Notes: generated by a model not told the origin, from the sequence alone. Numbered from the stretch's first letter, positions 1 through 64,000 are shown. The stretch is DNA of 64,000 nucleotides from Ethanoligenens harbinense YUAN-3 (GCF_000178115.2 NC_014828.1:124001-188000); one strand, 5' to 3'. Made by a program: numbers and translations.

Positions 1-886
1 CCATGTTCATGTTGTTGGTATCGAGCACGATGAACAGCGCGTTGCCGTAGCTGTAGTAGTAGTCGTTGCCCGCGGCGCTTGGCGCAGAGGCGGTGACGGC
101 GTTGGGATTGTTGTAGTGGTACTGCAGGTCCGGATGCTTGCTGTCGTGGTTACCGATGGTGGTGGCAACCGGAAGCGAACGGAGCAGGCTAGGGGACGCA
201 AAACCGGCGTATTCCTGTTCCGGCAGGGCATTGGTGCCGCTGCTGCTGTACTGGCATTGGTCACCGGCGGAAAGGATGAAGTTGAAACCGGGATGTGCCT
301 GCAGCGCGGTCGTCAGCGTAGCCGCCCAGTTGAACGAATCGTTGATGTCCGCGTCCGACTCGGACAGCGTCGCGCCGCTGTCGGTCACATCGCCCTGAGA
401 GGAACCGATCTGCGGATCGCCTGCCCAGAGGAAGCTGAAGTTGGAGGGGTTTCCGGTCGTGAAAGCCGTCGGGGTGCTGCCGTCATTATACGTATAATAG
501 TAGGTCGCGCTTGCAGTAAGGCCGGTCACGGTCACTTTGTTGGAAAAATAGGTGGTGCCGTTGCTTGAGGTAAAAGACGTGCTCGTGCCACTGAAGATCT
601 GGGAGCTGCTCATGTCCGACTTGGCGGATACATGGATCACCGGGGCCTCCTGCGCGTTCGAGTACCAAGCAAAATTCATCTGCGAGCTGTCGGTGCCCGG
701 TGTCAGAGTAATCAGGCCGGTGTTGTCCCGGATCGAAGCCCAGTTGCTGTTGAAGACAGCCCACTCGTTGCCGCCTTTTGCAGAGGCATCCTGGAAGTTG
801 GCCGTTTTGGCCATGGCCGTCATGCCTGCGCTGAGCGCCAGAAGCACGGCTACGGTGCCAATGCACGCTTTTTTACGAATATTCAT
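1..886 (-). CDS. Secreted purple-acid-phosphatase-like metallophosphoesterase (partial, C-terminus beyond window)
   Basis: Reading leftward from an ATG at 886 with GGAGG about 5 bases upstream, the frame stays open to the window edge (295 codons seen). It starts with a signal peptide: charged MNIRKK, a hydrophobic core, and a likely cleavage after AMA near residue 26. A fibronectin/purple-acid-phosphatase N-terminal type region follows (residues ~30-145, rich in S/T/N, with VTGLTASATYYYTY). The metallophosphatase core then begins with WAGDPQIG, SAGDQ and IGNHD, the metal-ligand motifs of calcineurin-like phosphoesterases. The protein is therefore probably an exported phosphatase acting at the cell surface. 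The remaining His ligands lie outside the window, so full length and activity cannot be judged. No short reading frame in this stretch is a credible alternative. Confidence 0.85.
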   Translation of the reverse strand, partial: MNIRKKACIGTVAVLLALSAGMTAMAKTANFQDASAKGGNEWAVFNSNWASIRDNTGLITLTPGTDSSQMNFAWYSNAQEAPVIHVSAKSDMSSSQIFSGTSTSFTSSNGTTYFSNKVTVTGLTASATYYYTYNDGSTPTAFTTGNPSNFSFLWAGDPQIGSSQGDVTDSGATLSESDADINDSFNWAATLTTALQAHPGFNFILSAGDQCQYSSSGTNALPEQEYAGFASPSLLRSLPVATTIGNHDSKHPDLQYHYNNPNAVTASAPSAAGNDYYYSYGNALFIVLDTNNMNM

Positions 887-935
887 TGTTTTCCTCCATC
901 TTGCGCCATTCTACTTTATATCTCAACCGTATTTT

Positions 936-965
936 ATTATACGGGGGGGCCATCGTCCGCAACAA
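936..965 (-). promoter_or_regulatory. Candidate sigma-A promoter for the phosphoesterase
   Basis: On the minus strand, TTGTTG (960-965) and a perfect TATAAT (936-941) are separated by 18 bases, about 50 bases upstream of the ATG at 886. A C-run lies in the spacer. The -35 is weak, so this is tentative. Confidence 0.4.
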
Positions 966-1290
966 GGCTATTTACCGTATTTTTACACAACATTACACAC
1001 TTTTTACGAATATTCCTTTTTAATGCCAAATGCGACGGACCGACTGCCAAAAATTGAAAAACGGGATCTCCCCTGCAAAGCGATCTATGTCTAAACGGTA
1101 TAAAACCCCAAAAGTGCTTCTATACGCACGCCGCCGGAAGCGTTACATCTCTTTATGTGGATGTTTATAGCCTTTGCACCGTTTTCCTTTGGAATGCGGG
1201 AGAGCAGACACAAAACCGGCCAAACCCCTCTATACTGTATTGATGGCAACATGTGCTATGCATAAAAACACAATGCAGGGTGGTTTGACG
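966..1290. other. Intergenic region between divergent genes, no gene seen
   Basis: This AT-richer stretch of about 325 bases separates the leftward phosphoesterase from the rightward glycosyltransferase. It must hold the promoter of the latter, but I could not pick a convincing -35/-10 pair. Short frames here have no ribosome binding site or recognisable product. Confidence 0.4.
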
Positions 1291-2691
1291 GTGAAGAAAA
1301 CAAGCATCATTCTTTTGACATACAACAATTTAGACGATACGGCGCTTTGTGTGGAAAGCATACGAAGCAACACGCCCGCTGACTCTTATGAACTCATCGT
1401 AGTGGACAATCACTCTACGGACGGTACGCCGGACTGGATTCAAGAGCAGACGGATATCCGGTTTATCCGAAATGAAAGCAATAGAGGGTTTCCTGCCGGA
1501 TGCAACCAGGGTATCCAAACAGCACAAGAGGGAAACGACATCCTGCTGCTAAACAACGACACCATGGTTATGCCGAATTGGCTGCAAAATCTCCAGCGAT
1601 GTCTGTACAGCCGGGAAGATGTCGGCGCCGTCGGCCCCGTGACAAATTGCTGTTCCAACGATCAGCAGATTCAAATCGACCGTTCAAAAGAAAGCAGCCT
1701 GCTTTCTTTTGCCCGCAAATTCAATCGTGCAAAACCGAATTACGAGCGTAAAATCAAGCTGGTCGGTTTTTGTCTGCTGATCAGACGCACGGTCGTCCAA
1801 AAAATCGGGCTGCTGGATGAACGGTTCTATCCCGGCAACTATGAGGATGACGACTATTCGTTTCGTATTCAACGTGCCGGATACCAATTGTTGCTTAGCA
1901 AAAATACATTTATCTATCATAAAGGAAGCGCTTCGTTCGGAAAAGACCCCAAGGCTTATCAAACAGCCTTGGAGGTCAATGCCAAAAAATTTGAAGGAAA
2001 ATGGGGATTCAACGCTACCTATTCCACGTTTGTGCGGTATGATATTCTTTCGTTCATGCAGCCGAAACAAAACAGTCCGCTTCGTGTTTTGGAAGTCGGC
2101 TGTGCGTGTGGTGCGACCCTTCTGAAAATCAAAGAGCAGTTTCCCAATGCGGAAATTTACGGCATCGAGTGCAATGCGGCCTCCGCAGCCATTGCATCCA
2201 GGTTTGCCGACATCCAGAGCGTTGATATCGAGCAAGTGCAGCTTGATTACGATACGCAGACTTTCGACTATATTCTGTTTGCGGACGTATTGGAACATTT
2301 GCGGGATCCGGAGCGGGCGCTGCGAAATGTTAGGCAATATCTGAAGACAGGCGGAGCTGTTTTAGCCAGCATCCCCAACATCATGCATTATTCCGTCTTG
2401 TCCGGTTTGTTAAACGGAAATTTCACATATCAGGATGCCGGTATTCTGGACCGCACACACCTCCGGTTCTTTACCCTTGCGGAAATAATCCGGCTGTTTG
2501 CCGTATGCGGGTATACGCTTCCGGTCATACAAAGCAAACAGCTTCCGCGAAGCAGCCAAAGCAACGAATGGGTAGACCGTCTGGTTGCGGTATCCGGCGA
2601 AGAGAAACGCCAGCAGTTTGAAACATATCAATATCTGTTAAAGGCGCAGATGGGTCCGCAAACATCCGAAAAAGGAGCTGCATTCGGTTGA
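1291..2691 (+). CDS. Family 2 glycosyltransferase fused to a class I SAM methyltransferase
   Basis: This 466-residue, two-domain protein has a GT2 glycosyltransferase at residues ~3-230. Visible are the nucleotide-sugar start SIILLTYNN, VVDNHSTDGT, the LLNNDT acidic motif, and the acceptor-side block DERFYPGNYEDDDYSFR typical of rhamnosyltransferase-like GT2 enzymes. Residues ~262-400 form a SAM-dependent methyltransferase with motif I LEVGCACGATLLKIK and the later FDYILFADVLEHL. It probably transfers a sugar and methylates it or a neighbouring residue on a surface polymer or glycoprotein. I prefer the GTG at 1291, preceded by AGGGTGGT at 7 bases, over upstream in-frame ATGs at 1174, 1243, 1258 and 1273. 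It converges on three leftward genes that include a second glycosyltransferase and a repeat protein, which suggests a common glycosylation job. Confidence 0.85.
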   Translation: MKKTSIILLTYNNLDDTALCVESIRSNTPADSYELIVVDNHSTDGTPDWIQEQTDIRFIRNESNRGFPAGCNQGIQTAQEGNDILLLNNDTMVMPNWLQNLQRCLYSREDVGAVGPVTNCCSNDQQIQIDRSKESSLLSFARKFNRAKPNYERKIKLVGFCLLIRRTVVQKIGLLDERFYPGNYEDDDYSFRIQRAGYQLLLSKNTFIYHKGSASFGKDPKAYQTALEVNAKKFEGKWGFNATYSTFVRYDILSFMQPKQNSPLRVLEVGCACGATLLKIKEQFPNAEIYGIECNAASAAIASRFADIQSVDIEQVQLDYDTQTFDYILFADVLEHLRDPERALRNVRQYLKTGGAVLASIPNIMHYSVLSGLLNGNFTYQDAGILDRTHLRFFTLAEIIRLFAVCGYTLPVIQSKQLPRSSQSNEWVDRLVAVSGEEKRQQFETYQYLLKAQMGPQTSEKGAAFG

Positions 2692-2847
2692 CCACCGGCC
2701 TGCGTCCATAAACGCATTCAGCAAAGGCCCGGGTTCGCCGCGGCAGGCACTCCATCCTGCGGCAAAGCGAACCTGAACCTTTTTTTCGTTTGGGCAAAGC
2801 ACGGCGGCCATTCGTTTCCTGTCCCCGATTGCGAAAACAGATATCCA

Positions 2848-3225
2848 TCACATCTGCATTTGCGCCCATATCTGCGCGGTGCCTGGACCGCCGATTCCGG
2901 CAATACGTAACCCTTTGGAAAAAATGCAGGGAACCAATGAGCCGATTTCGTCCGGGTCCAAGGATAAAATCTGCGTGTCGTTCACGAAATGCCGGCCGTC
3001 CGGCGTATTTTGAATATGAACTTTGATGGGCGCTTCTCCAGTATTGTAAACAAAGACCGTGAGTATCCGGGCATCCCATATACCGATGACGGGCGTATAC
3101 GTATAAGCGTACGGGTTGGTTTTTAAAAAAACCATTCGTTCAAAAAAGCGGCCTTTCGGCGGCATATCCATTTTGCTGCCATCGCACTTGAAGGAGTCTG
3201 CATAATTTGGAAACGATATATCCAT
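2848..3225 (-). CDS. Small conserved protein with the same C-terminal domain as the repeat protein (DUF6385-like)
   Basis: This is a 125-residue protein without signal peptide or membrane segment. Its core VFVYNTGEAPIKVHIQ and the ending QIWAQMQM match in pattern the C-terminal domain of the repeat protein at 5197-6110 (FFVHNVGSTPFTVSLE ... FQVFYNVQGS). The two are probably paralogous domains. I associate this pattern from memory with DUF6385, a domain often seen in clostridial and bacillal spore-surface or repeat proteins; that name is not verified here. It is the last gene of a leftward group, 47 bases after the TPR-type glycosyltransferase, and converges with the glycosyltransferase-methyltransferase. 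It could be a partner or cap of the repeat fibre. No enzymatic motif is visible. Confidence 0.65.
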   Translation of the reverse strand: MDISFPNYADSFKCDGSKMDMPPKGRFFERMVFLKTNPYAYTYTPVIGIWDARILTVFVYNTGEAPIKVHIQNTPDGRHFVNDTQILSLDPDEIGSLVPCIFSKGLRIAGIGGPGTAQIWAQMQM

Positions 3226-3272
3226 TTTGCCACCTCTTGATGATACGGACTTTGTACCCCTCAGCGATCTGC

Positions 3273-5090
3273 TCAGGCATGGATGGAATGGTAGAGAAGC
3301 GCCGCTCCGAATGCGTCCAGCGTATCCATTTCTTTAACGGACCGTAACACATTTTTGACGGCCATGGAGGAAAAACCGCGTTTTTGATAAAGCCCGGCCA
3401 GATAAAGCAGCACCTTCGGTGTATTGGCATAATTGATAATCGGGAGAAGCCTTTCAAACAAATCATATGCCCCGGCCATAAGCAGCTTGTCAAAAATCAG
3501 CATACAGCCGGCCGCGACGGCGTCCCCATTGTCTGCATCGTGCAAATAGACATCCGGCGCCTGCCGGGAGATGGCATCCATTTGCAGGCAAATGCGGTAA
3601 AACAGGTCCCCGGCGCTGGATCGAATCAAGCGGAGCTGCCCGCTATGCTCTGCTGTTTCCATAAGCTGCAGCAGGGCATACAGGTAGCACGCGCTCTCTC
3701 TTTCCATACCGGCCAGAATTTGCTTTGGGGACCGTGTTTGCGACAGAATGCGGCCAAACCAGTCGCTTGCATCCTCAAAACGGCGGTCCAGAAAAGCCGC
3801 GCGCGCGTGCAGATAAAGGCGTTCCCGCTCGAATTCTCCGGTGGATTTCCAATTGGTCAGCTCCATCCGCGCGGGCGCCATGCAATGTTCATTGAGAAGG
3901 ATATCAATCAAAACAATTTTGTTCGGCAGGTACTCCGGATCGGCAAAATAGGCGCGGAGCTTTCCATGTACTTCATCGGCACTGTTATACAGTTTATGCA
4001 AAGCCGTGCCGATGCGATACAAAAGGTTTGTCAGACGCGGGTTGTAGGCCAATGTTCGATTGTAATACAGGACAGCCATCTCATAATCTTCCAGTTCAAA
4101 GTACAGCTCGGCCAACTGGCATGCCGCGCGGTAGGTCCCGCATCCTTCCACAAACTGTAAGGCGGAGGGCGGTTCTCCCATCTCCAGGCAGGTTTCATAA
4201 CCGCGCACGGCCATCGTATCCTTTCCGCATTTGTGCCGGCCGAAGGCTTGCAGGAACAAAAAGTCTGTTCCGTTCGGATAAATGGATAGCGCTTCTTGCA
4301 AATATCGGTCGGCCTCGTCCATCCGGTTTGCATTTTGCAGGCAATTGGCTATACGGAAGAACAGATGGGGCACATAAGCCTGTTCGGGGTTCATGTGCAC
4401 ATAGGCCTTCTGGTAATAGGACAAGGCTTTTCCATAATCACCCAGTGCCAGATATTCATTGCCCATATTGAATAACGTAAAGGCATTTTGGGGATCACGC
4501 CGCAATTGCTTTTCCAGGAGCGGGATGTTGCGCTTGCGCTTGCCCTTTTTGCGGATTTCCTCCTCCAGATACCCATAATGGTCGATATGGATGGGCTCGA
4601 TGGAAAAACGGTTTCCGATGGGTTTTCCGTCTTTTCGGACGATTTGCTCATGGATTTCCCCTGCAAAGCAATACTCACCCGTATTGCGCAGAAGACGAAA
4701 TCCATTGTGAACCGTAAAATCGCCCGCGGCATCGCCACCCAAATAGTTGCGAATGGTAAAATGCGCGCCATCCAATGTGGTTGTAGAAATCCACTGCTGC
4801 AGTTTGTCCCGATCATTAGGGTCCAGCGCCTCATCGGCGTCCAATATCAGAATCCAGTCACCTGTAGCCTTATCCAGGCAAGCGTTGCGCGCCTTGCTGA
4901 AATCGTTTTGCCATTTTTCCTGATAAACGTGCGCACCGTATTGTTTTGCAATGGTGATCGTATGATCGGTAGAACCGGTATCCACCAAAATGATTTCATT
5001 CACAAGGTGTTTCACACTGTCCAAACATCTTGAGAGATTGTTTTCCTCGTTTTTGGTAATGATGCACAGACTGAGTGTTTGTTCCTGCAT
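3273..5090 (-). CDS. SunS-type family 2 glycosyltransferase with TPR-like tail
   Basis: This 605-residue protein starts from an ATG at 5090 with GAGAGG just upstream. Residues ~5-110 are a GT2 catalytic domain: LSLCIITKNEENNLSRCL, IILVDTGSTDHT, and the metal-binding DXD motif within WILILDADEAL. The family (TPR-containing GT2, including SunS-like enzymes) glycosylates peptides and proteins. Residues ~215-600 are helical repeats of TPR type (for example NAFTLFNMGNEYLALGDYGK), which usually bind the acceptor. It lies 106 bases downstream of the repeat protein and 47 bases upstream of the small domain-sharing protein, all leftward. The natural inference is that it glycosylates Ser/Thr residues of the adjacent repeat protein. 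The acceptor and sugar are not shown by sequence. Confidence 0.85.
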   Translation of the reverse strand: MQEQTLSLCIITKNEENNLSRCLDSVKHLVNEIILVDTGSTDHTITIAKQYGAHVYQEKWQNDFSKARNACLDKATGDWILILDADEALDPNDRDKLQQWISTTTLDGAHFTIRNYLGGDAAGDFTVHNGFRLLRNTGEYCFAGEIHEQIVRKDGKPIGNRFSIEPIHIDHYGYLEEEIRKKGKRKRNIPLLEKQLRRDPQNAFTLFNMGNEYLALGDYGKALSYYQKAYVHMNPEQAYVPHLFFRIANCLQNANRMDEADRYLQEALSIYPNGTDFLFLQAFGRHKCGKDTMAVRGYETCLEMGEPPSALQFVEGCGTYRAACQLAELYFELEDYEMAVLYYNRTLAYNPRLTNLLYRIGTALHKLYNSADEVHGKLRAYFADPEYLPNKIVLIDILLNEHCMAPARMELTNWKSTGEFERERLYLHARAAFLDRRFEDASDWFGRILSQTRSPKQILAGMERESACYLYALLQLMETAEHSGQLRLIRSSAGDLFYRICLQMDAISRQAPDVYLHDADNGDAVAAGCMLIFDKLLMAGAYDLFERLLPIINYANTPKVLLYLAGLYQKRGFSSMAVKNVLRSVKEMDTLDAFGAALLYHSIHA

Positions 5091-5196
5091 AGAAACCTCT
5101 CTTTCGCCTGAAAGAATGTATATTTGTACAGAAGGAATAAGAAACGTCCGTTGCGCGTTTGCGGACAACGGACGTTTCCCGGAAAGCACGGGCAGT

Positions 5197-6110
5197 TTAA
5201 GACCCTTGCACGTTATAAAAGACCTGAAACGTATTCTGCCCGAGCAGAGAGTACCGTACCCTTGCGTAATTGCCCAGCTTGGTGATGGCAAGCAAAACAT
5301 TCGCATTCGCTCCAACCAGTTGGCTGGCGTAGCTTGGGTCAACTGCATAATATGCGTCGTCGGCAATCGGACTGATCTCCAGAGAGACCGTGAACGGCGT
5401 GCTTCCAACATTATGGACGAAGAAGCTGCCCTCACGGATGCTGGAAATATCCAGGTTGTCGAAAGCGATGCTGGACGTGCTGGTTGTGATGGCAACACTG
5501 CCCGACGTAAATGCATATCCACTGATCAAGGCTGTAAGCGTGTCGTTGGCGATTGTGACCGCGTTGCCGACCGTCACGCTGCCGGCCACCGTCAGGCTGT
5601 CGTTGGCGATTGTGACCGCATTGCCGACCGTTACGCTGCCGGCCACCGTCAGGCTGTCGTTGGCGATTGTGACCGCGTTGCCGACCGTTACGCTGCCGGC
5701 CACCGTCAGGCTGTTGTTGGCAATCGTGACCGCGTTGCCGACCGTTACGCTGCCGGCCACCGTCAGGCTGTTGTTGGCGATGTGACCGCGTTGCCGACCG
5801 TTACGCTGCCGGCCACCGTCAGGCTGTTGTTGGCGATTGTAACCGCGTTGCCGACCGTTACGCTACCGGCCACCGTCAGGCTGTCGTTGGCGATCGTGAC
5901 CGCGTTGCCGACCGTCACGCTGCCGGCCACTGTCAGGCTGTTGTTGGCGATCGTGACCGCGTTGCCGACAGCTACGCCAATATTACCGTCCGCATCGCTT
6001 TGAATGGCTTGAAAACTGGAATCCGGCGCTTGTGCGTATATACTGGTTTTTAATTGTTCGGCTTCTGTATTAAATACCAGATTGTTCATATGCTGAACTC
6101 GCTTTATCAT
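5197..6110 (-). CDS. Surface/spore-type repeat protein (eight 19-residue repeats plus C-terminal domain), interrupted by a one-base frameshift
   Basis: The N-terminal part (from ATG 6110, or more likely ATG 6089) reads NNLVFNTEAEQLKTSIYAQ and then enters 19-residue repeats of the form GSVTVGNAVTIANNSLTVA. The frame breaks near 5780, where one unit has GGCGATGTGACC instead of the GGCGATTGTGACC of its neighbours (plus strand). Downstream the repeats resume in another frame, make eight units in all, and lead into a domain of about 110 residues ending at 5197, which resembles the small protein at 2848-3225. There is no signal peptide, as in exosporium filament proteins assembled from the mother cell. 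The repeats are rich in V, N, A and T/S and would suit a beta-solenoid with glycosylatable side chains. The frameshift may be a true mutation, a phase-variation state or an assembly error in repeats. Confidence 0.75.
5531..5986 (-). repeat. Eight tandem 57-bp repeats inside the repeat protein gene
   Basis: Eight head-to-tail copies of a 57-base unit (56 in the frameshifted copy) encode 19-residue repeats. Copies differ mainly at codon 14 (Asn or Asp) and by synonymous changes, so the array is recent or kept homogeneous by recombination. The missing base lies at about 5780. Confidence 0.9.
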
Positions 6111-6325
6111 AGATTTGAGTGCTCTGTATGGCGCTCTCTACAGCATATGCGGACACGGGGCGGTTGTCCCGTTTGTTTAGTTTGGCAGAAGAGCGTCCTC
6201 GTTCCGCCGCTCCCTATGTTCAAGGAAGCCGGACACACAGAACGCAAGGTTGCTTGAAACGTTCTCGGAAATTTGCAAATGCAAAATGAACCTGTTCGCA
6301 AACAGCAACGGCCACATACAAAAAG

Positions 6326-6349
6326 CCCGCTCAGGCGAACCTGAACGGG
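6326..6349. terminator. Hairpin in the divergent region
   Basis: CCCGCTCAGG and CCTGAACGGG pair (one mismatch) around a CGAA loop. It is flanked by AAAA on the left and TAAAA on the right, but sits upstream of both neighbouring genes. On the minus strand it is followed by GCTTTTTG, so it may end a leftward readthrough or form part of a leader. The rest of 6111-6552 contains no gene. A TTGACA at 6391 and TATACT at 6409 near the regulator are only 12 bases apart. Confidence 0.45.
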
Positions 6350-6552
6350 TAAAACAGGAAAACGGCGATAAACAAAATTAAACTTTCCTTGACACGGCGA
6401 GGATGCTATACTGTGAGGTATATGAACCTTTGCAGATCTCTCCGCCGGGCGGAATACGTCGCGGCCTCCCGGCAGGGCAGGCCCGCGGAGAGAATCAACG
6501 GGTCTTTTTACAACTGTACATCATGGAAACGAATCATAAAAGGAGGAGCGCC

Positions 6553-7230
6553 ATGCTATACCCCCATGACATGGAATTTTTAGCGCAGCATCTGCCTTTT
6601 CTGGCGCGTCTGAGCGAAAACGACCGCCGTTTGATTGCTGCGGCGGGTTTGAAGTCTTCCTTTGAGAAGGGGGAGACCATCCTCAGCCGTGAAAAAGAGT
6701 GCAACGGGCTGATTGTAGTTGAAAGCGGCCAGTTACGCGCCTTTTTTGAGCTGGAAGACGGTAAGGAACTGACGCTTTACCGGCTGCTTGCAGGCGACAT
6801 CTGCATTCTGAGCGCTTCCTGTGTCCTGAAAAACATCACCTTCGAGGTGACACTGGAAGTGGAAAAAGCCGGCAGCGTATATTTCATCCCGGCCGCCCTG
6901 TTGGGCAGCCTCTCCGAGCGGGAGAGCGCGGTCAAGCAGTTTACGATGGAACTGGTTTCCGAGCGCTTTTCCGAAGTGATGTGGGTGATGGAGCAGATGG
7001 TCACCAAAAACATGGGCCAGCGCGTGGCCGCCTTCCTGCTGGAGCAAACCAATCTGGAAGGCTCGCAGATCCTGACCATCACCCATGACACCATTGCAAA
7101 AAACCTGGGAACGGCCCGCGAGGTCGTTAGCCGGGTACTCAAATATATGGAAAATGACGGCGTGATTGAACTTTCTCGCGGGAAGATCACCATCACGCAG
7201 GCAAAAAAACTGCAGGAGATAAGCCACTGA
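6553..7230 (+). CDS. Crp/Fnr-family transcriptional regulator
   Basis: This is a 225-residue protein from ATG 6553, preceded by AGGAGG at 6541-6546. Longer in-frame starts at 6403 lack a ribosome binding site. Residues ~15-130 are a cyclic-nucleotide-binding-type beta barrel (ILSREKECNGLIVVESGQL, then the DICILSASC pair of cysteines common in clostridial members). Residues ~150-220 carry the Crp-type helix-turn-helix with recognition helix GTAREVVSRVLKYME. There is no N-terminal cysteine cluster, so it is not an oxygen-sensing FNR. The cysteines or a small ligand may be the signal. Its neighbours thioredoxin and a CoA-disulfide reductase fusion suggest a thiol-redox role, but this is inference from position. 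Confidence 0.88.
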   Translation: MLYPHDMEFLAQHLPFLARLSENDRRLIAAAGLKSSFEKGETILSREKECNGLIVVESGQLRAFFELEDGKELTLYRLLAGDICILSASCVLKNITFEVTLEVEKAGSVYFIPAALLGSLSERESAVKQFTMELVSERFSEVMWVMEQMVTKNMGQRVAAFLLEQTNLEGSQILTITHDTIAKNLGTAREVVSRVLKYMENDGVIELSRGKITITQAKKLQEISH

Positions 7231-7245
7231 CGCGGAAAACAAAAA

Positions 7246-7280
7246 ATGCCGGATCCTGCGCAATGGCAAGGCACCGGCAT
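7246..7280 (+). terminator. Possible terminator of the Crp/Fnr gene
   Basis: ATGCCGG (7246-7252) pairs with CCGGCAT (7274-7280) over an imperfect loop, 15 bases past the stop, with GTTTTTAG about 10 bases further. The A-run at 7240-7245 would serve the opposite strand, downstream of the converging thioredoxin gene. Confidence 0.4.
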
Positions 7281-7355
7281 CCGTTCCTATGTTTTTAGAG
7301 CCTGTTCATACAACAAACAACAAAACTGCAAATCCCCTTATTTGTGGATAGGATT

Positions 7356-7679
7356 TTAAACGCTGACCGTGCGGAGAATGGAGAGCAGCTCGGCTCCGGA
7401 TGTCACCCCGGTTCTGCGCCCCACGATCCTTCCGTCCTTGACAAACACGAGCGTGGGGATGCTCATGACCGAAAACTGCGCGGCAAGCTCGGGGTTTTCA
7501 TCCACGTTCAGTTTCGCAACAACTGCGGCACCTTCGAGTTTCTCCGCGAGTTCTTCAATGACGGGAGACTGCATCCGGCAGGGCCCGCACCAGGATGCCC
7601 AGAAATCAATCAGCACCGGTTTGTCGGTGTTCAGGACCACATCTTCAAAATTGCTGCGGTTCAATGAGATGGCAGACAT
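7356..7679 (-). CDS. trxA: Thioredoxin
   Basis: This is a 107-residue protein starting at ATG 7679 with AGGAAAGGA upstream. It has the whole thioredoxin fold and the active site WASWCGPCR, followed by PVIEELAE, and the cis-proline segment MSIPTLVFVKDG. It is a cytosolic dithiol reductase for ribonucleotide reductase, peroxiredoxins and other disulfides, normally recharged by thioredoxin reductase, which is not in this window. It is transcribed alone, converging with the Crp/Fnr gene and diverging from the methyltransferase. The frame extends upstream to 7763, but that extension lacks a ribosome binding site and family similarity. Confidence 0.95.
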   Translation of the reverse strand: MSAISLNRSNFEDVVLNTDKPVLIDFWASWCGPCRMQSPVIEELAEKLEGAAVVAKLNVDENPELAAQFSVMSIPTLVFVKDGRIVGRRTGVTSGAELLSILRTVSV

Positions 7680-7802
7680 TGCAATCACCAATCCTTTCCT
7701 GATTCTGTTGTCAATATACCCTGTGCGCCCGCGTATTTCCGTAACATCATCACGCAGGGGCACGTTGGCAGGCGTTTTTTAAAAACAAGGAGGTCACAGT
7801 AT

Positions 7803-8378
7803 ATGGCGCACAAATTCGATCCTTCCCATCTGAAAAAACTGGATTCGGAAGAACGGCGGAACCTTTTATCCCCGGCGCAAACGCTGGTTGCGCTCGGCTT
7901 TTCGCCTGACCAGACCTTGGCCGACATCGGCTGCGGCACCGGTTTGTTCACGCTGCCGGCAGCCGAAATCAACCGCGGAAAAGGTACCGTTTACGCGGTT
8001 GACATCGCGCGGGAAATGCTCGACGAGATCGGGAAGCGCGCGGCGGCGGCCGGCCTTTCCAACATTACCACCGTGCAGGCGGATGAATACGGAACTAACC
8101 TCCCGGACGCCGCGGCCGATTTTCTCTTGGTCTGTACCGTCCTGCATGAAGTCGACGACAAAGTCCGCTGGCTGCAGGAAGCCGCGCGCATCTGCCGGAA
8201 AGGCGGCAGCATCGCTGTTATCGAATTCGATCCGTCTTTCACCGGTTTCGGTCCGCCGGCGGCTCACAGGCTGCCCAAAGACCGGACGATGGAGGCCCTG
8301 CGGGCTGCCGGGTTCACGCCCGTACAGGAAATAAACCTCCACGGCGCGTTCTATGTGATAAAAGCCGCCCGGAAATAA
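7803..8378 (+). CDS. Class I SAM-dependent methyltransferase (UbiE/Methyltransf_25 type)
   Basis: This is a 191-residue protein starting at ATG 7803, nine bases after AAGGAGG. SAM-binding motif I is LADIGCGTGLFTLPAA, the acidic loop is VYAVDIAREML, and motif IV/V region LLVCTVLHEVDD follows. The N-terminal segment FDPSHLKKLDSEERR is typical of small bacterial methyltransferases of unknown substrate, some linked to metalloid or thiol detoxification. It sits between thioredoxin and the sulfur-transfer fusion gene, so a thiol or sulfur-related substrate is possible, but the sequence does not tell. It is followed by 239 bases in which I see no gene. Confidence 0.85.
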   Translation: MAHKFDPSHLKKLDSEERRNLLSPAQTLVALGFSPDQTLADIGCGTGLFTLPAAEINRGKGTVYAVDIAREMLDEIGKRAAAAGLSNITTVQADEYGTNLPDAAADFLLVCTVLHEVDDKVRWLQEAARICRKGGSIAVIEFDPSFTGFGPPAAHRLPKDRTMEALRAAGFTPVQEINLHGAFYVIKAARK

Positions 8379-8617
8379 CCGCCGGAAAGCCGCGTTACCT
8401 CCCGTTCCATGCGGAAGCCGTCTGCCTTACGCCCCATGAAAAAACGGCCTTCCGCCATGTTCGGCACCCTACGGCCGCTGTCGTACGTGACAATGTTACG
8501 GAATGAACCGTTCGATTTCCATATACTCAAATCAACGGGAAGCGCGGCGGGACATTCCCACGTGCATCCGCAAGACGGCACATTGGTTTAGACCGAACAG
8601 ATCCGGAGGGGGTACTC

Positions 8618-11074
8618 ATGTTGAAAGTTTTGATTGTCGGGGGTGTTGCGGGCGGCGCGTCGGCGGCTGCCCGCCTGCGCAGGAACGATGAACACGCGCA
8701 GATCGTCCTGTTCGAACGGGGCGACTATATTTCATTCGCCAACTGCGGCCTGCCCTATTATATAGGCGATGTCATCCAGGAAAAATCCAAGCTTACGCTG
8801 CAGACGCCCGAAAGTTTCCGGGAACGTTTCCGTGTAGATGTGCGGGTGGGCAGCGAAGTCACGGCCATCGACCCGAAAAACAAGCAGGTGACTGTCCGGC
8901 GGACATCCGACGGTTCCACCTATCAGGAAGGTTACGACAAATTGCTCCTCTCGCCGGGCGCGGAACCGCTGCGCCCGCGTCTGCCCGGGTTCGACAGCAA
9001 AAAGGTCTTCACGCTGCGCAACATCCCGGACACCTACGCCATTAAAGACTTTTGCGACACCGCCAAGCCCAAACGAGCCGTCATCATCGGAGGCGGCTAC
9101 ATCGGGATCGAAGTGGCGGAAAATCTGCACCATCTGGGCATCCATGTCACCATCATCCAGATGACCGACCACATCCTTCCGCCGGCGGACGCGGATATGG
9201 CGGCGCAGCTGCACAACCATCTGCGTGAGAAAGGCGTCGCGCTCCGGCTAAACACCAGCGTACAGGAGATCAAGGAGACAAAAGACGGCCTTACGTTCAG
9301 CCTGTCGGACAACACGACGCTGTGCGCGGATTTTGCCATCCTGTCGGCGGGCGTGAAACCGGAATCCAAGCTGGCCAAAGACGCGGGGCTGAAAACCGGG
9401 CTGCGCGACGCTATCCTGGTGGACGACACGCTCAAGACCAGCAACAATGATATCTACGCGGTGGGCGACGCCATCCAGGTGACCGACTGGGCCAGCGGCA
9501 CGCCCGCGTATATCCCGCTGGCCTCGCCCGCCAACAAACAGGGGCGCATCGCCGCGGACAATATCTGCGGCGGCAACCTCAAATACGAAGGCTCGCAGGG
9601 TTCCTCGGTGCTGAAAGTGTTCGACCTGTCCTTCGCGTCCACCGGGTTGTCCGAGGAGCGGCTGAAAGCAACCGCCACGCCGTATCTCAAATCGTATACC
9701 TACTCCTCGTCCAACGCCTCGTATTATCCAGGAGGGCTGCCGATCAGCATCAAGCTGCTGTTCGCACCAGATACCGGCCGCATTCTGGGTGCGCAGGCCA
9801 TTGGATATACCGGTGTGGACAAACGCATCGACGTCATCGCCACCGTTCTTCGCCTCGGCGGCACGGTAAACGACCTGACAAGACTGGAACTGTGCTACGC
9901 GCCGCCGTTCTCCTCCGCAAAAGACCCGGTGAACATGGCCGGATACACTGCGGAAAACATCCTGCAAAAACGCGTCCGGCCCTTCTATGCCGAGAATGTC
10001 GCGGACATCGACCTGAAGAAGGCCACGCTGTTGGACGTGCGCACCAAAGAGGAGTTTGAGGGCGGCAGCATTCCCGGCGCCGTCAACATCCCGCTCGACA
10101 GTCTGCGCGAAGAACTGGGCCAGCTGCGCAAGGATCAGCCTGTCTATCTGTTTTGCCAGATCGGGCTGCGCGGCTATCTGGCGTCCCGCATCCTCATGCA
10201 GAGCGGCTTTGGGCATGTCGAAAACCTCAGCGGCGGCTACCGCCTGTGGAATGAGATTCAGAAAGACCACACAGCCCCCGCCGAATCTCAGGACTGCGGC
10301 TGTCCGGATGAAGCCGCCGCCACCTGCGCCCCCTGCAAGCCATCCGGGAAAACCATTGTGGTGGATGCCTGTGGCCTGAGCTGCCCCGGTCCCATCCTGG
10401 AAGTGAACAAGGCGTTGAAAGAAGCCTGCGACGGAGAAGTGCTGGCTGTGAAAGCGACCGACCCGGCGTTTTTCAGCGACATCCAAGGCTTCTGCAAACG
10501 CACCGGCAACCTGCTGATCGACTCGCATTTCGACGGCAGACAGTTTTGTGCCACCCTCCAGAAACACAGCGCCGCCCCGGCCTGCGAGGCACCGGCGGAT
10601 TCCGGGAACGATAAGAGCATCATCGTTTTTTCCGGAGACCTTGATAAAGCAATCGCCGCTTTCATCATTGCCAACGGGGCGGCCGCCATGGGACGCAAAG
10701 TGCATATGTTCTTCACGTTCTGGGGGCTGAATATCCTGCGCAAGCCGGAAAAAACGTCCGTCAGAAAAGACTTCATCTCTAGTATGTTCGGTCGGATGAT
10801 GCCGCGCGGTTCCCGGAGACTGGGGCTGTCCAAACTCAACATGGGCGGCATGGGTCCAAAACTCATCCGCTCCGTGATGCAGAACAAAAACATCAGTTCG
10901 CTCGAAGACCTGATGAAGGAAGCCATCAAAAACGGCGTGGAGATCACGGCGTGCACCATGTCCATGGATGTGATGGGCATCAAGCAGGAAGAACTGATCG
11001 ACGGTATCAAAAGCGGCGGCGTCGCGACGTTCCTGGCCAACGCGGAAGAATCCGACACCAACCTGTTTATCTGA
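8618..11074 (+). CDS. CoA-disulfide reductase/rhodanese/TusA/DsrE four-domain fusion
   Basis: This is an 818-residue protein starting at ATG 8618 after GGAGGGGG. Residues 1-445 are an FAD/NAD(P)-dependent disulfide reductase: FAD motif VGGVAGGASAAARL, the single redox cysteine C43 in FANCGLPYY (as in CoA-disulfide reductases), and NAD motif VIIGGGYIGIEVAENL. Residues ~455-550 are a rhodanese with active-site cysteine in LFCQIGLRG. Residues ~577-645 are a TusA/SirA domain with ACGLSCPGPILE. Residues ~665-818 are a DsrE/DsrF-like domain (IIVFSGDLDKAIAAFI). It probably reduces CoA or other low-molecular-weight disulfides or persulfides and passes sulfane sulfur along the chain of cysteines. It is monocistronic, with a terminator 168 bases downstream. 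Confidence 0.92.
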   Translation: MLKVLIVGGVAGGASAAARLRRNDEHAQIVLFERGDYISFANCGLPYYIGDVIQEKSKLTLQTPESFRERFRVDVRVGSEVTAIDPKNKQVTVRRTSDGSTYQEGYDKLLLSPGAEPLRPRLPGFDSKKVFTLRNIPDTYAIKDFCDTAKPKRAVIIGGGYIGIEVAENLHHLGIHVTIIQMTDHILPPADADMAAQLHNHLREKGVALRLNTSVQEIKETKDGLTFSLSDNTTLCADFAILSAGVKPESKLAKDAGLKTGLRDAILVDDTLKTSNNDIYAVGDAIQVTDWASGTPAYIPLASPANKQGRIAADNICGGNLKYEGSQGSSVLKVFDLSFASTGLSEERLKATATPYLKSYTYSSSNASYYPGGLPISIKLLFAPDTGRILGAQAIGYTGVDKRIDVIATVLRLGGTVNDLTRLELCYAPPFSSAKDPVNMAGYTAENILQKRVRPFYAENVADIDLKKATLLDVRTKEEFEGGSIPGAVNIPLDSLREELGQLRKDQPVYLFCQIGLRGYLASRILMQSGFGHVENLSGGYRLWNEIQKDHTAPAESQDCGCPDEAAATCAPCKPSGKTIVVDACGLSCPGPILEVNKALKEACDGEVLAVKATDPAFFSDIQGFCKRTGNLLIDSHFDGRQFCATLQKHSAAPACEAPADSGNDKSIIVFSGDLDKAIAAFIIANGAAAMGRKVHMFFTFWGLNILRKPEKTSVRKDFISSMFGRMMPRGSRRLGLSKLNMGGMGPKLIRSVMQNKNISSLEDLMKEAIKNGVEITACTMSMDVMGIKQEELIDGIKSGGVATFLANAEESDTNLFI

Positions 11075-11241
11075 TTCAGGGGTACAGCAGTTCCAAACCC
11101 ACACTGAAGCAGACGGGGAGACGCCCCTTCTAAAATCTTCACCGCCGCTTCACATCCTGTTCACAGGTCGCTTGTATCATAAGAATATGCTTTTTGATTC
11201 TTTTCCCCCCTCTTTTTCAAGGACTTTGTATTCTGTCGTTT

Positions 11242-11270
11242 ATCCCCCGGTATCAGCCGGGGGATTTTTT
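11242..11270 (+). terminator. Intrinsic terminator after the sulfur-transfer fusion gene
   Basis: A perfect 9-bp stem ATCCCCCGG/CCGGGGGAT around TATCAG is followed by seven T. It lies between the fusion gene (stop 11074) and the converging leucine-rich-repeat gene. There is no T-run on the opposite strand. Confidence 0.9.
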
Positions 11271-11292
11271 TGTGCTTTTCCGCCGAATTGGT

Positions 11293-12684
11293 TCACAGAT
11301 CAAACGTCGGTGCATGAAAACCGAAATGCTCGCGCTTGTACGCCAGCAGATACGCGGAAATCTCCGTGTGTTTCGCCTCCGCGGCCATTTGGGTGAGGTC
11401 GCCGATCGCATCTTCCCCGATCAGCCCCAGCGCGCCGAGCGCGCGCACCGGGAGCAGGTCCGCGCGCGCCAGGAAAAGCCGCATCGCCTCGCGCAGGTGT
11501 TCCGTCAGAAACGAGCGGTAGGCCTCCATCTCGCCGGACTCGGGCAGATACGGTGAAACCAGCCGTTCAAGCGCCATTAACACCTTTGCATCCGTATCAT
11601 CAATTTTTTGAAACAACGAAAAATAACGCGAAAACAGGGCGTGCACCCCCTGCCCGTCCGCATGGAACACCGTGCGGAACGACGCGCCGCAGGAAACCGG
11701 CAGATAGACCGTGAGCGCCGTACAGGTATTGCCGTATAGAGCCGTGTGTGCCCGCCATGCCGGCGCGGTCCTGTTCACACCGGCCAACAGGCCGCGCACG
11801 ACCACATAGTCCAGCGCTTTGCAAAGTTCGAACACGCCGTTGCCCAATTCGGTGATACGGCTGTGCAGCTCCGCCCGCCGCAAAGCCGGGCAGCCCTCAA
11901 ACGAGCCGTCGCCGATGCGCGTTACACTGTCCGGCAGCACCACCCCCTCCATCTCCCGGCAGCGCTCGAATACCTCGGCGCAGACGGCGGTGATGGAAGT
12001 CGGCACCATCACCCATTTTGCGCGGCCAGTATAGCGCAGCAAATTGCCGTTGATGGCGAAAAAATCGCCCGGATCATCCTCCAGCCACGGCGCGCCGGCA
12101 AAGGCGTCGCCGCCCACGGTCTGCACCCCCTTGCCCACTGTGACCGTCTCCAGGCCGGTGCAGTCGAGGAACGCGCCCTCCCCGATGGAGGCCACACTGT
12201 CCGGCAGGGTGATGGTTTCCAGCCCCACGCAACCCTCGAACGCCCACCCGCCGATGCGCACCACCCCATCCGGGATGGTGACCGCGCACAGCGCGGAGCA
12301 ATTCGAGAACGTTTTATCGCCGATCTCCCGGATGCCGGACGGGAGTTCAAGCCGTTTGATGCTCTTGCAGAACTCGAATGCCTTGCCGCCGAGTGTGGTG
12401 AGCGTGGGCGGCAGCGCGATGTCCCTCAGGCGGATGCAGCTGCGAAACGCGCTGCGCCCGATGGATTCCAGCCCTTCCGGCAGCGCTACGCTCTCCAGCA
12501 GCTGGCAGCGGTTGAACGCCCAGTGCCCCACCGACTTCAGCCCGGCGGGCAGAATAATGCGTTTGACATGCTTGCTCTCACTGAACGCATTGTCGAAGAT
12601 CGCCGTTACGCCCTCGGGCACACGAACCTCCTCCTCTGCGCCCACATACCGCCGGATGATCCCGTTTTCGATTTCAAATGCCAT
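11293..12684 (-). CDS. BspA-type leucine-rich-repeat protein (cytoplasmic)
   Basis: This is a 463-residue protein made of LRR_5 (BspA/TpLRR) units of about 23 residues at ~20-310, for example LPEGLESIGRSAFRSC, LPSGIREIGDKTFSNC, and IPDGVVRIGGWAFEGC. A non-repeat C-terminal region of about 150 residues follows. There is no signal peptide and no cell-wall anchor, unlike most BspA-like proteins, so it should be intracellular. It follows the MoxR-type ATPase by 36 bases and is the third gene of a leftward operon. The repeats probably bind a protein partner or substrate of the ATPase/VWA pair. Alternative: an unrelated adhesin-like paralog that lost its export signal. Confidence 0.8.
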   Translation of the reverse strand: MAFEIENGIIRRYVGAEEEVRVPEGVTAIFDNAFSESKHVKRIILPAGLKSVGHWAFNRCQLLESVALPEGLESIGRSAFRSCIRLRDIALPPTLTTLGGKAFEFCKSIKRLELPSGIREIGDKTFSNCSALCAVTIPDGVVRIGGWAFEGCVGLETITLPDSVASIGEGAFLDCTGLETVTVGKGVQTVGGDAFAGAPWLEDDPGDFFAINGNLLRYTGRAKWVMVPTSITAVCAEVFERCREMEGVVLPDSVTRIGDGSFEGCPALRRAELHSRITELGNGVFELCKALDYVVVRGLLAGVNRTAPAWRAHTALYGNTCTALTVYLPVSCGASFRTVFHADGQGVHALFSRYFSLFQKIDDTDAKVLMALERLVSPYLPESGEMEAYRSFLTEHLREAMRLFLARADLLPVRALGALGLIGEDAIGDLTQMAAEAKHTEISAYLLAYKREHFGFHAPTFDL

Positions 12685-12720
12685 GCTTTCCAGACCTCTG
12701 CCTTATAAAAAATCCCCACT

Positions 12721-14259
12721 TCACAGGGTTTCTTCGTTTTCCGGTGTGTGGAACTCTTCCCGCAGCTTCTGCATCTTGAGCAGGATATCGTTTTGCCGCT
12801 CGAACAGCAGCGCTTCCTTGTTGTGCGCGTAATAGCGCTCGCAACCGTAGGTGGCGATAAAGCGTGCGGCGTCGGGGCTGAGCGTCAGGTTGGTGACGAG
12901 GATGAGCATTTCTTGCCCCTCGCCGTAGGCCTGCTCGGCGAACGCAAACAGGGCGTCCAGCCGCCCGCGCACCGTTTCGGACTGTGTTTTCAGTCCGCGG
13001 GCGCGCTCCTCAAAGCCGGCGCGCACCACACCGAAGCAGTCTGTGCCGCAACCGGCGCGCGCTACCGCGTCGCGCAGGTCCTCCAGCGCGTCAACCACGG
13101 CACCGGCCACCTGCTTTTTCTCACGCAAAAGTGTGTTGGCCCGGCGGGCTGTCTCGACCGCCTGCCGCTGCTCCGCAATGCATTGTTCAAAAACCTCCGC
13201 ATACCGCTCCGGGGTCTCGGTGAGCGCGGGCTTGACCGTTTTCAGAACGCCGTATACCGCCGTTACCACATCCTCGGTGCGCAGGCAGCGGCGGATGTCG
13301 CCACTTACCGCGTCCACCAGCATGCCGATAAGCGAAAGTTTTTCATCAAACCGCGCTTCTCCCGCCGTGCGCGCCAACGCTTCCTCCGCCTTGCCTTTGA
13401 GTATGGTTTCAACCCCATACTCCTGCTTGTATTTTTTATACAGCTCGTAATAGACTGCGAAATCCCGCGCGATGTCGGGGTGTTGGATATACTGCGCGGT
13501 GAGCGCCTCATCCACCGGAATGCCCAGCCGCTCATACAACGTCATCATCTGGGAAAGGTCTTCCCAGCCGCGCGCGGTAACGAAGCTTTTACCCTCCACC
13601 GTAGACTGAACGGCATAAAAATGGTCTTTCTTAATATCCAGATAGCTGAGGACGGCGCCATGCACCCCGCTCTGATAGGCGTACTCTTTCCAAACGGTAT
13701 AATCCGGTTCGACGATTACTTTCTTCAGCCGGTCGAGGGTGGCCACGTCGAATTCCCGCACCGAATTGTTGTATTCCGGCGGATTACCGGCCGCCACCAC
13801 CACCCAGCCGTCGGGAATGCGGTGCCGCCCGAATACTTTATATTGCAAAAATTGCAGCATGGCGGGTGCGAGCGTTTCCGAAACGCAGTTGATCTCGTCG
13901 AGAAACAGCAGACCCTCGCGGATGCCGGATTTTTCCGCCGTTTCGTATACGGAGGCAATGATTTCACTCATGGTATATTCGGAGACGGTATATTCCGTGC
14001 CGTCGTACGTCCTGTGCTCGATGAACGGCAGCCCGACTGCGCTCTGCCTGGTGTGGTGCGTCATGGAATAGGCGACCAGATTGATGCCCATCTCGCGGGC
14101 GACCTGCTCCATGACGGCGGTCTTGCCGATGCCCGGCGCGCCGATGAGCAGAATGGGCCGCTGTTTTTCGGCGCTGATGCAGTAATCGCCGAACGCGTCT
14201 TTGGTGAGGTATGCCCGCACGGCATTCTGAATCTGCTGTTTCGCTTCTTTGATGTTCAT
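12721..14259 (-). CDS. MoxR-type AAA+ ATPase
   Basis: This is a 512-residue protein starting at ATG 14259 with GAGG at a good distance. The start overlaps the stop of the VWA gene (ATGA), implying translational coupling. The AAA_5 domain spans residues ~15-260: Walker A GAPGIGKT at 40-47, Walker B LLFLDEINCVS near 117, and sensor-1 region VVVAAGNPPEYN. MoxR ATPases act as chaperones that remodel or activate partner proteins, usually with a VWA protein encoded next door, as here. The C-terminal half (~280-512) is helical, charged and probably coiled coil. The partner for substrate selection may be the downstream leucine-rich-repeat protein. Confidence 0.88.
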   Translation of the reverse strand: MNIKEAKQQIQNAVRAYLTKDAFGDYCISAEKQRPILLIGAPGIGKTAVMEQVAREMGINLVAYSMTHHTRQSAVGLPFIEHRTYDGTEYTVSEYTMSEIIASVYETAEKSGIREGLLFLDEINCVSETLAPAMLQFLQYKVFGRHRIPDGWVVVAAGNPPEYNNSVREFDVATLDRLKKVIVEPDYTVWKEYAYQSGVHGAVLSYLDIKKDHFYAVQSTVEGKSFVTARGWEDLSQMMTLYERLGIPVDEALTAQYIQHPDIARDFAVYYELYKKYKQEYGVETILKGKAEEALARTAGEARFDEKLSLIGMLVDAVSGDIRRCLRTEDVVTAVYGVLKTVKPALTETPERYAEVFEQCIAEQRQAVETARRANTLLREKKQVAGAVVDALEDLRDAVARAGCGTDCFGVVRAGFEERARGLKTQSETVRGRLDALFAFAEQAYGEGQEMLILVTNLTLSPDAARFIATYGCERYYAHNKEALLFERQNDILLKMQKLREEFHTPENEETL

Positions 14260-16010
14260 ATCGCTGCCTCTTTTTCATCGCCCCCGCGGGCGTTCTGTTG
14301 CGCATCCGTCTCCGGCTGTTCGACCAGGTCGTAGAGTTCTTCCTCCGTCATTCGCACGGGGATGACCCAAGAGGGCACCTTTCGCTCCTCGTCGTCGCCC
14401 AGAAACACAAACGCGGTGTCATAGGGCGGCTTTTTCAGGGGAAACACGCCGTAGCCGTCCGAAAAATAGACCAGGCCACGCAGGTCGAAAAACGCATGTT
14501 TGGCAAGCAGGTCGTCGATGTAGGCGAACACGGGACGAAAATCCGTGCCGCCGAAGCCGTGCAGCTTCTGCTCCGCGATGTACCGTTCGAGATCCGCCTC
14601 GCAGGTGATAAGGACATCGGACTGGATCTCGGCGTCGCACTGGATGATATGGATATTCAGCCGCCGGAAAAAGCATTCCTGCTGCTTGAGGATGGAATAG
14701 GTCTTGCGCACAAAGCCCTGCACCAACTCCCCCGAGCAGGACGCCGACGTGTCGATGGCAATGACGAATTCCCGTACCTTGCGGACTTCCTTGTATTCCA
14801 GCGGCTCGATGAGCGGCATGTTGCCGTATCGTTCCAGGCCGTGGGTGTAAAAAATGTAATCGAACTCGTCGTCGTTCACTTTCATCTGCTCGCCGCGTGT
14901 GGAAAAGCGGCGCAGGAACGCGCTGTAATCGCATTTGTCCCGGTTGGCGCCCCGGATGCTTTGAAGCAGGCTGCCGCTTTCTTCCCCCCAACGGCGGGAG
15001 GTGGTCTCCAGGTCGGTCTGCATCCGGCGGCTGATCTGTTTCCAGAGCGCGAACAGGCCGTCTTCCCTGGGAGCGGGCAGTTTCATGGGTGATTCCTCCT
15101 CGCCGCCGTCCTTGCCGCCCGCCTGTCCGTCATTGCCCTCGCCGGTGCCGCCGCTTTCCTGCCCGGGGGTGTTTTCTGTCTGAGACTGATTCGCATCGCC
15201 CGACGGATCACCGCCGCCGGGGGATGGCGGTGCCTGCCCGCTTGGGGTTTCCGTCTTGTCGGAGGGGGTGTCTGCGTTGTTCCCGTCACCGGGCTGCGGT
15301 TTATCCTGTCCCGGTTCGCCGCCGCCCGCACCCTCTTTTTCGCGGCGGTTCTCGCTTTTGGCGTCGCTTTCGCCGCCGCTTCCGGCGTCCTGTTCGGACG
15401 CCTGCCCCTGCTCGACAACGTTTTGATCGCCGGTGCGCGTGTGCTCCTCCCGCTCGTCGCGGGCATACCACCCGATGTGGTCGTCGTGGTAAAACAACTG
15501 CCGCAGGCGGGAGGCGCTGTCGTCATCCAGCCCCTCGCGCGCAAAATAACGATAGAGCCCCTCGGCCGAAAGGGAACGCACCGGCCCGCGCAGCTCGGTC
15601 AGCACCTGCTCCGCCGCCGTTTCATGGACACGCCCCGTGGGGAACACATCCAGTTCGTTCAGTGTGTTTTCCACCGCGATGTCCACTGCGAGGTTCCACC
15701 ACGCGGGCCGCACCTGCCCAAGGAAAAACGGGTGGCGCAGTACGCAGTGGAACACCAGATGCAAACAGTCCCGCGCCAGCCGGTCGGCGCTTTCCTCATA
15801 CCGCTGCAAAATGAAACGGGGATTATAGAACAGGTGTTTACCGTCGGTGGCGATGCGGCCGATGTCGTCCTGCCTTGCAAACGGCAGATGCCCGAGCGCC
15901 GCGTCCAGAAAACGCAGCTTGACAAACATCGCGCTGCGTGTCAGCCCCAGTATCTCGCGGGCCAGCGGGTCCGCCCGGTCCAGAAACGATGCGTCTTTCT
16001 CGTCTTTCAT
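14256..16010 (-). CDS. Metallopeptidase-like/VWA-like protein (DUF2201 type)
   Basis: This is a 584-residue protein from ATG 16010; the frame continues upstream but lacks a better start. Residues ~1-200 resemble the putative metallopeptidase domain of DUF2201 proteins, with HLVFHCVLRH (H84, H88, H93). The glutamate of a classic HExxH is absent, so zinc binding is possible but catalysis doubtful. Residues ~210-345 are a low-complexity G/E/Q/D/K linker. Residues ~440-584 are a VWA-like domain with the MIDAS motif DTSAS and GGTDFRP. It is the first gene of the operon with the MoxR ATPase and the leucine-rich-repeat protein. VWA-MoxR pairs generally assemble, mature or inspect protein complexes. 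The target of this one is unknown. Confidence 0.85.
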   Translation of the reverse strand: MKDEKDASFLDRADPLAREILGLTRSAMFVKLRFLDAALGHLPFARQDDIGRIATDGKHLFYNPRFILQRYEESADRLARDCLHLVFHCVLRHPFFLGQVRPAWWNLAVDIAVENTLNELDVFPTGRVHETAAEQVLTELRGPVRSLSAEGLYRYFAREGLDDDSASRLRQLFYHDDHIGWYARDEREEHTRTGDQNVVEQGQASEQDAGSGGESDAKSENRREKEGAGGGEPGQDKPQPGDGNNADTPSDKTETPSGQAPPSPGGGDPSGDANQSQTENTPGQESGGTGEGNDGQAGGKDGGEEESPMKLPAPREDGLFALWKQISRRMQTDLETTSRRWGEESGSLLQSIRGANRDKCDYSAFLRRFSTRGEQMKVNDDEFDYIFYTHGLERYGNMPLIEPLEYKEVRKVREFVIAIDTSASCSGELVQGFVRKTYSILKQQECFFRRLNIHIIQCDAEIQSDVLITCEADLERYIAEQKLHGFGGTDFRPVFAYIDDLLAKHAFFDLRGLVYFSDGYGVFPLKKPPYDTAFVFLGDDEERKVPSWVIPVRMTEEELYDLVEQPETDAQQNARGGDEKEAAI

Positions 16011-16154
16011 GCGTTTTCCACCCCCCGCGGGCGGTATACGCCCATTATAAACGGTCTTTTCGATGGCGGCTATTGCAGCACTGCCGAAATATGCTGCCAA
16101 AAAACGCGTCCGCAAAAAAGCGGGCGCGTCGTTGCGTCGGATTCTGAAAGCAAT

Positions 16155-16340
16155 CTATCGGTCATTGGGCGGATTGCCCGGTTCTTTACGGGGACGGGTG
16201 CAGAGTTCCTTCACGATCCAGAACGGCTGCAAAAACAGTCTGCCGCGCATCATGATGAAAACCCCGATGACGGCAAACACCATCTCGATCCACATGCACT
16301 GCACCAGCACGTTCCATACGCGCAGGATGAACGGCCACAT
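16155..16340 (-). CDS. Small membrane protein of unknown function
   Basis: This is a 61-residue protein from ATG 16340 with GGGGAG about 8 bases upstream. One long hydrophobic stretch, roughly residues 4-32 (VWNVLVQCMWIEMVFAVIG ...), is followed by a basic, proline-rich tail KEPGNPPNDR. It lies alone between the VWA operon and pdxR on the same strand. The clear ribosome binding site and hydrophobic pattern support a real gene. I do not recognise a family. Confidence 0.5.
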   Translation of the reverse strand: MWPFILRVWNVLVQCMWIEMVFAVIGVFIMMRGRLFLQPFWIVKELCTRPRKEPGNPPNDR

Positions 16341-16421
16341 AGCATCATCTCCCCTGTGAACAGTATAGCACATCCGACGGCTTTTATGGAAGATTTCCCG
16401 TTTTTTCACTGCCGGAACCGT

Positions 16422-17885
16422 TCAGATATAAATGGTATGCCCCGATTTTTGATTGACCGTCGCGCGGATACAGTCTCCGACGATATGCAGCCCTTTGTCC
16501 AGCTCTTTTGCGGACGCGAAGCTGATGCGAAGATGCCGCTCGAAGCCTGCCATCGGCGAGATGTAAAACAGGCTGCCGGGCGCCACCAGCACATGCTGCT
16601 CCTTGCAGCGGTAAAAAATTTCCCGGTCGGTGATGTCCCCCGGCAGCGTGAGCCAGATGCCGAACCCGCCCTTCACCTCGCCGGCCCGCACGCCAAACGG
16701 CTTCCACGCGGCCACTCGTGCCAGCGCGGCGGCCGCCCGCTTCCGGTAGGCGCCGGTGATCTGCCCGATGTTTTTTCCCCAGCAGCCGGACTGAAAATAA
16801 GCCGCAAGCGCCCGCTGGATAAGCCCCGAGCCGGAAATGTCGGTGGCGTATTTGACGGCGGAGAGACGCTCGAGCAGCTTCGCGGGCGCGATCACATACC
16901 CCGTGCGGATGCCGGGCATCAGCAGCTTGGAAAAGCTCTTGACATAGACCACCCGCCCCGCCGTATCCTCCGCCTTGAGCGGGAACAGCCGCTCGCCTTT
17001 CAGGTTCACGTCTGAAAACAGATCGTCCTCGATGATATAGAAATCGTACTGCTCGGCCAGCCGGAGCAGACGCCTCCGCTTTTCCACCGACAGGCTCACA
17101 CCCGTGGGCGTCTGATAGACCGGCATGGTGTAAAGCAGGCGTGGGCGGTAGCGCTGTGCGTAATAGGCCAGAATATCCAGATTCAGGCCGTCGGCTTCCA
17201 TGGGTATGCCGAACAGCTTTGCCCCCTGCAAGGTGAAAACCGAACGCATGCCGATATAGGACGGCATTTCGGCAAAAACGGTGTCTCCCGCGTGCAGAGT
17301 GGCTTTGGAGAGCAGGTCCAGCGCCTGTTGGGCGCCGGAGGTGACCAGAATTTCCTCCGGACGGCAGCGGATGCCGTACTGTGTTTGTGAAAAGGATGCC
17401 AGAATTTCCCGCAGCGGGTAATATCCTTCGCTTTCCTGATAGGAGAACGCATAACCGCCGTCGGTGTCCAGCACCGTGTTGACGGCTTCTTTGAACTCCG
17501 CCACCGGGAACACCTCCGCCGTGGGGGAATTGCCCGCCAGGTCGATCATCTCCCCGGAGAGCGTCAGCCGCCCGTTGCTCAGGTCGGTATAGTCGCCGAA
17601 CAGGTCGGCCACCTCGTCCTCTTTGGGCGGCGGAACCGTCGGCGGCAGCAGATAGGTGCCGCTGCCCGGCCTGGTGTAGGCGACGCCCTTTTCCTCCAAC
17701 ACGCGATAGGCGGCCACCACGGTGGCGTTGTTCACCCCGAGCCGCCCGGCCAGCGCGCGCACCGACGGCAGGCGCTCGCCGCCCGGGGCGCCGCTTTCCC
17801 GCAGCCGGTTCTCGATGGTGTCGGCCAGCGCGTGATAAAGCGGTTTGCCCGTTTTCTTGAATTGTATCGATACAATTTCCAGCAT
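16422..17885 (-). CDS. pdxR: MocR-family regulator of pyridoxal phosphate synthesis (PdxR)
   Basis: This is a 487-residue protein starting at ATG 17885; the in-frame ATG at 17900 has its only Shine-Dalgarno sequence touching it, so I prefer the inner one. Residues ~10-75 form a GntR winged helix (LPSVRALAGRLGVNNATVVAAYRVLEEKG). Residues ~120-480 are a fold-type-I aminotransferase domain; the PLP lysine is in VYVKSFSKLLMPGIR. The protein is divergent from pdxST with only 91 bases between starts, the arrangement known for PdxR of Listeria, streptococci and corynebacteria. PdxR activates or represses pdxST according to PLP level. Assignment rests on family and position together. Confidence 0.88.
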   Translation of the reverse strand: MLEIVSIQFKKTGKPLYHALADTIENRLRESGAPGGERLPSVRALAGRLGVNNATVVAAYRVLEEKGVAYTRPGSGTYLLPPTVPPPKEDEVADLFGDYTDLSNGRLTLSGEMIDLAGNSPTAEVFPVAEFKEAVNTVLDTDGGYAFSYQESEGYYPLREILASFSQTQYGIRCRPEEILVTSGAQQALDLLSKATLHAGDTVFAEMPSYIGMRSVFTLQGAKLFGIPMEADGLNLDILAYYAQRYRPRLLYTMPVYQTPTGVSLSVEKRRRLLRLAEQYDFYIIEDDLFSDVNLKGERLFPLKAEDTAGRVVYVKSFSKLLMPGIRTGYVIAPAKLLERLSAVKYATDISGSGLIQRALAAYFQSGCWGKNIGQITGAYRKRAAAALARVAAWKPFGVRAGEVKGGFGIWLTLPGDITDREIFYRCKEQHVLVAPGSLFYISPMAGFERHLRISFASAKELDKGLHIVGDCIRATVNQKSGHTIYI

Positions 17886-17902
17886 AAAATCCCGCTCCAT
17901 CC

Positions 17903-17932
17903 TTGAATCCACAGGAATCGGATTACTATAAT
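17903..17932 (+). promoter_or_regulatory. Divergent pdxR/pdxS promoter region
   Basis: For pdxS, TTGAAT (17903-17908) and TATAAT (17927-17932) are 18 bases apart. For pdxR, a minus-strand TATTAT overlaps the same -10 and has a TTGCGT 16 bases upstream. The two promoters overlap, so one bound PdxR dimer could control both. Confidence 0.6.
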
Positions 17933-17976
17933 AATAACACGTTAAGATTGTAACGCAACAGTTTGGAGGAATTTTC

Positions 17977-18855
17977 GTGAGTGACCGGTATGAACTGAAC
18001 AAGAACCTGGCGCAGATGCTCAAGGGCGGCGTCATTATGGACGTGACCACGGCGAAAGAAGCCGAAATCGCGCAGGCCGCGGGCGCGGTAGCCGTGATGG
18101 CGCTGGAGCGCGTGCCTTCCGATATCCGCAAGGAGGGCGGCGTGGCCCGCATGTCCGACCCGCGCATCATCAAGGAAATCAAAAATGCGGTGACCATCCC
18201 GGTGATGGCCAAATGCCGCATCGGCCATCTGGTGGAGGCGCAGGTTTTGCAGGCGCTGGGCATCGACTATATCGACGAGAGCGAAGTGCTCACCCCTGCC
18301 GACGACCGGTTCCACATCGACAAGCACGCGTTTAACATCCCGTTTGTGTGCGGCGCGCGCAACCTGGGCGAGGCCCTGCGGCGCATCGGCGAGGGCGCGG
18401 CCATGATCCGCACCAAGGGTGAGGCCGGCACCGGCAACGTGGTGGAAGCCGTGCGCCACATGCGCACCATCACCGCGGACATCCGCCGGCTGCAAAACCT
18501 GCCCGCGGACGAACTGATGACGGCGGCCAAAGAACTGGGCGCGCCTTATGACCTGGTGGAGGAGCTTGCCGAGACCGGGAAGCTGCCGGTGGTCAACTTC
18601 GCGGCGGGCGGTATCGCCACTCCGGCGGACGCTGCGCTGATGATGCAGCTTGGCAGCGAAGGCGTGTTCGTCGGCTCGGGCATCTTCAAATCCGCCGACC
18701 CGGAAAAGCGCGCCCGCGCCATCGTGAAAGCGACCACCTATTACAACAAGCCCGAGATCATCGCGGAAGTCTCCGAAGATCTCGGCGAGCCGATGAAGGG
18801 CATCGACCTGAACACCATCCCCGAAGAAGAGCGGCTGGCGACAAGGGGCTGGTGA
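17977..18855 (+). CDS. pdxS: Pyridoxal 5'-phosphate synthase subunit PdxS
   Basis: This is a 292-residue protein with a GTG start at 17977 placed 8 bases after TTGGAGGAA. It is the synthase of the DXP-independent pathway and condenses ribose 5-phosphate, glyceraldehyde 3-phosphate and ammonia into PLP. The family signature [18 protein letters not shown] and [20 protein letters not shown] near the N-terminus, and phosphate-binding [14 protein letters not shown] near the C-terminus, are all present. Length matches the family. pdxT follows after one base, so both subunits are made together and form the 12+12 complex. Regulation by the adjacent PdxR is likely. Confidence 0.98.
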
Positions 18856-18856
18856 G

Positions 18857-19432
18857 ATGAAAACCGTCGGCGTATTGGCTTTGCAAGGCTCGTTCCGCGA
18901 GCACCTGGCGATGCTGGCCAAACTGAACGATGTCACGCCCCTGGCCGTAAAGAACACGGACGACCTCGCGCGGGTGGACGGGCTGATTCTGCCCGGCGGC
19001 GAGAGCACCGCGCAGGGCAAGCTGCTGCGGGATTTTAAGCTGCTGGAACCGCTGCGGGTGCGCATCCGGGACGGGCTGCCCGTCTGGGGCACCTGCGCGG
19101 GACTGATTCTGCTGGCCAAACAGATCGAGGGCGGCGAGCCGACTCATCTGGGCGTGATGGACATCGCCGTGCGGCGCAACGCCTACGGCGGGCAGCTCGA
19201 CAGCTTCACCGCTGCCGCCGTGCTGCCCGGTATCTCGCCCGAACCGTTCTCGCTGGTGTTTATCCGCGCGCCGTGGATCGAACAGGCAGGCGCGGGAGTG
19301 GAGGTGCTGGCGAGGTATGGGGAGCATATCATCGCCGCGAAAGAACGAAACATGCTGGTCACCTCGTTTCACCCGGAACTGACAGGTGACATGCGGTTCC
19401 ATGCGTATTTTGTCCGGCAGATCGCGGGATAA
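18857..19432 (+). CDS. pdxT: Pyridoxal 5'-phosphate synthase glutaminase subunit PdxT
   Basis: This is a 191-residue class I glutamine amidotransferase that supplies ammonia to PdxS. The start VGVLALQGSFREHL and oxyanion segment LILPGGESTA are typical. The catalytic cysteine is in WGTCAGLILLA, and the His-Glu pair lies in TSFHPELTGD. The gene starts one base after pdxS. A very long terminator hairpin follows the stop by 12 bases, ending the pdxST operon. Confidence 0.98.
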   Translation: MKTVGVLALQGSFREHLAMLAKLNDVTPLAVKNTDDLARVDGLILPGGESTAQGKLLRDFKLLEPLRVRIRDGLPVWGTCAGLILLAKQIEGGEPTHLGVMDIAVRRNAYGGQLDSFTAAAVLPGISPEPFSLVFIRAPWIEQAGAGVEVLARYGEHIIAAKERNMLVTSFHPELTGDMRFHAYFVRQIAG

Positions 19433-19444
19433 CACAAAGACAGC

Positions 19445-19490
19445 AAACGGGAGCGGGGCGTGTGCAGTTGCACATGCCCCGCTCCCGTTT
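19445..19490 (+). terminator. Long terminator hairpin after pdxT
   Basis: Two 22-base arms beginning AAACGGGAGCGGGGC and ending GCCCCGCTCCCGTTT pair with a single G-T wobble around a two-base loop. The stem is bidirectional in shape and sits between pdxT and the converging hsp20 gene. Confidence 0.9.
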
Positions 19491-19527
19491 GTGTTAAAGC
19501 GTCGTCATCCGACGGCTGCCTTACACC

Positions 19528-19953
19528 TTATTGAATCTCAATGCCGGTATCGCCGCCCTGCTCGCCACTCTTGGGCAACACGACGTTGAGTACGCCGTCC
19601 GCGTATTTGGCGGAAATGCCCTCACGCTTCACACCAGGCAGGTAAAACGCGCGGCTGCTCTGGCCCACCCGACGCTCATGGCGCAGATAGCCGTCCTTTT
19701 CGACTTTATTTTCTTCGCTGCGGCTGACGGAAACGGTCAATGTACCGCTCTCGGCGTAATGGATGGCAATGTCCTGTTTCTGAACGCCCGGGATATCCAC
19801 CGATACCGCGTATTCCGTGTCCGTTTCCTTGATATCGGTCTTCATTTCCCCCGACATCACAGTGGAGAAGAACGGTTCGCCGAAGAAACTGTCGAACAAT
19901 GAGCCTTTGCCTTCATACGGCACCATACCACGATGATTGCTGAAACCCAACAT
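19528..19953 (-). CDS. hsp20: Small heat-shock protein (Hsp20/alpha-crystallin)
   Basis: This is a 141-residue protein from ATG 19953, preceded by AAAGGGG at 9 bases. The alpha-crystallin domain covers residues ~35-130: YAVSVDIPGVQKQDI, LTVSVSRSEENK, the RAFYLPGV segment, and ADGVLNVVLPK. The C-terminal tail ends with IEIQ, an I-X-I-type anchor used in oligomer assembly. It is an ATP-independent holdase for unfolding cytosolic proteins. The promoter immediately upstream carries a perfect match to the CtsR operator, so it should belong to the CtsR heat-shock regulon. Confidence 0.95.
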   Translation of the reverse strand: MLGFSNHRGMVPYEGKGSLFDSFFGEPFFSTVMSGEMKTDIKETDTEYAVSVDIPGVQKQDIAIHYAESGTLTVSVSRSEENKVEKDGYLRHERRVGQSSRAFYLPGVKREGISAKYADGVLNVVLPKSGEQGGDTGIEIQ

Positions 19954-19986
19954 GATGAACAACCCCTTTCTTTTGATTGCAGGTAT

Positions 19987-20015
19987 AGTATACCCTATTG
20001 GTCAAAGAAAGTCAA
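19987..20015 (-). promoter_or_regulatory. Sigma-A promoter of hsp20
   Basis: On the minus strand, TTGACT (20010-20015) and TATACT (19987-19992) are spaced by 17 bases, about 35 bases before the hsp20 start. Confidence 0.85.
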
Positions 20016-20016
20016 A
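20000..20016. promoter_or_regulatory. CtsR operator
   Basis: GGTCAAAGAAAGTCAAA matches the CtsR consensus RGTCAAANANRGTCAAA at every fixed position, as a direct heptad repeat. It overlaps the -35 box of the hsp20 promoter, so CtsR binding would block RNA polymerase until heat or other protein stress inactivates it. No ctsR gene is in the window. Confidence 0.85.
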
Positions 20017-20264
20017 GTCTATTTTTGGCTGTGAATTGGTTTGCTCTCTCATGGGGGCGCATCTTTGCATGTTGTCCGGCCCGTGCGCGCGCAATCAAGC
20101 GTTTTGGCCCGATTTCACAGCATCCGAACGCTGGTCGAAAAGCGCATGCGCACGTCCTAATTCTATACGGAACGTTGATTGTATCCTTTCCATTCGGTAC
20201 AAGCCTACCGAATAGCGCCTGCTTTGTAAAAATTCGGCCTGTTTATACAAAATGGAAATAAAAA

Positions 20265-20285
20265 GCCGCCGGTTTACCCGGCGGC
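20265..20285 (-). terminator. Intrinsic terminator after the proBA operon
   Basis: GCCGCCGG (20265-20272) pairs with CCGGCGGC (20278-20285). On the minus strand the stem is followed by TTTTTATTT, 27 bases past the stop at 20312. The stretch 20017-20264 to its left holds no gene that I can support. Confidence 0.88.
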
Positions 20286-20311
20286 CTGCTCTACTGTACG
20301 CAATGTATCCG

Positions 20312-21001
20312 TCACGCGTTTTCCACGGCTGAAACGGCATAACCCGTGCCGTCGTGCCGCAGAGTATACCGCATGGTCTTGACCGACGCGGGCGGCACGA
20401 CGGAACCGTCGGCGCGTTGTGTCCATCCTGTGCTGGGAACATAGCCCACCGTCACGGCCAGGGTGTCCCCGTCTTGCCGCACGGCGGTGACGCGGGGCGT
20501 GTAAACATCCTTTTTGGCCGTCACCGGTACGTCATACCGCTGTGTATCGGCGTGGTAGACATACTCCACACCGTCCGACGCAAACGTGCGGAACGACGGC
20601 GCCGCATCGCTGCCGAAAAACGTGCGGTAAGCGCTCCGCACACGGTCGGCCGGCACGGACTGCCGGTCGTCCGACGTATAGGCGTAATGATCCTGCTCCG
20701 CGGCGACCCACACCGCGGTTTTCAACATCCAGTCCCGATCCGCGCGGGCAAGGCTGGCAAACGGTTTGGGGTCCTGCGCCACCAGGGGCGCGAGGTACGT
20801 TTCCAAAGCGGAGGCGGCTCCGGCCGACGACGCCTGTGCGGACGCCGTACTGCCGGACGCGGCGCCGGCACCGCCTCCGCCCGCGGCGGCAAACGCCAGC
20901 ACCAGCATGACCGCCCCGGCGGCCACCACCACCAGCCCCAGCATGCCCGCGCTGCTCCGCCCGCGCCGCCTGCGGCGGCGGACGGCATGCAAACGCGCCA
21001 T
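20312..21001 (-). CDS. Membrane-anchored extracytoplasmic protein of unknown function
   Basis: This is a 229-residue protein from ATG 21001 with GAGGACGGG upstream. A very basic start (MARLHAVRRRRRRGR) is followed by a membrane helix at residues ~19-41 (LGLVVVAAGAVMLVLAFAAA), so the rest is outside. A G/A/S-rich linker runs to residue ~65. The C-terminal ~160 residues form a small beta-rich domain of the type seen in proteins that carry NTF2-like or PepSY-like extracellular folds. It follows proA by 10 bases on the same strand, so it is likely cotranscribed with proline synthesis genes, with no obvious functional link. No recognised family name. Confidence 0.7.
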   Translation of the reverse strand: MARLHAVRRRRRRGRSSAGMLGLVVVAAGAVMLVLAFAAAGGGGAGAASGSTASAQASSAGAASALETYLAPLVAQDPKPFASLARADRDWMLKTAVWVAAEQDHYAYTSDDRQSVPADRVRSAYRTFFGSDAAPSFRTFASDGVEYVYHADTQRYDVPVTAKKDVYTPRVTAVRQDGDTLAVTVGYVPSTGWTQRADGSVVPPASVKTMRYTLRHDGTGYAVSAVENA

Positions 21002-21011
21002 GCGCCCGTCC

Positions 21012-22256
21012 TCAGCGAATCTGCCCGGACCCGTAGATCTGGTATTTCACGGTGGTCAGCTCCGCCAGGCCCATCGGCCCGCGCGCGTGCAGCTTCTGGG
21101 TGGAAATGCCGATTTCCGCACCGAAGCCGAATTCGCCGCCGTCGGTGAAGCGGGTGGACGCGTTTACATACACCGCCGCCGCGTCCACTTCCCGCAGGAA
21201 GTGCTCGCTGTTGGTATAATTCTCGGTTACGATGCACTCGCTGTGCCCGGAGCCGTACCGCGCGATGTGCGCGATGGCCTCGTCCAGACTGTCCACAACC
21301 TTCACGGCGAGGATATAATCCAGAAATTCAGTGGCCCAGTCGTCTTCCACGGCAGGCTGCACGTCTCCGCCGAGGATGGCGCGCACGGTTTCGTCGCCGC
21401 GCAGTTCCACCTGCTTGGTATCCAGCAGTGCTTTCGCGCGGGGCAAAAACGCCACCGCGATGTTCTTATGCACCAGCAGTGTTTCAGCCGCGTTGCAGAC
21501 GGAGGGACGCTGCGCCTTGGCGTTAAAAATGATCTGTGCTGCCATCTCGGTGTTTGCGCTTTCGTCCACGAACACATGGCAGTTGCCCACGCCGGTTTCG
21601 ATGACGGGCACGGTGGCGTTTTGCACCACGCTTTGGATGAGGCCCGCCCCGCCGCGCGGGATGAGCACGTCGAGATAGCCGTTCAGGCGCATGAGGGCGG
21701 CGGCGCTGTCGCGCGTGGTGTCCTCGACCACTTGAATGGCGTCCTCGGGCAGGCCGCTCTCTTTCAGCGCGCCGCGCATTACCCGCGCAAACGCGAGATT
21801 GGAGCGAATGGCTTCTTTGCCGCCGCGCAGAATGCAGGCGTTGCCCGCTTTGAGGCAAAGGCTGGCGGCGTCCACCGTCACGTTCGGGCGCGATTCAAAA
21901 ATGATGCCCACCACGCCGAGCGGCACCCGCGTCTTGAAGATGCGCAGACCGTTGGGGCGGGTCCAGCCCGCGTCGAGTTTGCCCACGGGATCGGGCAGGC
22001 CCGCCACCTGCTCCATGCCCGTGGCGATGCCCTCGATGCGCGCGGGCGTGAGGGTCAGCCGGTCGATCAGCGCGTCGGTCAGGCCGTTCTGCCGGCCGGC
22101 CTGCACATCTTCGGCGTTGGCCTGCAAAATGTCGGCCTCTTTGGCGCGCAGCGCCGCCGCGATGGCAAGCAGCGCCCGGTCTTTCTGCCCGGACGAGACT
22201 GCCGCCAGCACGCGCGCGGCGTCTTTCGCCCGTTTGCCCATTTCCTGTATCGTCAT
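21012..22256 (-). CDS. proA: Gamma-glutamyl phosphate reductase
   Basis: This 414-residue enzyme reduces gamma-glutamyl phosphate to glutamate semialdehyde with NADPH, the second step of proline synthesis. Family marks are [30 protein letters not shown], and the active-site cysteine block [16 protein letters not shown]. The C-terminus has the usual [20 protein letters not shown]. It starts at 22256 with GGAGAACGG upstream and overlaps the proB stop by four bases (ATGA), so the two enzymes that share a labile intermediate are translationally coupled. Length is typical. Confidence 0.97.
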
Positions 22257-23068
22257 GTCCGTTCTCCTTTTGGGTTTGCGGGAAAATAGGTGCCCACTTG
22301 TTTCCCGTCGAACAATGCGTATAGTTTTTCCGGGTCGGACCCGTCCATGATGACCATATCGATGCCGTTCTTCGTGACCATCTCGGCGGCTTCCAGCTTG
22401 GTGACCATGCCGCCGGTGCCCAGCGTGGAACCCGCGCCGCCCGCTGATGCGCGCACCCGTTCATCCACCGATTCCACCACTGGGATGAGGCAGGCGTCCG
22501 GCGCCTCGCGCGGGTTTTTGTCAAACAGGCCCTCGATGTCGCTCAGCAGCACCAGCGCGTCGGCCTGCACCAGCACGGCCACCACGGCGGAGAGCGTGTC
22601 GTTTCCGCCAAACGCCATGGCTTCTTCCTCAAGCTCTTCCACCGCTACCGAGTCGTTCTCGTTCACCACCGGGATGACGCCGAGCGACAGCAGGGTTTCG
22701 AAGGTGTTGACGAGGTTCTGCCGGGTGCTGTCGTGGTCGGTGAGGATGCGGGTCATGAGAATCTGCGCCACTACCTGCCCATAGGACAGGAACAGTTTGT
22801 CGTAGAGGTACATCAGCTCCACCTGCCCCACGGCGGCGGCGGCCTGCATCATGCGCGTGTCGCGCGGTCGCTCGTCCAGCCCCAGCCGGGTGGCGCCCAC
22901 GCCGATGGCCCCGGAGGTGACCAGAATCACATCCTTGCCGCTGTTTTTGAAATCGGACAGCACCCGCACCAGTTTTTCGATGCGCCGGATATGCAGCCGG
23001 CCGTTCGGGTAGGTGAGGGTGGAAGTGCCCACTTTGCATACGATCCGTTTTGCGTCCTGCAACGCCAT
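22253..23068 (-). CDS. proB: Glutamate 5-kinase (without PUA domain)
   Basis: This is a 271-residue amino-acid kinase starting at ATG 23068. It phosphorylates glutamate as the committed step of proline synthesis. Visible are [34 protein letters not shown], the glutamate-site [12 protein letters not shown], and [14 protein letters not shown] near the C-terminus. The RNA-modification-like PUA domain of many ProB enzymes (about 100 residues) is absent, so the usual feedback inhibition by proline could be altered. It is the first gene of a leftward proB-proA-(20312 gene) operon. A longer frame to 23233 is not supported by a ribosome binding site. Confidence 0.95.
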
Positions 23069-23355
23069 GTCGTTCACTCGTTTCTTTTCGGTCTGTTTTT
23101 TTATTATACCATATCCGCCCGCTCCGGCACAGCCCGCTTTATTCACAGATTCGCCATAAATTTGTGCTATGTTCGTCATGCACGCGTGCCGCTGCGATGG
23201 TTCCCGGCCGGCCTGATACCGTCCTTCCGCCAAACACCAGATATGTTCCCGGGAGAACCGTATAAGAGATAAATTGGGCCCGGCCGTTCCGGCGGATATG
23301 CCGGATTTTTATTGAAGAATGCGATCAGGTTTCGCACGCAATCGGGGGAGTTTGC
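23069..23355. other. Divergent region between proB and the GT39-like gene
   Basis: A minus-strand TATAAT at 23103-23108 is the likely -10 of proB; its -35 is unclear. Next to it, 23116-23142 holds a fragment similar to the dispersed repeat family (AAAGCGGGCTGTGCC on the minus strand). The rest contains no gene, and I found no clear promoter for the rightward gene. Confidence 0.45.
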
Positions 23356-25614
23356 ATGATACATAGTCTGCGCCCAAAATGGGGCCGCACCGAAATTTTA
23401 CAGGTAATTCTGGCCGGGCTGGCCGTTTTGCTGGCATTTTTTCTGAGTTTTTACAATTTTGCGCAGGACGGCTACGGCAATCTATATTATTCGGCGGCTG
23501 TTAAAAGCATGACCACCAGTTGGCATAACTTTTTCTTTCTTTCGTTCGACCCCTCCGGCTTTGTGAACGTGGATAAACCGCCGCTCGCATTTTGGATGGA
23601 GGCCGCGTTCGTCAAGGCGTTCGGCTTCCATAGCTGGACGCTGCTGCTGCCGGAGGCGTTGGAAGCCGCCGGTTCGGTGCTCATCCTTTACCATCTGGTG
23701 AAGCGCCGCTTCGGGTTCGCGGCGGGCTGGATCGCCGCCGTCCTGCTGGCCGTCACGCCCATTTTCATTGCGGCGGCGCGCTCCAACAATCCGGACGCCA
23801 TGCTGGTGTTGATGATGCTCTTTGCGGCGTGGGCCGCCACACTGGCCGCCGAGACGGGGCGCTTCCGTTATCTGGTGCTCACCGCCGTCTGCGTCGGCCT
23901 AGCCTTCAACACTAAGATGCTGGCGGCGTTCCTCGTTCTGCCCGCCTGTGCACTGGCCTATCTGTTTGCCCGCGGCATGCGCTGGCGGCGCAAATTCCTG
24001 CATCTTGCTGCAGCGGCGGCTGTGCTGATCGTGGTGTCCTTTTGCTGGGTGGAAGCGGTGGACCTCACACCGGCAGCCGACCGCCCGTTTGTGGGCAGCA
24101 GCGCCGACAACAGCGAGATGAACCTCGTACTCGGCTACAACGGGCTCAACCGTGTGTTCGCCAAAGAGCATGCACCTGCGGACACGGCAGCCGACCGGCG
24201 CGTAAACACGCGCACCGCCACACTGCCGAAACGCCGCAGCTCGGCGACAGACAGCCGGGTGGTAGACAGCCGGGCCGCGGTCCGCGGCACCGGTGCGCAG
24301 CGCGACGCGCCCGGCGCGACGCGACTGCTGGACCTATACACCGGGGAGCAAATCAGCTGGTTTTTACCGCTTGCCGCCGTTGGCGCGGCGGCCGCGGTCG
24401 TTTATGTGCTGGGGCTGGAAAAGGAACGGCGTCGCGGCAAAATCACGGCGCTGCTGCTCTGGGGCGGATGGTCGGCCGTCATGGTCGTGTTTTTCAGCTT
24501 CTGCGGCAATCTCACGCACCGGTATTACCTCAATGTCATCGCGCCGGGCCTGGCGGCGCTCGGCGGCATCGGTATGGTTTGCATGGTCAGGTTGGCACTG
24601 CAAAAGGGCAGCGCATGGTGGAAGGCGTTGTTCCTGCCCGCCGGGCTGGTTTTGAGCGCCGTGTTCCACCTTTCGCTCCTTACAAACTACCCGGACTGGT
24701 TCCATGCGCTCTGGCCGCTCGACGCCGTCTGCATCGTGCTGGCCGCCGTTTTGCTCCTGCTCCGTTTCCACCCGGTATGGATGCGGCCGCGCGTGTTCAC
24801 CGGCATTGCGGGGGCCGCGCTGGTCTGCCTGCTGGCGACGCCGTTCTGCTGGTCGTTCACCGCGGTGCTCGGGCACGTGAGCGGCAGTGACGCCGCCGCA
24901 GGCCCCGTTTTACTGCGCGGAAAAAACGGGGAAATGTTCCCATCTCTTTCCTATATCGTCAAGAGGCTTAAAGACGCCACCTCCGACCCTGCGCCGTCGT
25001 CTGATGATATGAAACTGGAAACTTATCTGGAACAGCATCGGGACGGGGCGGTCTATCTCGCCGCCGTGCCGGGCGCCCCGCTCGCGGAAAGCCTTATCGT
25101 CGATACCGGTGAGCCCGTCATGGCCATCGGCGGCTTTAACGGCAGCAACCCCATTCTTACTCTTGGTGATTTGCAGCAACTGGTTGCCGAAGGCAAGCTG
25201 CGGTATTTTCTGAGCACATCCCCCGTCGCCGCCGAAACGGAGGCGCCCGGCACAACGGATGCGCCGGGAAATGCGGCTGCCCGGCTGAACCAGTCTTCGC
25301 CATATGACAGTTCGCATTCGGAACGGCTCCGCGACGGCGTGAATACCTCCGACGGACAACTGCCGGAAAACCTGCGCAACGCCTATCATGCAGATGAGGA
25401 TGGCCGACTTTGGGCAACCGGCCGCAACGAGGCAAACGGCGCCGAACTTCGCAGTACACGCGGCCAAAACCCGAACGCACCCATCTATGCGTGGGCCGAA
25501 GCGAACAGCCAGATCGTCCCCTCGGATACCTATCTGGGAAATGGCAGGCCGGACGACCCGCACGCTACGTTATACCTTCTCTCGCAGGCAAAAGCCAAAG
25601 CCGCCCTAAGCTGA
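23356..25614 (+). CDS. Multi-spanning membrane glycosyltransferase (GT39/ArnT-PMT type)
   Basis: This is a 752-residue protein starting at ATG 23356 after GGGGGAG. The N-terminal half has the ArnT/PMT fold: first extracellular loop with the catalytic-type acidic residues (YYSAAVKSMTTSWHNFF, NVDKPPLAFWMEA) and about eleven hydrophobic segments up to residue ~500. The remaining ~250 residues are a soluble extracytoplasmic domain. Homologs (YkcB-type) use polyprenyl-phosphate sugars to modify lipids, teichoic acids or proteins outside the cell. The loop at residues ~275-325, which I remember as glycine-rich in relatives, is here rich in Arg, Thr and Ala. It is a single gene ended by a strong terminator. 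Confidence 0.88.
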   Translation: MIHSLRPKWGRTEILQVILAGLAVLLAFFLSFYNFAQDGYGNLYYSAAVKSMTTSWHNFFFLSFDPSGFVNVDKPPLAFWMEAAFVKAFGFHSWTLLLPEALEAAGSVLILYHLVKRRFGFAAGWIAAVLLAVTPIFIAAARSNNPDAMLVLMMLFAAWAATLAAETGRFRYLVLTAVCVGLAFNTKMLAAFLVLPACALAYLFARGMRWRRKFLHLAAAAAVLIVVSFCWVEAVDLTPAADRPFVGSSADNSEMNLVLGYNGLNRVFAKEHAPADTAADRRVNTRTATLPKRRSSATDSRVVDSRAAVRGTGAQRDAPGATRLLDLYTGEQISWFLPLAAVGAAAAVVYVLGLEKERRRGKITALLLWGGWSAVMVVFFSFCGNLTHRYYLNVIAPGLAALGGIGMVCMVRLALQKGSAWWKALFLPAGLVLSAVFHLSLLTNYPDWFHALWPLDAVCIVLAAVLLLLRFHPVWMRPRVFTGIAGAALVCLLATPFCWSFTAVLGHVSGSDAAAGPVLLRGKNGEMFPSLSYIVKRLKDATSDPAPSSDDMKLETYLEQHRDGAVYLAAVPGAPLAESLIVDTGEPVMAIGGFNGSNPILTLGDLQQLVAEGKLRYFLSTSPVAAETEAPGTTDAPGNAAARLNQSSPYDSSHSERLRDGVNTSDGQLPENLRNAYHADEDGRLWATGRNEANGAELRSTRGQNPNAPIYAWAEANSQIVPSDTYLGNGRPDDPHATLYLLSQAKAKAALS

Positions 25615-25631
25615 ATGGTCGCCGTCCCACC

Positions 25632-25666
25632 AAAAAGGGCGCGCCGCATTGCGGCGCGCCCTTTTT
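25632..25666. terminator. Bidirectional terminator between the GT39-like gene and hydG
   Basis: AAAAAGGGCGCGCCGC and GCGGCGCGCCCTTTTT pair perfectly around ATT. T-runs follow on both strands, and the genes converge here. Confidence 0.95.
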
Positions 25667-25685
25667 ATCTGCCGGAAAAAAACGT

Positions 25686-27134
25686 TCAGACGCGCAGATC
25701 GCGCTCCCCGTTTTCCAAGCGGCGCAGGTTTTCCCGAATGGTGTCGTAGATCGGTTCGCCCGCAAAGCGCGCAACGTGTTTGGCAATGATCTGCTCGCCC
25801 TTTTCGCGCGTTTCCGGGCCGGCGTAGTCGAGCAGGTATTCCTTGAACGTGAAGATGGCGTTGGGAATACAGAAATGGTGCACGAATTTGGACTTGGCCA
25901 ACCCCATGAACTCCTCGCCCACGCGCCCCATGCGATAGCAGGCCGTGCAGAACGAGGGGATGTTGCCCATCTCCCCGGTTTCCAGGACCACATCATCCAG
26001 CGAGCGGGTATCGCCCAGCGAAAACTGCTCCTTGTCCGGCAGGGCGTTGGCGTCTTTCACGCCATAGCCGCCCACGCCGATGCGCGTGCCGCCGTCGATC
26101 TGGGACACGCCCAGCGGCAGCACCGAATCGCGCACCTCTTTGGTCTCACGCGCGGTGCAGATCATGCCGGTATATGGCACCGACAGCCGCAGGACGGCCA
26201 CCAGCTTTTTGAAATCCTCGTCACTTACCGCGTATTCGGGGTGGTCGGAGAACGGCGTGCCGGTCGCGGGCGTGATGCGCGGGAACGAAATGGTGTGCGG
26301 CCCCACGCCGTTGAACGTCTCCTCCAGATGGATGGTGTGGTAAAGCAGGCCCATCACCTCGAACCGCCAGTCGTACAGCCCGAACAGCGCGCCGATGCCC
26401 ACGTCGCCCAGACCGGCTTCCAGTGCGCGGTCCATCGCGTAGAGCCGCCAGCGGTAGTTGCCTTTGACGGTGTTGGCCGGATGCAGATGCCGGTAGGTCT
26501 CGTGGTGATAGGTTTCCTGGAAAACCTGGAAGGTGCCGATGCCGATTTCTTTGAGACGGCGTAGCTCCGGCACCGAAAGTGGCGCGGCGTTGATGTTGGC
26601 GCGGCGGATCTCGCCGTTGCCCTCCTTGACGCTATAGACCTTTTCGATGGACTTGCAGAGGAAGTCGATGCCGGTGGACGGCGCTTCGCCATAGACCAGC
26701 ACAGTGCGTTTCTGGCCCTCGCGGATCATGGTGCGCACCTCTTTGTCGATTTCGTCCATCGAGAGGGTCTTGCGGTGCATCATGTGATTGCTGCGGCGGA
26801 ACCCGCAGTATTTGCAGTCGTTGGCGCATTCGTCGCTGATATAGAGCGGCGCGAAGAAGACGATGCGGTCGCCGTAGACCTCCTGCTTGAGCCGGTTGGC
26901 CAACTCGTACATTTCGGTGATTGTTTCCGGGTCGCTGTTCTGGAGAAGGATGGCCGTTTCTTCCGGTTCGAGCCGGACGGTCTTCTCCGCCTTTTGGAGC
27001 ACCGCGCGTACCGCCTCTCTGGACGGGTTCTCCGCCGCCTTGAGCTGGCTCCAAATCTTATCGTCGTCTATAAAATCATGGTCCTGCCGGTCATAGGCGG
27101 CCATTTCGTCTTCATACTGTTTCAGATAATCCAT
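25686..27134 (-). CDS. hydG: [FeFe]-hydrogenase maturase HydG
   Basis: This is a 482-residue radical SAM tyrosine lyase that makes the CO and CN ligands of the H-cluster. The SAM cluster motif is CANDCKYCGF (CX3CX2C) within FFAPLYISDECAND. The substrate-channel region includes FQETYHHETYRHLHP. The C-terminal second-cluster motif CTACYRMGRVGEEFM followed by FCIPNAIFTFKEYLLDY separates HydG from ThiH. It starts 4 bases after the TM1266-like gene. Presence implies the cell makes an active [FeFe]-hydrogenase; hydE, hydF and the hydrogenase itself are elsewhere. Start ATG at 27134 has AAGGAGTG upstream. Confidence 0.96.
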   Translation of the reverse strand: MDYLKQYEDEMAAYDRQDHDFIDDDKIWSQLKAAENPSREAVRAVLQKAEKTVRLEPEETAILLQNSDPETITEMYELANRLKQEVYGDRIVFFAPLYISDECANDCKYCGFRRSNHMMHRKTLSMDEIDKEVRTMIREGQKRTVLVYGEAPSTGIDFLCKSIEKVYSVKEGNGEIRRANINAAPLSVPELRRLKEIGIGTFQVFQETYHHETYRHLHPANTVKGNYRWRLYAMDRALEAGLGDVGIGALFGLYDWRFEVMGLLYHTIHLEETFNGVGPHTISFPRITPATGTPFSDHPEYAVSDEDFKKLVAVLRLSVPYTGMICTARETKEVRDSVLPLGVSQIDGGTRIGVGGYGVKDANALPDKEQFSLGDTRSLDDVVLETGEMGNIPSFCTACYRMGRVGEEFMGLAKSKFVHHFCIPNAIFTFKEYLLDYAGPETREKGEQIIAKHVARFAGEPIYDTIRENLRRLENGERDLRV

Positions 27135-27138
27135 CGTT

Positions 27139-27426
27139 TTACACTCCTTCTGTTGCGTGCGCGCCGCCCTGGTTTTTCGTCAGCGCCGTCTTAACCGTCA
27201 CATGGGGGATGCGCCCGAGCCTGCCCGTCATGGCGCTGATATGGTCGTTTTCTCCGTCCACAATGAGCGAGATGACCGATACGCCGCGTTCGCGGCAGGG
27301 GATGCCCATCCGCCCCACCACCAGCGCGGCAAATTCGTGCAGCACGGCGTTGATCTGCGCCGCCGAGCCGAGGTCCTCCACCACGATACCCACGACGCCG
27401 AGCCGTTTGTCCTCCAAACCAACCAT
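27139..27426 (-). CDS. TM1266-family putative regulator of the iron-only hydrogenase system
   Basis: This is a 95-residue ACT/NikR-C-like small protein starting from ATG 27426. The body EDKRLGVVGIVVEDLGSAAQI, VGRMGIPCRERGVSVIS and DHISAMTGRLGRIPHVTVK fits the family found beside hydE/hydG/hydF genes. The family is thought to sense a ligand and tune hydrogenase gene expression or maturation; the mechanism is not known. It lies 4 bases upstream of hydG in the same operon. The ribosome binding site is poor (GGAAAGG touches the ATG) and sits directly after a terminator hairpin, which hints at control of this gene at the leader. Confidence 0.88.
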   Translation of the reverse strand: MVGLEDKRLGVVGIVVEDLGSAAQINAVLHEFAALVVGRMGIPCRERGVSVISLIVDGENDHISAMTGRLGRIPHVTVKTALTKNQGGAHATEGV

Positions 27427-27446
27427 CCTTTCCGTTGCCGCACGGC

Positions 27447-27615
27447 AAAAAGCGCCTTTTCCCCGCAGGGAAAAGGCGCAGAAAGATCCATCTTTCGGCG
27501 TTCCTTCCCGCGCGGGGCAAGCAGCCACACGGTCAGTCGCAAAATTGTGCAGAACCCGCAGCAGCAGCCGACACGCCGGAAAAGCGGACGTGCCTTCGAC
27601 TGCGGCAGGTTTTCT
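27447..27615 (-). promoter_or_regulatory. Structured leader with terminator hairpin in front of the hydG operon
   Basis: A promoter at 27622-27649 would start RNA near 27615. The roughly 170 transcribed bases contain CAGTCG and CGACTG that can pair at distance, a CACG...CGTG arm, and finally GCGCCTTTTCCC/GGGAAAAGGCGC (27452-27479) around a four-base loop, followed by TTTTT 21 bases before the regulator's start codon. This is either an attenuator or riboswitch-like leader, or a separate short RNA. I do not recognise a known riboswitch consensus. Confidence 0.5.
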
Positions 27616-27621
27616 GTATTC

Positions 27622-27649
27622 AGTATAACAAAACCGAAAAAAAACGCAA
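27622..27649 (-). promoter_or_regulatory. Promoter of the hydG operon leader
   Basis: Minus strand: TTGCGT (27644-27649), 16 bases, TATACT (27622-27627), with TG one base before the -10 (extended -10). Confidence 0.65.
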
Positions 27650-27720
27650 TGCTCTTTTCAGAAAAAACGCAACGGGCAAAGCCACTGTTTTAAAATATGG
27701 TTTTTTTGTGTTATAAAAAA

Positions 27721-27742
27721 CCGCCCGAATGCTTTCGGGCGG
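27721..27742 (-). terminator. Terminator of the arginine operon (after argF)
   Basis: CCGCCCGAA and TTCGGGCGG pair perfectly around TGCT, followed on the minus strand by TTTTTTAT, 17 bases past the argF stop. Confidence 0.95.
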
Positions 27743-27758
27743 CGGGAAACGCGGGGGT

Positions 27759-28661
27759 TTAACCCATCAACTGTACCATTACGGCCTTTTGGGCGTGCAG
27801 GCGGTTCTCGGCTTCCTCAAAAATCTCGTCGGCGTGCGCCTCGAAGACATCGGCGGTGATCTCCTCACCGCGGTGCGCGGGCAGGCAGTGCTGTACCATC
27901 GCGTCGGGTTTGGCCACCGCCATCAGCTCCTTGTTGACCTGATAGCCCGCAAACGCTTTGCGGCGTTTGGCGGCCTCTTCTTCCTGTCCCATGGACGCCC
28001 AGACATCGGTGATGACCACATCGGCGCCGGCGGCCGCTTCAAGCGGGCTGCGCACCAGCGAGAACCCGCCCTGCTTCTGCGCAAAATCCAGCACGGAGGC
28101 ATCCGGTTCATAGTTCTCCGGCGTGGCGACCGCCACCTGCATGCCGACTTTCAGCCCACCCACGATGAGGGAATTAGCCATGTTGTTGCCGTCCCCGATA
28201 AAGCAGAGCTTCAGCCCTTCCAGGCGGCCTTTGTGCTCCCGCACGGTCATCAGGTCGGCCAGCACCTGGCAGGGGTGAGCAAAATCCGTCAGCCCGTTGA
28301 TGATGGGAATGGACGCATGGTCGGCCAGCGCCTGCACCTCCGCCTGCTCAAACGTGCGGATCATGATGCCGCTGAGGTAGCGCGAGAGCACACGCGCGGT
28401 ATCTTGGATCGGTTCGCCGCGGCCGATCTGTGACTCTTTGGAGCTGAGGAAGAGCGCGTGTCCGCCGAGTTGGTACATGCCGGTCTCGAACGACACCCGC
28501 GTGCGGGTGGACGCTTTTTCAAAGATCATGCCCAACGACTTGCCCGCCAGACGCGGATGCGGGATGCCGTGCTTGAGCTCATATTTGAGCTGGTCACCGA
28601 GATTGAGAATATCCAGAATCTCCTGCGTGGAGAGGTCCAGCAGTTTTAAAAGATGTTTCAT
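27759..28661 (-). CDS. argF: Ornithine carbamoyltransferase
   Basis: This 300-residue enzyme joins carbamoyl phosphate and ornithine to citrulline. The carbamoyl-phosphate motif FEKASTRTRVSFE, the HPCQVLADLMT segment, DVWASMG (ornithine loop start) and the active-site HCLPAHRGEE are intact. Length is typical for the anabolic enzyme. It starts at ATG 28661 with AGGAGG upstream, 30 bases after argD, and is the last gene of the arginine operon. Confidence 0.97.
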   Translation of the reverse strand: MKHLLKLLDLSTQEILDILNLGDQLKYELKHGIPHPRLAGKSLGMIFEKASTRTRVSFETGMYQLGGHALFLSSKESQIGRGEPIQDTARVLSRYLSGIMIRTFEQAEVQALADHASIPIINGLTDFAHPCQVLADLMTVREHKGRLEGLKLCFIGDGNNMANSLIVGGLKVGMQVAVATPENYEPDASVLDFAQKQGGFSLVRSPLEAAAGADVVITDVWASMGQEEEAAKRRKAFAGYQVNKELMAVAKPDAMVQHCLPAHRGEEITADVFEAHADEIFEEAENRLHAQKAVMVQLMG

Positions 28662-28691
28662 ATCTGTACGCCTCCTGTTTTATGGGTGTGG

Positions 28692-29882
28692 TCACGCACC
28701 GGCCCGAAGCTGTTCGATCACGCCGGACAGAATGGCAAGCCCCTTGTCGATCTCCTCTTTGGTGATAACCAGAGGCGGCAGCATGCGCATCGCCGTTTTG
28801 GCGGTGAGGATGAGCAGACCCTCTTTGGCGGCTTCGACCGCCACCTTGCCGCTGTCCACCCCCTCGATCTCAAAGCCGATCATCAGCCCCAGACCGCGGA
28901 TGCTGTGCACGCCGGGCAGCTTTTCCAGCCCGGCGCGGATATAGGCCGCTTTATCGCGCACCGCCTGCAAAAAGGCCGGTTCGGTCACGCGGGAGAGCAC
29001 TTCGATGGCCGCCGCACAGCAGATGGGCGTGCCGCCGAACGTGGTGGCGTGAGTGCCGGGGGTGAAAACGTCCTTGCATTTTTCGCCGCAGAGCACCGCG
29101 CCCATCGGCAGGCCGCCCGCGAGGGCTTTGGCGCAGGAGACGATGTCCGGTTTGACGCCGAACTCTTCAAATCCGAAGATATGCCCGGTGCGCCCGATGC
29201 CGCATTGCACCTCGTCGAAGCAGAGCAGCACGTCTTTTTCGGCGGCAAGCTGCGCCGCTTTTTCCACAAACGCCTGTTCCAGCGGGTAAACGCCGCCCTC
29301 GCCCTGCACGGCTTCCATCAGGATAGCGCAGACATCGTCCTGCACCGCCGCTTCCAGCCCGGCGGTGTCGTTTGCGGTTACAAAGCGGAACCCGTCGGTG
29401 AAGGGGAAGAAATAGTTGTGGAACACATCCTGCCCGGTGGCGGAAAGGGTGGTGACCGTGCGCCCGTGGAACGAATTGTTCAGGCAGACGACGGTGCCGC
29501 GGCCCTTGCCGTATTTGTCGAAGCTGTACTTCCGCGCCAGCTTGATGAGGCCCTCGTTGCTTTCCGCGCCGGAGTTGGCGAAAAACACGCGGGAAAAGCC
29601 CGTGCGCTCGCAGAACAGCCTGGCGCATGCGGCCTGCACCGGGCTGTAGTACAGGTTGGAGATGTGGGCGAGCTTGGCGGCCTGCTCGCTCACAGCCTTT
29701 ACCCAGCCGTCGTCGGCATAGCCGAGCGCGTTGACGCCGATGCCGCTGCCGAAGTCGATGTAGGTCTTGCCGTCCACCCCGGTGGCGGTGGCGCCTTTGC
29801 CCGAGACCAGCGCCACGTCGAAACGGCCGTAGCTGTGCATTACATACTGGTCGTAGGCCGCCTTGGTTTCTTTAAAATCCAT
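28692..29882 (-). CDS. argD: Acetylornithine aminotransferase
   Basis: This 396-residue PLP enzyme starts at ATG 29882, right after AAGGAGGAGG; an upstream extension to 29975 is not needed. It converts N-acetylglutamate semialdehyde to N-acetylornithine with glutamate. Class III aminotransferase marks: YIDFGSGIGVNALGY, SFHGRTVTTLSATGQ, CFDEVQCGIGRTGHIF, and the PLP lysine in SCAKALAGGLPMGA. Within the operon it lies 46 bases after the nitroreductase gene. Confidence 0.96.
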   Translation of the reverse strand: MDFKETKAAYDQYVMHSYGRFDVALVSGKGATATGVDGKTYIDFGSGIGVNALGYADDGWVKAVSEQAAKLAHISNLYYSPVQAACARLFCERTGFSRVFFANSGAESNEGLIKLARKYSFDKYGKGRGTVVCLNNSFHGRTVTTLSATGQDVFHNYFFPFTDGFRFVTANDTAGLEAAVQDDVCAILMEAVQGEGGVYPLEQAFVEKAAQLAAEKDVLLCFDEVQCGIGRTGHIFGFEEFGVKPDIVSCAKALAGGLPMGAVLCGEKCKDVFTPGTHATTFGGTPICCAAAIEVLSRVTEPAFLQAVRDKAAYIRAGLEKLPGVHSIRGLGLMIGFEIEGVDSGKVAVEAAKEGLLILTAKTAMRMLPPLVITKEEIDKGLAILSGVIEQLRAGA

Positions 29883-29928
29883 GGGAACCTCCTCCTTATC
29901 CATATCCATAAAAACGGCGCGCGCCGTT

Positions 29929-30450
29929 TTAAAATGTATCGTAAAAAACCGTGTGATCGAGCGGCTCGCGCACATCGTGCATCCGCGGGTTGGGCACCGC
30001 GTCGTCGGCCGGATAACCGAGCGGCATCAGGCTGACGATCTCATACTGCTCGGGAATGCGGAACGCTTTCCGCAGTTTCTGCGGTTCGAACATCCCGACC
30101 CAGAGCGAGCCCACGCCGAGGTCGGTGGCCGCCAGCATGATCTGTGTCAGCGCGATGGAAACGTCCACCCGGCCGAAATCCCGCTCGCTGCCGACAATCT
30201 CTTCCCCGGTGGAGCGGTCGCAGCAGGCCAGCAGGACGACCGGCGCGCCGAAATGGCAGGGCGTGCAGGGGCGTATTTTTTCCAGCGCTTCCGCGCTCTG
30301 CGCCACCAGAATACGCTGCGGCTGCCGGTTGCAGGCCGAAGGGGCAAGCTGTCCCGCTTTCAGGATGCGTGTGAGCACCTCGGACGGGATGGGCGTGTCT
30401 TTGAATTTGCGCACCGAATAGCGTGTGCGGATTACCTGCTGAAACTCCAT
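29929..30450 (-). CDS. Nitroreductase-family flavoprotein
   Basis: This is a 173-residue protein with the nitroreductase fold. The FMN-binding start is TRYSVRKFKDTPIP, followed by LAPSACNRQPQRILVA and GVGSLWVGMFEP, and the C-terminal LMPLGYPADD. It is an NAD(P)H-dependent FMN oxidoreductase of unknown substrate. It lies inside the arginine operon, 30 bases after argB and 46 before argD. It has its own ribosome binding site (AAAGGAGC) and no arginine-pathway role is known. It could be a hitchhiker in the operon. Confidence 0.9.
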   Translation of the reverse strand: MEFQQVIRTRYSVRKFKDTPIPSEVLTRILKAGQLAPSACNRQPQRILVAQSAEALEKIRPCTPCHFGAPVVLLACCDRSTGEEIVGSERDFGRVDVSIALTQIMLAATDLGVGSLWVGMFEPQKLRKAFRIPEQYEIVSLMPLGYPADDAVPNPRMHDVREPLDHTVFYDTF

Positions 30451-30480
30451 CGCAGATGCTCCTTTCTGTATGGAGGTCGC

Positions 30481-31341
30481 TTACAGGAACATGGTTCCAA
30501 TGCCGCCGTCGGAGAACATTTCCACCAGAATGGAATGCGGCCGCCGGCCGTCGATGATATGTGCGCGGTTGACACCCCGCCGCACCGCCTCCACACAGCA
30601 GTCGATCTTGGGGATCATGCCGCCCGAGATGATGCCCTGCCGGATAAGATTGGGCACCTCGCTGACGTTTACCACCGGGATGAGGGTGTTTTCGTCGTTT
30701 TTGTCGCGCAGCAGGCCGCGGATGTCGGTGAGCAGAATGAGCTTTTCCGCGCCAAGTGCGGCGGCAATGCGGGCGGCGGCGGTATCGGCATTGATGTTGT
30801 AGACCTTGCCGTCCCTCCCCGCACCCATGGTGGCCACCACGGGGATATAGCCGTGTTCGAGCGCGTCGTTGATGGGGGTGACGTCCACATTGGTCACCTG
30901 GCCCACCTGCCCGAGGTCGGTGCCGTCGGCAAACATCCGCTCCGCCTCGATCATGCCGCCGTCCAGCCCGCAGAGGCCCAGGGCCCGGCCGCCTTTATGC
31001 TGGAGACTGAGCACCAAGTCTTTGTTCACCTTGCCGCCCAGCACCATCTGCACGATGTCCATGGTCTCGCGGTCGGTATAGCGCAGGCCGCCGACGAACC
31101 GGCTCTCTTTGCCGACTTTCTTCAGCATGTCGGTGATCTCCGGGCCGCCGCCATGCACCAGCACCACCCGGATGCCCACCAGCGAGAGCAGCACCAGATC
31201 GGTCATCACCGCATCCTTGAGCTCGCCGCTCACCATGGCGTTGCCGCCGTATTTCACCACGATGGTCTTGTTATTGTATTGTTGGATGTATGGCAGCGCA
31301 TGCACCAGCACCTGCGCTGTTTCGTTTTCCGAAATTCCCAT
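30481..31341 (-). CDS. argB: Acetylglutamate kinase
   Basis: This 286-residue amino-acid kinase starts at ATG 31341, preceded by AGGAG at 9 bases; a GTG at 31368 would overlap argJ. It phosphorylates N-acetylglutamate, the controlled step in cyclic arginine synthesis. Marks: IVVKYGGNAM, VLVHGGGPEIT, the substrate loop FVGGLRYTD, VVATMGAGRDGKVYNINADTAA, and GGMIPKIDCC. Some residues typical of the arginine-feedback type N-terminal helix (VLVHALPYIQQY) are present, so feedback inhibition by arginine is plausible. Confidence 0.96.
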   Translation of the reverse strand: MGISENETAQVLVHALPYIQQYNNKTIVVKYGGNAMVSGELKDAVMTDLVLLSLVGIRVVLVHGGGPEITDMLKKVGKESRFVGGLRYTDRETMDIVQMVLGGKVNKDLVLSLQHKGGRALGLCGLDGGMIEAERMFADGTDLGQVGQVTNVDVTPINDALEHGYIPVVATMGAGRDGKVYNINADTAAARIAAALGAEKLILLTDIRGLLRDKNDENTLIPVVNVSEVPNLIRQGIISGGMIPKIDCCVEAVRRGVNRAHIIDGRRPHSILVEMFSDGGIGTMFL

Positions 31342-31364
31342 GGCCGCAAGGCTCCTATTGCTGT

Positions 31365-32585
31365 TCACGTTCTGTAATCCCCGTTGATCTTCACATAATC
31401 ATAGGTGAGGTCACAGCCCCACGCAGTGGCCGTCGCCTCCCCCATATGCAGGGCGATGTGGATGACCACTTCGTTGCGCATGAGCACGCTCGAAGCATCG
31501 TCCTCGGAAAAGTCGATGCCCGCGCCGCGGCGGCAGACATCTACTTTGCCGGCCACGGAGGAAAAAGAAACATCTACTTTCTTAACATCCACGTCCACCG
31601 GCGCGTAGCCGATGGCGCAGAGCACGCGGCCCCAGTTGGCATCCGACCCGAACATGGCCGCTTTTACCAGGCTGGACCCGACGACCTCTTTGGCCACCAC
31701 GCGCGCGGTGTGTTCATCCGCAGCGCCTTCCACCACACAGGTCAGCAGTTTGGTCGCGCCCTCGCCGTCGCCCGCCACCATCCGGGCCAGACGGATGAGT
31801 ACGTTTTCCAGCGCCTGCTCAAACAGAAGGTAATCCGCGTCCTCCTCGGTGATGCGCGCGTTGCCCGCCAGACCGGAGGCCAGAATCGCCAGCGTGTCGT
31901 TGGTGGAGGTGTCGCCGTCCACCGTGACCATATTGAAGCTCTTGTCCGCCGCCGCGCGCAGGGCTTTTTGAAGCATGGCCGCGTCGATATCCGCGTCGGT
32001 GGTGACGAAGCTGAGCATGGTGGCCATGTTGGGATGGATCATGCCGGAGCCTTTGGCCATGCCGCCGATGCGGCAGGTTTTTCCACCCAGTTTACATTCC
32101 ACGACCGCCTGTTTGGGGCGGGTGTCGGTCGTCATGATGGCCTCTTCCGCCGCATCCGCGCCGTCCACCGAAAGGTGTGCCGCAAGTGTGCCCACATGGT
32201 CGCGGATGGGCTCGATGGGCAGCACCTGCCCGATTACGCCGGTGGAGGCGACCACCACGTCCTCCGGGGCAATGTGCAGCGCGTCCGCCGCAAGACGGCA
32301 CATTTCCCGCGCTTTCTCTTCGCCGTCGGCGTTGCAGGTGTTGGCGTTGCCGCTGTTGCAGATGATGGCGCGGGCTTTTCCGTCGGCCAGATGGCGCTTC
32401 GTTACCAGAATGGGCGCGCCCTTGACCTTGTTCTGCGTGTAGACCGCCGCCGCGTCGCAGGGCTTTTCCGCAAACACCAGCGCGAGGTCTTTTTTGCTCT
32501 TGTTTTTGCGGATGCCGCAGTGGACGCCCGCCGCGGTGAAGCCCTTCGGCGCGGTGACGCCGCCGGGAATCTCCTGTATCTCCAT
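31365..32585 (-). CDS. argJ: Bifunctional glutamate N-acetyltransferase/ornithine acetyltransferase
   Basis: This 406-residue protein is cleaved by itself between Ala188 and Thr189 in MIHPNMATML, giving two subunits with Thr189 as nucleophile. It recycles the acetyl group from acetylornithine to glutamate, closing the acetyl cycle. Other marks: GVTAPKGFTAAGVHCGI, NSGNANTCNADG and VDGDTSTNDT. It starts at ATG 32585 with AAAGAGGAAG upstream. The gene follows argC with a 183-base gap filled by tandem repeats. No separate argA or argE is seen, consistent with argJ doing both jobs. Confidence 0.97.
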   Translation of the reverse strand: MEIQEIPGGVTAPKGFTAAGVHCGIRKNKSKKDLALVFAEKPCDAAAVYTQNKVKGAPILVTKRHLADGKARAIICNSGNANTCNADGEEKAREMCRLAADALHIAPEDVVVASTGVIGQVLPIEPIRDHVGTLAAHLSVDGADAAEEAIMTTDTRPKQAVVECKLGGKTCRIGGMAKGSGMIHPNMATMLSFVTTDADIDAAMLQKALRAAADKSFNMVTVDGDTSTNDTLAILASGLAGNARITEEDADYLLFEQALENVLIRLARMVAGDGEGATKLLTCVVEGAADEHTARVVAKEVVGSSLVKAAMFGSDANWGRVLCAIGYAPVDVDVKKVDVSFSSVAGKVDVCRRGAGIDFSEDDASSVLMRNEVVIHIALHMGEATATAWGCDLTYDYVKINGDYRT

Positions 32586-32652
32586 GATTCTTCCTCTTTC
32601 GTTCTATCATTGACAGCGGGCCGAAGCCGCGCATTGCAAAATTTTCTGATAT

Positions 32653-32790
32653 GGGTTGTGCCCGTTTCAGGCTGTAAGTCTGCGATAGCGTGCAGTTTCC
32701 CTGAATATAAAGGCGGGCTATGCCCGCTTCAGGCTGTGGACTTGCGCAATCTCTCAACTTCCCTGAACTTAAAAGTGGGCTGCGCCCACT
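32653..32790. repeat. Dispersed tandem repeat array (about 62-bp units) between argJ and argC
   Basis: About two and a half copies of a unit containing GCGGGC-TAT-GCCCGC, TTCAGGCTGT and CCCTGAACTTAAA (variants in each copy). The last half copy, AGTGGGCTGCGCCCACT, lies inside the 3' end of argC and encodes its last residues. The same unit is found at 46762-46960 and 49812-49905. Each unit has a short GC palindrome that can form a hairpin. Confidence 0.8.
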
Positions 32791-33734
32791 AGGGCGGTGC
32801 GTTCGTCGATACCGAGCATCAGGTTCATGCACTGCACGGCCGCGCCGGACGCACCTTTGCCCAGATTGTCCAGCCGGGAAACGACCAGGATCTCCTCGTC
32901 GTGCCCGAATACAAACAGATCGAGCCGGTTGGTGCCGTTGGCGCCGTCCGCCCCGAAATAGCCGCCGTCAAAACCCGACTGGTCATCGAACGGTATCACC
33001 CGGATGAACGGCTCCCCCTGATAATATGCCGCATAGAGTTCCCGCACAGCGGCCGCGTCGAGGTCTTTTGCCAACAGTTCACGCCGCAGGGGCAGCAGAA
33101 CCAGCATACCCTGTCGATAGGGGCCGACCATCGGGGTGAAAAGCGGCGGTTTTTCCAGTGCGTTTATTGCCTGCATTTCGGGCAGGTGTTTGTGGTGCAG
33201 GCCCAGCGCGTACAGCCGGGGGCTTTTGAGCGCCGGGTCGTCTTTGCGCGTGTCCTCATATTGCGCGATCATGGCCTTGCCCGCGCCCGAATAGCCGGAA
33301 ATGGACTGCGCCGTCAGCGGATAATCGGCAGTGAGCACGCCCTCCGCCCGCAGCGGATGCACCGCCGCGTTGAACCCGGTGGCGTGGCAGCCCGGCACGG
33401 CCACACGGCTCGCGGTGCGGATTTTGCCCCGCTGGGCTTTGTCCAGCTCCGGGAAACCGTATATCCAGCCGGACGCGGTGCGGTGCGCAGTGGAGGCGTC
33501 GATGACGCGCACCGCCGGGTTCTCGATGAGGGCGACCGCTTCCCTCGCCGCCGCGTCGGGCAGGCAGAGGAACACGATCTCCGCTTCGTTCAGGCAGGCT
33601 TTGCGCGCGGCGGGGTCGCGGTGCTTTTCCGGGTCGATGACGATCTGCTCAACATCGTCGCGGGCGGCAAGGCGCGCGCCCAGTTCCAGACCGGTGGTGC
33701 CGTGCCGGCCGTCTACAAAAATGCGGTGCTTCAT
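32769..33734 (-). CDS. argC: N-acetyl-gamma-glutamyl-phosphate reductase, type 2
   Basis: This is a 321-residue NADPH-dependent reductase of the shorter type 2 family (start RIFVDGRHGTTGLELGARL rather than the type 1 pattern). The catalytic cysteine is in VPGCHATGF; the C-terminal GKGASGAAVQCMNLM is also conserved. It overlaps argH by four bases (ATGA) and has GGGGGCGG as ribosome binding site. The last residues VGAAHF and the stop are encoded by a copy of the dispersed repeat, so the natural C-terminus was probably changed. This variant is less usual in clostridial argGHCJBDF operons, where I would expect type 1. Confidence 0.93.
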   Translation of the reverse strand: MKHRIFVDGRHGTTGLELGARLAARDDVEQIVIDPEKHRDPAARKACLNEAEIVFLCLPDAAAREAVALIENPAVRVIDASTAHRTASGWIYGFPELDKAQRGKIRTASRVAVPGCHATGFNAAVHPLRAEGVLTADYPLTAQSISGYSGAGKAMIAQYEDTRKDDPALKSPRLYALGLHHKHLPEMQAINALEKPPLFTPMVGPYRQGMLVLLPLRRELLAKDLDAAAVRELYAAYYQGEPFIRVIPFDDQSGFDGGYFGADGANGTNRLDLFVFGHDEEILVVSRLDNLGKGASGAAVQCMNLMLGIDERTALVGAAHF

Positions 33735-35113
33735 TTTTCCGCCCCCTGCAAAAACGCATGCAGCTGTGCAAGCTGGGCCTCCACGGAGGAAAGACCCGGG
33801 CCGCCCTGCGATACACGCCCGTTCACGCAGGTGTCCAGCGCGATGGCGTCGAACACGTCGTTTTCAAACAGCGGGCTGTGCGCCTGGAATTCGTCGAGCG
33901 TGAGGGCCTCCAGCGTTTTGCCGTGCCCGATGCAATAGGCCACCAGCGTGCCGGTGATCTTGTAGGCGTCGCGGAACGGCATGCCTTTTTTGGTGAGATA
34001 ATCGGCGCAGTCGGTGGCGTTGATGAAGCCGCCGGACGCCGCGCGCCGCATGTTCGCAGACAGCACCCGCATGGTGGCCAGCATGGGCGCAAAGGTGGAC
34101 AGGCACAGCTTGACGGTGTCGATGGCGTCGAACACGGCCTCCTTGTCCTCCTGCATGTCTTTGTTGTAGGCCAGCGGCAGGCCTTTCATGGCCGTGAGCA
34201 GCGCCATCAGGTCGCCGTATACCCGCCCGGTCTTGCCGCGCACCAGCTCGGCCACGTCGGGGTTTTTTTTCTGCGGCATGATGCTCGAGCCGGTGGCATA
34301 GGCGTCGTCCAGTTCCACAAACTTGAATTCCCACGAGCACCAGAGGACGATTTCTTCTGAAAAGCGCGACAGGTGCAGCATAATCAGCGAGAGTGCCGAC
34401 AGCAGCTCGATGCAGGCATCGCGGTCGGCCACGCCGTCCAGACTGTTGGCGGTGGGGCGGTCGAAGTCCAGCAGCTCCGCCGTGCGCGCGCGGTTGATGG
34501 GGTGGGTGGTGCCGGCCAGCGCGCCGCTGCCGAGCGGGCATTCGTTCATGCGCCGGGCACAGTCGGCCAGACGGGAGTCGTCCCGCATGAACATCTGGGC
34601 ATAGGCCAGCAGATGGTGCCCGAACGTGATGGGTTGGGCGCGCTGCAAATGCGTGTAACCCGGCATCACGGTGCATTTGTTGGCCCGCGCCTGTTTTTCC
34701 AGCGCGGAGAGCAGCTCCGTCACCAGTCCGCGCACGGCGGTGATTTCCCTGCGGAGGTAGAGCCGCACATCCAGCGCCACCTGGTCGTTGCGGCTGCGGG
34801 CGGTGTGCAGGCGCTTGCCCGCGTCGCCGATGCGCCGGGTCAGCTCGGCCTCGATGAACATATGAATGTCCTCGGCCTCGGGGTCGAACGGCAGCGCGCC
34901 GCTTTCGATATCCGCGAGGATGCCGCCCAGTCCCTCGATGATAGAGGCCGTTTCCTCTTTTGTCAGAATGCCCTGCTCGCCCAGCATGGTGGCATGGGCA
35001 ACGCTGCCCTGTATATCTTCCCGGTACATGCGCGCGTCAAAGGAGATGGAGGAATTGAAGTCGTTGACGCGGCTGTCGGTTTCTTTTGCGAATCGTCCCG
35101 CCCAGAGTTTCAC
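33731..35113 (-). CDS. argH: Argininosuccinate lyase
   Basis: This 460-residue fumarase-superfamily enzyme splits argininosuccinate to arginine and fumarate. It uses a GTG start at 35113 with AAGGGG at 8 bases, 27 bases after argG. Marks: LWAGRFAKETD, DIHMFIEAELTRRIG, HTARSRNDQVALD, the signature GSSIMPQKKNPDVAEL, and catalytic-loop THLQRAQPITFGHH. Length is typical. Translationally coupled to argC downstream. Confidence 0.97.
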   Translation of the reverse strand: MKLWAGRFAKETDSRVNDFNSSISFDARMYREDIQGSVAHATMLGEQGILTKEETASIIEGLGGILADIESGALPFDPEAEDIHMFIEAELTRRIGDAGKRLHTARSRNDQVALDVRLYLRREITAVRGLVTELLSALEKQARANKCTVMPGYTHLQRAQPITFGHHLLAYAQMFMRDDSRLADCARRMNECPLGSGALAGTTHPINRARTAELLDFDRPTANSLDGVADRDACIELLSALSLIMLHLSRFSEEIVLWCSWEFKFVELDDAYATGSSIMPQKKNPDVAELVRGKTGRVYGDLMALLTAMKGLPLAYNKDMQEDKEAVFDAIDTVKLCLSTFAPMLATMRVLSANMRRAASGGFINATDCADYLTKKGMPFRDAYKITGTLVAYCIGHGKTLEALTLDEFQAHSPLFENDVFDAIALDTCVNGRVSQGGPGLSSVEAQLAQLHAFLQGAEK

Positions 35114-35140
35114 GAGATGCGCCCCTTCCTGTTCCTGCGA

Positions 35141-36355
35141 TTATTTTCCGTGCTTTTGGTTGAGCTTGGCCCGCACGGAGAGCGGCAGGCCGAACAGGTT
35201 GATGAAGCCGGTCGCGTCGTCCTGATTATAGACATGGTCCTCGCCGAACGTGACGAGGTCTTCGTCGTAAAGCGACCACGGGGAGGTGACGGAGGCGTTG
35301 GTGATGTTGCCCTTATAGAGTTTCATCTTCACGTCGCCGGTTACGGTCTTCTGCGTTTCGTCCACAAAGGCGGAAAGCGCTTCGCGCAGCGGGGTATACC
35401 ACTTGCCGTCGTAAACCAGTTCGGCAAATTTCTGCGCCACCAGCGACTTGTAATGCGCGGTGTCGCGGTCGAGCGTGATGGTCTCCAGCGCTTCGTGCGC
35501 GTGGTAGAGGATGGTGCCGCCGGGCGTCTCATACACGCCGCGCGATTTCATGCCCACCAGACGGTTTTCTACGATGTCGAGCAGGCCGATGCCGTTGGCG
35601 CCGCCGAGCTTGTTCAGCTTTTCCACCATGGAGACGGCGTCCAACGTTTCGCCGTCCACCGCGGTGGGGATGCCCTGCTCAAAATGCAGGGTCACATAGG
35701 TGGGCGCGTCCGGCGCTTTTTCCGGCGAAACGCCCATTTCCAGCATCTCATTGTATTTCGGCTCGTTGGCGGGGTCTTCCAGATCCAGACCCTCGTGGCT
35801 GAGGTGCCACAGGTTTTTATCTTTGGAATAGCTCGTCTCGCGCGTGATGCGCAGCGGGATGTGGTGCGCCTCGGCATAGTCGATTTCCTCGTCGCGGGAC
35901 TTGATGTCCCACTCGCGCCACGGGGCGATGATGGGGATATCCGGTGCGAATGCCTTGACCGTCAGCTCAAAACGCACCTGATCGTTGCCCTTGCCGGTCG
36001 CGCCGTGGGCGATGGCGTCGGCTCCCTCTTTGCGGGCAATCTCCACCAGCCGTTTGGCGATGATGGGGCGCGCGAACGACGTGCCGAGCAGGTATTTTTC
36101 ATATTTCGCGCCCGCTTTGAGCGTGGGCCAGATGCAGTCCTCCACGAACTCCTTGCGCAGATCCTCGATATACAGCTTGGAAGCGCCGGTTTTTTTCGCT
36201 TTTTCTTCCAGACCGGAGAGCTCCTCGCCCTGCCCCACGTCGGCCGACATGGCGATGACTTCGCAGCCGTAGTTTTCTTTCAGCCACGGGATGATAATGG
36301 ACGTGTCCAGTCCGCCCGAATAGGCCAGCACCACTTTTTTATACGTTTTTTTCAT
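35141..36355 (-). CDS. argG: Argininosuccinate synthase
   Basis: This 404-residue enzyme joins citrulline and aspartate with ATP hydrolysis to AMP. The nucleotide-binding P-loop-like motif [17 protein letters not shown] is at residues ~10-26. [10 protein letters not shown] and the C-terminal [13 protein letters not shown] are also typical. It is the first gene of the eight-gene leftward operon and starts at ATG 36355 after GGAGG. Its promoter carries an ArgR-like palindrome, so the whole operon should respond to arginine. Confidence 0.97.
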
Positions 36356-36418
36356 ATTTTAAACCTCCACATGGGTAGCTTCCACTGCATGCCGCATGAC
36401 AATTTACCAAACAAAAAG

Positions 36419-36435
36419 ACGGGCGCGGAGCCCGT
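36419..36435 (-). terminator. Short hairpin with T-run in the argG leader
   Basis: ACGGGC and GCCCGT pair around five bases, and the minus strand continues CTTTTTG. It is only about a few bases past the expected transcription start at ~36437, so it may modulate early elongation or RNA stability rather than act as a classic terminator. Confidence 0.4.
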
Positions 36436-36442
36436 ATGTATC

Positions 36443-36470
36443 AGTATACACTATTTTTGCATAAATTCAA
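36443..36470 (-). promoter_or_regulatory. Promoter of the arginine operon
   Basis: Minus strand: TTGAAT (36465-36470), 16 bases, TATACT (36443-36448). The -35 lies inside the palindrome at 36459-36490. Confidence 0.75.
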
Positions 36471-36490
36471 GCATTCTTGAATATTTATGC
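36459..36490. promoter_or_regulatory. ArgR/AhrC-like operator palindrome
   Basis: A 32-base near-perfect palindrome with arms GCATAAATTCAAG and CTTGAATATTTATGC. The half-sites TGAATTTATGCA-like resemble ArgR boxes (WTGAATWWWWATTCAW family and known TGAATxxATATGCA variants). It overlaps the -35 of the argG promoter, where a repressor would act. No argR is in the window; the assignment rests on position and similarity. Confidence 0.6.
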
Positions 36491-36554
36491 GATTTTGCAT
36501 GCGTTTTGTATCATTTCACAATCCCGCTGCGTTCCAGAGACTGATTTTTAGCTC

Positions 36555-37247
36555 TTAATTTTCCAGACGCCGGCTCTGCAGGTCTTCGGGATGCGTACGG
36601 TAGCGCCGCATGATGCCCGCGAGAATCTCCGCGCTGGACGGCGGTGTCCAGGTGACGGCGTTGGCGCCGGCGCGAATGGTTTTGGAGATGCTTTCATCCG
36701 TGGGGCCGCCGGTGGCAATGATCGGCAATTTGGGATACTGGCTGCGGATGGATGCGACGATGTCCGCCGTGTGCGGGCCGCCCGAGACGTTGATGATGGA
36801 GGCGCCGGCCTCCACGCGGCTGGAGATGTCCTCATCTGAAACGACCGTGACCACCACCGGCAGGTCCACCGTTTCGCAAAGCAGAGCAATGATGTCGTTG
36901 GCGGTGGGCGCGTTGACCACCACGCCCATGGCGCCCTGAAATTCCGCATTGAGCGCGTTGTTGATGACGCGTTTGCCCATGGTGATGCCGCCGCCGATGC
37001 CACAGAACACCGGGATATCGGCCGAGAGCATGATGGCCTGCGTGATGATCGGCTGCGGGGTGAACGGATAGACGGCGATCACGGCATCGGCGTTCACGTT
37101 GCGGATCACAGACACATCGGTGGTAAAAACAAACGATTTGAGCAGCTTGCCAAAAATCTTAATGCCCGAAGCCTGCCGGATGCTTTCCGGCACCTTGAGC
37201 ATATGTCTGCGCAGATTCCCTTCAAATTCAGGAATAAAAGGCTCCAT
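36555..37247 (-). CDS. Conserved TIM-barrel protein of unknown function
   Basis: This is a 230-residue protein from ATG 37247 after AAGGAGG. It looks like a complete (beta/alpha)8 barrel with phosphate-binding type ends: ADAVIAVYPFTPQPIITQAI, IPVFCGIGGGITMGKRV, GAMGVVVNAPTANDI, ASIINVSGGPHTAD, and IIATGGPTDESISKTIRAGANAVTW. Close clostridial relatives are often labelled hydrolase, without evidence that I know of. The barrel resembles ThiG or epimerase-type enzymes acting on phosphorylated substrates. It is a single leftward gene, with an extended -10 (TGCTATAAT) at 37292-37300. Confidence 0.75.
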   Translation of the reverse strand: MEPFIPEFEGNLRRHMLKVPESIRQASGIKIFGKLLKSFVFTTDVSVIRNVNADAVIAVYPFTPQPIITQAIMLSADIPVFCGIGGGITMGKRVINNALNAEFQGAMGVVVNAPTANDIIALLCETVDLPVVVTVVSDEDISSRVEAGASIINVSGGPHTADIVASIRSQYPKLPIIATGGPTDESISKTIRAGANAVTWTPPSSAEILAGIMRRYRTHPEDLQSRRLEN

Positions 37248-37291
37248 CCGTTTTCCTCCTTCATCCATGTATCATACAGCAATTCCCAATT

Positions 37292-37300
37292 ATTATAGCA
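37292..37300 (-). promoter_or_regulatory. Extended -10 promoter of the TIM-barrel gene
   Basis: Minus-strand TGCTATAAT, 45 bases before the start codon. A TTGATA lies 20 bases upstream, too far for a normal -35, so this may be an extended -10 promoter. Confidence 0.5.
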
Positions 37301-37421
37301 TGTACAGAACGAAAATCTATCAAAAATCATGAATTTTCTTTCAAACGGCGATATTTGCAAAAACAGGCCCGCCGCCTCAGCGGAAAACCAGGAAAATATA
37401 TCCTTTTACGCCCGTGTGGCG

Positions 37422-37451
37422 TTGCAATCCGGCAAGCGCCTGTGCTACTAT
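37422..37451 (+). promoter_or_regulatory. Promoter of the flavin reductase gene
   Basis: TTGCAA (37422-37427), 18 bases, TACTAT (37446-37451), about 47 bases upstream of the start codon. Confidence 0.6.
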
Positions 37452-37497
37452 AAGAGAGCGGAGCAAATCCGATCAACACACATGGGAGGCATGCATC

Positions 37498-38004
37498 ATG
37501 GCCGCATTACACGAGATCCCGCCGGAGGAAATTTCCGGAAACGTATTTGACCTGATCGGCAAACAATGGACACTCATCACCGCCGGGACGGAGAGCCGCT
37601 TCAACACCATGACCGCAAGCTGGGGCGGCCTGGGCGTTTTGTGGGGCGGCCCGGCGGCATTCATTTTTGTGCGCCCGCAGCGTTACACGCTGGAATTTCT
37701 GCACCAAAACCCGAAATTCACGCTCAGCTTTTACGACGAAAGCCATCGCAAGGCCCTGAACCTGCTGGGCAGCAAATCGGGGCGCGACGGTGATAAGGTG
37801 GCGGAAGCCGGCCTGACCCCTGTGTTTGCCGACGGCACCACCTATTTTGAAGAAGCCGGGCTTGTCCTGTTCTGCGAAAAGTGGTATGAAAGCAAGATGC
37901 AGCCCAGCGGCATCAAAAAACCGACCGCCATCAACCCGTTCTATCCGCAAAAGGATTACCACCATATGCTCGTGGGGAAGATCACCAAAGTGCTGCAGGC
38001 GTAA
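37498..38004 (+). CDS. Flavin reductase-like FMN-binding protein
   Basis: This is a 168-residue split-barrel flavoprotein starting at ATG 37498 after GGGAGG at 8 bases; an in-frame start at 37414 is less likely. The FMN-binding core is RFNTMTASWGGLGVLWGGPAAFIFVRPQRYT followed by NPKFTLSFYDE and a C-terminal HHMLVGKITKVL. It probably binds FMN and reduces a small flavin-linked acceptor. Relatives are widespread in anaerobic Firmicutes without known substrate. Monocistronic, followed by a strong GC hairpin. Confidence 0.9.
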   Translation: MAALHEIPPEEISGNVFDLIGKQWTLITAGTESRFNTMTASWGGLGVLWGGPAAFIFVRPQRYTLEFLHQNPKFTLSFYDESHRKALNLLGSKSGRDGDKVAEAGLTPVFADGTTYFEEAGLVLFCEKWYESKMQPSGIKKPTAINPFYPQKDYHHMLVGKITKVLQA

Positions 38005-38057
38005 TGCCCGCCCGCATGCATCATGTTTCCGTTTGTCATCCCGCACACGCAGACACA

Positions 38058-38088
38058 AAGGGGCCGCGCCTTACTGGCGCGGCCCCTT
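38058..38088. terminator. GC-rich hairpin terminator between the flavin reductase and the 0.5-kb unit
   Basis: AAGGGGCCGCGCC and GGCGCGGCCCCTT pair perfectly around TTACT. On the minus strand it is followed by TGTGTCTG after the TTT of the stem end, on the plus strand by CTG. It can end transcription from both sides. Confidence 0.75.
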
Positions 38089-38565
38089 CTGCCGGAACGA
38101 TGGCGACTCATTATACCGATGACGCTGCGGACCGATTGCTTTTTTCAGCGCCGGAAGTCTGAACAAACGTGTGGTTGCTGGAGTGCCTGGCTCTTGCCAG
38201 ACAACAGTCATACCCAAACCCGTGTAGGGCTTTACGCACTGTACGCTTTACCGACCGAAAAAATGGCCTGTTTCCATCCGCCAAACCGCTGGTTTTCCAA
38301 CGAATCGCACCTTATTCGATTGCCTTTCAGATATCCATTGGTCGATTGCTTCATCCCTCCGTGCAAATGATCGCAGGGCCCGAACACAATCTCTTGCGCC
38401 AATGTTTGGAACATAAACGCTCCCTGTTGCAGCCGCCTCTGTGTGCTGCGAAACCAAACAACATCTGGCTGCCGACCTATCCGGTTACCTGCTGCGAATC
38501 CACTGAAACCTCCGAGCCCATTGGAATCGCCCCCTTTACTGGAGAATGTGTTGGTCTTTTGCTGT
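38058..38565 (-). ncRNA. Unexplained ~510-nt transcription unit (candidate structured RNA or decayed element)
   Basis: A near-consensus minus-strand promoter at 38572-38600 faces this stretch and the hairpin at 38058-38088 closes it. Base composition is less GC-rich than the neighbours. The only leftward frames are a 111-codon open stretch without start near its beginning, ending at 38232, with an internal ATG at 38414 (60 codons) preceded by GGGAG. A rightward frame at 38169-38594 (141 codons) has neither a ribosome binding site nor a known family. Local pairings such as GTCTGGC/GCCAGGC are visible on the RNA strand. It does not match tmRNA, RNase P, 6S or SRP RNA as I remember them. Confidence 0.35.
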
Positions 38566-38571
38566 GTCTAT

Positions 38572-38600
38572 ATGATAGCACGGCGTATGGATAATGTCAA
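38572..38600 (-). promoter_or_regulatory. Strong sigma-A promoter facing leftward
   Basis: Minus strand: perfect TTGACA (38595-38600), 17 bases, TATCAT (38572-38577). It drives nothing but the 0.5-kb unit at 38058-38565. Beyond it, 38601-38684 is AT-rich with no gene. Confidence 0.8.
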
Positions 38601-38684
38601 CAGTATAGTTTAACATTTTTTGATTTTTTTATTCATTATACGCAGAATTTCAGGCAAACAGTGCTTGATCCGGCAAAAATGAAC

Positions 38685-38714
38685 GGGGGCGGCACCGCTC
38701 CGGGTGCCGCCCCC
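38685..38714 (-). terminator. Terminator after ilvD
   Basis: GGGGGCGGCACC and GGTGCCGCCCCC pair around six bases, 24 bases past the ilvD stop. The minus strand goes on GTTCATTTTTG, so the T-run is slightly displaced. Confidence 0.8.
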
Positions 38715-38738
38715 GCCATATTGGGCAGGCTGCCTGCC

Positions 38739-40400
38739 TTATTTTTCAAAAACCGCGCCGCGCGCACCCGAGGTGACCATGGCGGCATAGCGCTTGAGAT
38801 AACCGGTGAGCTGACGGTCCGGCGCATGGAACCCGGCCTGCCGCCGCTTCTCGATCTCCTCATCCGGCACCAGCAGCTCCAGTTTCCGGTTCGGGATATC
38901 CACCGAAATACGGTCGCCCTCCTGCACAAAGGCCAGCAGACCGCCCGCCGCCGCTTCCGGCGACACGTGCCCGATTGCCGCGCCTTTGGAAGCGCCGGAG
39001 AACCGCCCGTCGGTGATGAGCGCCACGCTGTTATCCAGCCCATAACCGGCCAGCGCGGAGGTAGGCGTCAGCATTTCACGCATGCCCGGGCCGCCCTTGG
39101 GGCCTTCATAGCGAATGACCACCACGTCGCCGGCTTCGATCTTGCCGCCGAAGATGGCGTCGCAGGCTTCCTCTTCGCTGTTGAACACCCGCGCGGGGCC
39201 TTCGTGCACCATCATATCCGGCAGCACCGCACCCTGCTTCACCACCGAACCCTCGGGGGCCAGGTTTCCGCGCAGCACGGCGATGCCGCCGTCTTTACGG
39301 TAGGGGTTGTCCAGTGTGCGGATGCATTTGCCATCGGCCGCGGGGGCTTTGGCGATGCGATCGCCCACCATCCCCTGCACGGTGACGGCATCGGTATGGA
39401 TGATGCCCGCTTTAGCCAGTTCCTTCATCACGGCCGCGATGCCGCCCACCTCGTCTAGGTCTTCAATATAGAATTCCCGGGTGGCGGGGCTGAGCTTGCA
39501 GATCTGCGGCGTGGTTTTGCCCAGCTCGTCAAAGATGCCCATGTCGATCTCCACACCGGCCTCATTGGCAATGGCGGTGAGGTGCAACACGGTGTTGGTG
39601 GAGCAGCCCAGCGCCATATCGCTGCGGATGGCGTTTTCCACCGCGTCTTTGTTGATGATGTCGCGCGGGCGGAGATTTTCGTTCAGCAGCTCCATGATGC
39701 GTTCGCCCGATTCCTTGGCCAGCCGGATGCGCGCCGACTTCACGGCCGGGATGGTCCCGGCTTTTGGCAGCGACAGGCCGATGGCCTCGGTGAGGCAGTT
39801 CATCGAGTTGGCGGTATACATGCCGGAGCAGGAGCCGCAGCCCGGGCAGACCTCGTTTTCGATCTCGCACAGCTCTTCGTCGCTCATCTTGCCGGCGGCA
39901 TGCGTACCCACGGCCTCGCACACGTCGTTGAAACCGATGCGCTCGCCGTTGTGGTGCCCGGCGTACATCGGGCCGCCGCTGATGAAAATAGACGGCAGAT
40001 TCAGCCGGAGAGCCGCGAGGACCATGCCGGGCACGATCTTGTCGCAGTTGGGGATGAAGACCACCGCGTCCAACGGATGCGCGGTGAGCATGACCTCGAT
40101 AGAATCGGCGATCAGCTCACGCGAGCAGAGTGAATATTTCATGCCCTGGTGGTTCATGGCGATGCCGTCGCACACGCCGATGGTGTTGAACTCAAACGGT
40201 ACGCCGCCGCCCGCCTGAATGCCCGCTTTCACCGCGTCTGCGATGTTCTGCAGGTGCATATGCCCGGGGATGTAGTCACTGGCCGCGCAGACCACCGCCA
40301 CAAACGGGCGCTTGATCTCACGGTCGGTCAGCCCCAGCGCTTTGAGCAGCGCACGGTGGGACGCCCGTGTGGGCCCTTTTTTAATCAAATCACTTCTCAT
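38739..40400 (-). CDS. ilvD: Dihydroxy-acid dehydratase
   Basis: This 553-residue Fe-S dehydratase makes the 2-oxo acids of valine and isoleucine. Cluster-ligand cysteines are in [11 protein letters not shown] and [34 protein letters not shown] at the start and [21 protein letters not shown] near the end are family marks. It starts at ATG 40400 with AAAGGGCGG upstream, 70 bases after lysS on the same strand. No other ilv genes are in the window, so it may be read with greA-lysS. Confidence 0.97.
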
Positions 40401-40470
40401 AATGGCACCGCCCTTTATGTTCCGCCCGCCGCGCGCGGCGACGGGATGGTTGCTGTCCGGCCTGCGCCGG

Positions 40471-41988
40471 TCATTCTTTTGGTTTCATGGTGGGGAAGAG
40501 CAGCACGTCGCGGATGGAGGGGGAATCGGTCAGCAGCATGACCAGCCGGTCGATGCCGATGCCCAGCCCGCCCGTGGGCGGCATGCCGTATTCCAGCGCG
40601 GTAACGAAGTCTTCATCCATCATGCCCGCCTCAAGGTCGCCCGCGTTGCGCAGCTCCACCTGCCGCAGGAAACGTTCCCGCTGGTCGATGGGGTCGTTGA
40701 GCTCCGAATAGGCGTTGCCCATCTCACGGCGCAGGATAAAGAATTCAAACCGCTCGGTGAGTTCGGGCCTGTCCGCTTTGCGCTTGGTGAGGGGTGAGAC
40801 CTCAATGGGATAATCGAGGATGAACGTCGGCTGCACCAACTGCTCTTCGACCTTCTCGTCGAAGGTCTGGTAGAGCGCGTCGCCCCAGCTCTTGCCCTTT
40901 TCGATCTCCACGCCCAGCCCCTTGGCCGCCGCCACCGCCGCCGCGTCGTCGCCGCGCAGCACATCGAAATCGATGCCGGTGTAGGTCTTTACGGCCTCCA
41001 CCATGGTCAGCCGCCGCCACGGGGGTGTGAGATCGATCTCTTCGCCGCCGCAGGTGATTTTCATGGTGCCGAGCACCGTCTGCGCTGCGCCGGCGACCAG
41101 CTCTTCCGTGAGCCGCATCATGCCGTTGTAATCGGTATACGCCTGATAGATCTCGATGCTGGTAAATTCAGGATTATGCTTGACGTCGATGCCCTCGTTG
41201 CGGAACAGCCGCCCGATCTCAAAGACCTTCTCCATGCCGCCCACGATCAGGCGTTTCAGATACAGCTCCGGCGCGATGCGCAGATACAGATCCATATCCA
41301 GCGTGTTGTGATGGGTGATGAACGGCCGGGCCGCCGCGCCGCCGGGAATGACGTTGAGAATGGGGGTCTCCACCTCGATGAAGCCCTTCTGCTCCAAAAA
41401 CGACCGGATGAACGCGATGATGCGGCTGCGCCGCACAAACGTTTCCTTGACTTCCGGGTTCATGATGAGGTCCAGATAGCGCTGGCGGTAGCGCAGCTCG
41501 GTATCTTTAAGCCCGTGGAATTTCTCCGGCAGCGGCAGCAGCGATTTGGAAAGCAGCGTGACGGCAGTGGCATGGATGGAGATTTCTCCCCGCCTTGTAC
41601 GGAACACCTTGCCTTTGACCCCGACGATGTCGCCGATGTCCCATTTTTTGAACGAAGCGAACGATTCCTCGCCCACATCGTTGACGCGTACATAGACCTG
41701 CATGCGCCCGGTGGCGTCATGGACGTCGATGAAGTTCGCCTTGCCCATGTCGCGCCGGGACATCAGCCGCCCCGCGATGGAGACTTCTTTGCCTTCCAGT
41801 TCATCGAACCGCTCGACAATCTCCTTATTGAAGACATCCCGATCGTAGGTGGTCACCGCGAAAGGGTCCTGCCCCGCCTGCTGCAACTCGCTCAGTTTCT
41901 CCCGCCGGATCCGCAGAATCTCGGAAAGATCCGCTTCCTCCTGCCGGGCAGTTTCCTGCTCGGCCTGCTGACTGCTCACGTCCGCCAT
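40471..41988 (-). CDS. lysS: Lysyl-tRNA synthetase (class II)
   Basis: This 505-residue enzyme starts at ATG 41988 after GGAGGAGAAGG. An OB-fold anticodon-binding domain spans ~55-170 ([23 protein letters not shown]), followed by the class II core. Motif 2 is [22 protein letters not shown]; motif 3 is [19 protein letters not shown]. It charges tRNA-Lys. The gene lies 57 bases downstream of greA, a pairing common in Firmicutes. No T-box is present in the short gap. Confidence 0.97.
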
Positions 41989-42045
41989 TTGCCTTCTCCT
42001 CCACACCGCGCCGCCGGTCTTTCTGTTTGTAAACAGCGCTGTCTT

Positions 42046-42519
42046 TTATTTGGTGATATTCAGCACCTTGAATTTCAGCACGCCGGCCGGGGTCTCCGCT
42101 TCCACTTCATCGCCCACCTTATGGCCAAGCAGCGCGCGCCCCACCGGCGACTCGTCGGAAATCAGGTTCTGGTCCGGGTCCGCCTCGGTGGACCCGACGA
42201 TCTGATATTCCACGGTTTCGTCGAATTCCACATCGAAGACCTGCACTTTGGAGCCGAGGTTCACCGCCTCGGTGTCCAACTGGTCGTCGTCAATGAGCTT
42301 GACGTTTTTGAGCATGGCCTCGATGGTGGCGATGCGCGATTCCACCATAGCCTGCTCGTTTTTGGCTTCGTCATACTCGCTGTTTTCCGAAAGGTCACCG
42401 AACGAGAGCGCCACTTTGATCTTTTCGGCGATCTCCTTGCGCTTTTCGGTTTTGAGCTGTTCAAGCTCCTGCTCCAGTTTTTTCAGACCCGCATCTGTCA
42501 ATACATACTGTTTGGCCAT
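42046..42519 (-). CDS. greA: Transcription elongation factor GreA
   Basis: This is a 157-residue protein with an N-terminal coiled coil ([38 protein letters not shown] with the acidic tip) and a C-terminal FKBP-like domain ([26 protein letters not shown]). It enters the secondary channel of backtracked RNA polymerase and stimulates cleavage of the RNA end. It is first in a leftward greA-lysS(-ilvD) group. Start ATG 42519 has GGGGAG upstream. Confidence 0.97.
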
Positions 42520-42888
42520 AACGGTACACTCCCCGGCGCCATTTTGCGCTCGTCTTTATTGGTTGGCACGCAGTTGGTAGACCGCGTGTCCTTGTTGATT
42601 GACATGGTTGCAACCGGCCACGCGCGATACATGGCCGAAAAGCGGCCCCCGGCCAAAGGCCCCGGAGCCGCCTGAAAGCGGCCGCCCGCCGTGTTTGCCG
42701 CGGATGGGCGCGCTGTTATAGCTTATTATATGCACCCCGCCGCACCCTGTCAAGGAGGCGGGCACTGCGGCGGGCACAGCCCGCTTTATGCTCAAAGGAG
42801 TTCCGCTGCGCTTCCGTCCGCACAGCCTGCAAAGCGGGCGCGGCGTTCGGGCACCGCGGAGACACATGGATACCCGCGCGGCGGTTGT
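42520..42888. other. Intergenic region between ftsX and greA with GC-rich inverted repeats
   Basis: This stretch of about 370 bases must contain the end of the ftsEX transcript and the greA promoter. It holds overlapping GC-rich inverted repeats around 42628-42700 (GGCCGAAAAGCGGCC, GGCCAAAGGCC) and at ~42762-42790 a fragment of the dispersed repeat family (AAAGCGGGCTGTGCCCGC on the minus strand). No gene is supportable. Confidence 0.5.
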
Positions 42889-43773
42889 TCACACGCGCAG
42901 ATATCTATGTACGGAAATCAGACTGCCCACCACGCCGAGAAGGATACCGGAAAGGATAAAGCCCAGTGAAAGCAGCACGCCCACGGAACTGTACGCGATG
43001 GGGTGGATGATGCGCAGAGAACTGAACAGCCGCTTGATCAGCCCGCCGTATAAATACCATTGCAGGATGGAGCCGATCACGCCCGAAAGCAGGCCGATGA
43101 GCAGCCCTTCCACGAAGAACGGCCAGCGGATGAACCAGTCGGTGGCGCCGACGAACTTCATGATGTTGACTTCCCGGCGGCGAACGTAAACCGCCAGCTT
43201 GATGGTGTAGACGATGATAAACAGCGAGACGGCCGCCAGCAGCACGAACAGCCAGAATCCCACCCAGCCCACGGTGCTGCTGATGCTGTTGAGCTTTTCC
43301 GCCACGCCGGAATGCTCGTTAACGCTTTCGATGTGCGGCAAAGCGTGGATTTTCTGCACCACCAGGTTATAGTGCTGCATGTTGCTGAGCGTCACCTTGT
43401 AGGAGTTGGGGAAGAAATTGTCTTTATCCACCCCGCTGAGCAGATCTTGGTCTTTGCCGAGCTGCTTTTTCTCGTTTTCCAGCGCCTGCGCTTTGGAAAC
43501 AAATTCCACCTTGGCCACATCGGGTAATTTTCTGAGATCCTGGCCGATCTGGTCGATCGCGGCCTGATCCGCATCGTCTTTCAGGAAGACCCCGATCTGG
43601 TTCTGCTGTTCCACACTGTTCATCAGGTTGTGCACATTGATGGAGATCAGCACGGACGTGCCGAGCAGCAGCAGGCAGATGGTCAGTATGCAGATCGACG
43701 CAATGGACATGATGCGGTTGACCCAGATATTTTTGAAACCTTCGCGGACGAAATACCGTATTTTCTCTATCAT
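42889..43773 (-). CDS. ftsX: Cell division protein FtsX
   Basis: This is a 294-residue membrane protein. N-terminal cytoplasmic start (REGFKNIWVNRIMSIASI), a membrane helix at ~22-46, a large outside loop of ~120 residues, then three further helices at ~165-290 with the family mark VYTIKLAVYVRRREVNIMKFVGA cut across the loop. With FtsE it forms the ABC-type complex that activates peptidoglycan hydrolases at division or, in spore formers, timing of sporulation septation. The start overlaps the ftsE stop by four bases (ATGA). Confidence 0.95.
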   Translation of the reverse strand: MIEKIRYFVREGFKNIWVNRIMSIASICILTICLLLLGTSVLISINVHNLMNSVEQQNQIGVFLKDDADQAAIDQIGQDLRKLPDVAKVEFVSKAQALENEKKQLGKDQDLLSGVDKDNFFPNSYKVTLSNMQHYNLVVQKIHALPHIESVNEHSGVAEKLNSISSTVGWVGFWLFVLLAAVSLFIIVYTIKLAVYVRRREVNIMKFVGATDWFIRWPFFVEGLLIGLLSGVIGSILQWYLYGGLIKRLFSSLRIIHPIAYSSVGVLLSLGFILSGILLGVVGSLISVHRYLRV

Positions 43774-44450
43774 ACGCTGGCGCTCCCCGGAATATCCTGC
43801 ACGACCTGCCCCGCTTCGATGGTGATGACGCGATGGTAGCCATAACGTTCCACCAGCGTGGCGTCGTGCGTCACCATCACGATGGTGGTGCCGCGGCGGT
43901 TGATCTCGTCAAACAGTTCCATGATCTCCACCGACATATCGGGATCGACGTTGCCGGTGGGTTCGTCGGCAATGAGAAACGACGGGTTGTTCACCAGCGC
44001 ACGCGCCAGAGAAACGCGCTGCTGCTCGCCGCCCGAAAGCTCGGAGGGCTGGCTGTGCGCCTTTTTGGACAGCCCGACCAGACTGAGGATATACGGCACA
44101 CGGCGGCGGATGTCCTGCGGTCGTGCCCCGATGACGCGCATGGCAAACGCCACGTTTTCATATACACACATATTGGGGATGAGCCGGAAATCCTGGAACA
44201 CCACGCCCATTGTGCGGCGAAGGAACGGCACGTCCCTCCGCTTCATGTTGGCCACGCTGAATCCGTTGATGTTCACATCGCCGGAGGTGGGCACTTCCTC
44301 GTGCATCAGCAGCTTGATGAGCGTGCTTTTGCCCGCGCCGGAAGCTCCCCGCACAAATACAAATTCCCCGTCGTTGATTGTCAGGTTGATGCCCCGCAGG
44401 GCTTTCGTCCCGTTGTCATAGATTTTGACGGTATCTATGAACTCGATCAC
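43770..44450 (-). CDS. ftsE: Cell division ATP-binding protein FtsE
   Basis: This 226-residue ABC ATPase most likely starts at GTG 44450 (VIEFIDTVKIYDNG), preceded by AAAGGAG at 7 bases; an ATG at 44468 lacks a site. Walker A is RGASGAGKSTLIKLL, signature LSGGEQQRVSLARAL, Walker B FLIADEPTGNVDP. The FtsE-specific LRRTMGVVFQDFRLI is present. It powers FtsX. Confidence 0.96.
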   Translation of the reverse strand: MIEFIDTVKIYDNGTKALRGINLTINDGEFVFVRGASGAGKSTLIKLLMHEEVPTSGDVNINGFSVANMKRRDVPFLRRTMGVVFQDFRLIPNMCVYENVAFAMRVIGARPQDIRRRVPYILSLVGLSKKAHSQPSELSGGEQQRVSLARALVNNPSFLIADEPTGNVDPDMSVEIMELFDEINRRGTTIVMVTHDATLVERYGYHRVITIEAGQVVQDIPGSASV

Positions 44451-44534
44451 AGTACTGCTCCTTTGCATGGCCGGCCGCAGCCCGCAGCGCCCCCGTCTGA
44501 CCAAAACGAAGAGTTGCCTGCCGCGCGTCTGCGG

Positions 44535-45617
44535 TCAAAATCGTTCCGGATTCGTGACCAGATATTTCTTGACCATCAGGGCAACCTTAAAGATGATGGC
44601 GTGATCGAATTCACGCAGGTCGAGCCCTGTCAATTTTTTGATTTTTTCCAGGCGGTAAACCAGCGTATTGCGGTGGACGAACAGCTTGCGCGACGTTTCG
44701 GACACATTCAGGTTGTTTTCAAAAAAGCGCTGGATGGTGAACAGCGTTTCCTGGTCGAGCGAGTCGATCGAGCCTTTTTTGAACACCTCGTCCAGAAACA
44801 TTTCGCAGAGCGTGGTGGGCAGTTGATAAATCAGCCGGGCAATGCCGAGATTGTCGTAGCTGATGATGTTCTTTTCGATATCGAACACTTTGCCCACTTC
44901 CAGCGCTACCTGCGCTTCCTTGAACGAGCGGGCCAAGTCCTTCACACCGGTCACGATCGTGCCGATGCCCACCGAGGCGTGTGTGTAAAACTCGCTGCTG
45001 AGCGTATCCACCACCGAATGCGCCAGTTTGTCCAGGTCACTGGTCTCGATGCCTTGCCGCACCTCTTTGACGAGGGCGATCTCGTTTTCGCTGATGTTGA
45101 TGATGAAATCCTTCTGCCGGTCGGGAAACAGGTTTTGCACCACGTCGTAGACCGACACGTCGTTTTTGTCGGCCACACGGATGAGCAGCACCACGCGCAG
45201 CACTTCGGCGCTCAGATGCAGTTCTCTGGCTTTCAGATAGATATCTCCGGGCAGAATGTTGTCCAGAATGACGTTTTTGATGAAGTTGCCGCGGTCGTAC
45301 CGTTCGTCATAATACTGCTTGATGCTCGTGAGTGCCACCGCAAGGATTCCGGCATATTTGGCGGCCACGGGGTCGCTGCCCTCGACAAAAATCGCATAAT
45401 CCGGACGGGGTCTTGAGCCGAACGGCTTATAGGTCCACCCGCCACGCAGCAAAAGCGGCGCGCCCGCCAGCTCCGTCATGACATTTTCATGTACTTCGCC
45501 GATGCGTCCGAGTTCGCTGCACGCGATGGCGGTGCCGTTTTCATCGATCACACCCACCACACGGTCCAGCGTCTCCTTCATCTGCTGGATAACACCCTGA
45601 AAAAGTCTGTTTGACAT
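44535..45617 (-). CDS. CdaR/PucR-family transcriptional regulator
   Basis: This is a 360-residue protein starting at ATG 45617 with AAAAGGAG upstream. The N-terminal ~130 residues form a sugar-diacid-recognition-type region (IDENGTAIACSELGRIG). A central GGDEF-like fold follows. The C-terminus has the PucR-type helix-turn-helix: TIQRFFENNLNVSETSRKL FVHRNTLVYRLEKIKKLTGLD pattern. Relatives regulate carbohydrate or purine use; here its target is not evident, as the neighbours are ftsEX (84 bases downstream, same strand) and rsuA. A good promoter lies at 45757-45785. Confidence 0.88.
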   Translation of the reverse strand: MSNRLFQGVIQQMKETLDRVVGVIDENGTAIACSELGRIGEVHENVMTELAGAPLLLRGGWTYKPFGSRPRPDYAIFVEGSDPVAAKYAGILAVALTSIKQYYDERYDRGNFIKNVILDNILPGDIYLKARELHLSAEVLRVVLLIRVADKNDVSVYDVVQNLFPDRQKDFIINISENEIALVKEVRQGIETSDLDKLAHSVVDTLSSEFYTHASVGIGTIVTGVKDLARSFKEAQVALEVGKVFDIEKNIISYDNLGIARLIYQLPTTLCEMFLDEVFKKGSIDSLDQETLFTIQRFFENNLNVSETSRKLFVHRNTLVYRLEKIKKLTGLDLREFDHAIIFKVALMVKKYLVTNPERF

Positions 45618-45756
45618 TCGCGATTCTCCTTTTACGGCCGGGCAAACGGCAGTTATCTCCGGGCAAAACCACGGGCCGTCTCATCAATGCCGCCCGCCCC
45701 GAAGCTCTGCGCATGCCGTCCGGCAGGGCGGGAAAGGGCCCAAAGCCCTGTTCACC

Positions 45757-45785
45757 AGTATAAACGAAAAAACGACAAAACTCAA
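45757..45785 (-). promoter_or_regulatory. Promoter of the CdaR-type regulator
   Basis: Minus strand: TTGAGT (45780-45785), 17 bases, TATACT (45757-45762), 140 bases before the start codon. The remaining region up to 46003 is AT-rich and holds only a weak GC palindrome near 45965-45984 after rsuA. Confidence 0.7.
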
Positions 45786-46003
45786 CGTCTGCACGCCGGT
45801 TAATTTTGCAAAAACAGGTTTCTGCAATACACTGCGTCATTCCAATTTGTTATATCATTTTATATTTTGAACCTTTTATAGAAAAATTGCAAGGGTTTTT
45901 CAGTCATACTATCCAAAAGCCGGCGATTTTCCTTCCCGCAAGACCGGAGGTTACAGCGTGAAACCGCCCGAAAGCCGCCGGGCGCGGCGTCGCGGGCCAT
46001 GTG

Positions 46004-46717
46004 TCAGAGGCGCAGCCCGATCCGATCCCGTTCCGCCGGGGTCAGCTCGCGCGCCTCGCCGGGCGCGAGCGATTCGTCCAGCGCCAGCCCGCCGATCTGT
46101 ATCCGCCGCAGGTGCACCACCTGTTTGCCGCGTGCCGCAAACATCCGCCGCACCTGATGGAATTTGCCTTCCCGCACGGCGGCATAGGCGTCCGTCCCTT
46201 CTCCGAGCCAGAGGCGGGCGGGCAGACAGTGCAGACCGTCCTCCAGTGTAAGCCCCGTGGCAAACGCGTCGGTATCGGCGGTGTCGGCGGGTCTGTCCAG
46301 CGTGGCGAGATAGATTTTTTCCACATGGCGGCGCGGCGCGAGAATGTCGTGGGCGAACGCCCCGTCGTCGGTGATGAGCAGGAACCCTTCGGTATCCTTG
46401 TCCAGCCGGCCGGCGGGGAACAGCCCCGGGCGGCACAGGTCCGCCGGCAGCAGATCGAGCACCGTGCGCGCTTTGGGGTCGCGACTGGCCGAGATCACGC
46501 CTGCGGGTTTGTTCATCATCAGATACAGGTGGGCGCGCCAGAGCAGGGCGTGTCCGTCCAGCGTGACGCGCTGCCGGTCGGGATCCACTTTTTGCCCGGC
46601 GTCGGTGACGGTCTGGCCGTCCACCTGCACGCGGCCGCCTCGCAGCAGCGTATGCACCTCTTTGCGAGAGCCCTGTCCCTGTCCGGCCAACAGCTTGTCC
46701 AGCCTCAAAAGCGGCAT
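46004..46717 (-). CDS. rsuA: 16S rRNA pseudouridine synthase (RsuA family)
   Basis: This is a 237-residue protein starting at ATG 46717 after AAAGGAG. An S4-type RNA-binding domain at residues 3-60 (LRLDKLLAGQGQGSRKEVHTLL) precedes the pseudouridine synthase core. The catalytic aspartate is in FPAGRLDKDTEGFLLIT, and the C-terminal KFHQVRRMFAARGKQVVHLRR is typical of RsuA/RluB/E/F. It isomerises a uridine, most likely in 16S rRNA. It lies next to the tandem repeat array. Confidence 0.93.
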   Translation of the reverse strand: MPLLRLDKLLAGQGQGSRKEVHTLLRGGRVQVDGQTVTDAGQKVDPDRQRVTLDGHALLWRAHLYLMMNKPAGVISASRDPKARTVLDLLPADLCRPGLFPAGRLDKDTEGFLLITDDGAFAHDILAPRRHVEKIYLATLDRPADTADTDAFATGLTLEDGLHCLPARLWLGEGTDAYAAVREGKFHQVRRMFAARGKQVVHLRRIQIGGLALDESLAPGEARELTPAERDRIGLRL

Positions 46718-46761
46718 CCGGTGTTCTCCTTTTTCGTTTATATATATGAAAGCGCCTTTTC

Positions 46762-46960
46762 GCCCGTTCAGGTTCGCGCCTGCGATTCGACCCGCACTTC
46801 TTTGAACTGGAAAGCGGGCTGTGCCCGCCCGTTCAGGCTGCGCGCCTGCGATTCGACTTGCACTTCTTTGAACTGGAAAGCGGGCTGTGCCCGCCCGTTC
46901 AGGCTGCGTGCCTGCGATTCGACCTGCACTTCTTTGAACTGGAAAGCGGGCTGTGCCCGC
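46762..46960. repeat. Three tandem 66-bp repeats (dispersed repeat family)
   Basis: Three copies (first slightly short) of a 66-base unit: GCCCGCCCGTTCAGGCTGCG, then CGCCTGCGATTCGACNTGCA, then CTTCTTTGAACTGGAAAGCG GGCTGT. Copies 2 and 3 (46823-46888, 46889-46954) are almost identical. The GCGGGC-TGT-GCCCGC palindrome occurs at each junction. The array touches the stop codon of the gene at 46961. Related arrays lie at 32653-32790 and 49812-49905. Confidence 0.9.
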
Positions 46961-47503
46961 TTACACCGCGCGGTTCGGAAACATGCCGGCCGTGATATCC
47001 GCAGCCGCGGGGCTGAGCGTGGGCACGCCCGTTTGCGGGTTGGGCCTTGCAAGCCCCTGGATGAACCCGCTCACGGCCACGGTGCGCACATCTCCCGCCA
47101 CCACCGTGTCGTTGTTCTGGATGAGCAGGTCGGCAAACACCTCGCCGTCATAGTTGGGGTAATTGGTCACACGATAGGTCCAGCGCTTGACGCGCGCGCC
47201 TTTATACGGCGTGAGGTCCAGCCCCTGCTTTTTCTGAAGCTTGTTGTAATTGCGATAGACCTGGTCGAAGGTCTGGGGAATGACGACTTCCACCACCTCC
47301 GTGGGAGTGGGGTCAACCGTCCATCCGAATTTCTCAAGGAACGCAACCCGCTTGGCATTGTCCGAAACGCCCCGATAGGACTGGCCGCTCCACACCGTTA
47401 CCACCCCGCGCGACGGCCAGAGCGCCGCGCCAGCCAGAACAGCCAGCGCGAACACGACCACCGCGGCCCGCAGCGCCGAAACTTTCACCGAAGCCACCAA
47501 CAT
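46961..47503 (-). CDS. DUF4830-type membrane-anchored protein
   Basis: This is a 180-residue protein from ATG 47503. One N-terminal membrane helix (residues ~8-28) and an extracytoplasmic domain follow. The block RVAFLEKFGWTVDPTPTEVVEVVIP, YNKLQKKQGLDLTPYKGARVKRWTYRV and VAVSGFIQGL matches what I know as DUF4830 in clostridial proteins (function unknown). The stop is directly followed by the repeat array. The ribosome binding site AGGGGG lies in the 3' arm of a 13-bp hairpin and just before TTTTTATG, so translation or transcription into the gene may be controlled there. Confidence 0.78.
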   Translation of the reverse strand: MLVASVKVSALRAAVVVFALAVLAGAALWPSRGVVTVWSGQSYRGVSDNAKRVAFLEKFGWTVDPTPTEVVEVVIPQTFDQVYRNYNKLQKKQGLDLTPYKGARVKRWTYRVTNYPNYDGEVFADLLIQNNDTVVAGDVRTVAVSGFIQGLARPNPQTGVPTLSPAAADITAGMFPNRAV

Positions 47504-47511
47504 AAAAACGC

Positions 47512-47550
47512 CCCCTGTCCGCATCTGGTGCATATCTATGCGGACAGGGG
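47512..47550 (-). promoter_or_regulatory. Hairpin covering the ribosome binding site of the DUF4830 gene
   Basis: CCCCTGTCCGCAT and ATGCGGACAGGGG form a perfect 13-bp stem with a 13-base loop; on the minus strand it is followed by GCGTTTTTATG, where ATG is the start codon. It may be the terminator of the upstream gene (47601) or an RBS-masking switch. Confidence 0.65.
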
Positions 47551-47600
47551 ACGCGATAGCACCGGCCGGGCGGAAAAAAGCCGCCGGGAACAGCGCTTGT

Positions 47601-47957
47601 TCAGAACCGAATGAGCTTCACCGCGAAAATAATGAGTTCGATGGCGGTGAACGCCAGCGTGCAGGAGATATATCCCCATTTCGCCACGCGGGGCGAGAGC
47701 TTGCGTGCGCAGAAAACCACCCAGACGGCGGTGACCGCAAATGCGGCAATATAAACCAGAATGCGCACCGCGCCGGCATCGCTCCCGCGGTCTGCCAGCT
47801 CTTTGGCAAACGGGGTATAAACGATGTTGGCAAGCGGCGCGAGAATGAGGGGCAGCACGCGGAAAGACCACGCCTTGCGGCGCGCGCGCCCAAACATATA
47901 GGCGGCCACGCCCATAATAATCACGATGGCCCAGCTTTCAAGCACCATGCGGTTCAC
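47601..47957 (-). CDS. Small multi-spanning membrane protein
   Basis: This is a 118-residue protein with three or four membrane helices (residues ~5-22, 33-50, 65-85, 92-114) and short basic loops (GRARRKAW, CARKLSPR). The start is GTG 47957 or ATG 47948; both have G-rich sequences upstream. It is 97 bases upstream of the DUF4830 gene on the same strand. No family recognised. The regular hydrophobic pattern supports a real membrane protein. Confidence 0.6.
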   Translation of the reverse strand: MNRMVLESWAIVIIMGVAAYMFGRARRKAWSFRVLPLILAPLANIVYTPFAKELADRGSDAGAVRILVYIAAFAVTAVWVVFCARKLSPRVAKWGYISCTLAFTAIELIIFAVKLIRF

Positions 47958-48097
47958 CCCGTCTTCCAGTCTGCGGCGATTTTACCCCTCAATTATATCG
48001 GCGTTCAGGCACTTTGTCAATGAAACGGGCATACAAATTGTAAATATTTGTATATTCAAAATCGGCATTGCCGGAAGAAGAACCGCGCACACTGCGC

Positions 48098-48139
48098 TTG
48101 ACAAACCCGAAAAAGCACCGTAGAATTAAACGTGTTTAA
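48098..48139 (+). promoter_or_regulatory. Promoter and candidate operator of the TetR gene
   Basis: TTGACA (48098-48103), 17 bases, TAGAAT (48121-48126). Right behind it, TTAAACGTGTTTAA (48126-48139) is a near-perfect palindrome, and a TTTAAAATTTGTTTAA-like partner follows, a suitable TetR autorepression site. Confidence 0.65.
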
Positions 48140-48165
48140 AATTTGTTTAATTCCAAGGGGTACTC

Positions 48166-48756
48166 ATGCAGAAACAGGCCATGCGGGCCAGGCTGATGGA
48201 AACCGTCAGGCATCTGCTGTCGCAGGGGAGCGACCCGGCAACGCTGACTTCCCGCGGCATCGGGGCGGCGGCAAACGTCAGCCCGGCCATGATCAATTAT
48301 TGCTGGGGCGGCAAAGACGCGCTTGTCAGCGCCGCCATCGAGGAACAGATCGCCGAAGCCGCGGAGCGTTTTCGTTCCGCCCCGCCGGACGGCACGCCGC
48401 CGCTTGAGCGTCTGCGCACCATGCTGTGGGAACTGAGCGAGCTGGTTGTGCAATACCGGCAGTATACCAAAACAACCATTCCCTACGCGTTGCTGCATGG
48501 GGAAATCGAAGCGCCCCGTTATATTCTTCCACTCATCCGCGCGCGTTTTGAAGGCAAAAAGAATGAAACGGAATGCCGCATTCTCGCGCACGCGCTTATT
48601 TCATCCGTGACGCTGGCCTATTTTCGAGAGGATGCCTTTGAACGGTATGCGGGCCTTGACCTGCGCGACCGGGAAGCCCGCAGGCGGCTGCTGGATATGC
48701 TGCTCGATCTGCTTTTGGGAGGAAACACACATGGAACTGACCGCCTACCTGAATAA
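48166..48756 (+). CDS. TetR-family transcriptional regulator
   Basis: This is a 196-residue protein starting at ATG 48166 after AAGGGG. The N-terminal helix-turn-helix is SRGIGAAANVSPAMINYCWGG (shortened here by family variation) within residues ~8-55. The ligand-binding part is all helical. It overlaps the radical SAM gene by 26 bases, so the two form an operon, and an inverted repeat in the promoter suggests autorepression. The ligand is unknown. Confidence 0.85.
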   Translation: MQKQAMRARLMETVRHLLSQGSDPATLTSRGIGAAANVSPAMINYCWGGKDALVSAAIEEQIAEAAERFRSAPPDGTPPLERLRTMLWELSELVVQYRQYTKTTIPYALLHGEIEAPRYILPLIRARFEGKKNETECRILAHALISSVTLAYFREDAFERYAGLDLRDREARRRLLDMLLDLLLGGNTHGTDRLPE

Positions 48757-49810
48757 AAACATCGACTATCTGTTCCGCCGCGCGCTGTCGGCTGCGATGC
48801 GCAACCCCCGTGAAAGCACCTTCCTGCTCCGCCAGGCGCACCGGCAGGCACGGGCGGCCGCAAAACGCCGTCGCAGCGAGCAGACGGGCCAGGCCGTTCC
48901 CGCGTTTCTCATTGCCAGCGTGGCCTCCGCCTGCAACCTGCGCTGCGCGGGATGCTATGCGCGAGCGGACGGCGCCTGTAACACGGAGGAAGCTTGCCTG
49001 CTCCCGGCCGCGCGCTGGGCGGAGTTGTTTGAGGAAGCCGCCGCGATGGGCATTTCCTTCATCCTGCTTGCGGGCGGCGAGCCGCTCACCCGCGTGGACG
49101 TACTGGAGGCCGCCGCCCGCGTGCCTTCCGCCGTCTTCCCGGTGCTGACCAACGGTACGCTGTTTGATGCGGCCGTGCTGCGCCTGTTCGACCGGCACCG
49201 CAACCTGGTGCCGGTCTGCAGCATCGAAGGCGGGCAAACGGAAACCGATGCGCGGCGCGGCGCGGGCGTCTACCATCTGCTCGAACAGACATGGCGCGCG
49301 TTCCGGGCGCGCGGCATCCTGTTCGGCGTGTCCGTCACGGTGACGGCGGAAAACCATCTGCGGGTCACCGAAGCCGCGTTTCTCGGAGGCCTGCGTGCAA
49401 AAGGCTGCGGGGTGGTCCTTTTTGTGGAGTATGTCCCCGCCGACGCAAACGCCTCGCTGCATCCGCCGGACGACGCGCAGCGCGCGGCATACAGCGCCCG
49501 GCTGCTTACGCTTCAGACGGTATATCCCGACCTCATCCTGATCGCGTTTCCCGGTGACGAGGCAAAAACCGGCGGCTGCCTGGCGGCGGGGCGCGGATTT
49601 TTCCATATCAGCGCGTCGGGCGGCGCGGAACCGTGCCCGTTCGCACCGGTCTCGGACGTGGACCTGCACACCGGCTCTCTCGCGGACGCGCTGCGCTCGC
49701 CGCTGTTTTGCGCCCTGCGGGAAAACGGCATGCTGGCCATGGCGCATGACGGCGGCTGCGCGCTCTTTGGGAAAAAAGCGGAGCTGGAATCGCTGGCGGG
49801 AACCGAATAG
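48731..49810 (+). CDS. Radical SAM protein with C-terminal cysteine-rich region
   Basis: This is a 359-residue protein from ATG 48731, preceded by GGGAGGAAAC. Residues ~55-250 are a radical SAM domain with cluster motif CNLRCAGC (C-x3-C-x2-C), then LLAGGEPLTRVDVLE. The C-terminal part has GGCLAAGRGFFHISASGG and AEPCPFAPV, which resemble the ends of SPASM/twitch-containing enzymes, but there are fewer cysteines than a full SPASM domain. It could modify a peptide, lipid or cofactor. No short RiPP precursor is seen beside it. Its TetR partner overlaps it upstream. The gene is followed at once by the dispersed repeat. Confidence 0.85.
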   Translation: MELTAYLNKNIDYLFRRALSAAMRNPRESTFLLRQAHRQARAAAKRRRSEQTGQAVPAFLIASVASACNLRCAGCYARADGACNTEEACLLPAARWAELFEEAAAMGISFILLAGGEPLTRVDVLEAAARVPSAVFPVLTNGTLFDAAVLRLFDRHRNLVPVCSIEGGQTETDARRGAGVYHLLEQTWRAFRARGILFGVSVTVTAENHLRVTEAAFLGGLRAKGCGVVLFVEYVPADANASLHPPDDAQRAAYSARLLTLQTVYPDLILIAFPGDEAKTGGCLAAGRGFFHISASGGAEPCPFAPVSDVDLHTGSLADALRSPLFCALRENGMLAMAHDGGCALFGKKAELESLAGTE

Positions 49811-49811
49811 A

Positions 49812-49905
49812 TGCGGGCTGCCCGCTTCAGGCTGTGCGGTTGTCGTTTTAACAAAATCTGCCTGAACTTAAATACGGGCCGCGCCCGCTTCAGGCTGTGC
49901 GCACG
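49812..49905. repeat. Dispersed repeat copies after the radical SAM gene
   Basis: Two diverged half units: GCGGGCTGCCCGCTTCAGGC ... and CTGAACTTAAATACGGGCCG CGCCCGCTTCAGGCTGTGCG. They share CTTCAGGCTGTG and CTGAACTTAAA with the array beside argC. Confidence 0.75.
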
Positions 49906-49980
49906 TCTTTTGCCTGGATTGGAAAAACAACCCGGTTCTGTTCTCGGTCAAAAGCACCAATAGACAAAGGGGACAAACTT

Positions 49981-50316
49981 ATGACAAAATTCAAAGAAAA
50001 TTGGAACCGGTTCTCTACGGCTCGAAAAATACTGACCGTTCTGGTTTGGGTAATCGGGTGCGTCGTCCTCCTTTTGTCCGTATTTGGTCTTTTGAATTTC
50101 CTTCCGCTTGAGCAAACCAATCCGGTCGTGCTCCTGCTTTTGGGCATCAGCTTCTCGATCAACGGTATCCTGCAAAAAGAAAACAAAGCCGTTCGGATTC
50201 TGTTGATCCTGGTGTCTGTTTTCATTTTGTTATCCCTTGCGGTTGTCTTTGTTCCCAAAATGCTGCACGAATACCCCAAGCAGGCGTTCTGCCTTGCCTT
50301 TGGCACGCGGATGTAG
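49981..50316 (+). CDS. Small membrane protein of unknown function
   Basis: This is a 111-residue protein starting at ATG 49981 after AAAGGGG. Three membrane helices (residues ~18-40, 48-65, 70-92), pattern like small YczI/DUF3953-type proteins: LLNFLPLEQTNPVVLLLLGIS. AT-richer codons than the neighbours. The SRP RNA promoter overlaps its last 23 bases. No function can be given. Confidence 0.65.
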   Translation: MTKFKENWNRFSTARKILTVLVWVIGCVVLLLSVFGLLNFLPLEQTNPVVLLLLGISFSINGILQKENKAVRILLILVSVFILLSLAVVFVPKMLHEYPKQAFCLAFGTRM

Positions 50317-50322
50317 TATAAT
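50294..50322 (+). promoter_or_regulatory. Promoter of the SRP RNA
   Basis: TTGCCT (50294-50299), 17 bases, perfect TATAAT (50317-50322). It starts inside the preceding gene and points into the SRP RNA. Confidence 0.8.
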
Positions 50323-50329
50323 AAGGGAA

Positions 50330-50530
50330 CCGTGTTTTTTGCACAGCGCAAATGGAACCGGTCGCACAGTGCAACGGAACATGCAGGCTGCGGGCAGCCT
50401 GTGCGGCGGCGTGCCGTGAACCATGTCAGGCGGGGAACCGAGCAGCATTAAGCGGATTTCGCCGGGCGCCGCAGGATTTCGTCCGCGCCTGCATGTTCGG
50501 GGGCACTGTGCGGCCATGTGCCGGGGGTTT
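50330..50530 (+). ncRNA. ffs: Signal recognition particle RNA (ffs/scr)
   Basis: The SRP core is unmistakable: GAACCATGTCAGG, then CGG-GGAA-CCG as the apical stem and tetraloop, then AGCAGCATTAAGCGGA (helix 8, Ffh site) at ~50417-50455. Flanking arms pair: GCGGCGGC with GCCGGGCGCCGC, ACATGCAGGC with GCCTGCATGT, GGTCGCACAGTGC with GCACTGTGCGGCC. Position before dnaX-ybaB-recR is the classical one. Exact ends are estimated: the start from the promoter, the end by pairing, just before the dnaX start. Confidence 0.93.
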
Positions 50531-50535
50531 TCTGG

Positions 50536-52215
50536 GTGTATCAGGCACTTTATCGAAAATGGAGGCCCCGCACGTTTGAAGACGTGGCGGGCCAGCCTCA
50601 GATCGTTGCCACGCTGCTTGGCGAGCTGCGCGCGGGCCGTGTGGCACATGCCTACCTGTTCACCGGCTCGCGGGGGACGGGTAAGACCACCTGCGCCAAA
50701 ATTCTGGCAAAAGCGGTCAACTGCCTGCATCCCCAAAACGGCGACCCCTGCGGGGAATGCGCCGTCTGCCGCGGCATCGACGACGGCTCGCTCACCGACG
50801 TGGTGGAGATCGACGCCGCCAGCAACAACGGGGTGGACAGCATCCGCGCCCTGCGGGAAGAAACGGTCTACACCCCGGCGGCGGCCAAATATCGCGTCTA
50901 TATCATCGACGAGGCGCACATGCTCTCGGCGGGCGCATTCAATGCGCTGCTCAAAACGCTGGAGGAGCCGCCCGCCTATGTGCTCTTCATCCTCGCCACC
51001 ACCGAGGCGCACAAGATCCCGGCCACTATCCTCTCGCGTTGCCAGCGGTTCGATTTCCGCCGCATTCCGCCCGCGGACATCGCCGCAAGGCTGCTTTATG
51101 TGGCGGAGCAGGAGCACATCCCCCTCACGCAGGACGGCGCGGAGGCCATCGCCAGACTGGCGGACGGCGCATTGCGCGACGCGCTCTCGCTGCTCGACAC
51201 CTGCGCAAACGGCGGCGGGGATGCGGTGGACGAAGAGGCGGTGGCGCGCGCCGCCGGGCTGGCGGGCCGCGACTATCTTTACGCTCTGTCGGACGCGGTG
51301 CACGCGGGGGACGCGCCGCAGGCGTTGCGGACATTGGACGAGCTCTATGCCTCGGCAAAGGATGCCGACCGCCTGTGCGAGGAACTGATCGGGCATTTTC
51401 GCGCCATCATGCTCACGCAGGCGGGCAGCATACCGCCCGTTTCCGCGTCCGAAGCCGGGCGCCTGCAGGATGCCGCGCGGGACTTTGACCCGGAAACGGT
51501 GCTGCATGCGCTGGACACGCTCCAGCACACGGCGGAAACGCTGCGGCGCGCACCCGTGAAGCGGGTGGAAATGGAAATGGGTCTGCTGCGGCTGTGCAAT
51601 CCGGCGTTGGACACCTCCCCCGCCGCGCTGCTGCGCCGTATCGCGGCGCTGGAAACACAGGTAAAAGCGGGCGGCCTCCGCGCGGAGGCGACCGCCGCCG
51701 GGCTCCACATGCCGCCGGGCGCGCCCGCGCGCGGCGGCGCCCCGAAAGCGGACGCCGCATTGCCGTGGACCGAGCCGCCTGCCGCGCCGGAAACGCCCGC
51801 CGCAACCTCGCGCCGGGCGGCCCAAAAGCAAGCACAACCGGAAAACGACGCCCCGCCTGCGGACAGTTCCGAAGAATCGGCGGAGCCGCTGGCCTGCTGG
51901 CCGGAGGTGCTGGAGGAGCTGGGCCGCATCGACCCGCCCTTGCGCGGCGTGCTGGACAAATCCAAAGCCGTTGTGCGCGGCGCCTATGTGCTGGTGGACG
52001 CGGGCAACGTGATGTTTGCCGACCTCATCCGCCAGCCGCTCCACCAGAAACCGCTGGTGGAAGCCGTCCGCACCGCCACCGGCAAGCCGTACAAAGTCGG
52101 GGTGTTCAAATCCAGCCTGCACGCGGCGCAGAAAGAAAAATCAGACGACCCGTTCGACGCGCTGCTGCGCACCGCGATGGACGGCGGCGTACCCATTCGC
52201 GAAAAAGAGCAATAG
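50536..52215 (+). CDS. dnaX: DNA polymerase III subunit gamma/tau
   Basis: This is a 559-residue clamp-loader ATPase. The GTG at 50536 gives the usual start VYQALYRKWRP and has GGGGG at 8 bases; the ATG at 50518 would lie in the SRP RNA. Walker A is FTGSRGTGKTTCAK; zinc cysteines in NCLHPQNGDPCGECAVC; Walker B IIDEAHML; SRC motif ATILSRCQRFDF. After ~370 the tau-specific part is A/P-rich, then a C-terminal polymerase-binding domain. No slippery A-run for a programmed frameshift was seen. Confidence 0.97.
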   Translation: MYQALYRKWRPRTFEDVAGQPQIVATLLGELRAGRVAHAYLFTGSRGTGKTTCAKILAKAVNCLHPQNGDPCGECAVCRGIDDGSLTDVVEIDAASNNGVDSIRALREETVYTPAAAKYRVYIIDEAHMLSAGAFNALLKTLEEPPAYVLFILATTEAHKIPATILSRCQRFDFRRIPPADIAARLLYVAEQEHIPLTQDGAEAIARLADGALRDALSLLDTCANGGGDAVDEEAVARAAGLAGRDYLYALSDAVHAGDAPQALRTLDELYASAKDADRLCEELIGHFRAIMLTQAGSIPPVSASEAGRLQDAARDFDPETVLHALDTLQHTAETLRRAPVKRVEMEMGLLRLCNPALDTSPAALLRRIAALETQVKAGGLRAEATAAGLHMPPGAPARGGAPKADAALPWTEPPAAPETPAATSRRAAQKQAQPENDAPPADSSEESAEPLACWPEVLEELGRIDPPLRGVLDKSKAVVRGAYVLVDAGNVMFADLIRQPLHQKPLVEAVRTATGKPYKVGVFKSSLHAAQKEKSDDPFDALLRTAMDGGVPIREKEQ

Positions 52216-52252
52216 ACATCCATCCTGAAAAAACGCATGGAGGTTTTTGAAT

Positions 52253-52600
52253 ATGAAAGCAAGATTGCCTAAAGGATACGGCGGCGGCTCCTCGGATATG
52301 AACAGCATGATCAAACAGGCGCAGAAAATGCAAGAGGCCATCGGCAAGGTGCAGGCCGAGCTGGATGAGCGGGAATATACCGTGACCTCCGGCGGCGGCA
52401 TGGTGGAAGTGCAGATCACCGGCAAGCGGGAGATCAAGCAGATTCACATCAAGCCCGAGGCGGTGGATCCGGACGACATCGAGATGCTGCAGGACCTCAT
52501 CGTGGCCGGCGTGAACGAGGCCATCCGCAAGGTGGACGAAACCGCCGAACAGGAAATGGGAAAAGTGACCGGCGGCCTGAACATGCCCGGTCTGATCTGA
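52253..52600 (+). CDS. ybaB: YbaB/EbfC nucleoid-associated protein
   Basis: This is a 115-residue protein starting at ATG 52253 after GGAGG at 9 bases. A glycine-rich N-terminal tip (YGGGSSDMNSMIKQAQKMQEA), long helices and the beta sheet TVTSGGGMVEVQITGKREIK are standard. Dimeric tweezers-like DNA-binding protein; conserved neighbour of dnaX and recR. Confidence 0.95.
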   Translation: MKARLPKGYGGGSSDMNSMIKQAQKMQEAIGKVQAELDEREYTVTSGGGMVEVQITGKREIKQIHIKPEAVDPDDIEMLQDLIVAGVNEAIRKVDETAEQEMGKVTGGLNMPGLI

Positions 52601-52605
52601 CCGTT

Positions 52606-53127
52606 ATGGAATGGATGGATCTCCGCGACGGGACAGGCAGGCCCACCGGCCGCTTGGTACCACGCGAACATGCGCTGCAAAACGGTGAGTTCATGCTGGC
52701 GGTGCATGTTTTCATCTACCGCGACGACGGCCGCTTCCTGTTGCAGAAACGCTCCTTGCGGAAGCGTCTGTATCCCGGCAAATGGGACATTACGGGCGGC
52801 GGCGTGCGGGCGGGGGAAAGCAGCCTGGAAGCCGCCTGCCGGGAGGTCGAAGAGGAAGTGGGGCTCACGCTTCCGCCCAGACGGATGCAGAAGCTGGCCA
52901 GGCTCAAGCGGCCACCCTGCTTTTTCGATGTGTGGGCCTGCCGCCACGCGTTCGAGATGGACGAACTGGTGCTTCAGGCCGAGGAAGTGGATGCGGTGCG
53001 TCTGGTGACACCGCAGGAGATGCTCACCGTCCTGTTCGAAGAAGAATACCCGGACGGCGGCTACCGCCGTGTCCTCGCCGATTTTCTGGCCAACGCCGCG
53101 GACGCGCCGCTGTTTCGAAACGGCTGA
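52606..53127 (+). CDS. NUDIX hydrolase
   Basis: This is a 173-residue protein starting 5 bases after ybaB. The Nudix box GGVRAGESSLEAACREVEEE VGL fits GX5EX7REUXEEXGU exactly (residues ~66-88). The start MEWMDLRDGTGRPTGRLVPR and the LHVFIYRDDGR-type strand resemble the IPP-isomerase-like NUDIX group (YfcD type). It hydrolyses a nucleoside diphosphate derivative of unknown identity. It is inserted between ybaB and recR, which are usually adjacent. Confidence 0.9.
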   Translation: MEWMDLRDGTGRPTGRLVPREHALQNGEFMLAVHVFIYRDDGRFLLQKRSLRKRLYPGKWDITGGGVRAGESSLEAACREVEEEVGLTLPPRRMQKLARLKRPPCFFDVWACRHAFEMDELVLQAEEVDAVRLVTPQEMLTVLFEEEYPDGGYRRVLADFLANAADAPLFRNG

Positions 53128-53163
53128 CCCGGCCGCATCTTTACATATCACGGAGGAGATCAC

Positions 53164-53763
53164 ATGGCATATTATGCCGCTCCGCTGTCCCGTCTGATCG
53201 AGCAGTTTGAACGGCTGCCGGGCATCGGCCGCAAAACCGCCCAGCGGCTGGCTTTCTTCGTGCTGGACGGTACGAACGAGCAGGCCAAAGCGTTCGCGCA
53301 GGCTATTCTGGACGCAAAAGGGCAGATGCACACCTGCAAGGTCTGCCAGAACCTCACCGACGGGGAAATCTGCACCATCTGCGGCAACCCCGCGCGCGAC
53401 CACACCACCATTTGCGTGGTGGAGGACCCGCGTGACGTGGTGGCGTTTGAGCGCACGCGGGATTACAACGGCCTGTACCATGTGCTGCACGGCGTTATTT
53501 CCCCGATGGACGGCATTGGCCCCGAACAGCTGCACATCAAGGAACTGCTCGCACGCGCGGCCGACGGCGTGCAGGAGATTATCCTCGCCACCAACCCCGA
53601 TGTGGAGGGCGAAGCGACCGCGCTGTATATCTCCCGTCTCATCAGACCGCTGGGTGTCAAGGTCACGCGCATCGCCTACGGCATCCCGGTGGGCGGCGAA
53701 TTGGAATACGCCGATGAAATCACGCTCTCCCGCGCGCTCGAAGGGCGCAGCGAACTGCATTAA
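53164..53763 (+). CDS. recR: Recombination protein RecR
   Basis: This is a 199-residue protein starting at ATG 53164 after GGAGGAG. The helix-hairpin-helix [15 protein letters not shown], the four-cysteine zinc finger [16 protein letters not shown], and the Toprim segment [14 protein letters not shown] with [14 protein letters not shown] are all present. With RecF/RecO it loads RecA on gapped DNA. It ends the dnaX-ybaB-nudix-recR operon, and its stop is followed by 100 bases before the converging TetR gene. Confidence 0.97.
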
Positions 53764-53865
53764 GCGCCCGGCTGTCAAACGGGAAACGCGAAGACGGCGG
53801 GAAAATCAGCCTTTCCCCTTGCTTTATGCCTGTTCCCGGGCAGGAACCGGGCCGCGCGCCGCGTA

Positions 53866-54477
53866 TCATGCCGGTTGCAGATCGTTGGCCTGCTCGAAAT
53901 GGTGCAGGATAATCCGCATGTCGGCCCGCGCCTGCTGCACCAGGTCGTAAGATCCGTCATGCAGGCACCAGTCGTACAGGATGCCGCGCATCATGCGCAA
54001 AATCGTTTCCGTGACCGTTTGCTCGGAATAATCCGCTGAAAAGCGCCCGCCTGCGCAGGCCTGTGCGACCAGACGGCTGACCAGAATGCAGTACTCCCGG
54101 TTGGGGTCCAGCATGAACCGGTCTGTTGCGGTAATCTGCTTTTTATAGATCTGGGCCGGGATGCGGAACCCCTGCTCCTGCACGTAGCCTGCCAGACTGC
54201 ATAAAATCTCCGTGATGCCGCAGACAGGATCCTCGAACTGTACATGCGCATATTTCTCATTCAGCGTATAGTCGATCTGCCGGTAAGAATCGTTCAGAAC
54301 ATCCTCTTTCGATTTATAATAATAATAGAATGCGCCAACGGAAACGTTGGCCTTTTCACAAATATCCTGGATCGTGGTCAATTCATATCCGGTTGTACGA
54401 AAAAGCTCCAAAGCCACACGAAAAATATCCTGTTGGGTCTGAGCGGCGTGCCCCCGCCGGTTTGTAACTTTGTTCAT
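53866..54477 (-). CDS. TetR-family transcriptional regulator
   Basis: This is a 203-residue protein from ATG 54477 with GAGGAG upstream. Helix-turn-helix: FRTTGYELTTIQDICEKANVS and GAFYYYYKSKEDVLNDSY. Ligand-binding half with two cysteines CAGGRF, CILVSRLVAQA. It stands alone; no efflux pump or obvious target is next to it. Its promoter region contains direct CGGT repeats that may be its own operator. Confidence 0.88.
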   Translation of the reverse strand: MNKVTNRRGHAAQTQQDIFRVALELFRTTGYELTTIQDICEKANVSVGAFYYYYKSKEDVLNDSYRQIDYTLNEKYAHVQFEDPVCGITEILCSLAGYVQEQGFRIPAQIYKKQITATDRFMLDPNREYCILVSRLVAQACAGGRFSADYSEQTVTETILRMMRGILYDWCLHDGSYDLVQQARADMRIILHHFEQANDLQPA

Positions 54478-54595
54478 AGCGATGCTCCTCATGCCATGAC
54501 ATCACGTCGTTTTTTGAAACAGGAAATATGTGTAAAGTCAGCCTTTCAGAAAAAATTGCATTGCAGTTGAATTTTTACCTTAAATTGTAAAAAGA

Positions 54596-54645
54596 GCGGT
54601 CGGTCGGAATATCTAAATAGTAGCACAACTTTTTCTAAATAACAA
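54596..54645 (-). promoter_or_regulatory. Promoter and candidate operator of the TetR gene at 53866
   Basis: Minus strand: TTGTTA (54640-54645), 17 bases, TACTAT (54617-54622), then CCGACCGACCGC (54596-54607) right after the -10, like the CCGACCG repeats bound by some TetR proteins. The rest of 54478-54722 is AT-rich with no gene. Confidence 0.5.
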
Positions 54646-54724
54646 CTCGGAGCGTCAAGTTTTACATATTTTTCTAAAATTTCCTCACATTTATACTGTT
54701 ATCTTGCTCATATCGACACCAAAA

Positions 54725-54759
54725 GGCGCATACCTGCCGCAAAACGGCAGGTATGCGCC
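54725..54759 (-). terminator. Terminator of the pepC-PHP operon
   Basis: GGCGCATACCTGCCG and CGGCAGGTATGCGCC pair perfectly (15 bp) around five bases; the minus strand continues TTTTGG. Confidence 0.95.
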
Positions 54760-54773
54760 CTTCTCATGGTTTA

Positions 54774-55688
54774 TCAGCGATTGCGGGTCTTTTCCGCCGC
54801 AAACGGTGCGCTCCAGGCATGACGCCCTTCCCGGTCAATCAGTTCCACCCGTATATACCGGTCGCTCGGCTTGACGGCATACCGCGCGGCGGTCACCGTC
54901 CCACCCGATTCGGCCAGTGTCAGGCGGTCGGCGCTGTAGAGCGTGTTGCTGTAAAAAATGACGGTCTGCACCTCGGAGCAGGAAATCTCCACGGTTTCGC
55001 CGTCGTAGCGGATCTGCTCGAAACGCGGCCCCTGCGAGGCGTAGAAGTTGCCTGCCGCGATCGCTGCGCGGATGGCTTGTGCAGTCAGCGCGGAGGCGTT
55101 GACCATCATAAACGAGCGGCCCTGCTCCCCTTCATACCAGTGACAGTCGTCCGCCGCCGTGCAGGGCAGAAGAAACCCCTGCAGCGCCCAGATGTCAAAA
55201 TACAAAGACGATTCCGGGCGGGCGTTGCTGTGCGGCAGGCCGGAAAAGGTGTTGAAGATCTCGGCGGCGGAAAGCCCGGAAAGCGGCGGCACCAGCGCGG
55301 GATCGGTGAGCGACCACGCCGGGTGCGCGAGAATGGCCAGGCCGCCCGCCTCACGGATGGCGTCGATCAACACCTGAGGCGGATGGTCGTGCGCTTTTGG
55401 AAGCGCCACGGCGCGCTCCATTCCCACCCCCACGATATGAAAGACCGGCTGCCGCACGAGGTCGGTCATGTTGCCGGTGTCGAACTCGCAGCCCGCCAGT
55501 TGGAGGAACCCCGGCTCCTCCAACGGTTCGCTCTGCCGCCAGTGGTCGGTCAGCGCGATGAAATCGTACCCCGCTTCCCGGTAGAAACCAATGGCTTCCC
55601 CGGCAGGGAGCCGTCCGTCCGAGCGGGTGGTGTGCGTGTGCAGGTTCCCCTTGTACCAGGCGCCGCCCGTATCATATAAAGACCGCAT
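54774..55688 (-). CDS. PHP-domain metal-dependent phosphoesterase
   Basis: This is a 304-residue protein; ATG 55688 has AAGGA at 8 bases, while ATG 55697 is crowded by its site. PHP-domain metal ligands: NLHTHTTRSDG, ALTDHW, GCEF, AILAHPAW and ADDCHW. Central part resembles the TrpH/polymerase-type fold; the last ~80 residues are a beta-rich domain (VEISCSEVQTVIFYSN). Probably a phosphoesterase of unknown substrate. It follows pepC by 49 bases. Confidence 0.85.
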   Translation of the reverse strand: MRSLYDTGGAWYKGNLHTHTTRSDGRLPAGEAIGFYREAGYDFIALTDHWRQSEPLEEPGFLQLAGCEFDTGNMTDLVRQPVFHIVGVGMERAVALPKAHDHPPQVLIDAIREAGGLAILAHPAWSLTDPALVPPLSGLSAAEIFNTFSGLPHSNARPESSLYFDIWALQGFLLPCTAADDCHWYEGEQGRSFMMVNASALTAQAIRAAIAAGNFYASQGPRFEQIRYDGETVEISCSEVQTVIFYSNTLYSADRLTLAESGGTVTAARYAVKPSDRYIRVELIDREGRHAWSAPFAAEKTRNR

Positions 55689-55737
55689 CGTTTCCATCCT
55701 TATCGTCACATGTGTTTCCGCCCGGTGGGACGGCTGT

Positions 55738-57096
55738 TCAGCCCAGCCGTGCCAGCGCGCCGATCGGGTCCCACGGCTCCAGTTCGATGGGCGGTTGTTC
55801 CAGCGCTTTGTGCTGCGCTTCCGTGAGGTATGCCTGATCGACCACCACCTGGCAGACATAGTCGGCAAACCAGTCTGCGCTCATGACGAAGAACCCTTTT
55901 TCACCCACGTCCTTGCCCCAACTGTTCTCCACTTTCCATTTCTGCACGCCAGCTTCGGTTACATCCACGCCCAGCAACATCATGGCATGGGTCAGACAGC
56001 TTTCACCGTAATCGAGCATATCGCCCTTGTCGATGTCGAGCGTGGTGTGCAGCGCTTCCGCATAGGGGTAGAGCGCCGTATCCAGGATACCGGCCTGCCG
56101 GTCGGACACCTTGCCGACGTCCGACCCGAACCAGACCGGGCGCCCGTCCCGGATCTGCCGGCTGGCGGCGCGTACCAGTTCTTCATTCGGCAGGTTGAGA
56201 TACCGCACCGGGCGGCCGCCCACCACGTTTCCCAGATATTTGACGGTGTAAGTACGGTCATAGGGCTTTTCGTCGGTGGGCGCGTTGATGACGCTCACAT
56301 AACCCGCCAGAAAATCTTTCCCGAAATAGGTCTCATAAAACCCGCGCGGCGTCTGGCCGGCGTCACGGTGGAAGGCGCCGTCTTTGTCACGCCAGGTAAA
56401 ATCGAAGGTTTTGGGTGGTTCGCCAAGGAAGCAGCAGAGCAACACATAAAACTCCGCCACCATCTCCTCCTTGCGTGTGCGCAGAGTCTCAGCCGACTGC
56501 CCTTTTGCTTGCAGAGCGCGCAGCTCAATGCCGTCGCGGCGCAGCTTGCGGGCCAGCACCGCGTTGAGCTTTGCCGAATTGCCGCTGTGGAAGCTTTCCG
56601 GCATGGCCAGCTTGGGCACCACACCGTATTTCTCGACGAGGGCGACCAGCATATCCCACTGCCCGCCGTCGTTGAGCGGGTTCTGGAACAGCCACATCAC
56701 CGTGCGGGAATCTTTTGGCTGGTCGGCGGTATCCAGCACGCCTTCGAGAAAGTAATTGCCTTTTTCGAGTTTATCCCAGAACATGAGGTAGCTCTGCGAC
56801 AATTCGAAATCCGCGTTTTTCACATGCAGTGTGTTGCGCAGATGGTAGCGCAGCACGTTGGTGCCCGCAAAAAGCCAGCACCGGCCGCTCTTCTGCTGGT
56901 TGGTAATGGTCATCGGCTCGATTTCGTGGGAAAACAGGTGGTTCATCCGCACCGCCGCCGCACGATGATACACCGTATTGTCGATGCCGTTTTTGGCAAT
57001 GCTGTCGGCCAGCGCATGCGCCGGTGATGCGGCAAACGCCTGAGACGCACGCGCCGCCAGTTCTGCGGAAATGCCGCTTGCATGGTCCATATTCAT
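55738..57096 (-). CDS. pepC: Aminopeptidase C (bleomycin hydrolase family, C1B)
   Basis: This 452-residue papain-like enzyme has catalytic Cys in NQQKSGRCWLFAGTN, His in SCLTHAMML, and Asn in VENSWGKDVG. Length and the ending AltEAQHKALEQPP match the hexameric cytosolic PepC that trims amino acids from peptides. Start ATG 57096 with AAGAAAG upstream; promoter at 57242-57270. First gene of the pepC-PHP pair. Confidence 0.95.
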   Translation of the reverse strand: MNMDHASGISAELAARASQAFAASPAHALADSIAKNGIDNTVYHRAAAVRMNHLFSHEIEPMTITNQQKSGRCWLFAGTNVLRYHLRNTLHVKNADFELSQSYLMFWDKLEKGNYFLEGVLDTADQPKDSRTVMWLFQNPLNDGGQWDMLVALVEKYGVVPKLAMPESFHSGNSAKLNAVLARKLRRDGIELRALQAKGQSAETLRTRKEEMVAEFYVLLCCFLGEPPKTFDFTWRDKDGAFHRDAGQTPRGFYETYFGKDFLAGYVSVINAPTDEKPYDRTYTVKYLGNVVGGRPVRYLNLPNEELVRAASRQIRDGRPVWFGSDVGKVSDRQAGILDTALYPYAEALHTTLDIDKGDMLDYGESCLTHAMMLLGVDVTEAGVQKWKVENSWGKDVGEKGFFVMSADWFADYVCQVVVDQAYLTEAQHKALEQPPIELEPWDPIGALARLG

Positions 57097-57241
57097 AGAT
57101 AAACACGCTTTCTTTCTGTGAATTTTCCTGCGCCGGGAGCCGCCGCGGCCGGCATGCCGGCAGGATACGGCACGCCCGCCGCCTTTCTCTCATAGAATAT
57201 GAGCGGGGGACAACGCTTACGAAGGAAATGGTGATGGTTCC

Positions 57242-57270
57242 ATCTTATCACAAGCCACCTGCCTGTGCAA
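57242..57270 (-). promoter_or_regulatory. Promoter of pepC
   Basis: Minus strand: TTGCAC (57265-57270), 17 bases, TAAGAT (57242-57247), about 145 bases before the start codon. Confidence 0.6.
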
Positions 57271-57559
57271 TCCCGCGCGGTTTTTCCGCAGGCGCGACTT
57301 GACATAATGCGTTGTTTCCCGCATGTGAAAAAGGGGCGGCGCGGTTGTGGACAAGACCTTTGGCGGACCGAAAATCCGTTTTCCACTTTTTCCACCGAGT
57401 TTTCCACCGGTTTTATGTCAACCTTGTGAATATCCGAAAACGGCTTTCGACAGGGTATATTTCTTCCAAAAAAGTCAAAAAATAAGCATCGTACGAGAAT
57501 GTATACAAAGTGGCGGTGTGCGCCTGCGCGTATGCCGCCGGGAACGACTTGCGAGGTGC
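57271..57559. other. Divergent region with three TTTTCCAC direct repeats
   Basis: Between the pepC promoter and the small gene at 57560. TTTTCCAC occurs three times at 57379-57407, and a TTGTGGACAAG nearby. No gene is supported here; frames across it lack starts with ribosome binding sites. A promoter for the rightward gene was not pinned down. Confidence 0.4.
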
Positions 57560-57850
57560 ATGTTTGTGGTAAAAGGCGTGGAACGCAAGATCATTGAGAT
57601 CCGCGATAACGGCAGCGGCTGTTTTGAACGCGCGCTGTTTTTTGTGCGGGCCGACGTGCCCTCGCCGCTGGCGGAGCCGACACTGGCGGGGGAAGCCGCC
57701 CGTATTATCGAACGGTTCTGCCGGGCCAAAAAAGGCGGCCGGCGTCCCTTCCGGGCGCTTTTCCTTATGGCAATGCGCTACGCAGCCTGTGCGGCAGGCG
57801 GCGCGGGCGCGGCCACCCTGTTCTGGCTGCTTGGCGGCGGGCATTTCTGA
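57560..57850 (+). CDS. Small tail-anchored protein of unknown function
   Basis: This is a 96-residue protein from ATG 57560 (GAGG close upstream; GTG 57566 is possible). Soluble first part VERKIIEIRDNGSGCFERALFFVRAD, a basic patch RAKKGGRRP and a C-terminal membrane helix (residues ~72-92, YAACAAGGAGAATLFWLL). I have seen this pattern in clostridia as hypothetical. It converges with dusB with 8 bases between stops. Confidence 0.6.
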   Translation: MFVVKGVERKIIEIRDNGSGCFERALFFVRADVPSPLAEPTLAGEAARIIERFCRAKKGGRRPFRALFLMAMRYAACAAGGAGAATLFWLLGGGHF

Positions 57851-57858
57851 ATGCGCCG

Positions 57859-58818
57859 TCACTCCTTGGCAGCGGCTGCCGCCAGGCGCTCCAGATCGGC
57901 AAACGTGTCCAGCTTATTGGCCTCCCCGCGCAGCAGCGCCGCGCCGTGAAGGCCTTTCATATACCAAGCCGCGTGCTTACGCGCCTCCCGCATGCCGATA
58001 TGCTCGCCCTTGAGGGCGCAGAGCAGCCGCACATGGTCGAGCAGCACCGCCATGCGTCGGGCGGGGTTTGGTTCGGGCAGCAGCTCGCCGGTGCGCAGAT
58101 AAGTTTCCACTTGCCCGAACAGCCAGGGCCTGCCCAGCGCCGCCCGGCCGATCATTACCAGGTCGCAGCCGGTCTGCGCGAGCATGTGCGCCGCCGCCTG
58201 CGGGGAGTCCACATCACCGTTGCCGATAACCGGGATGCGCACGGCCCGTCGTACCGCGGCGATAATGTCCCAGTCCGCCGGGGGCGCATACTGCTGGGCA
58301 CGGGTACGGCCATGCACGGCGACAGCCGCCGCACCGTTCTCCTCCGCGATGCGCGCGATCTCCACGGCGTTGACGTGCGCCGCGTCCCATCCTTTGCGGA
58401 TTTTTACCGTAACGGGCACGGGCACGGCGTTTGCCACGGCGCGGACGATACGCCCGGCCAGCGCGGGGTCCTTGAGAAGGGCGCTGCCGCCGCCGTTGCC
58501 CGCCACCTTGGGGGCGGGGCATCCCATATTGATGTCAATGATATCCGGGGAAAACGCCAGCGCCCGGCGTGCGGCTTCTGCCATCACGTCCGGTTCGCTG
58601 CCGAAGAGCTGGATGGCCATCGGCCGCTCCGCATCGGTCACGCCGAGCAGCTCCGCCGTTTTGGTCGCCTGCATGACGAACCCTTTGGCGCTGGCCATTT
58701 CCCCTACTACATACGCCGCGCCGTGCGCCTTGCAGACGGTGCGGAACGCCGTGTCGGCCACGCCGGCCATCGGGGCCAGCGCCGTGTGTCCTTTGATCTC
58801 CACATTTCCTATGAACAA
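57859..58818 (-). CDS. dusB: tRNA-dihydrouridine synthase
   Basis: This is a 319-residue FMN enzyme reducing uridines in tRNA. Start TTG 58818 is supported by GGAGGG at 7 bases. Marks: LAPMAGVADTAFR, IDINMGCPAPKV with catalytic cysteine at that GCPAPKV, VKIRKGW, AVHGRTRAQQY, VIGNGDV, and MIGRAALGRPWLF. Length fits DusB. It follows the KimA-like permease after a terminator. Confidence 0.96.
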   Translation of the reverse strand: MFIGNVEIKGHTALAPMAGVADTAFRTVCKAHGAAYVVGEMASAKGFVMQATKTAELLGVTDAERPMAIQLFGSEPDVMAEAARRALAFSPDIIDINMGCPAPKVAGNGGGSALLKDPALAGRIVRAVANAVPVPVTVKIRKGWDAAHVNAVEIARIAEENGAAAVAVHGRTRAQQYAPPADWDIIAAVRRAVRIPVIGNGDVDSPQAAAHMLAQTGCDLVMIGRAALGRPWLFGQVETYLRTGELLPEPNPARRMAVLLDHVRLLCALKGEHIGMREARKHAAWYMKGLHGAALLRGEANKLDTFADLERLAAAAAKE

Positions 58819-58850
58819 ACTGTTTCCCTCCGGTTATGCTACGAAAACAC

Positions 58851-58883
58851 ACAGAGGGCGGCCCCAAGCGGACCGCCCTCTGT
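58851..58883 (-). terminator. Terminator of the KimA-like permease gene
   Basis: ACAGAGGGCGG and CCGCCCTCTGT pair perfectly (11 bp) around eleven bases; the minus strand continues GTGTTTTCG, 40 bases past the stop. Confidence 0.85.
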
Positions 58884-58923
58884 CAACTGTTAAAACCGCC
58901 CTGCGGCGAATCCTTTTTTCGGC

Positions 58924-60825
58924 TCAGCCTTTTTCTCCCGGCGTTTCCTCGTCCCGGGTCGCAGCCTTGACTTTGGTGCTTTCCGGATTATAGTGGAACG
59001 GCAGGATGATAGACGATACGTTCTTATGCCGCGAGAGCACGCGCTCCAGGAAATAGGTCGTCTGGTTGTGCAGAACGGCGTCGTACCAGTGCTCCGACAC
59101 AAACTTGATGATGATGACGGACAGCGTTTCGCCGTGTTTGAGCGCTGCCTCACGCTTGCAGATGTATTTGTCCAGCGGCGCGATGATATCCTGATACGGT
59201 GTCAGGACGATCTCCAGCTTCACCGGGATATCCAACCGGTTCCATTCCTCGCGCAACTGCGCGGCATGCTCCGGATGGCGGCAGATGTGCAACACCGTAA
59301 CGTCGTCCGAAATGGAATTGGCATAGTTGAGCGATTTGAGCAGCGATTTGTTGACCGACTGCATCAGAACGATCACCTGGGTGGAGTGTGCCGTGGCCTG
59401 ATCGTAGTACGGATGGAACCGGTTCAGCTTCAGTTCGCTGCCCACTTTGCTGTAGTGCTTCTGCACATAGACCATCAGCAACATGAGTACCGGGATGGCG
59501 ATGACGATCATATATGCGCCCTGGGTGAACTTGGTGGAAACCTCCACGCCCACGCCGATCAGGGTGAGCACCGCGCCCACGCCGTTGATCCACATTTTAT
59601 ACTGCCAGCCCTTATCGCGCGTTTTATGCCATTTGCGGAACATGCCGTACTGCGAAAGCGTGAACGAGATGAACACGCCAACCGAGTAGAGCGGGATGAG
59701 GTTGGTGGTTTTCGCCTGGAAAACCAGAATGAGCAGCACCGCCGCGATGCAGATGAACATGATGCCGTTGGAGAAGCTCAGCTTGGTGCCGCGGTGGGCA
59801 AACTGGCGGGGCACATAGCCGTCGTGCGCGAGGATATAGAGCAGCAGCGGCAGGCCGTTGTAGGCCGTGTTGGCGGCCAGAATGAGGATGATGGCCGTGA
59901 ACAGCTGCAGAATATAAAACAGGATTGAATTGCCGAACACCGCCGTGCCCAACTGGGAAAGAATGGTGCCGCCGGACACCGGGATGACACGCAGCTTGAG
60001 TTCGAGCAAGGTGGAACCGCCGAACAGAAACACGATCACGCCGCCGAGCATGAAGAGAATGTGTTTGGCATTGCGCTGCGAGGGCTCCTTAAAGTTCGGG
60101 ATGGAGTTGCTCACGGCCTCCACGCCGGTGAGGGCCGAGCAGCCCGACGCAAACGCGCGCAGAATCAGGGCGATGCTCAGGCCCGCCATCGAGGTGGACA
60201 AAGACTGCGTCATTTGCTGGGTATAGGCCACCGGATGAATGGTGCCCGTAAGGACACGGACAAACCCGACGATGATGAGCAGGCCCAGGCACCCGATGAA
60301 AATATAGGTCGGGGTGCCGAACAGGCGCGCCGATTCGCGGATGCCGCGCAGGTTACCGAAGGTGATGAGCAGCACAAACACGATGGCGATCCACACCTTC
60401 GCCGGCGCCGTACCCGGGAAGGCCGCCACGATGGCATCGGATGCGGAGGACACGCTCACCGCCACGGTCATGATATAGTCCACCACCAGCGAGGCCGCCG
60501 CCAGCAACGCGGGATATTTGCCCAGGTTTTCACTGGAGACGATGTAAGCGCCGCCGCCGTTGGGATAGTGGTCGATGATCTGGGAATAGGAAAAAATCAG
60601 GATCAACAGCAACAGAATGATGGCCAGCGTGATCCACGGCACGAAATGGAACGCGCCGAGACCGATGACGGGCACCAGCACGAGCAGAATCTCTTCGCCC
60701 GCGTATGCCACGGAGGAAACGGCGTCGCTCGCCATCAGCGGCAGGCCCCACCCGCGCGAGAGCTTCTGATCCTTAATGTCCGAATTCTTCAACGGTTTGC
60801 CAAGCAGGAAATCTTTCATATTCAT
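58924..60825 (-). CDS. KimA-like APC-superfamily permease (probable potassium importer)
   Basis: This is a 633-residue protein with about twelve membrane helices and a C-terminal cytosolic domain of ~150 residues (~480-633). Homology to KimA/YdaO of Bacillus as I remember it: LMASDAVSSVAYAGEEILL, YSQIIDHYPNGGGAYIVS, SSASDAIVAAFPG, FASGCSALTGVEAVSNSIP, PLYSVGVFISFTLSQYGM. KimA is a high-affinity potassium importer inhibited by c-di-AMP. Start ATG 60825; promoter at 60899-60927. No c-di-AMP riboswitch is recognisable in its leader. Confidence 0.88.
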   Translation of the reverse strand: MNMKDFLLGKPLKNSDIKDQKLSRGWGLPLMASDAVSSVAYAGEEILLVLVPVIGLGAFHFVPWITLAIILLLLILIFSYSQIIDHYPNGGGAYIVSSENLGKYPALLAAASLVVDYIMTVAVSVSSASDAIVAAFPGTAPAKVWIAIVFVLLITFGNLRGIRESARLFGTPTYIFIGCLGLLIIVGFVRVLTGTIHPVAYTQQMTQSLSTSMAGLSIALILRAFASGCSALTGVEAVSNSIPNFKEPSQRNAKHILFMLGGVIVFLFGGSTLLELKLRVIPVSGGTILSQLGTAVFGNSILFYILQLFTAIILILAANTAYNGLPLLLYILAHDGYVPRQFAHRGTKLSFSNGIMFICIAAVLLILVFQAKTTNLIPLYSVGVFISFTLSQYGMFRKWHKTRDKGWQYKMWINGVGAVLTLIGVGVEVSTKFTQGAYMIVIAIPVLMLLMVYVQKHYSKVGSELKLNRFHPYYDQATAHSTQVIVLMQSVNKSLLKSLNYANSISDDVTVLHICRHPEHAAQLREEWNRLDIPVKLEIVLTPYQDIIAPLDKYICKREAALKHGETLSVIIIKFVSEHWYDAVLHNQTTYFLERVLSRHKNVSSIILPFHYNPESTKVKAATRDEETPGEKG

Positions 60826-60898
60826 AATGCACGCTGTCCTTCATACCGGGGGCATCTTGTCCGCGCCCCAAATGATTTCGCTCTAAGCAAGCGTCATT

Positions 60899-60927
60899 AT
60901 TCTAGCATACCCCGTTTTCGAATACAA
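60899..60927 (-). promoter_or_regulatory. Promoter of the KimA-like gene
   Basis: Minus strand: TTGTAT (60922-60927), 17 bases, TAGAAT (60899-60904), 75 bases before the start codon. Confidence 0.6.
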
Positions 60928-61054
60928 CCACAAAAGCCATTGTCTTTTTGCACAGTGCGGTAAATATTTGTCGATTTTGACACAAAACCGGCTATTTTAG
61001 GAAAAAACGATAGACCGGCGTATCCTTTTCAGGCCGCGGGATGCGCAGCAGCGC

Positions 61055-62302
61055 TCATTTGGCGTGCCCGGCCATGCGGAACAGATCCTTGAGCTTGAGC
61101 TGTTTGCCGTAATGCAGAACGGCGGACGCATACAGCCGGATGGACAACGCGCCCATGCCCCAGGTGGTGCCTGCAAGCAGCAGCAGCGAAAGCACGATCT
61201 GCCACCAGGGCACCCCGGCCATCATCAGCCGCGCGGGCATGGCGAACGGCGCGGAAAACGGGATGAACGACGCCACCAGTGAAAGCGGCGTGCCCGGCGC
61301 CATGAACGAGCCATATGCCAGATAGAACGACAGCATTCCCAAAATGGTGATGGGCTGCATGGCCGAGCGCAGGTCGTCGGCATTGCTCACGCTTGCGCCC
61401 GCCACGGCGCTGAGCATTGCATAGAGCGAGAATCCCAGCACAAAGTAGACAAACAGCAGCGCAAACGCGCCCGGCGTGAAGCTCGCAAAGGACAGCACCG
61501 CCAGTTTGCTCGCGCCCCCCACCGCCATATAGCTGACGGCGCCCGCGCCCAGAATGAGCAGCAGCTGCAGCAGCCCCAGCGCCCCCATGGCCAGGCTTTT
61601 GCCGACGATGATGGCGGACGGTTTGGTGGAGGTGATGAGCACTTCCAGCACGCGGGATGTTTTTTCAGAGGCGATGGACGTAGCCACCCAGATGCCGTAG
61701 GTGAAAATGGCGATGAACAGAAGGATGCACACGGCAATGGCGGGAATGAATCCGGTCATATTGTCGGAATGGTCGCCCGTCTGCGTGGTGGCGGGCACGG
61801 CCTGGAGGATATAGTCCGCTTCCTGGGGCCCCAACCCGGCCCGCCGCAGCAAGTGTTCCATACGCAGGTTGCGAATGATCTCTGCCAGTTCATCCGCGCC
61901 CGGCCCGCTGTCGCGGCTTCTCTCATAATAGGAAAGAGAGGCGCGGTTCGTGTCGTCTGTTTCCTGATAGACCGCCATGACGGCGCCGCTTTCCTCTTTG
62001 CCCGCGAGAATATTTTTGCGCAATGCATCAAGCTGACCGTCCGGCACGGTCTTGACCGTATATGCCGGCAGCGCCTGCTGTAGGGCGGCCGGGTCGATGG
62101 TGGCGGTGGTCTTGTCGTCAAAATAGACCACGCTGCGGCTTGCCTTGCCGTTTGCCTTGCCGCTCTGCCACTGGGGAATGAGCACGGGCAGCGCCACCAG
62201 CGCCGCCGCCACCAGCATCAGCAGCACGGTGACGATGACATAGGATTTTTTCCGCGCCTGTTCGCGGAAGGTGAACCGGAAAATCGTGCCGATGTTTTTC
62301 AT
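61055..62302 (-). CDS. natB: ABC-2 type transporter permease (NatB-like)
   Basis: This is a 415-residue protein: N-terminal helix (residues ~20-42), a large extracellular domain (~45-175), then six helices (~180-400) with the family mark ASEKTSRVLEVLITSTKPSAII. NatB-type permeases work with NatA to export sodium or act in stress defence. The start overlaps natA by four bases (ATGA). It ends the operon. Confidence 0.88.
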   Translation of the reverse strand: MKNIGTIFRFTFREQARKKSYVIVTVLLMLVAAALVALPVLIPQWQSGKANGKASRSVVYFDDKTTATIDPAALQQALPAYTVKTVPDGQLDALRKNILAGKEESGAVMAVYQETDDTNRASLSYYERSRDSGPGADELAEIIRNLRMEHLLRRAGLGPQEADYILQAVPATTQTGDHSDNMTGFIPAIAVCILLFIAIFTYGIWVATSIASEKTSRVLEVLITSTKPSAIIVGKSLAMGALGLLQLLLILGAGAVSYMAVGGASKLAVLSFASFTPGAFALLFVYFVLGFSLYAMLSAVAGASVSNADDLRSAMQPITILGMLSFYLAYGSFMAPGTPLSLVASFIPFSAPFAMPARLMMAGVPWWQIVLSLLLLAGTTWGMGALSIRLYASAVLHYGKQLKLKDLFRMAGHAK

Positions 62303-63195
62303 GCCCGCGCACCCGCCTTTTCCACAAAAATTTCATGCAGCGACGGGGTGCGGATCTCAAAACGGTCGATGCGCACGCCGTCGTCCAGCAGACCGCGCAG
62401 AAAACGGTAGGCGTCCGCTTCGTCGCGGATGCGGCATTCCAGGCCGCGCGCGTCCTGCTCCAAAACCGTCAGCCCGGCTGTTTCCGCGCGCGCATGCACG
62501 TCCTTCCCGCACTCGACCGACAAGTTGGTGCGGCCATAGCCATCCTTGATGGCGCGCAGGTTGCCCTGCAAAACCGTCTGCCCGTCTTTCAGCATTAGGA
62601 TATCGCGGCAGAAGGCTTCCACCGACTCCATCTGATGGCTGGAAAGCACGATGTATTTGCCTTCGGCCGCCTGTTCGCGCATCACATCCGCAAACAGGTC
62701 GGCGTTCACCGGGTCGAGCCCGCTGATCGGCTCATCCAGCACCACCAGGTCCGGATCATGCAGCAGTGCGGCGGCCAGCTGCACTTTCTGCTGGTTGCCT
62801 TTGGAGAGCTGGTCGGCGGTCATCCTGTCATATTTGCCGATTTCCAGCCGCTCATACCACCGGCGGATGGACTGCCTGGCAGCCTGCGCGTTCATGCCGC
62901 GCAGGCTGGCGAAATAGAAGAGCTGCTCCCCCACGCGGATCTTGGGATAGAGCCCGCGCTCCTCGGGCAGATAGCCGAACGACACGTTTTCCCGCGTGAC
63001 CGGGCGGCCGTCCCAGGTGATGGTGCCGGCGTCCTGCTCCAGAATGCCGAGCAGCATCCGGATGGTGGTCGTCTTACCTGCGCCGTTGGTGCCCAGCAGG
63101 CCGAATACCCCCGGACTGTCCATCGTGAAGGAAAGGTTCTGCACGGCGGTCTTGCCGCCGTATTGCTTGCGAACATGCTCTACATGCAGCCCCAT
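62299..63195 (-). CDS. natA: ABC transporter ATP-binding protein (NatA-like)
   Basis: This is a 298-residue ATPase from ATG 63195 after AGGGG. Walker A LLGTNGAGKTTTI, signature LSKGNQQKVQLAAALL (degenerate LSGGQ), Walker B LVVLDEPISGLDPVN, and the ATPase-characteristic FGYLPEERGLYP. The C-terminal ~80 residues are the usual extension. Partner of the permease downstream. Confidence 0.9.
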   Translation of the reverse strand: MGLHVEHVRKQYGGKTAVQNLSFTMDSPGVFGLLGTNGAGKTTTIRMLLGILEQDAGTITWDGRPVTRENVSFGYLPEERGLYPKIRVGEQLFYFASLRGMNAQAARQSIRRWYERLEIGKYDRMTADQLSKGNQQKVQLAAALLHDPDLVVLDEPISGLDPVNADLFADVMREQAAEGKYIVLSSHQMESVEAFCRDILMLKDGQTVLQGNLRAIKDGYGRTNLSVECGKDVHARAETAGLTVLEQDARGLECRIRDEADAYRFLRGLLDDGVRIDRFEIRTPSLHEIFVEKAGARA

Positions 63196-63245
63196 GGTTT
63201 CCCCTCGTTTCGTGTGTTTTTGTGATATTATACCGTCTGTAAAGA

Positions 63246-63686
63246 TTATCCCCAACGCCGCAGCACCACCATGCTAATCCATTTCACTGCGATCAGCAGC
63301 AGCAACACCGCAGATAACGCATGCATCATATCCCGGTTAAAAAACGCGGTCACACCCGCAGCCACAGCCAATACCAAAATCCCAACGAACAGCGTCCATT
63401 GGGAGGATCGCATGTCGATCAAAAGATTTCGCTCGTCTTCCTCTTCGATACGGGCCACCCGCTGTTTTTCCGGGTCGCGCAGCGTGTGCAGGGTCTTCAC
63501 CAGCAAGACCACGCCCGCCGCCAGCAGCCCCGCGCCGGCGCCCGCCAGAAAGCTGCCGCCCAAATCGTCGAGATGACCCGCCGCCATACTTCCAATCAGC
63601 AGCGCCAGCCCGGCCGCTACACATGCCGCCGACCAGTTTACGCGCAGATGCATCCTTTTGTTGAATTCCATCTTGCCGATGCGCAT
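63246..63686 (-). CDS. Four-helix membrane protein of unknown function
   Basis: This is a 146-residue protein from ATG 63686 with GAGGTGAC upstream. Helices at ~16-35, 42-62, 97-115 and 122-142, with a charged middle EEEDERNLLIDMRSSQW reminiscent of DUF2178-type proteins paired with short XRE regulators. It is 4 bases from the regulator gene and 50 bases before natA, so they look like one operon. Confidence 0.75.
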   Translation of the reverse strand: MRIGKMEFNKRMHLRVNWSAACVAAGLALLIGSMAAGHLDDLGGSFLAGAGAGLLAAGVVLLVKTLHTLRDPEKQRVARIEEEDERNLLIDMRSSQWTLFVGILVLAVAAGVTAFFNRDMMHALSAVLLLLIAVKWISMVVLRRWG

Positions 63687-63690
63687 GATG

Positions 63691-63885
63691 TCACCTCTCA
63701 AACAGAAAAATGTCCTCAATCGTCACGCCCAGAGCCTTTGCGAGACGAAATGCCAGCAAGACCGACGGGTTGAACCGCCCGGCCTCGATGGCAATGACGG
63801 TTTGGCGGGAGATATCTGCCGCGTCCGCCAGCGCCTGCTGGGTCATGCCGCGCAGGCGGCGCAGCTCCCGGAGCCTGTTCTCCAC
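63691..63885 (-). CDS. Short XRE-family transcriptional regulator
   Basis: This is a 64-residue protein with a GTG start at 63885 after AGGAGG. Nearly the entire protein is a helix-turn-helix: LRELRRLRGMTQQALADAAD, ISRQTVIAIEAGRFNPSVLL, ending DIFLFE, a YozG-type regulator. Such proteins repress the membrane-protein/transporter genes that follow them. First gene of the operon with natAB. Confidence 0.9.
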   Translation of the reverse strand: MENRLRELRRLRGMTQQALADAADISRQTVIAIEAGRFNPSVLLAFRLAKALGVTIEDIFLFER

Positions 63886-63923
63886 GCTGGTTCCTCCTGA
63901 AATGTCATCTATCCATTACATTG

Positions 63924-63952
63924 AGCATAACAGACAGTGCATGAAATGTCAA
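63924..63952 (-). promoter_or_regulatory. Promoter of the XRE-natAB operon
   Basis: Minus strand: perfect TTGACA (63947-63952), 17 bases, TATGCT (63924-63929). CATTACATT occurs on both sides (63914-63922, 63958-63966) and may be the regulator's operator. Confidence 0.75.
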
Positions 63953-64000
63953 TCATTCATTACATTTTGTACTGCACAAAAAATATGTGTCGGCACTTGC

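Follow-up and report, generated by a model that had tools for sequence, protein, structure and literature searches.

What purpose might a compact cluster of genes serve that encodes a protein of 19-residue repeats, a small protein with the same C-terminal domain, a glycosyltransferase with a tetratricopeptide (TPR) tail and a glycosyltransferase-methyltransferase fusion, in a bacterium that has been reported not to form spores? The cluster lies at positions 1291 to 6110 of the 64,000-nucleotide stretch of Ethanoligenens harbinense YUAN-3 DNA analyzed here (NC_014828.1:124001-188000, "the window" hereafter), part of a single contig of 3,008,576 bp, and an earlier note on this DNA had likened it to the loci behind the glycosylated BclA filaments of the exosporium. 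Its features are collected in Table 1.

Table 1. Features of the locus, in window coordinates.
Feature	Position	Strand	Basis or remark
GT2-SAM methyltransferase fusion, GTG start	1291-2691	+	Glycos_transf_2 78.8 bits, Methyltransf_23 74.5 bits (Pfam)
Small DUF6385 protein, 125 aa	2848-3225	-	PF19912 45.3 bits; 124-aa counterpart L097:4596-4970 (Sinanaerobacter)
Protein glycosyltransferase of the GmaR/SgtA/SunS type, GT-A domain and long TPR tail, 605 aa	3273-5090	-	Pfam, PDB match, alignment
Repeat-stalk and DUF6385 gene, frameshifted	5197-6110	-	ORF1 + ORF2; likely start ATG at 6089
DUF6385 head domain, predicted jelly roll	5200-5541	-	AF2 model, PDB fold matches
Tandem array, 57-bp/19-residue unit, VGNAVTIAN[ND]SLTVAGSVT	5541-5977	-	TRF, unit table
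Site of 1-bp deletion, repeat unit 4, near 5782, CACAATCGCC to CACATCGCC	5780-5784	-	Spacing 56 vs 57 bp
Sigma-K-like promoter candidate: AC (6167-6166), 16 bp, CATATGCTG (6149-6141)	6141-6167	-	One mismatch; 60 bp upstream of the likely start

The Repeat Gene and Its Interruption

The minus strand carries, in this order, the repeat gene, the GT-TPR glycosyltransferase and the small DUF6385 protein, and the glycosyltransferase-methyltransferase fusion converges on them. The unsignalled repeat protein of the earlier note holds good as far as the array is concerned (7.7 copies, 94% matches, score 755 by TRF), and no signal peptide is apparent on inspection by eye, but it is not a single open reading frame: a 1-bp deletion splits the gene into ORF1 (5763-6110) and ORF2 (5197-5760). 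The distances between successive unit starts are 57, 57, 57, 56, 57, 57 and 57 bp, and it is because of the one spacing of 56 instead of 57 bp that a base can be said to be gone from unit 4. ORF1 ends five codons past the deletion, which puts the stalk in one frame and the DUF6385 head in another, the head being encoded by ORF2 and absent from ORF1. Past the deletion, the rest of the gene is intact and in frame, and the deletion site is not a homopolymer tract.

The repeat unit, VGNAVTIANDSLTVAGSVT, is not of the Gly-X-Y type, and no Collagen match was obtained, which agrees with the non-collagen protein proposed earlier; 25% of the array residues are Ser/Thr and none is Cys. Depending on the start codon, the protein begins MNNLVF or MIKRVQH, its homologues beginning MPNNLVF, and, judging from the sequences, the likely start is the second Met (6089), at which the homologues' common motif begins. 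Intact counterparts of 283 aa and 292 aa occur in Sinanaerobacter (L097) and in genome G303 (L058), respectively, and share with the window protein an N-terminal and repeat "vocabulary" of NNL, LKTS, APDSS/APDTS and SLTVAG. No clear frameshift was seen in the homologues examined, of which L101 and L106 contain masked stretches that could not be judged, and the same-genus genome G001, which is 62% complete, gave no DUF6385 match.

As for the surroundings, window positions 6403-7763 hold what is, by eye, a probable Crp/Fnr-type regulator and a thioredoxin (7356-7763), the latter very probably Ethha_0126, for which a 183-fold increase at pH 8 has been reported (PMC7268672). Phage tail-like and resolvase genes, also recognized by eye, are found at G000 106001-113874 (L071:1-7874), and are probably the end of a prophage some 11 kb upstream of the locus.

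The DUF6385 Head

A search of the C-terminal domain against protein families, as the earlier note had proposed, identified it as DUF6385 (PF19912), with 42.4 bits in the repeat gene and 45.3 bits in the small protein, both above the Pfam gathering cut-off of 26.8 bits, so the claim that the two proteins have this domain in common was correct. No paper using the name DUF6385 was found in the literature searched. The AF2 model of the window head, built from a 42-sequence alignment, has a mean pLDDT of 94.8 and a pTM of 0.85, and its PDB matches at E < 1e-3 by Foldseek are Ena2A (E 1.7e-4), Ena3A, Ena1B and PirA. A second aligner (VIA) placed XepA, PirA, YomS, Ena2A and Ena1B together at Z 10.6-11.3, with Ena at Z 10.6 and BclA at Z 8.4 (8% identity), many viral jelly rolls being likewise among the matches of the head. 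As the jelly roll is a common fold, which PirA and XepA have too, the match to Ena is not diagnostic; the predicted fold fits the heads of spore appendage and exosporium proteins, kinship not being proven thereby. DUF6385 alone gave nothing significant against solved structures, and in profile comparisons the hhalign probability was 1% for Enas, whose alignment consists of two sequences only, and 0.2% for DUF4183.

The full stalk-plus-head homologue L058 was modeled with moderate scores (pLDDT 75.7, pTM 0.45) and a beta-helical stalk, and the model of the repeats is similar to the beta-helices of phage tailspikes. The prediction folded a single chain, and the real protein could be oligomeric; the beta-helix may thus be artefactual, and we assign no fold to the stalk.

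The Glycosyltransferases

The "SunS-type" assignment given earlier to the neighboring glycosyltransferase proved loose, although its GT2 domain and TPR tail were recovered: it reaches 104.2 bits against the SunS equivalog (TIGR04195), whose cut-off is 350 bits, and GmaR is closer, being the best PDB match (E 9.3e-66), followed by SunS. While these two are its closest solved structures, their targets and genomic partners are different. The Asp residues D84 and D86 are invariant in the glycosyltransferase alignment (A5), identity to the Sinanaerobacter L097 enzyme is 43% over 606 aa, and Cys, which S-glycosylation would use, is absent from the repeat protein. GmaR is the flagellin O-GlcNAc transferase of Listeria, and SgtA of Clostridioides difficile, a GT-A plus TPR enzyme encoded beside bclA3, puts beta-O-GlcNAc on the repeat Thr residues of BclA3 in vitro (PMC7157674). 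The window enzyme has the SgtA/GmaR layout of a GT-A domain followed by TPR repeats, and SgtA is, by analogy, its closest functional precedent, albeit with 358 aa as opposed to about 600 aa.

A second GT-TPR gene of the same genome (2730170-2732641, L194, an 824-codon frame) directly adjoins flagellin, in the order fliD, cheB, cheA, GT-TPR, flagellin (2.722-2.734 Mb); the published tags with this gene order are Ethha_2541, 2543, 2546 and 2548 (PMC7268672), and the GT-TPR gene is probably Ethha_2547, a candidate flagellin glycosyltransferase. An FeFe-hydrogenase gene is found further on, at 2.80 Mb, roughly the place at which Ethha_2614 would be expected.

The convergent fusion was confirmed by Pfam just as it had been described, and could be the enzyme by which a glycan is extended and methylated. 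It shares 50% of its residues over 450 aa with a fusion of Romboutsia weinsteinii (L137), whose gene lies next to a GT-TPR gene and to one for a Ser/Thr-rich repeat protein. The Romboutsia repeat protein (L137:1-4068) is at least 1355 aa long, has an 11-residue periodicity and no Pfam match, and carries clusters of Cys close to either end of the part that was read.

The Module in Other Genomes

In an even sample of the class, DUF6385 was found in 25 of 391 Clostridia, and a GT-TPR homologue was present in the same fetched stretch in 14 of these 25, usually directly adjoining the DUF6385 genes; the same-family genome G003 has this arrangement too. Conversely, DUF6385 occurs within 6 kb in 19 of the best 80 glycosyltransferase matches among named genomes, the carriers belonging to Clostridia and Bacilli and including Sinanaerobacter, Anaerosolibacter, Thermoanaerobacterium, Desulforamulus and several Paenibacillus. 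The usual trio comprises a repeat-stalk DUF6385 protein, a glycosyltransferase of ~600 aa and a protein in which a CBM96/DNRLRE-like domain accompanies DUF6385. The small window protein is without the CBM96/DNRLRE-like domain that most such second partners have, and the same three genes, with a 124-aa DUF6385 protein and an intact repeat protein, are found in Sinanaerobacter L097. In the sampled genus g74, DUF6385 genes are mostly without a GT-TPR gene nearby.

The earlier note had named unrelated neighborhoods in close relatives as evidence that would speak against it; the comparison was run and did not refute the idea, the cluster being conserved in related genomes. Of the four-gene neighborhood envisaged there, the repeat gene, the glycosyltransferase and the second DUF6385 gene are indeed conserved together, but the glycosyltransferase-methyltransferase gene, which is also close to the module in L054 and L098, is only an occasional neighbor. 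Across the stalk proteins, an N-terminus of ~40 residues and the head are kept, the repeat units vary from ~11 to 43 residues, and the repeats contain 10-42% (mostly 20-42%) Ser/Thr and almost no Cys.

Several side observations deserve recording. Beside a DUF6385/GT module lie two genes (L055:14767-16107 and 17470-18282) that are collagen-like, match BclA_C weakly and have perfect sigma-K-like promoters. In L098:7829-9637 and L051:8739-10568, each adjoining the glycosyltransferase, a CBM96/DNRLRE-like domain replaces the GT domain and is fused to the TPR tail, the TPR part of the L051 chimera being nearly identical to that of the neighboring enzyme. Three Paenibacillus proteins without DUF6385 (L109:961-1542, L109:1574-2107 and L108:143-736) have the same M-x-N-x-x-[IV]FN-like start as the stalk proteins, possibly a common localization motif. 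Finally, a Cys-rich, CxCxC-type linker is found just before the head in the second DUF6385 partners L054:10381-11241, L056:8471-9334, L050:10467-11333 and L060:6477-7367.

Promoters and Sporulation Genes

The consensus letters of the sigma-K promoter used here were AC and CATAnnnTA, and the pattern scored was ACn15-18CATAnnnTA. The promoter itself is described as combining a -35 element of five bases and a -10 element of ten, with 14-16 bp between them (PMC517825). For this test only, near-identical relatives were removed by hand, leaving 21 non-redundant stalk genes; perfect matches precede 7 of these and 9 of 192 other genes of the same loci (p = 2e-4), and matches within one mismatch precede 15 of 21 and 56 of 192, respectively (p = 2e-4), phylogeny not being fully corrected for in either comparison. 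Two of the nine perfect background promoters belong to the collagen/BclA_C-like genes by the module in L055, and upstream A+T is 66% for module genes versus 69% for the background. Against shuffled sequences, the window candidate, taken alone, does not reach significance (p about 0.06).

SpoIVA is present in 23 of 25 DUF6385-positive and 257 of 366 DUF6385-negative genomes (p = 0.02, phylogeny uncorrected). The E. harbinense genome has SigE, SigK and SpoIVA, and the organism has been listed as a Spo0A-positive non-spore-former lacking spoIIM, spoIIP, spoIIIAF, spoVE and etfA (PMC3533761).

Comparison with Known Spore-Surface Systems

The likeness to the BclA3/SgtA pair of C. difficile consists of a repetitive, Thr-rich surface protein with a GT-A plus TPR gene next door and of the sigma-K-like promoters seen in homologues of the window gene; with BclA3 and the BclA of the Bacillus cereus group, the protein shares the plan of a short N-terminal part, variable repeats and a C-terminal jelly roll. 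In place of Gly-X-Y collagen, however, it has a beta-repeat stalk and a DUF6385 head, and no sequence match to BclA_C (PF18573) was found in it, so the likeness to that domain is at the fold level only.

Ena appendages have a jelly roll that is among the top PDB matches of the head, but the window protein has no Pfam match to Enas (PF13157), no sequence-profile similarity to it and, having no Cys, no N-terminal connector Cys-Cys motif, and it differs further in its long repeat stalk and its glycosyltransferase partner. Enas are absent from the E. harbinense genome, and membership by sequence was rejected on the Pfam result, this own-genome search and the profile comparison. F-ENA appendages (DUF4183), which occur in Bacilli and Clostridia and for which O-glycans on Ser/Thr are probable in an Anaerovoracaceae bacterium, likewise combine a head, a beta-structured neck and a conserved N-terminus. 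They are another family, though: the window protein has no DUF4183 Pfam match, the E. harbinense genome has no DUF4183, and membership was rejected on that absence and the profile comparison. An F-ENA-like hook was also considered from the homologue start MPNNLVF and dropped, as the window protein lacks the motif M-P-psi-psi-x-P-psi (M-P-x-x-x-P-x). That DUF6385 repeat proteins are further endospore appendage subunits, with Ena-like heads and beta-repeat stalks joined head to N-terminus into glycosylated fibers and with an O-glycosyltransferase of their own, in Clostridia and Paenibacillaceae, is speculative, and we would sooner bet against it.

Alternative Explanations

The glycosyltransferases might instead decorate a vegetative surface or flagellar protein, with the DUF6385 proteins being ordinary adhesins unrelated to spores; after all, the same GT family adjoins flagellin both in this very genome and in Fredinandcohnia L139, GmaR modifies flagellin, and the host is reported to be non-sporulating. 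We consider this unlikely, as the flagellar locus has a GT-TPR gene of its own, the DUF6385 proteins read show no obvious signal peptide or cell-wall anchor, and sigma-K-like promoters are enriched before the repeat genes. Even less probable seems a capsule or exopolysaccharide locus, in which the two glycosyltransferases would serve polysaccharide synthesis, the DUF6385 proteins would be lectin-like accessories and their adjacency would be incidental: sugar-nucleotide genes do lie near several homologous loci (L054, L098, L068 and L063), and most second partners have the CBM96-like domain, yet none of the ORFs beside the window locus was recognized as a sugar-nucleotide gene, and the enzyme has, in its TPR tail, the architecture of one with a protein acceptor, its closest characterized relatives acting on proteins. 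The tailspike-like repeat model and the many viral jelly rolls matching the head could also be read as the remnant of a phage tail fiber or decoration gene, but the conserved bacterial cluster with a protein glycosyltransferase makes such an origin very improbable. A phage origin was also dropped on searches that gave no PHROGs match and no phage-genome match.

A separate matter is whether the frameshift signifies decay at all, for it could be a sequencing error within repeats or a contingency switch operating by slippage or recombination, with the gene functional. This has a substantial chance of being true, although we lean the other way: the sequence past the deletion is intact and in frame, and the near-identity of the neighboring units could allow recombination to restore the frame, whereas the site is not a homopolymer tract, the homologues examined (L101 and L106 being masked in part) gave no clear frameshift and several sporulation genes are missing from the host (PMC3533761).

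Proposed Role and State of This Copy

By analogy, then, the locus seems rather likely to be one copy of a module, widespread in Firmicutes, whose product is an O-glycosylated protein of the spore surface, like BclA but without collagen, that the mother cell makes at a late stage. The BclA analogy of the earlier note is supported by the conserved cluster, the enrichment of sigma-K-like promoters, the jelly-roll head and the SgtA-like glycosyltransferase; what does not sit well with it is that the repeat gene is frameshifted and the host reported as non-spore-forming. Filament formation, glycosylation and a location on the spore are what we infer, and the process might run as follows. Late in sporulation, the mother cell would transcribe the module from a sigma-K-type promoter, and an unsignalled protein would be made, whose conserved N-terminus of ~40 residues may be an anchor or assembly motif, and whose body would consist of a Ser/Thr-rich beta-repeat stalk, variable in length over evolution, and a DUF6385 jelly-roll head. 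The neighboring GT-A/TPR enzyme would, in analogy with SgtA and GmaR, add an O-linked sugar, probably GlcNAc, to Ser/Thr of the stalk in the cytoplasm, the glycosyltransferase-methyltransferase may extend and methylate it, and the glycoprotein, together with the second DUF6385 partner, would either cover the spore or be assembled into short fibrils on its surface.

Barring a sequencing error at the deletion, the window copy itself is probably a remnant in the course of decay, since its structural gene is split by the loss of one base and its host is reported to be non-sporulating. Except in C. difficile, the exterior of clostridial endospores has been defined only poorly, and a conserved, unstudied module of a stalk, a dedicated glycosyltransferase and a partner head would give DUF6385 its first testable role and be a non-collagen counterpart of BclA, with Ethanoligenens exemplifying, as it would, the decay of a spore surface following the loss of sporulation.
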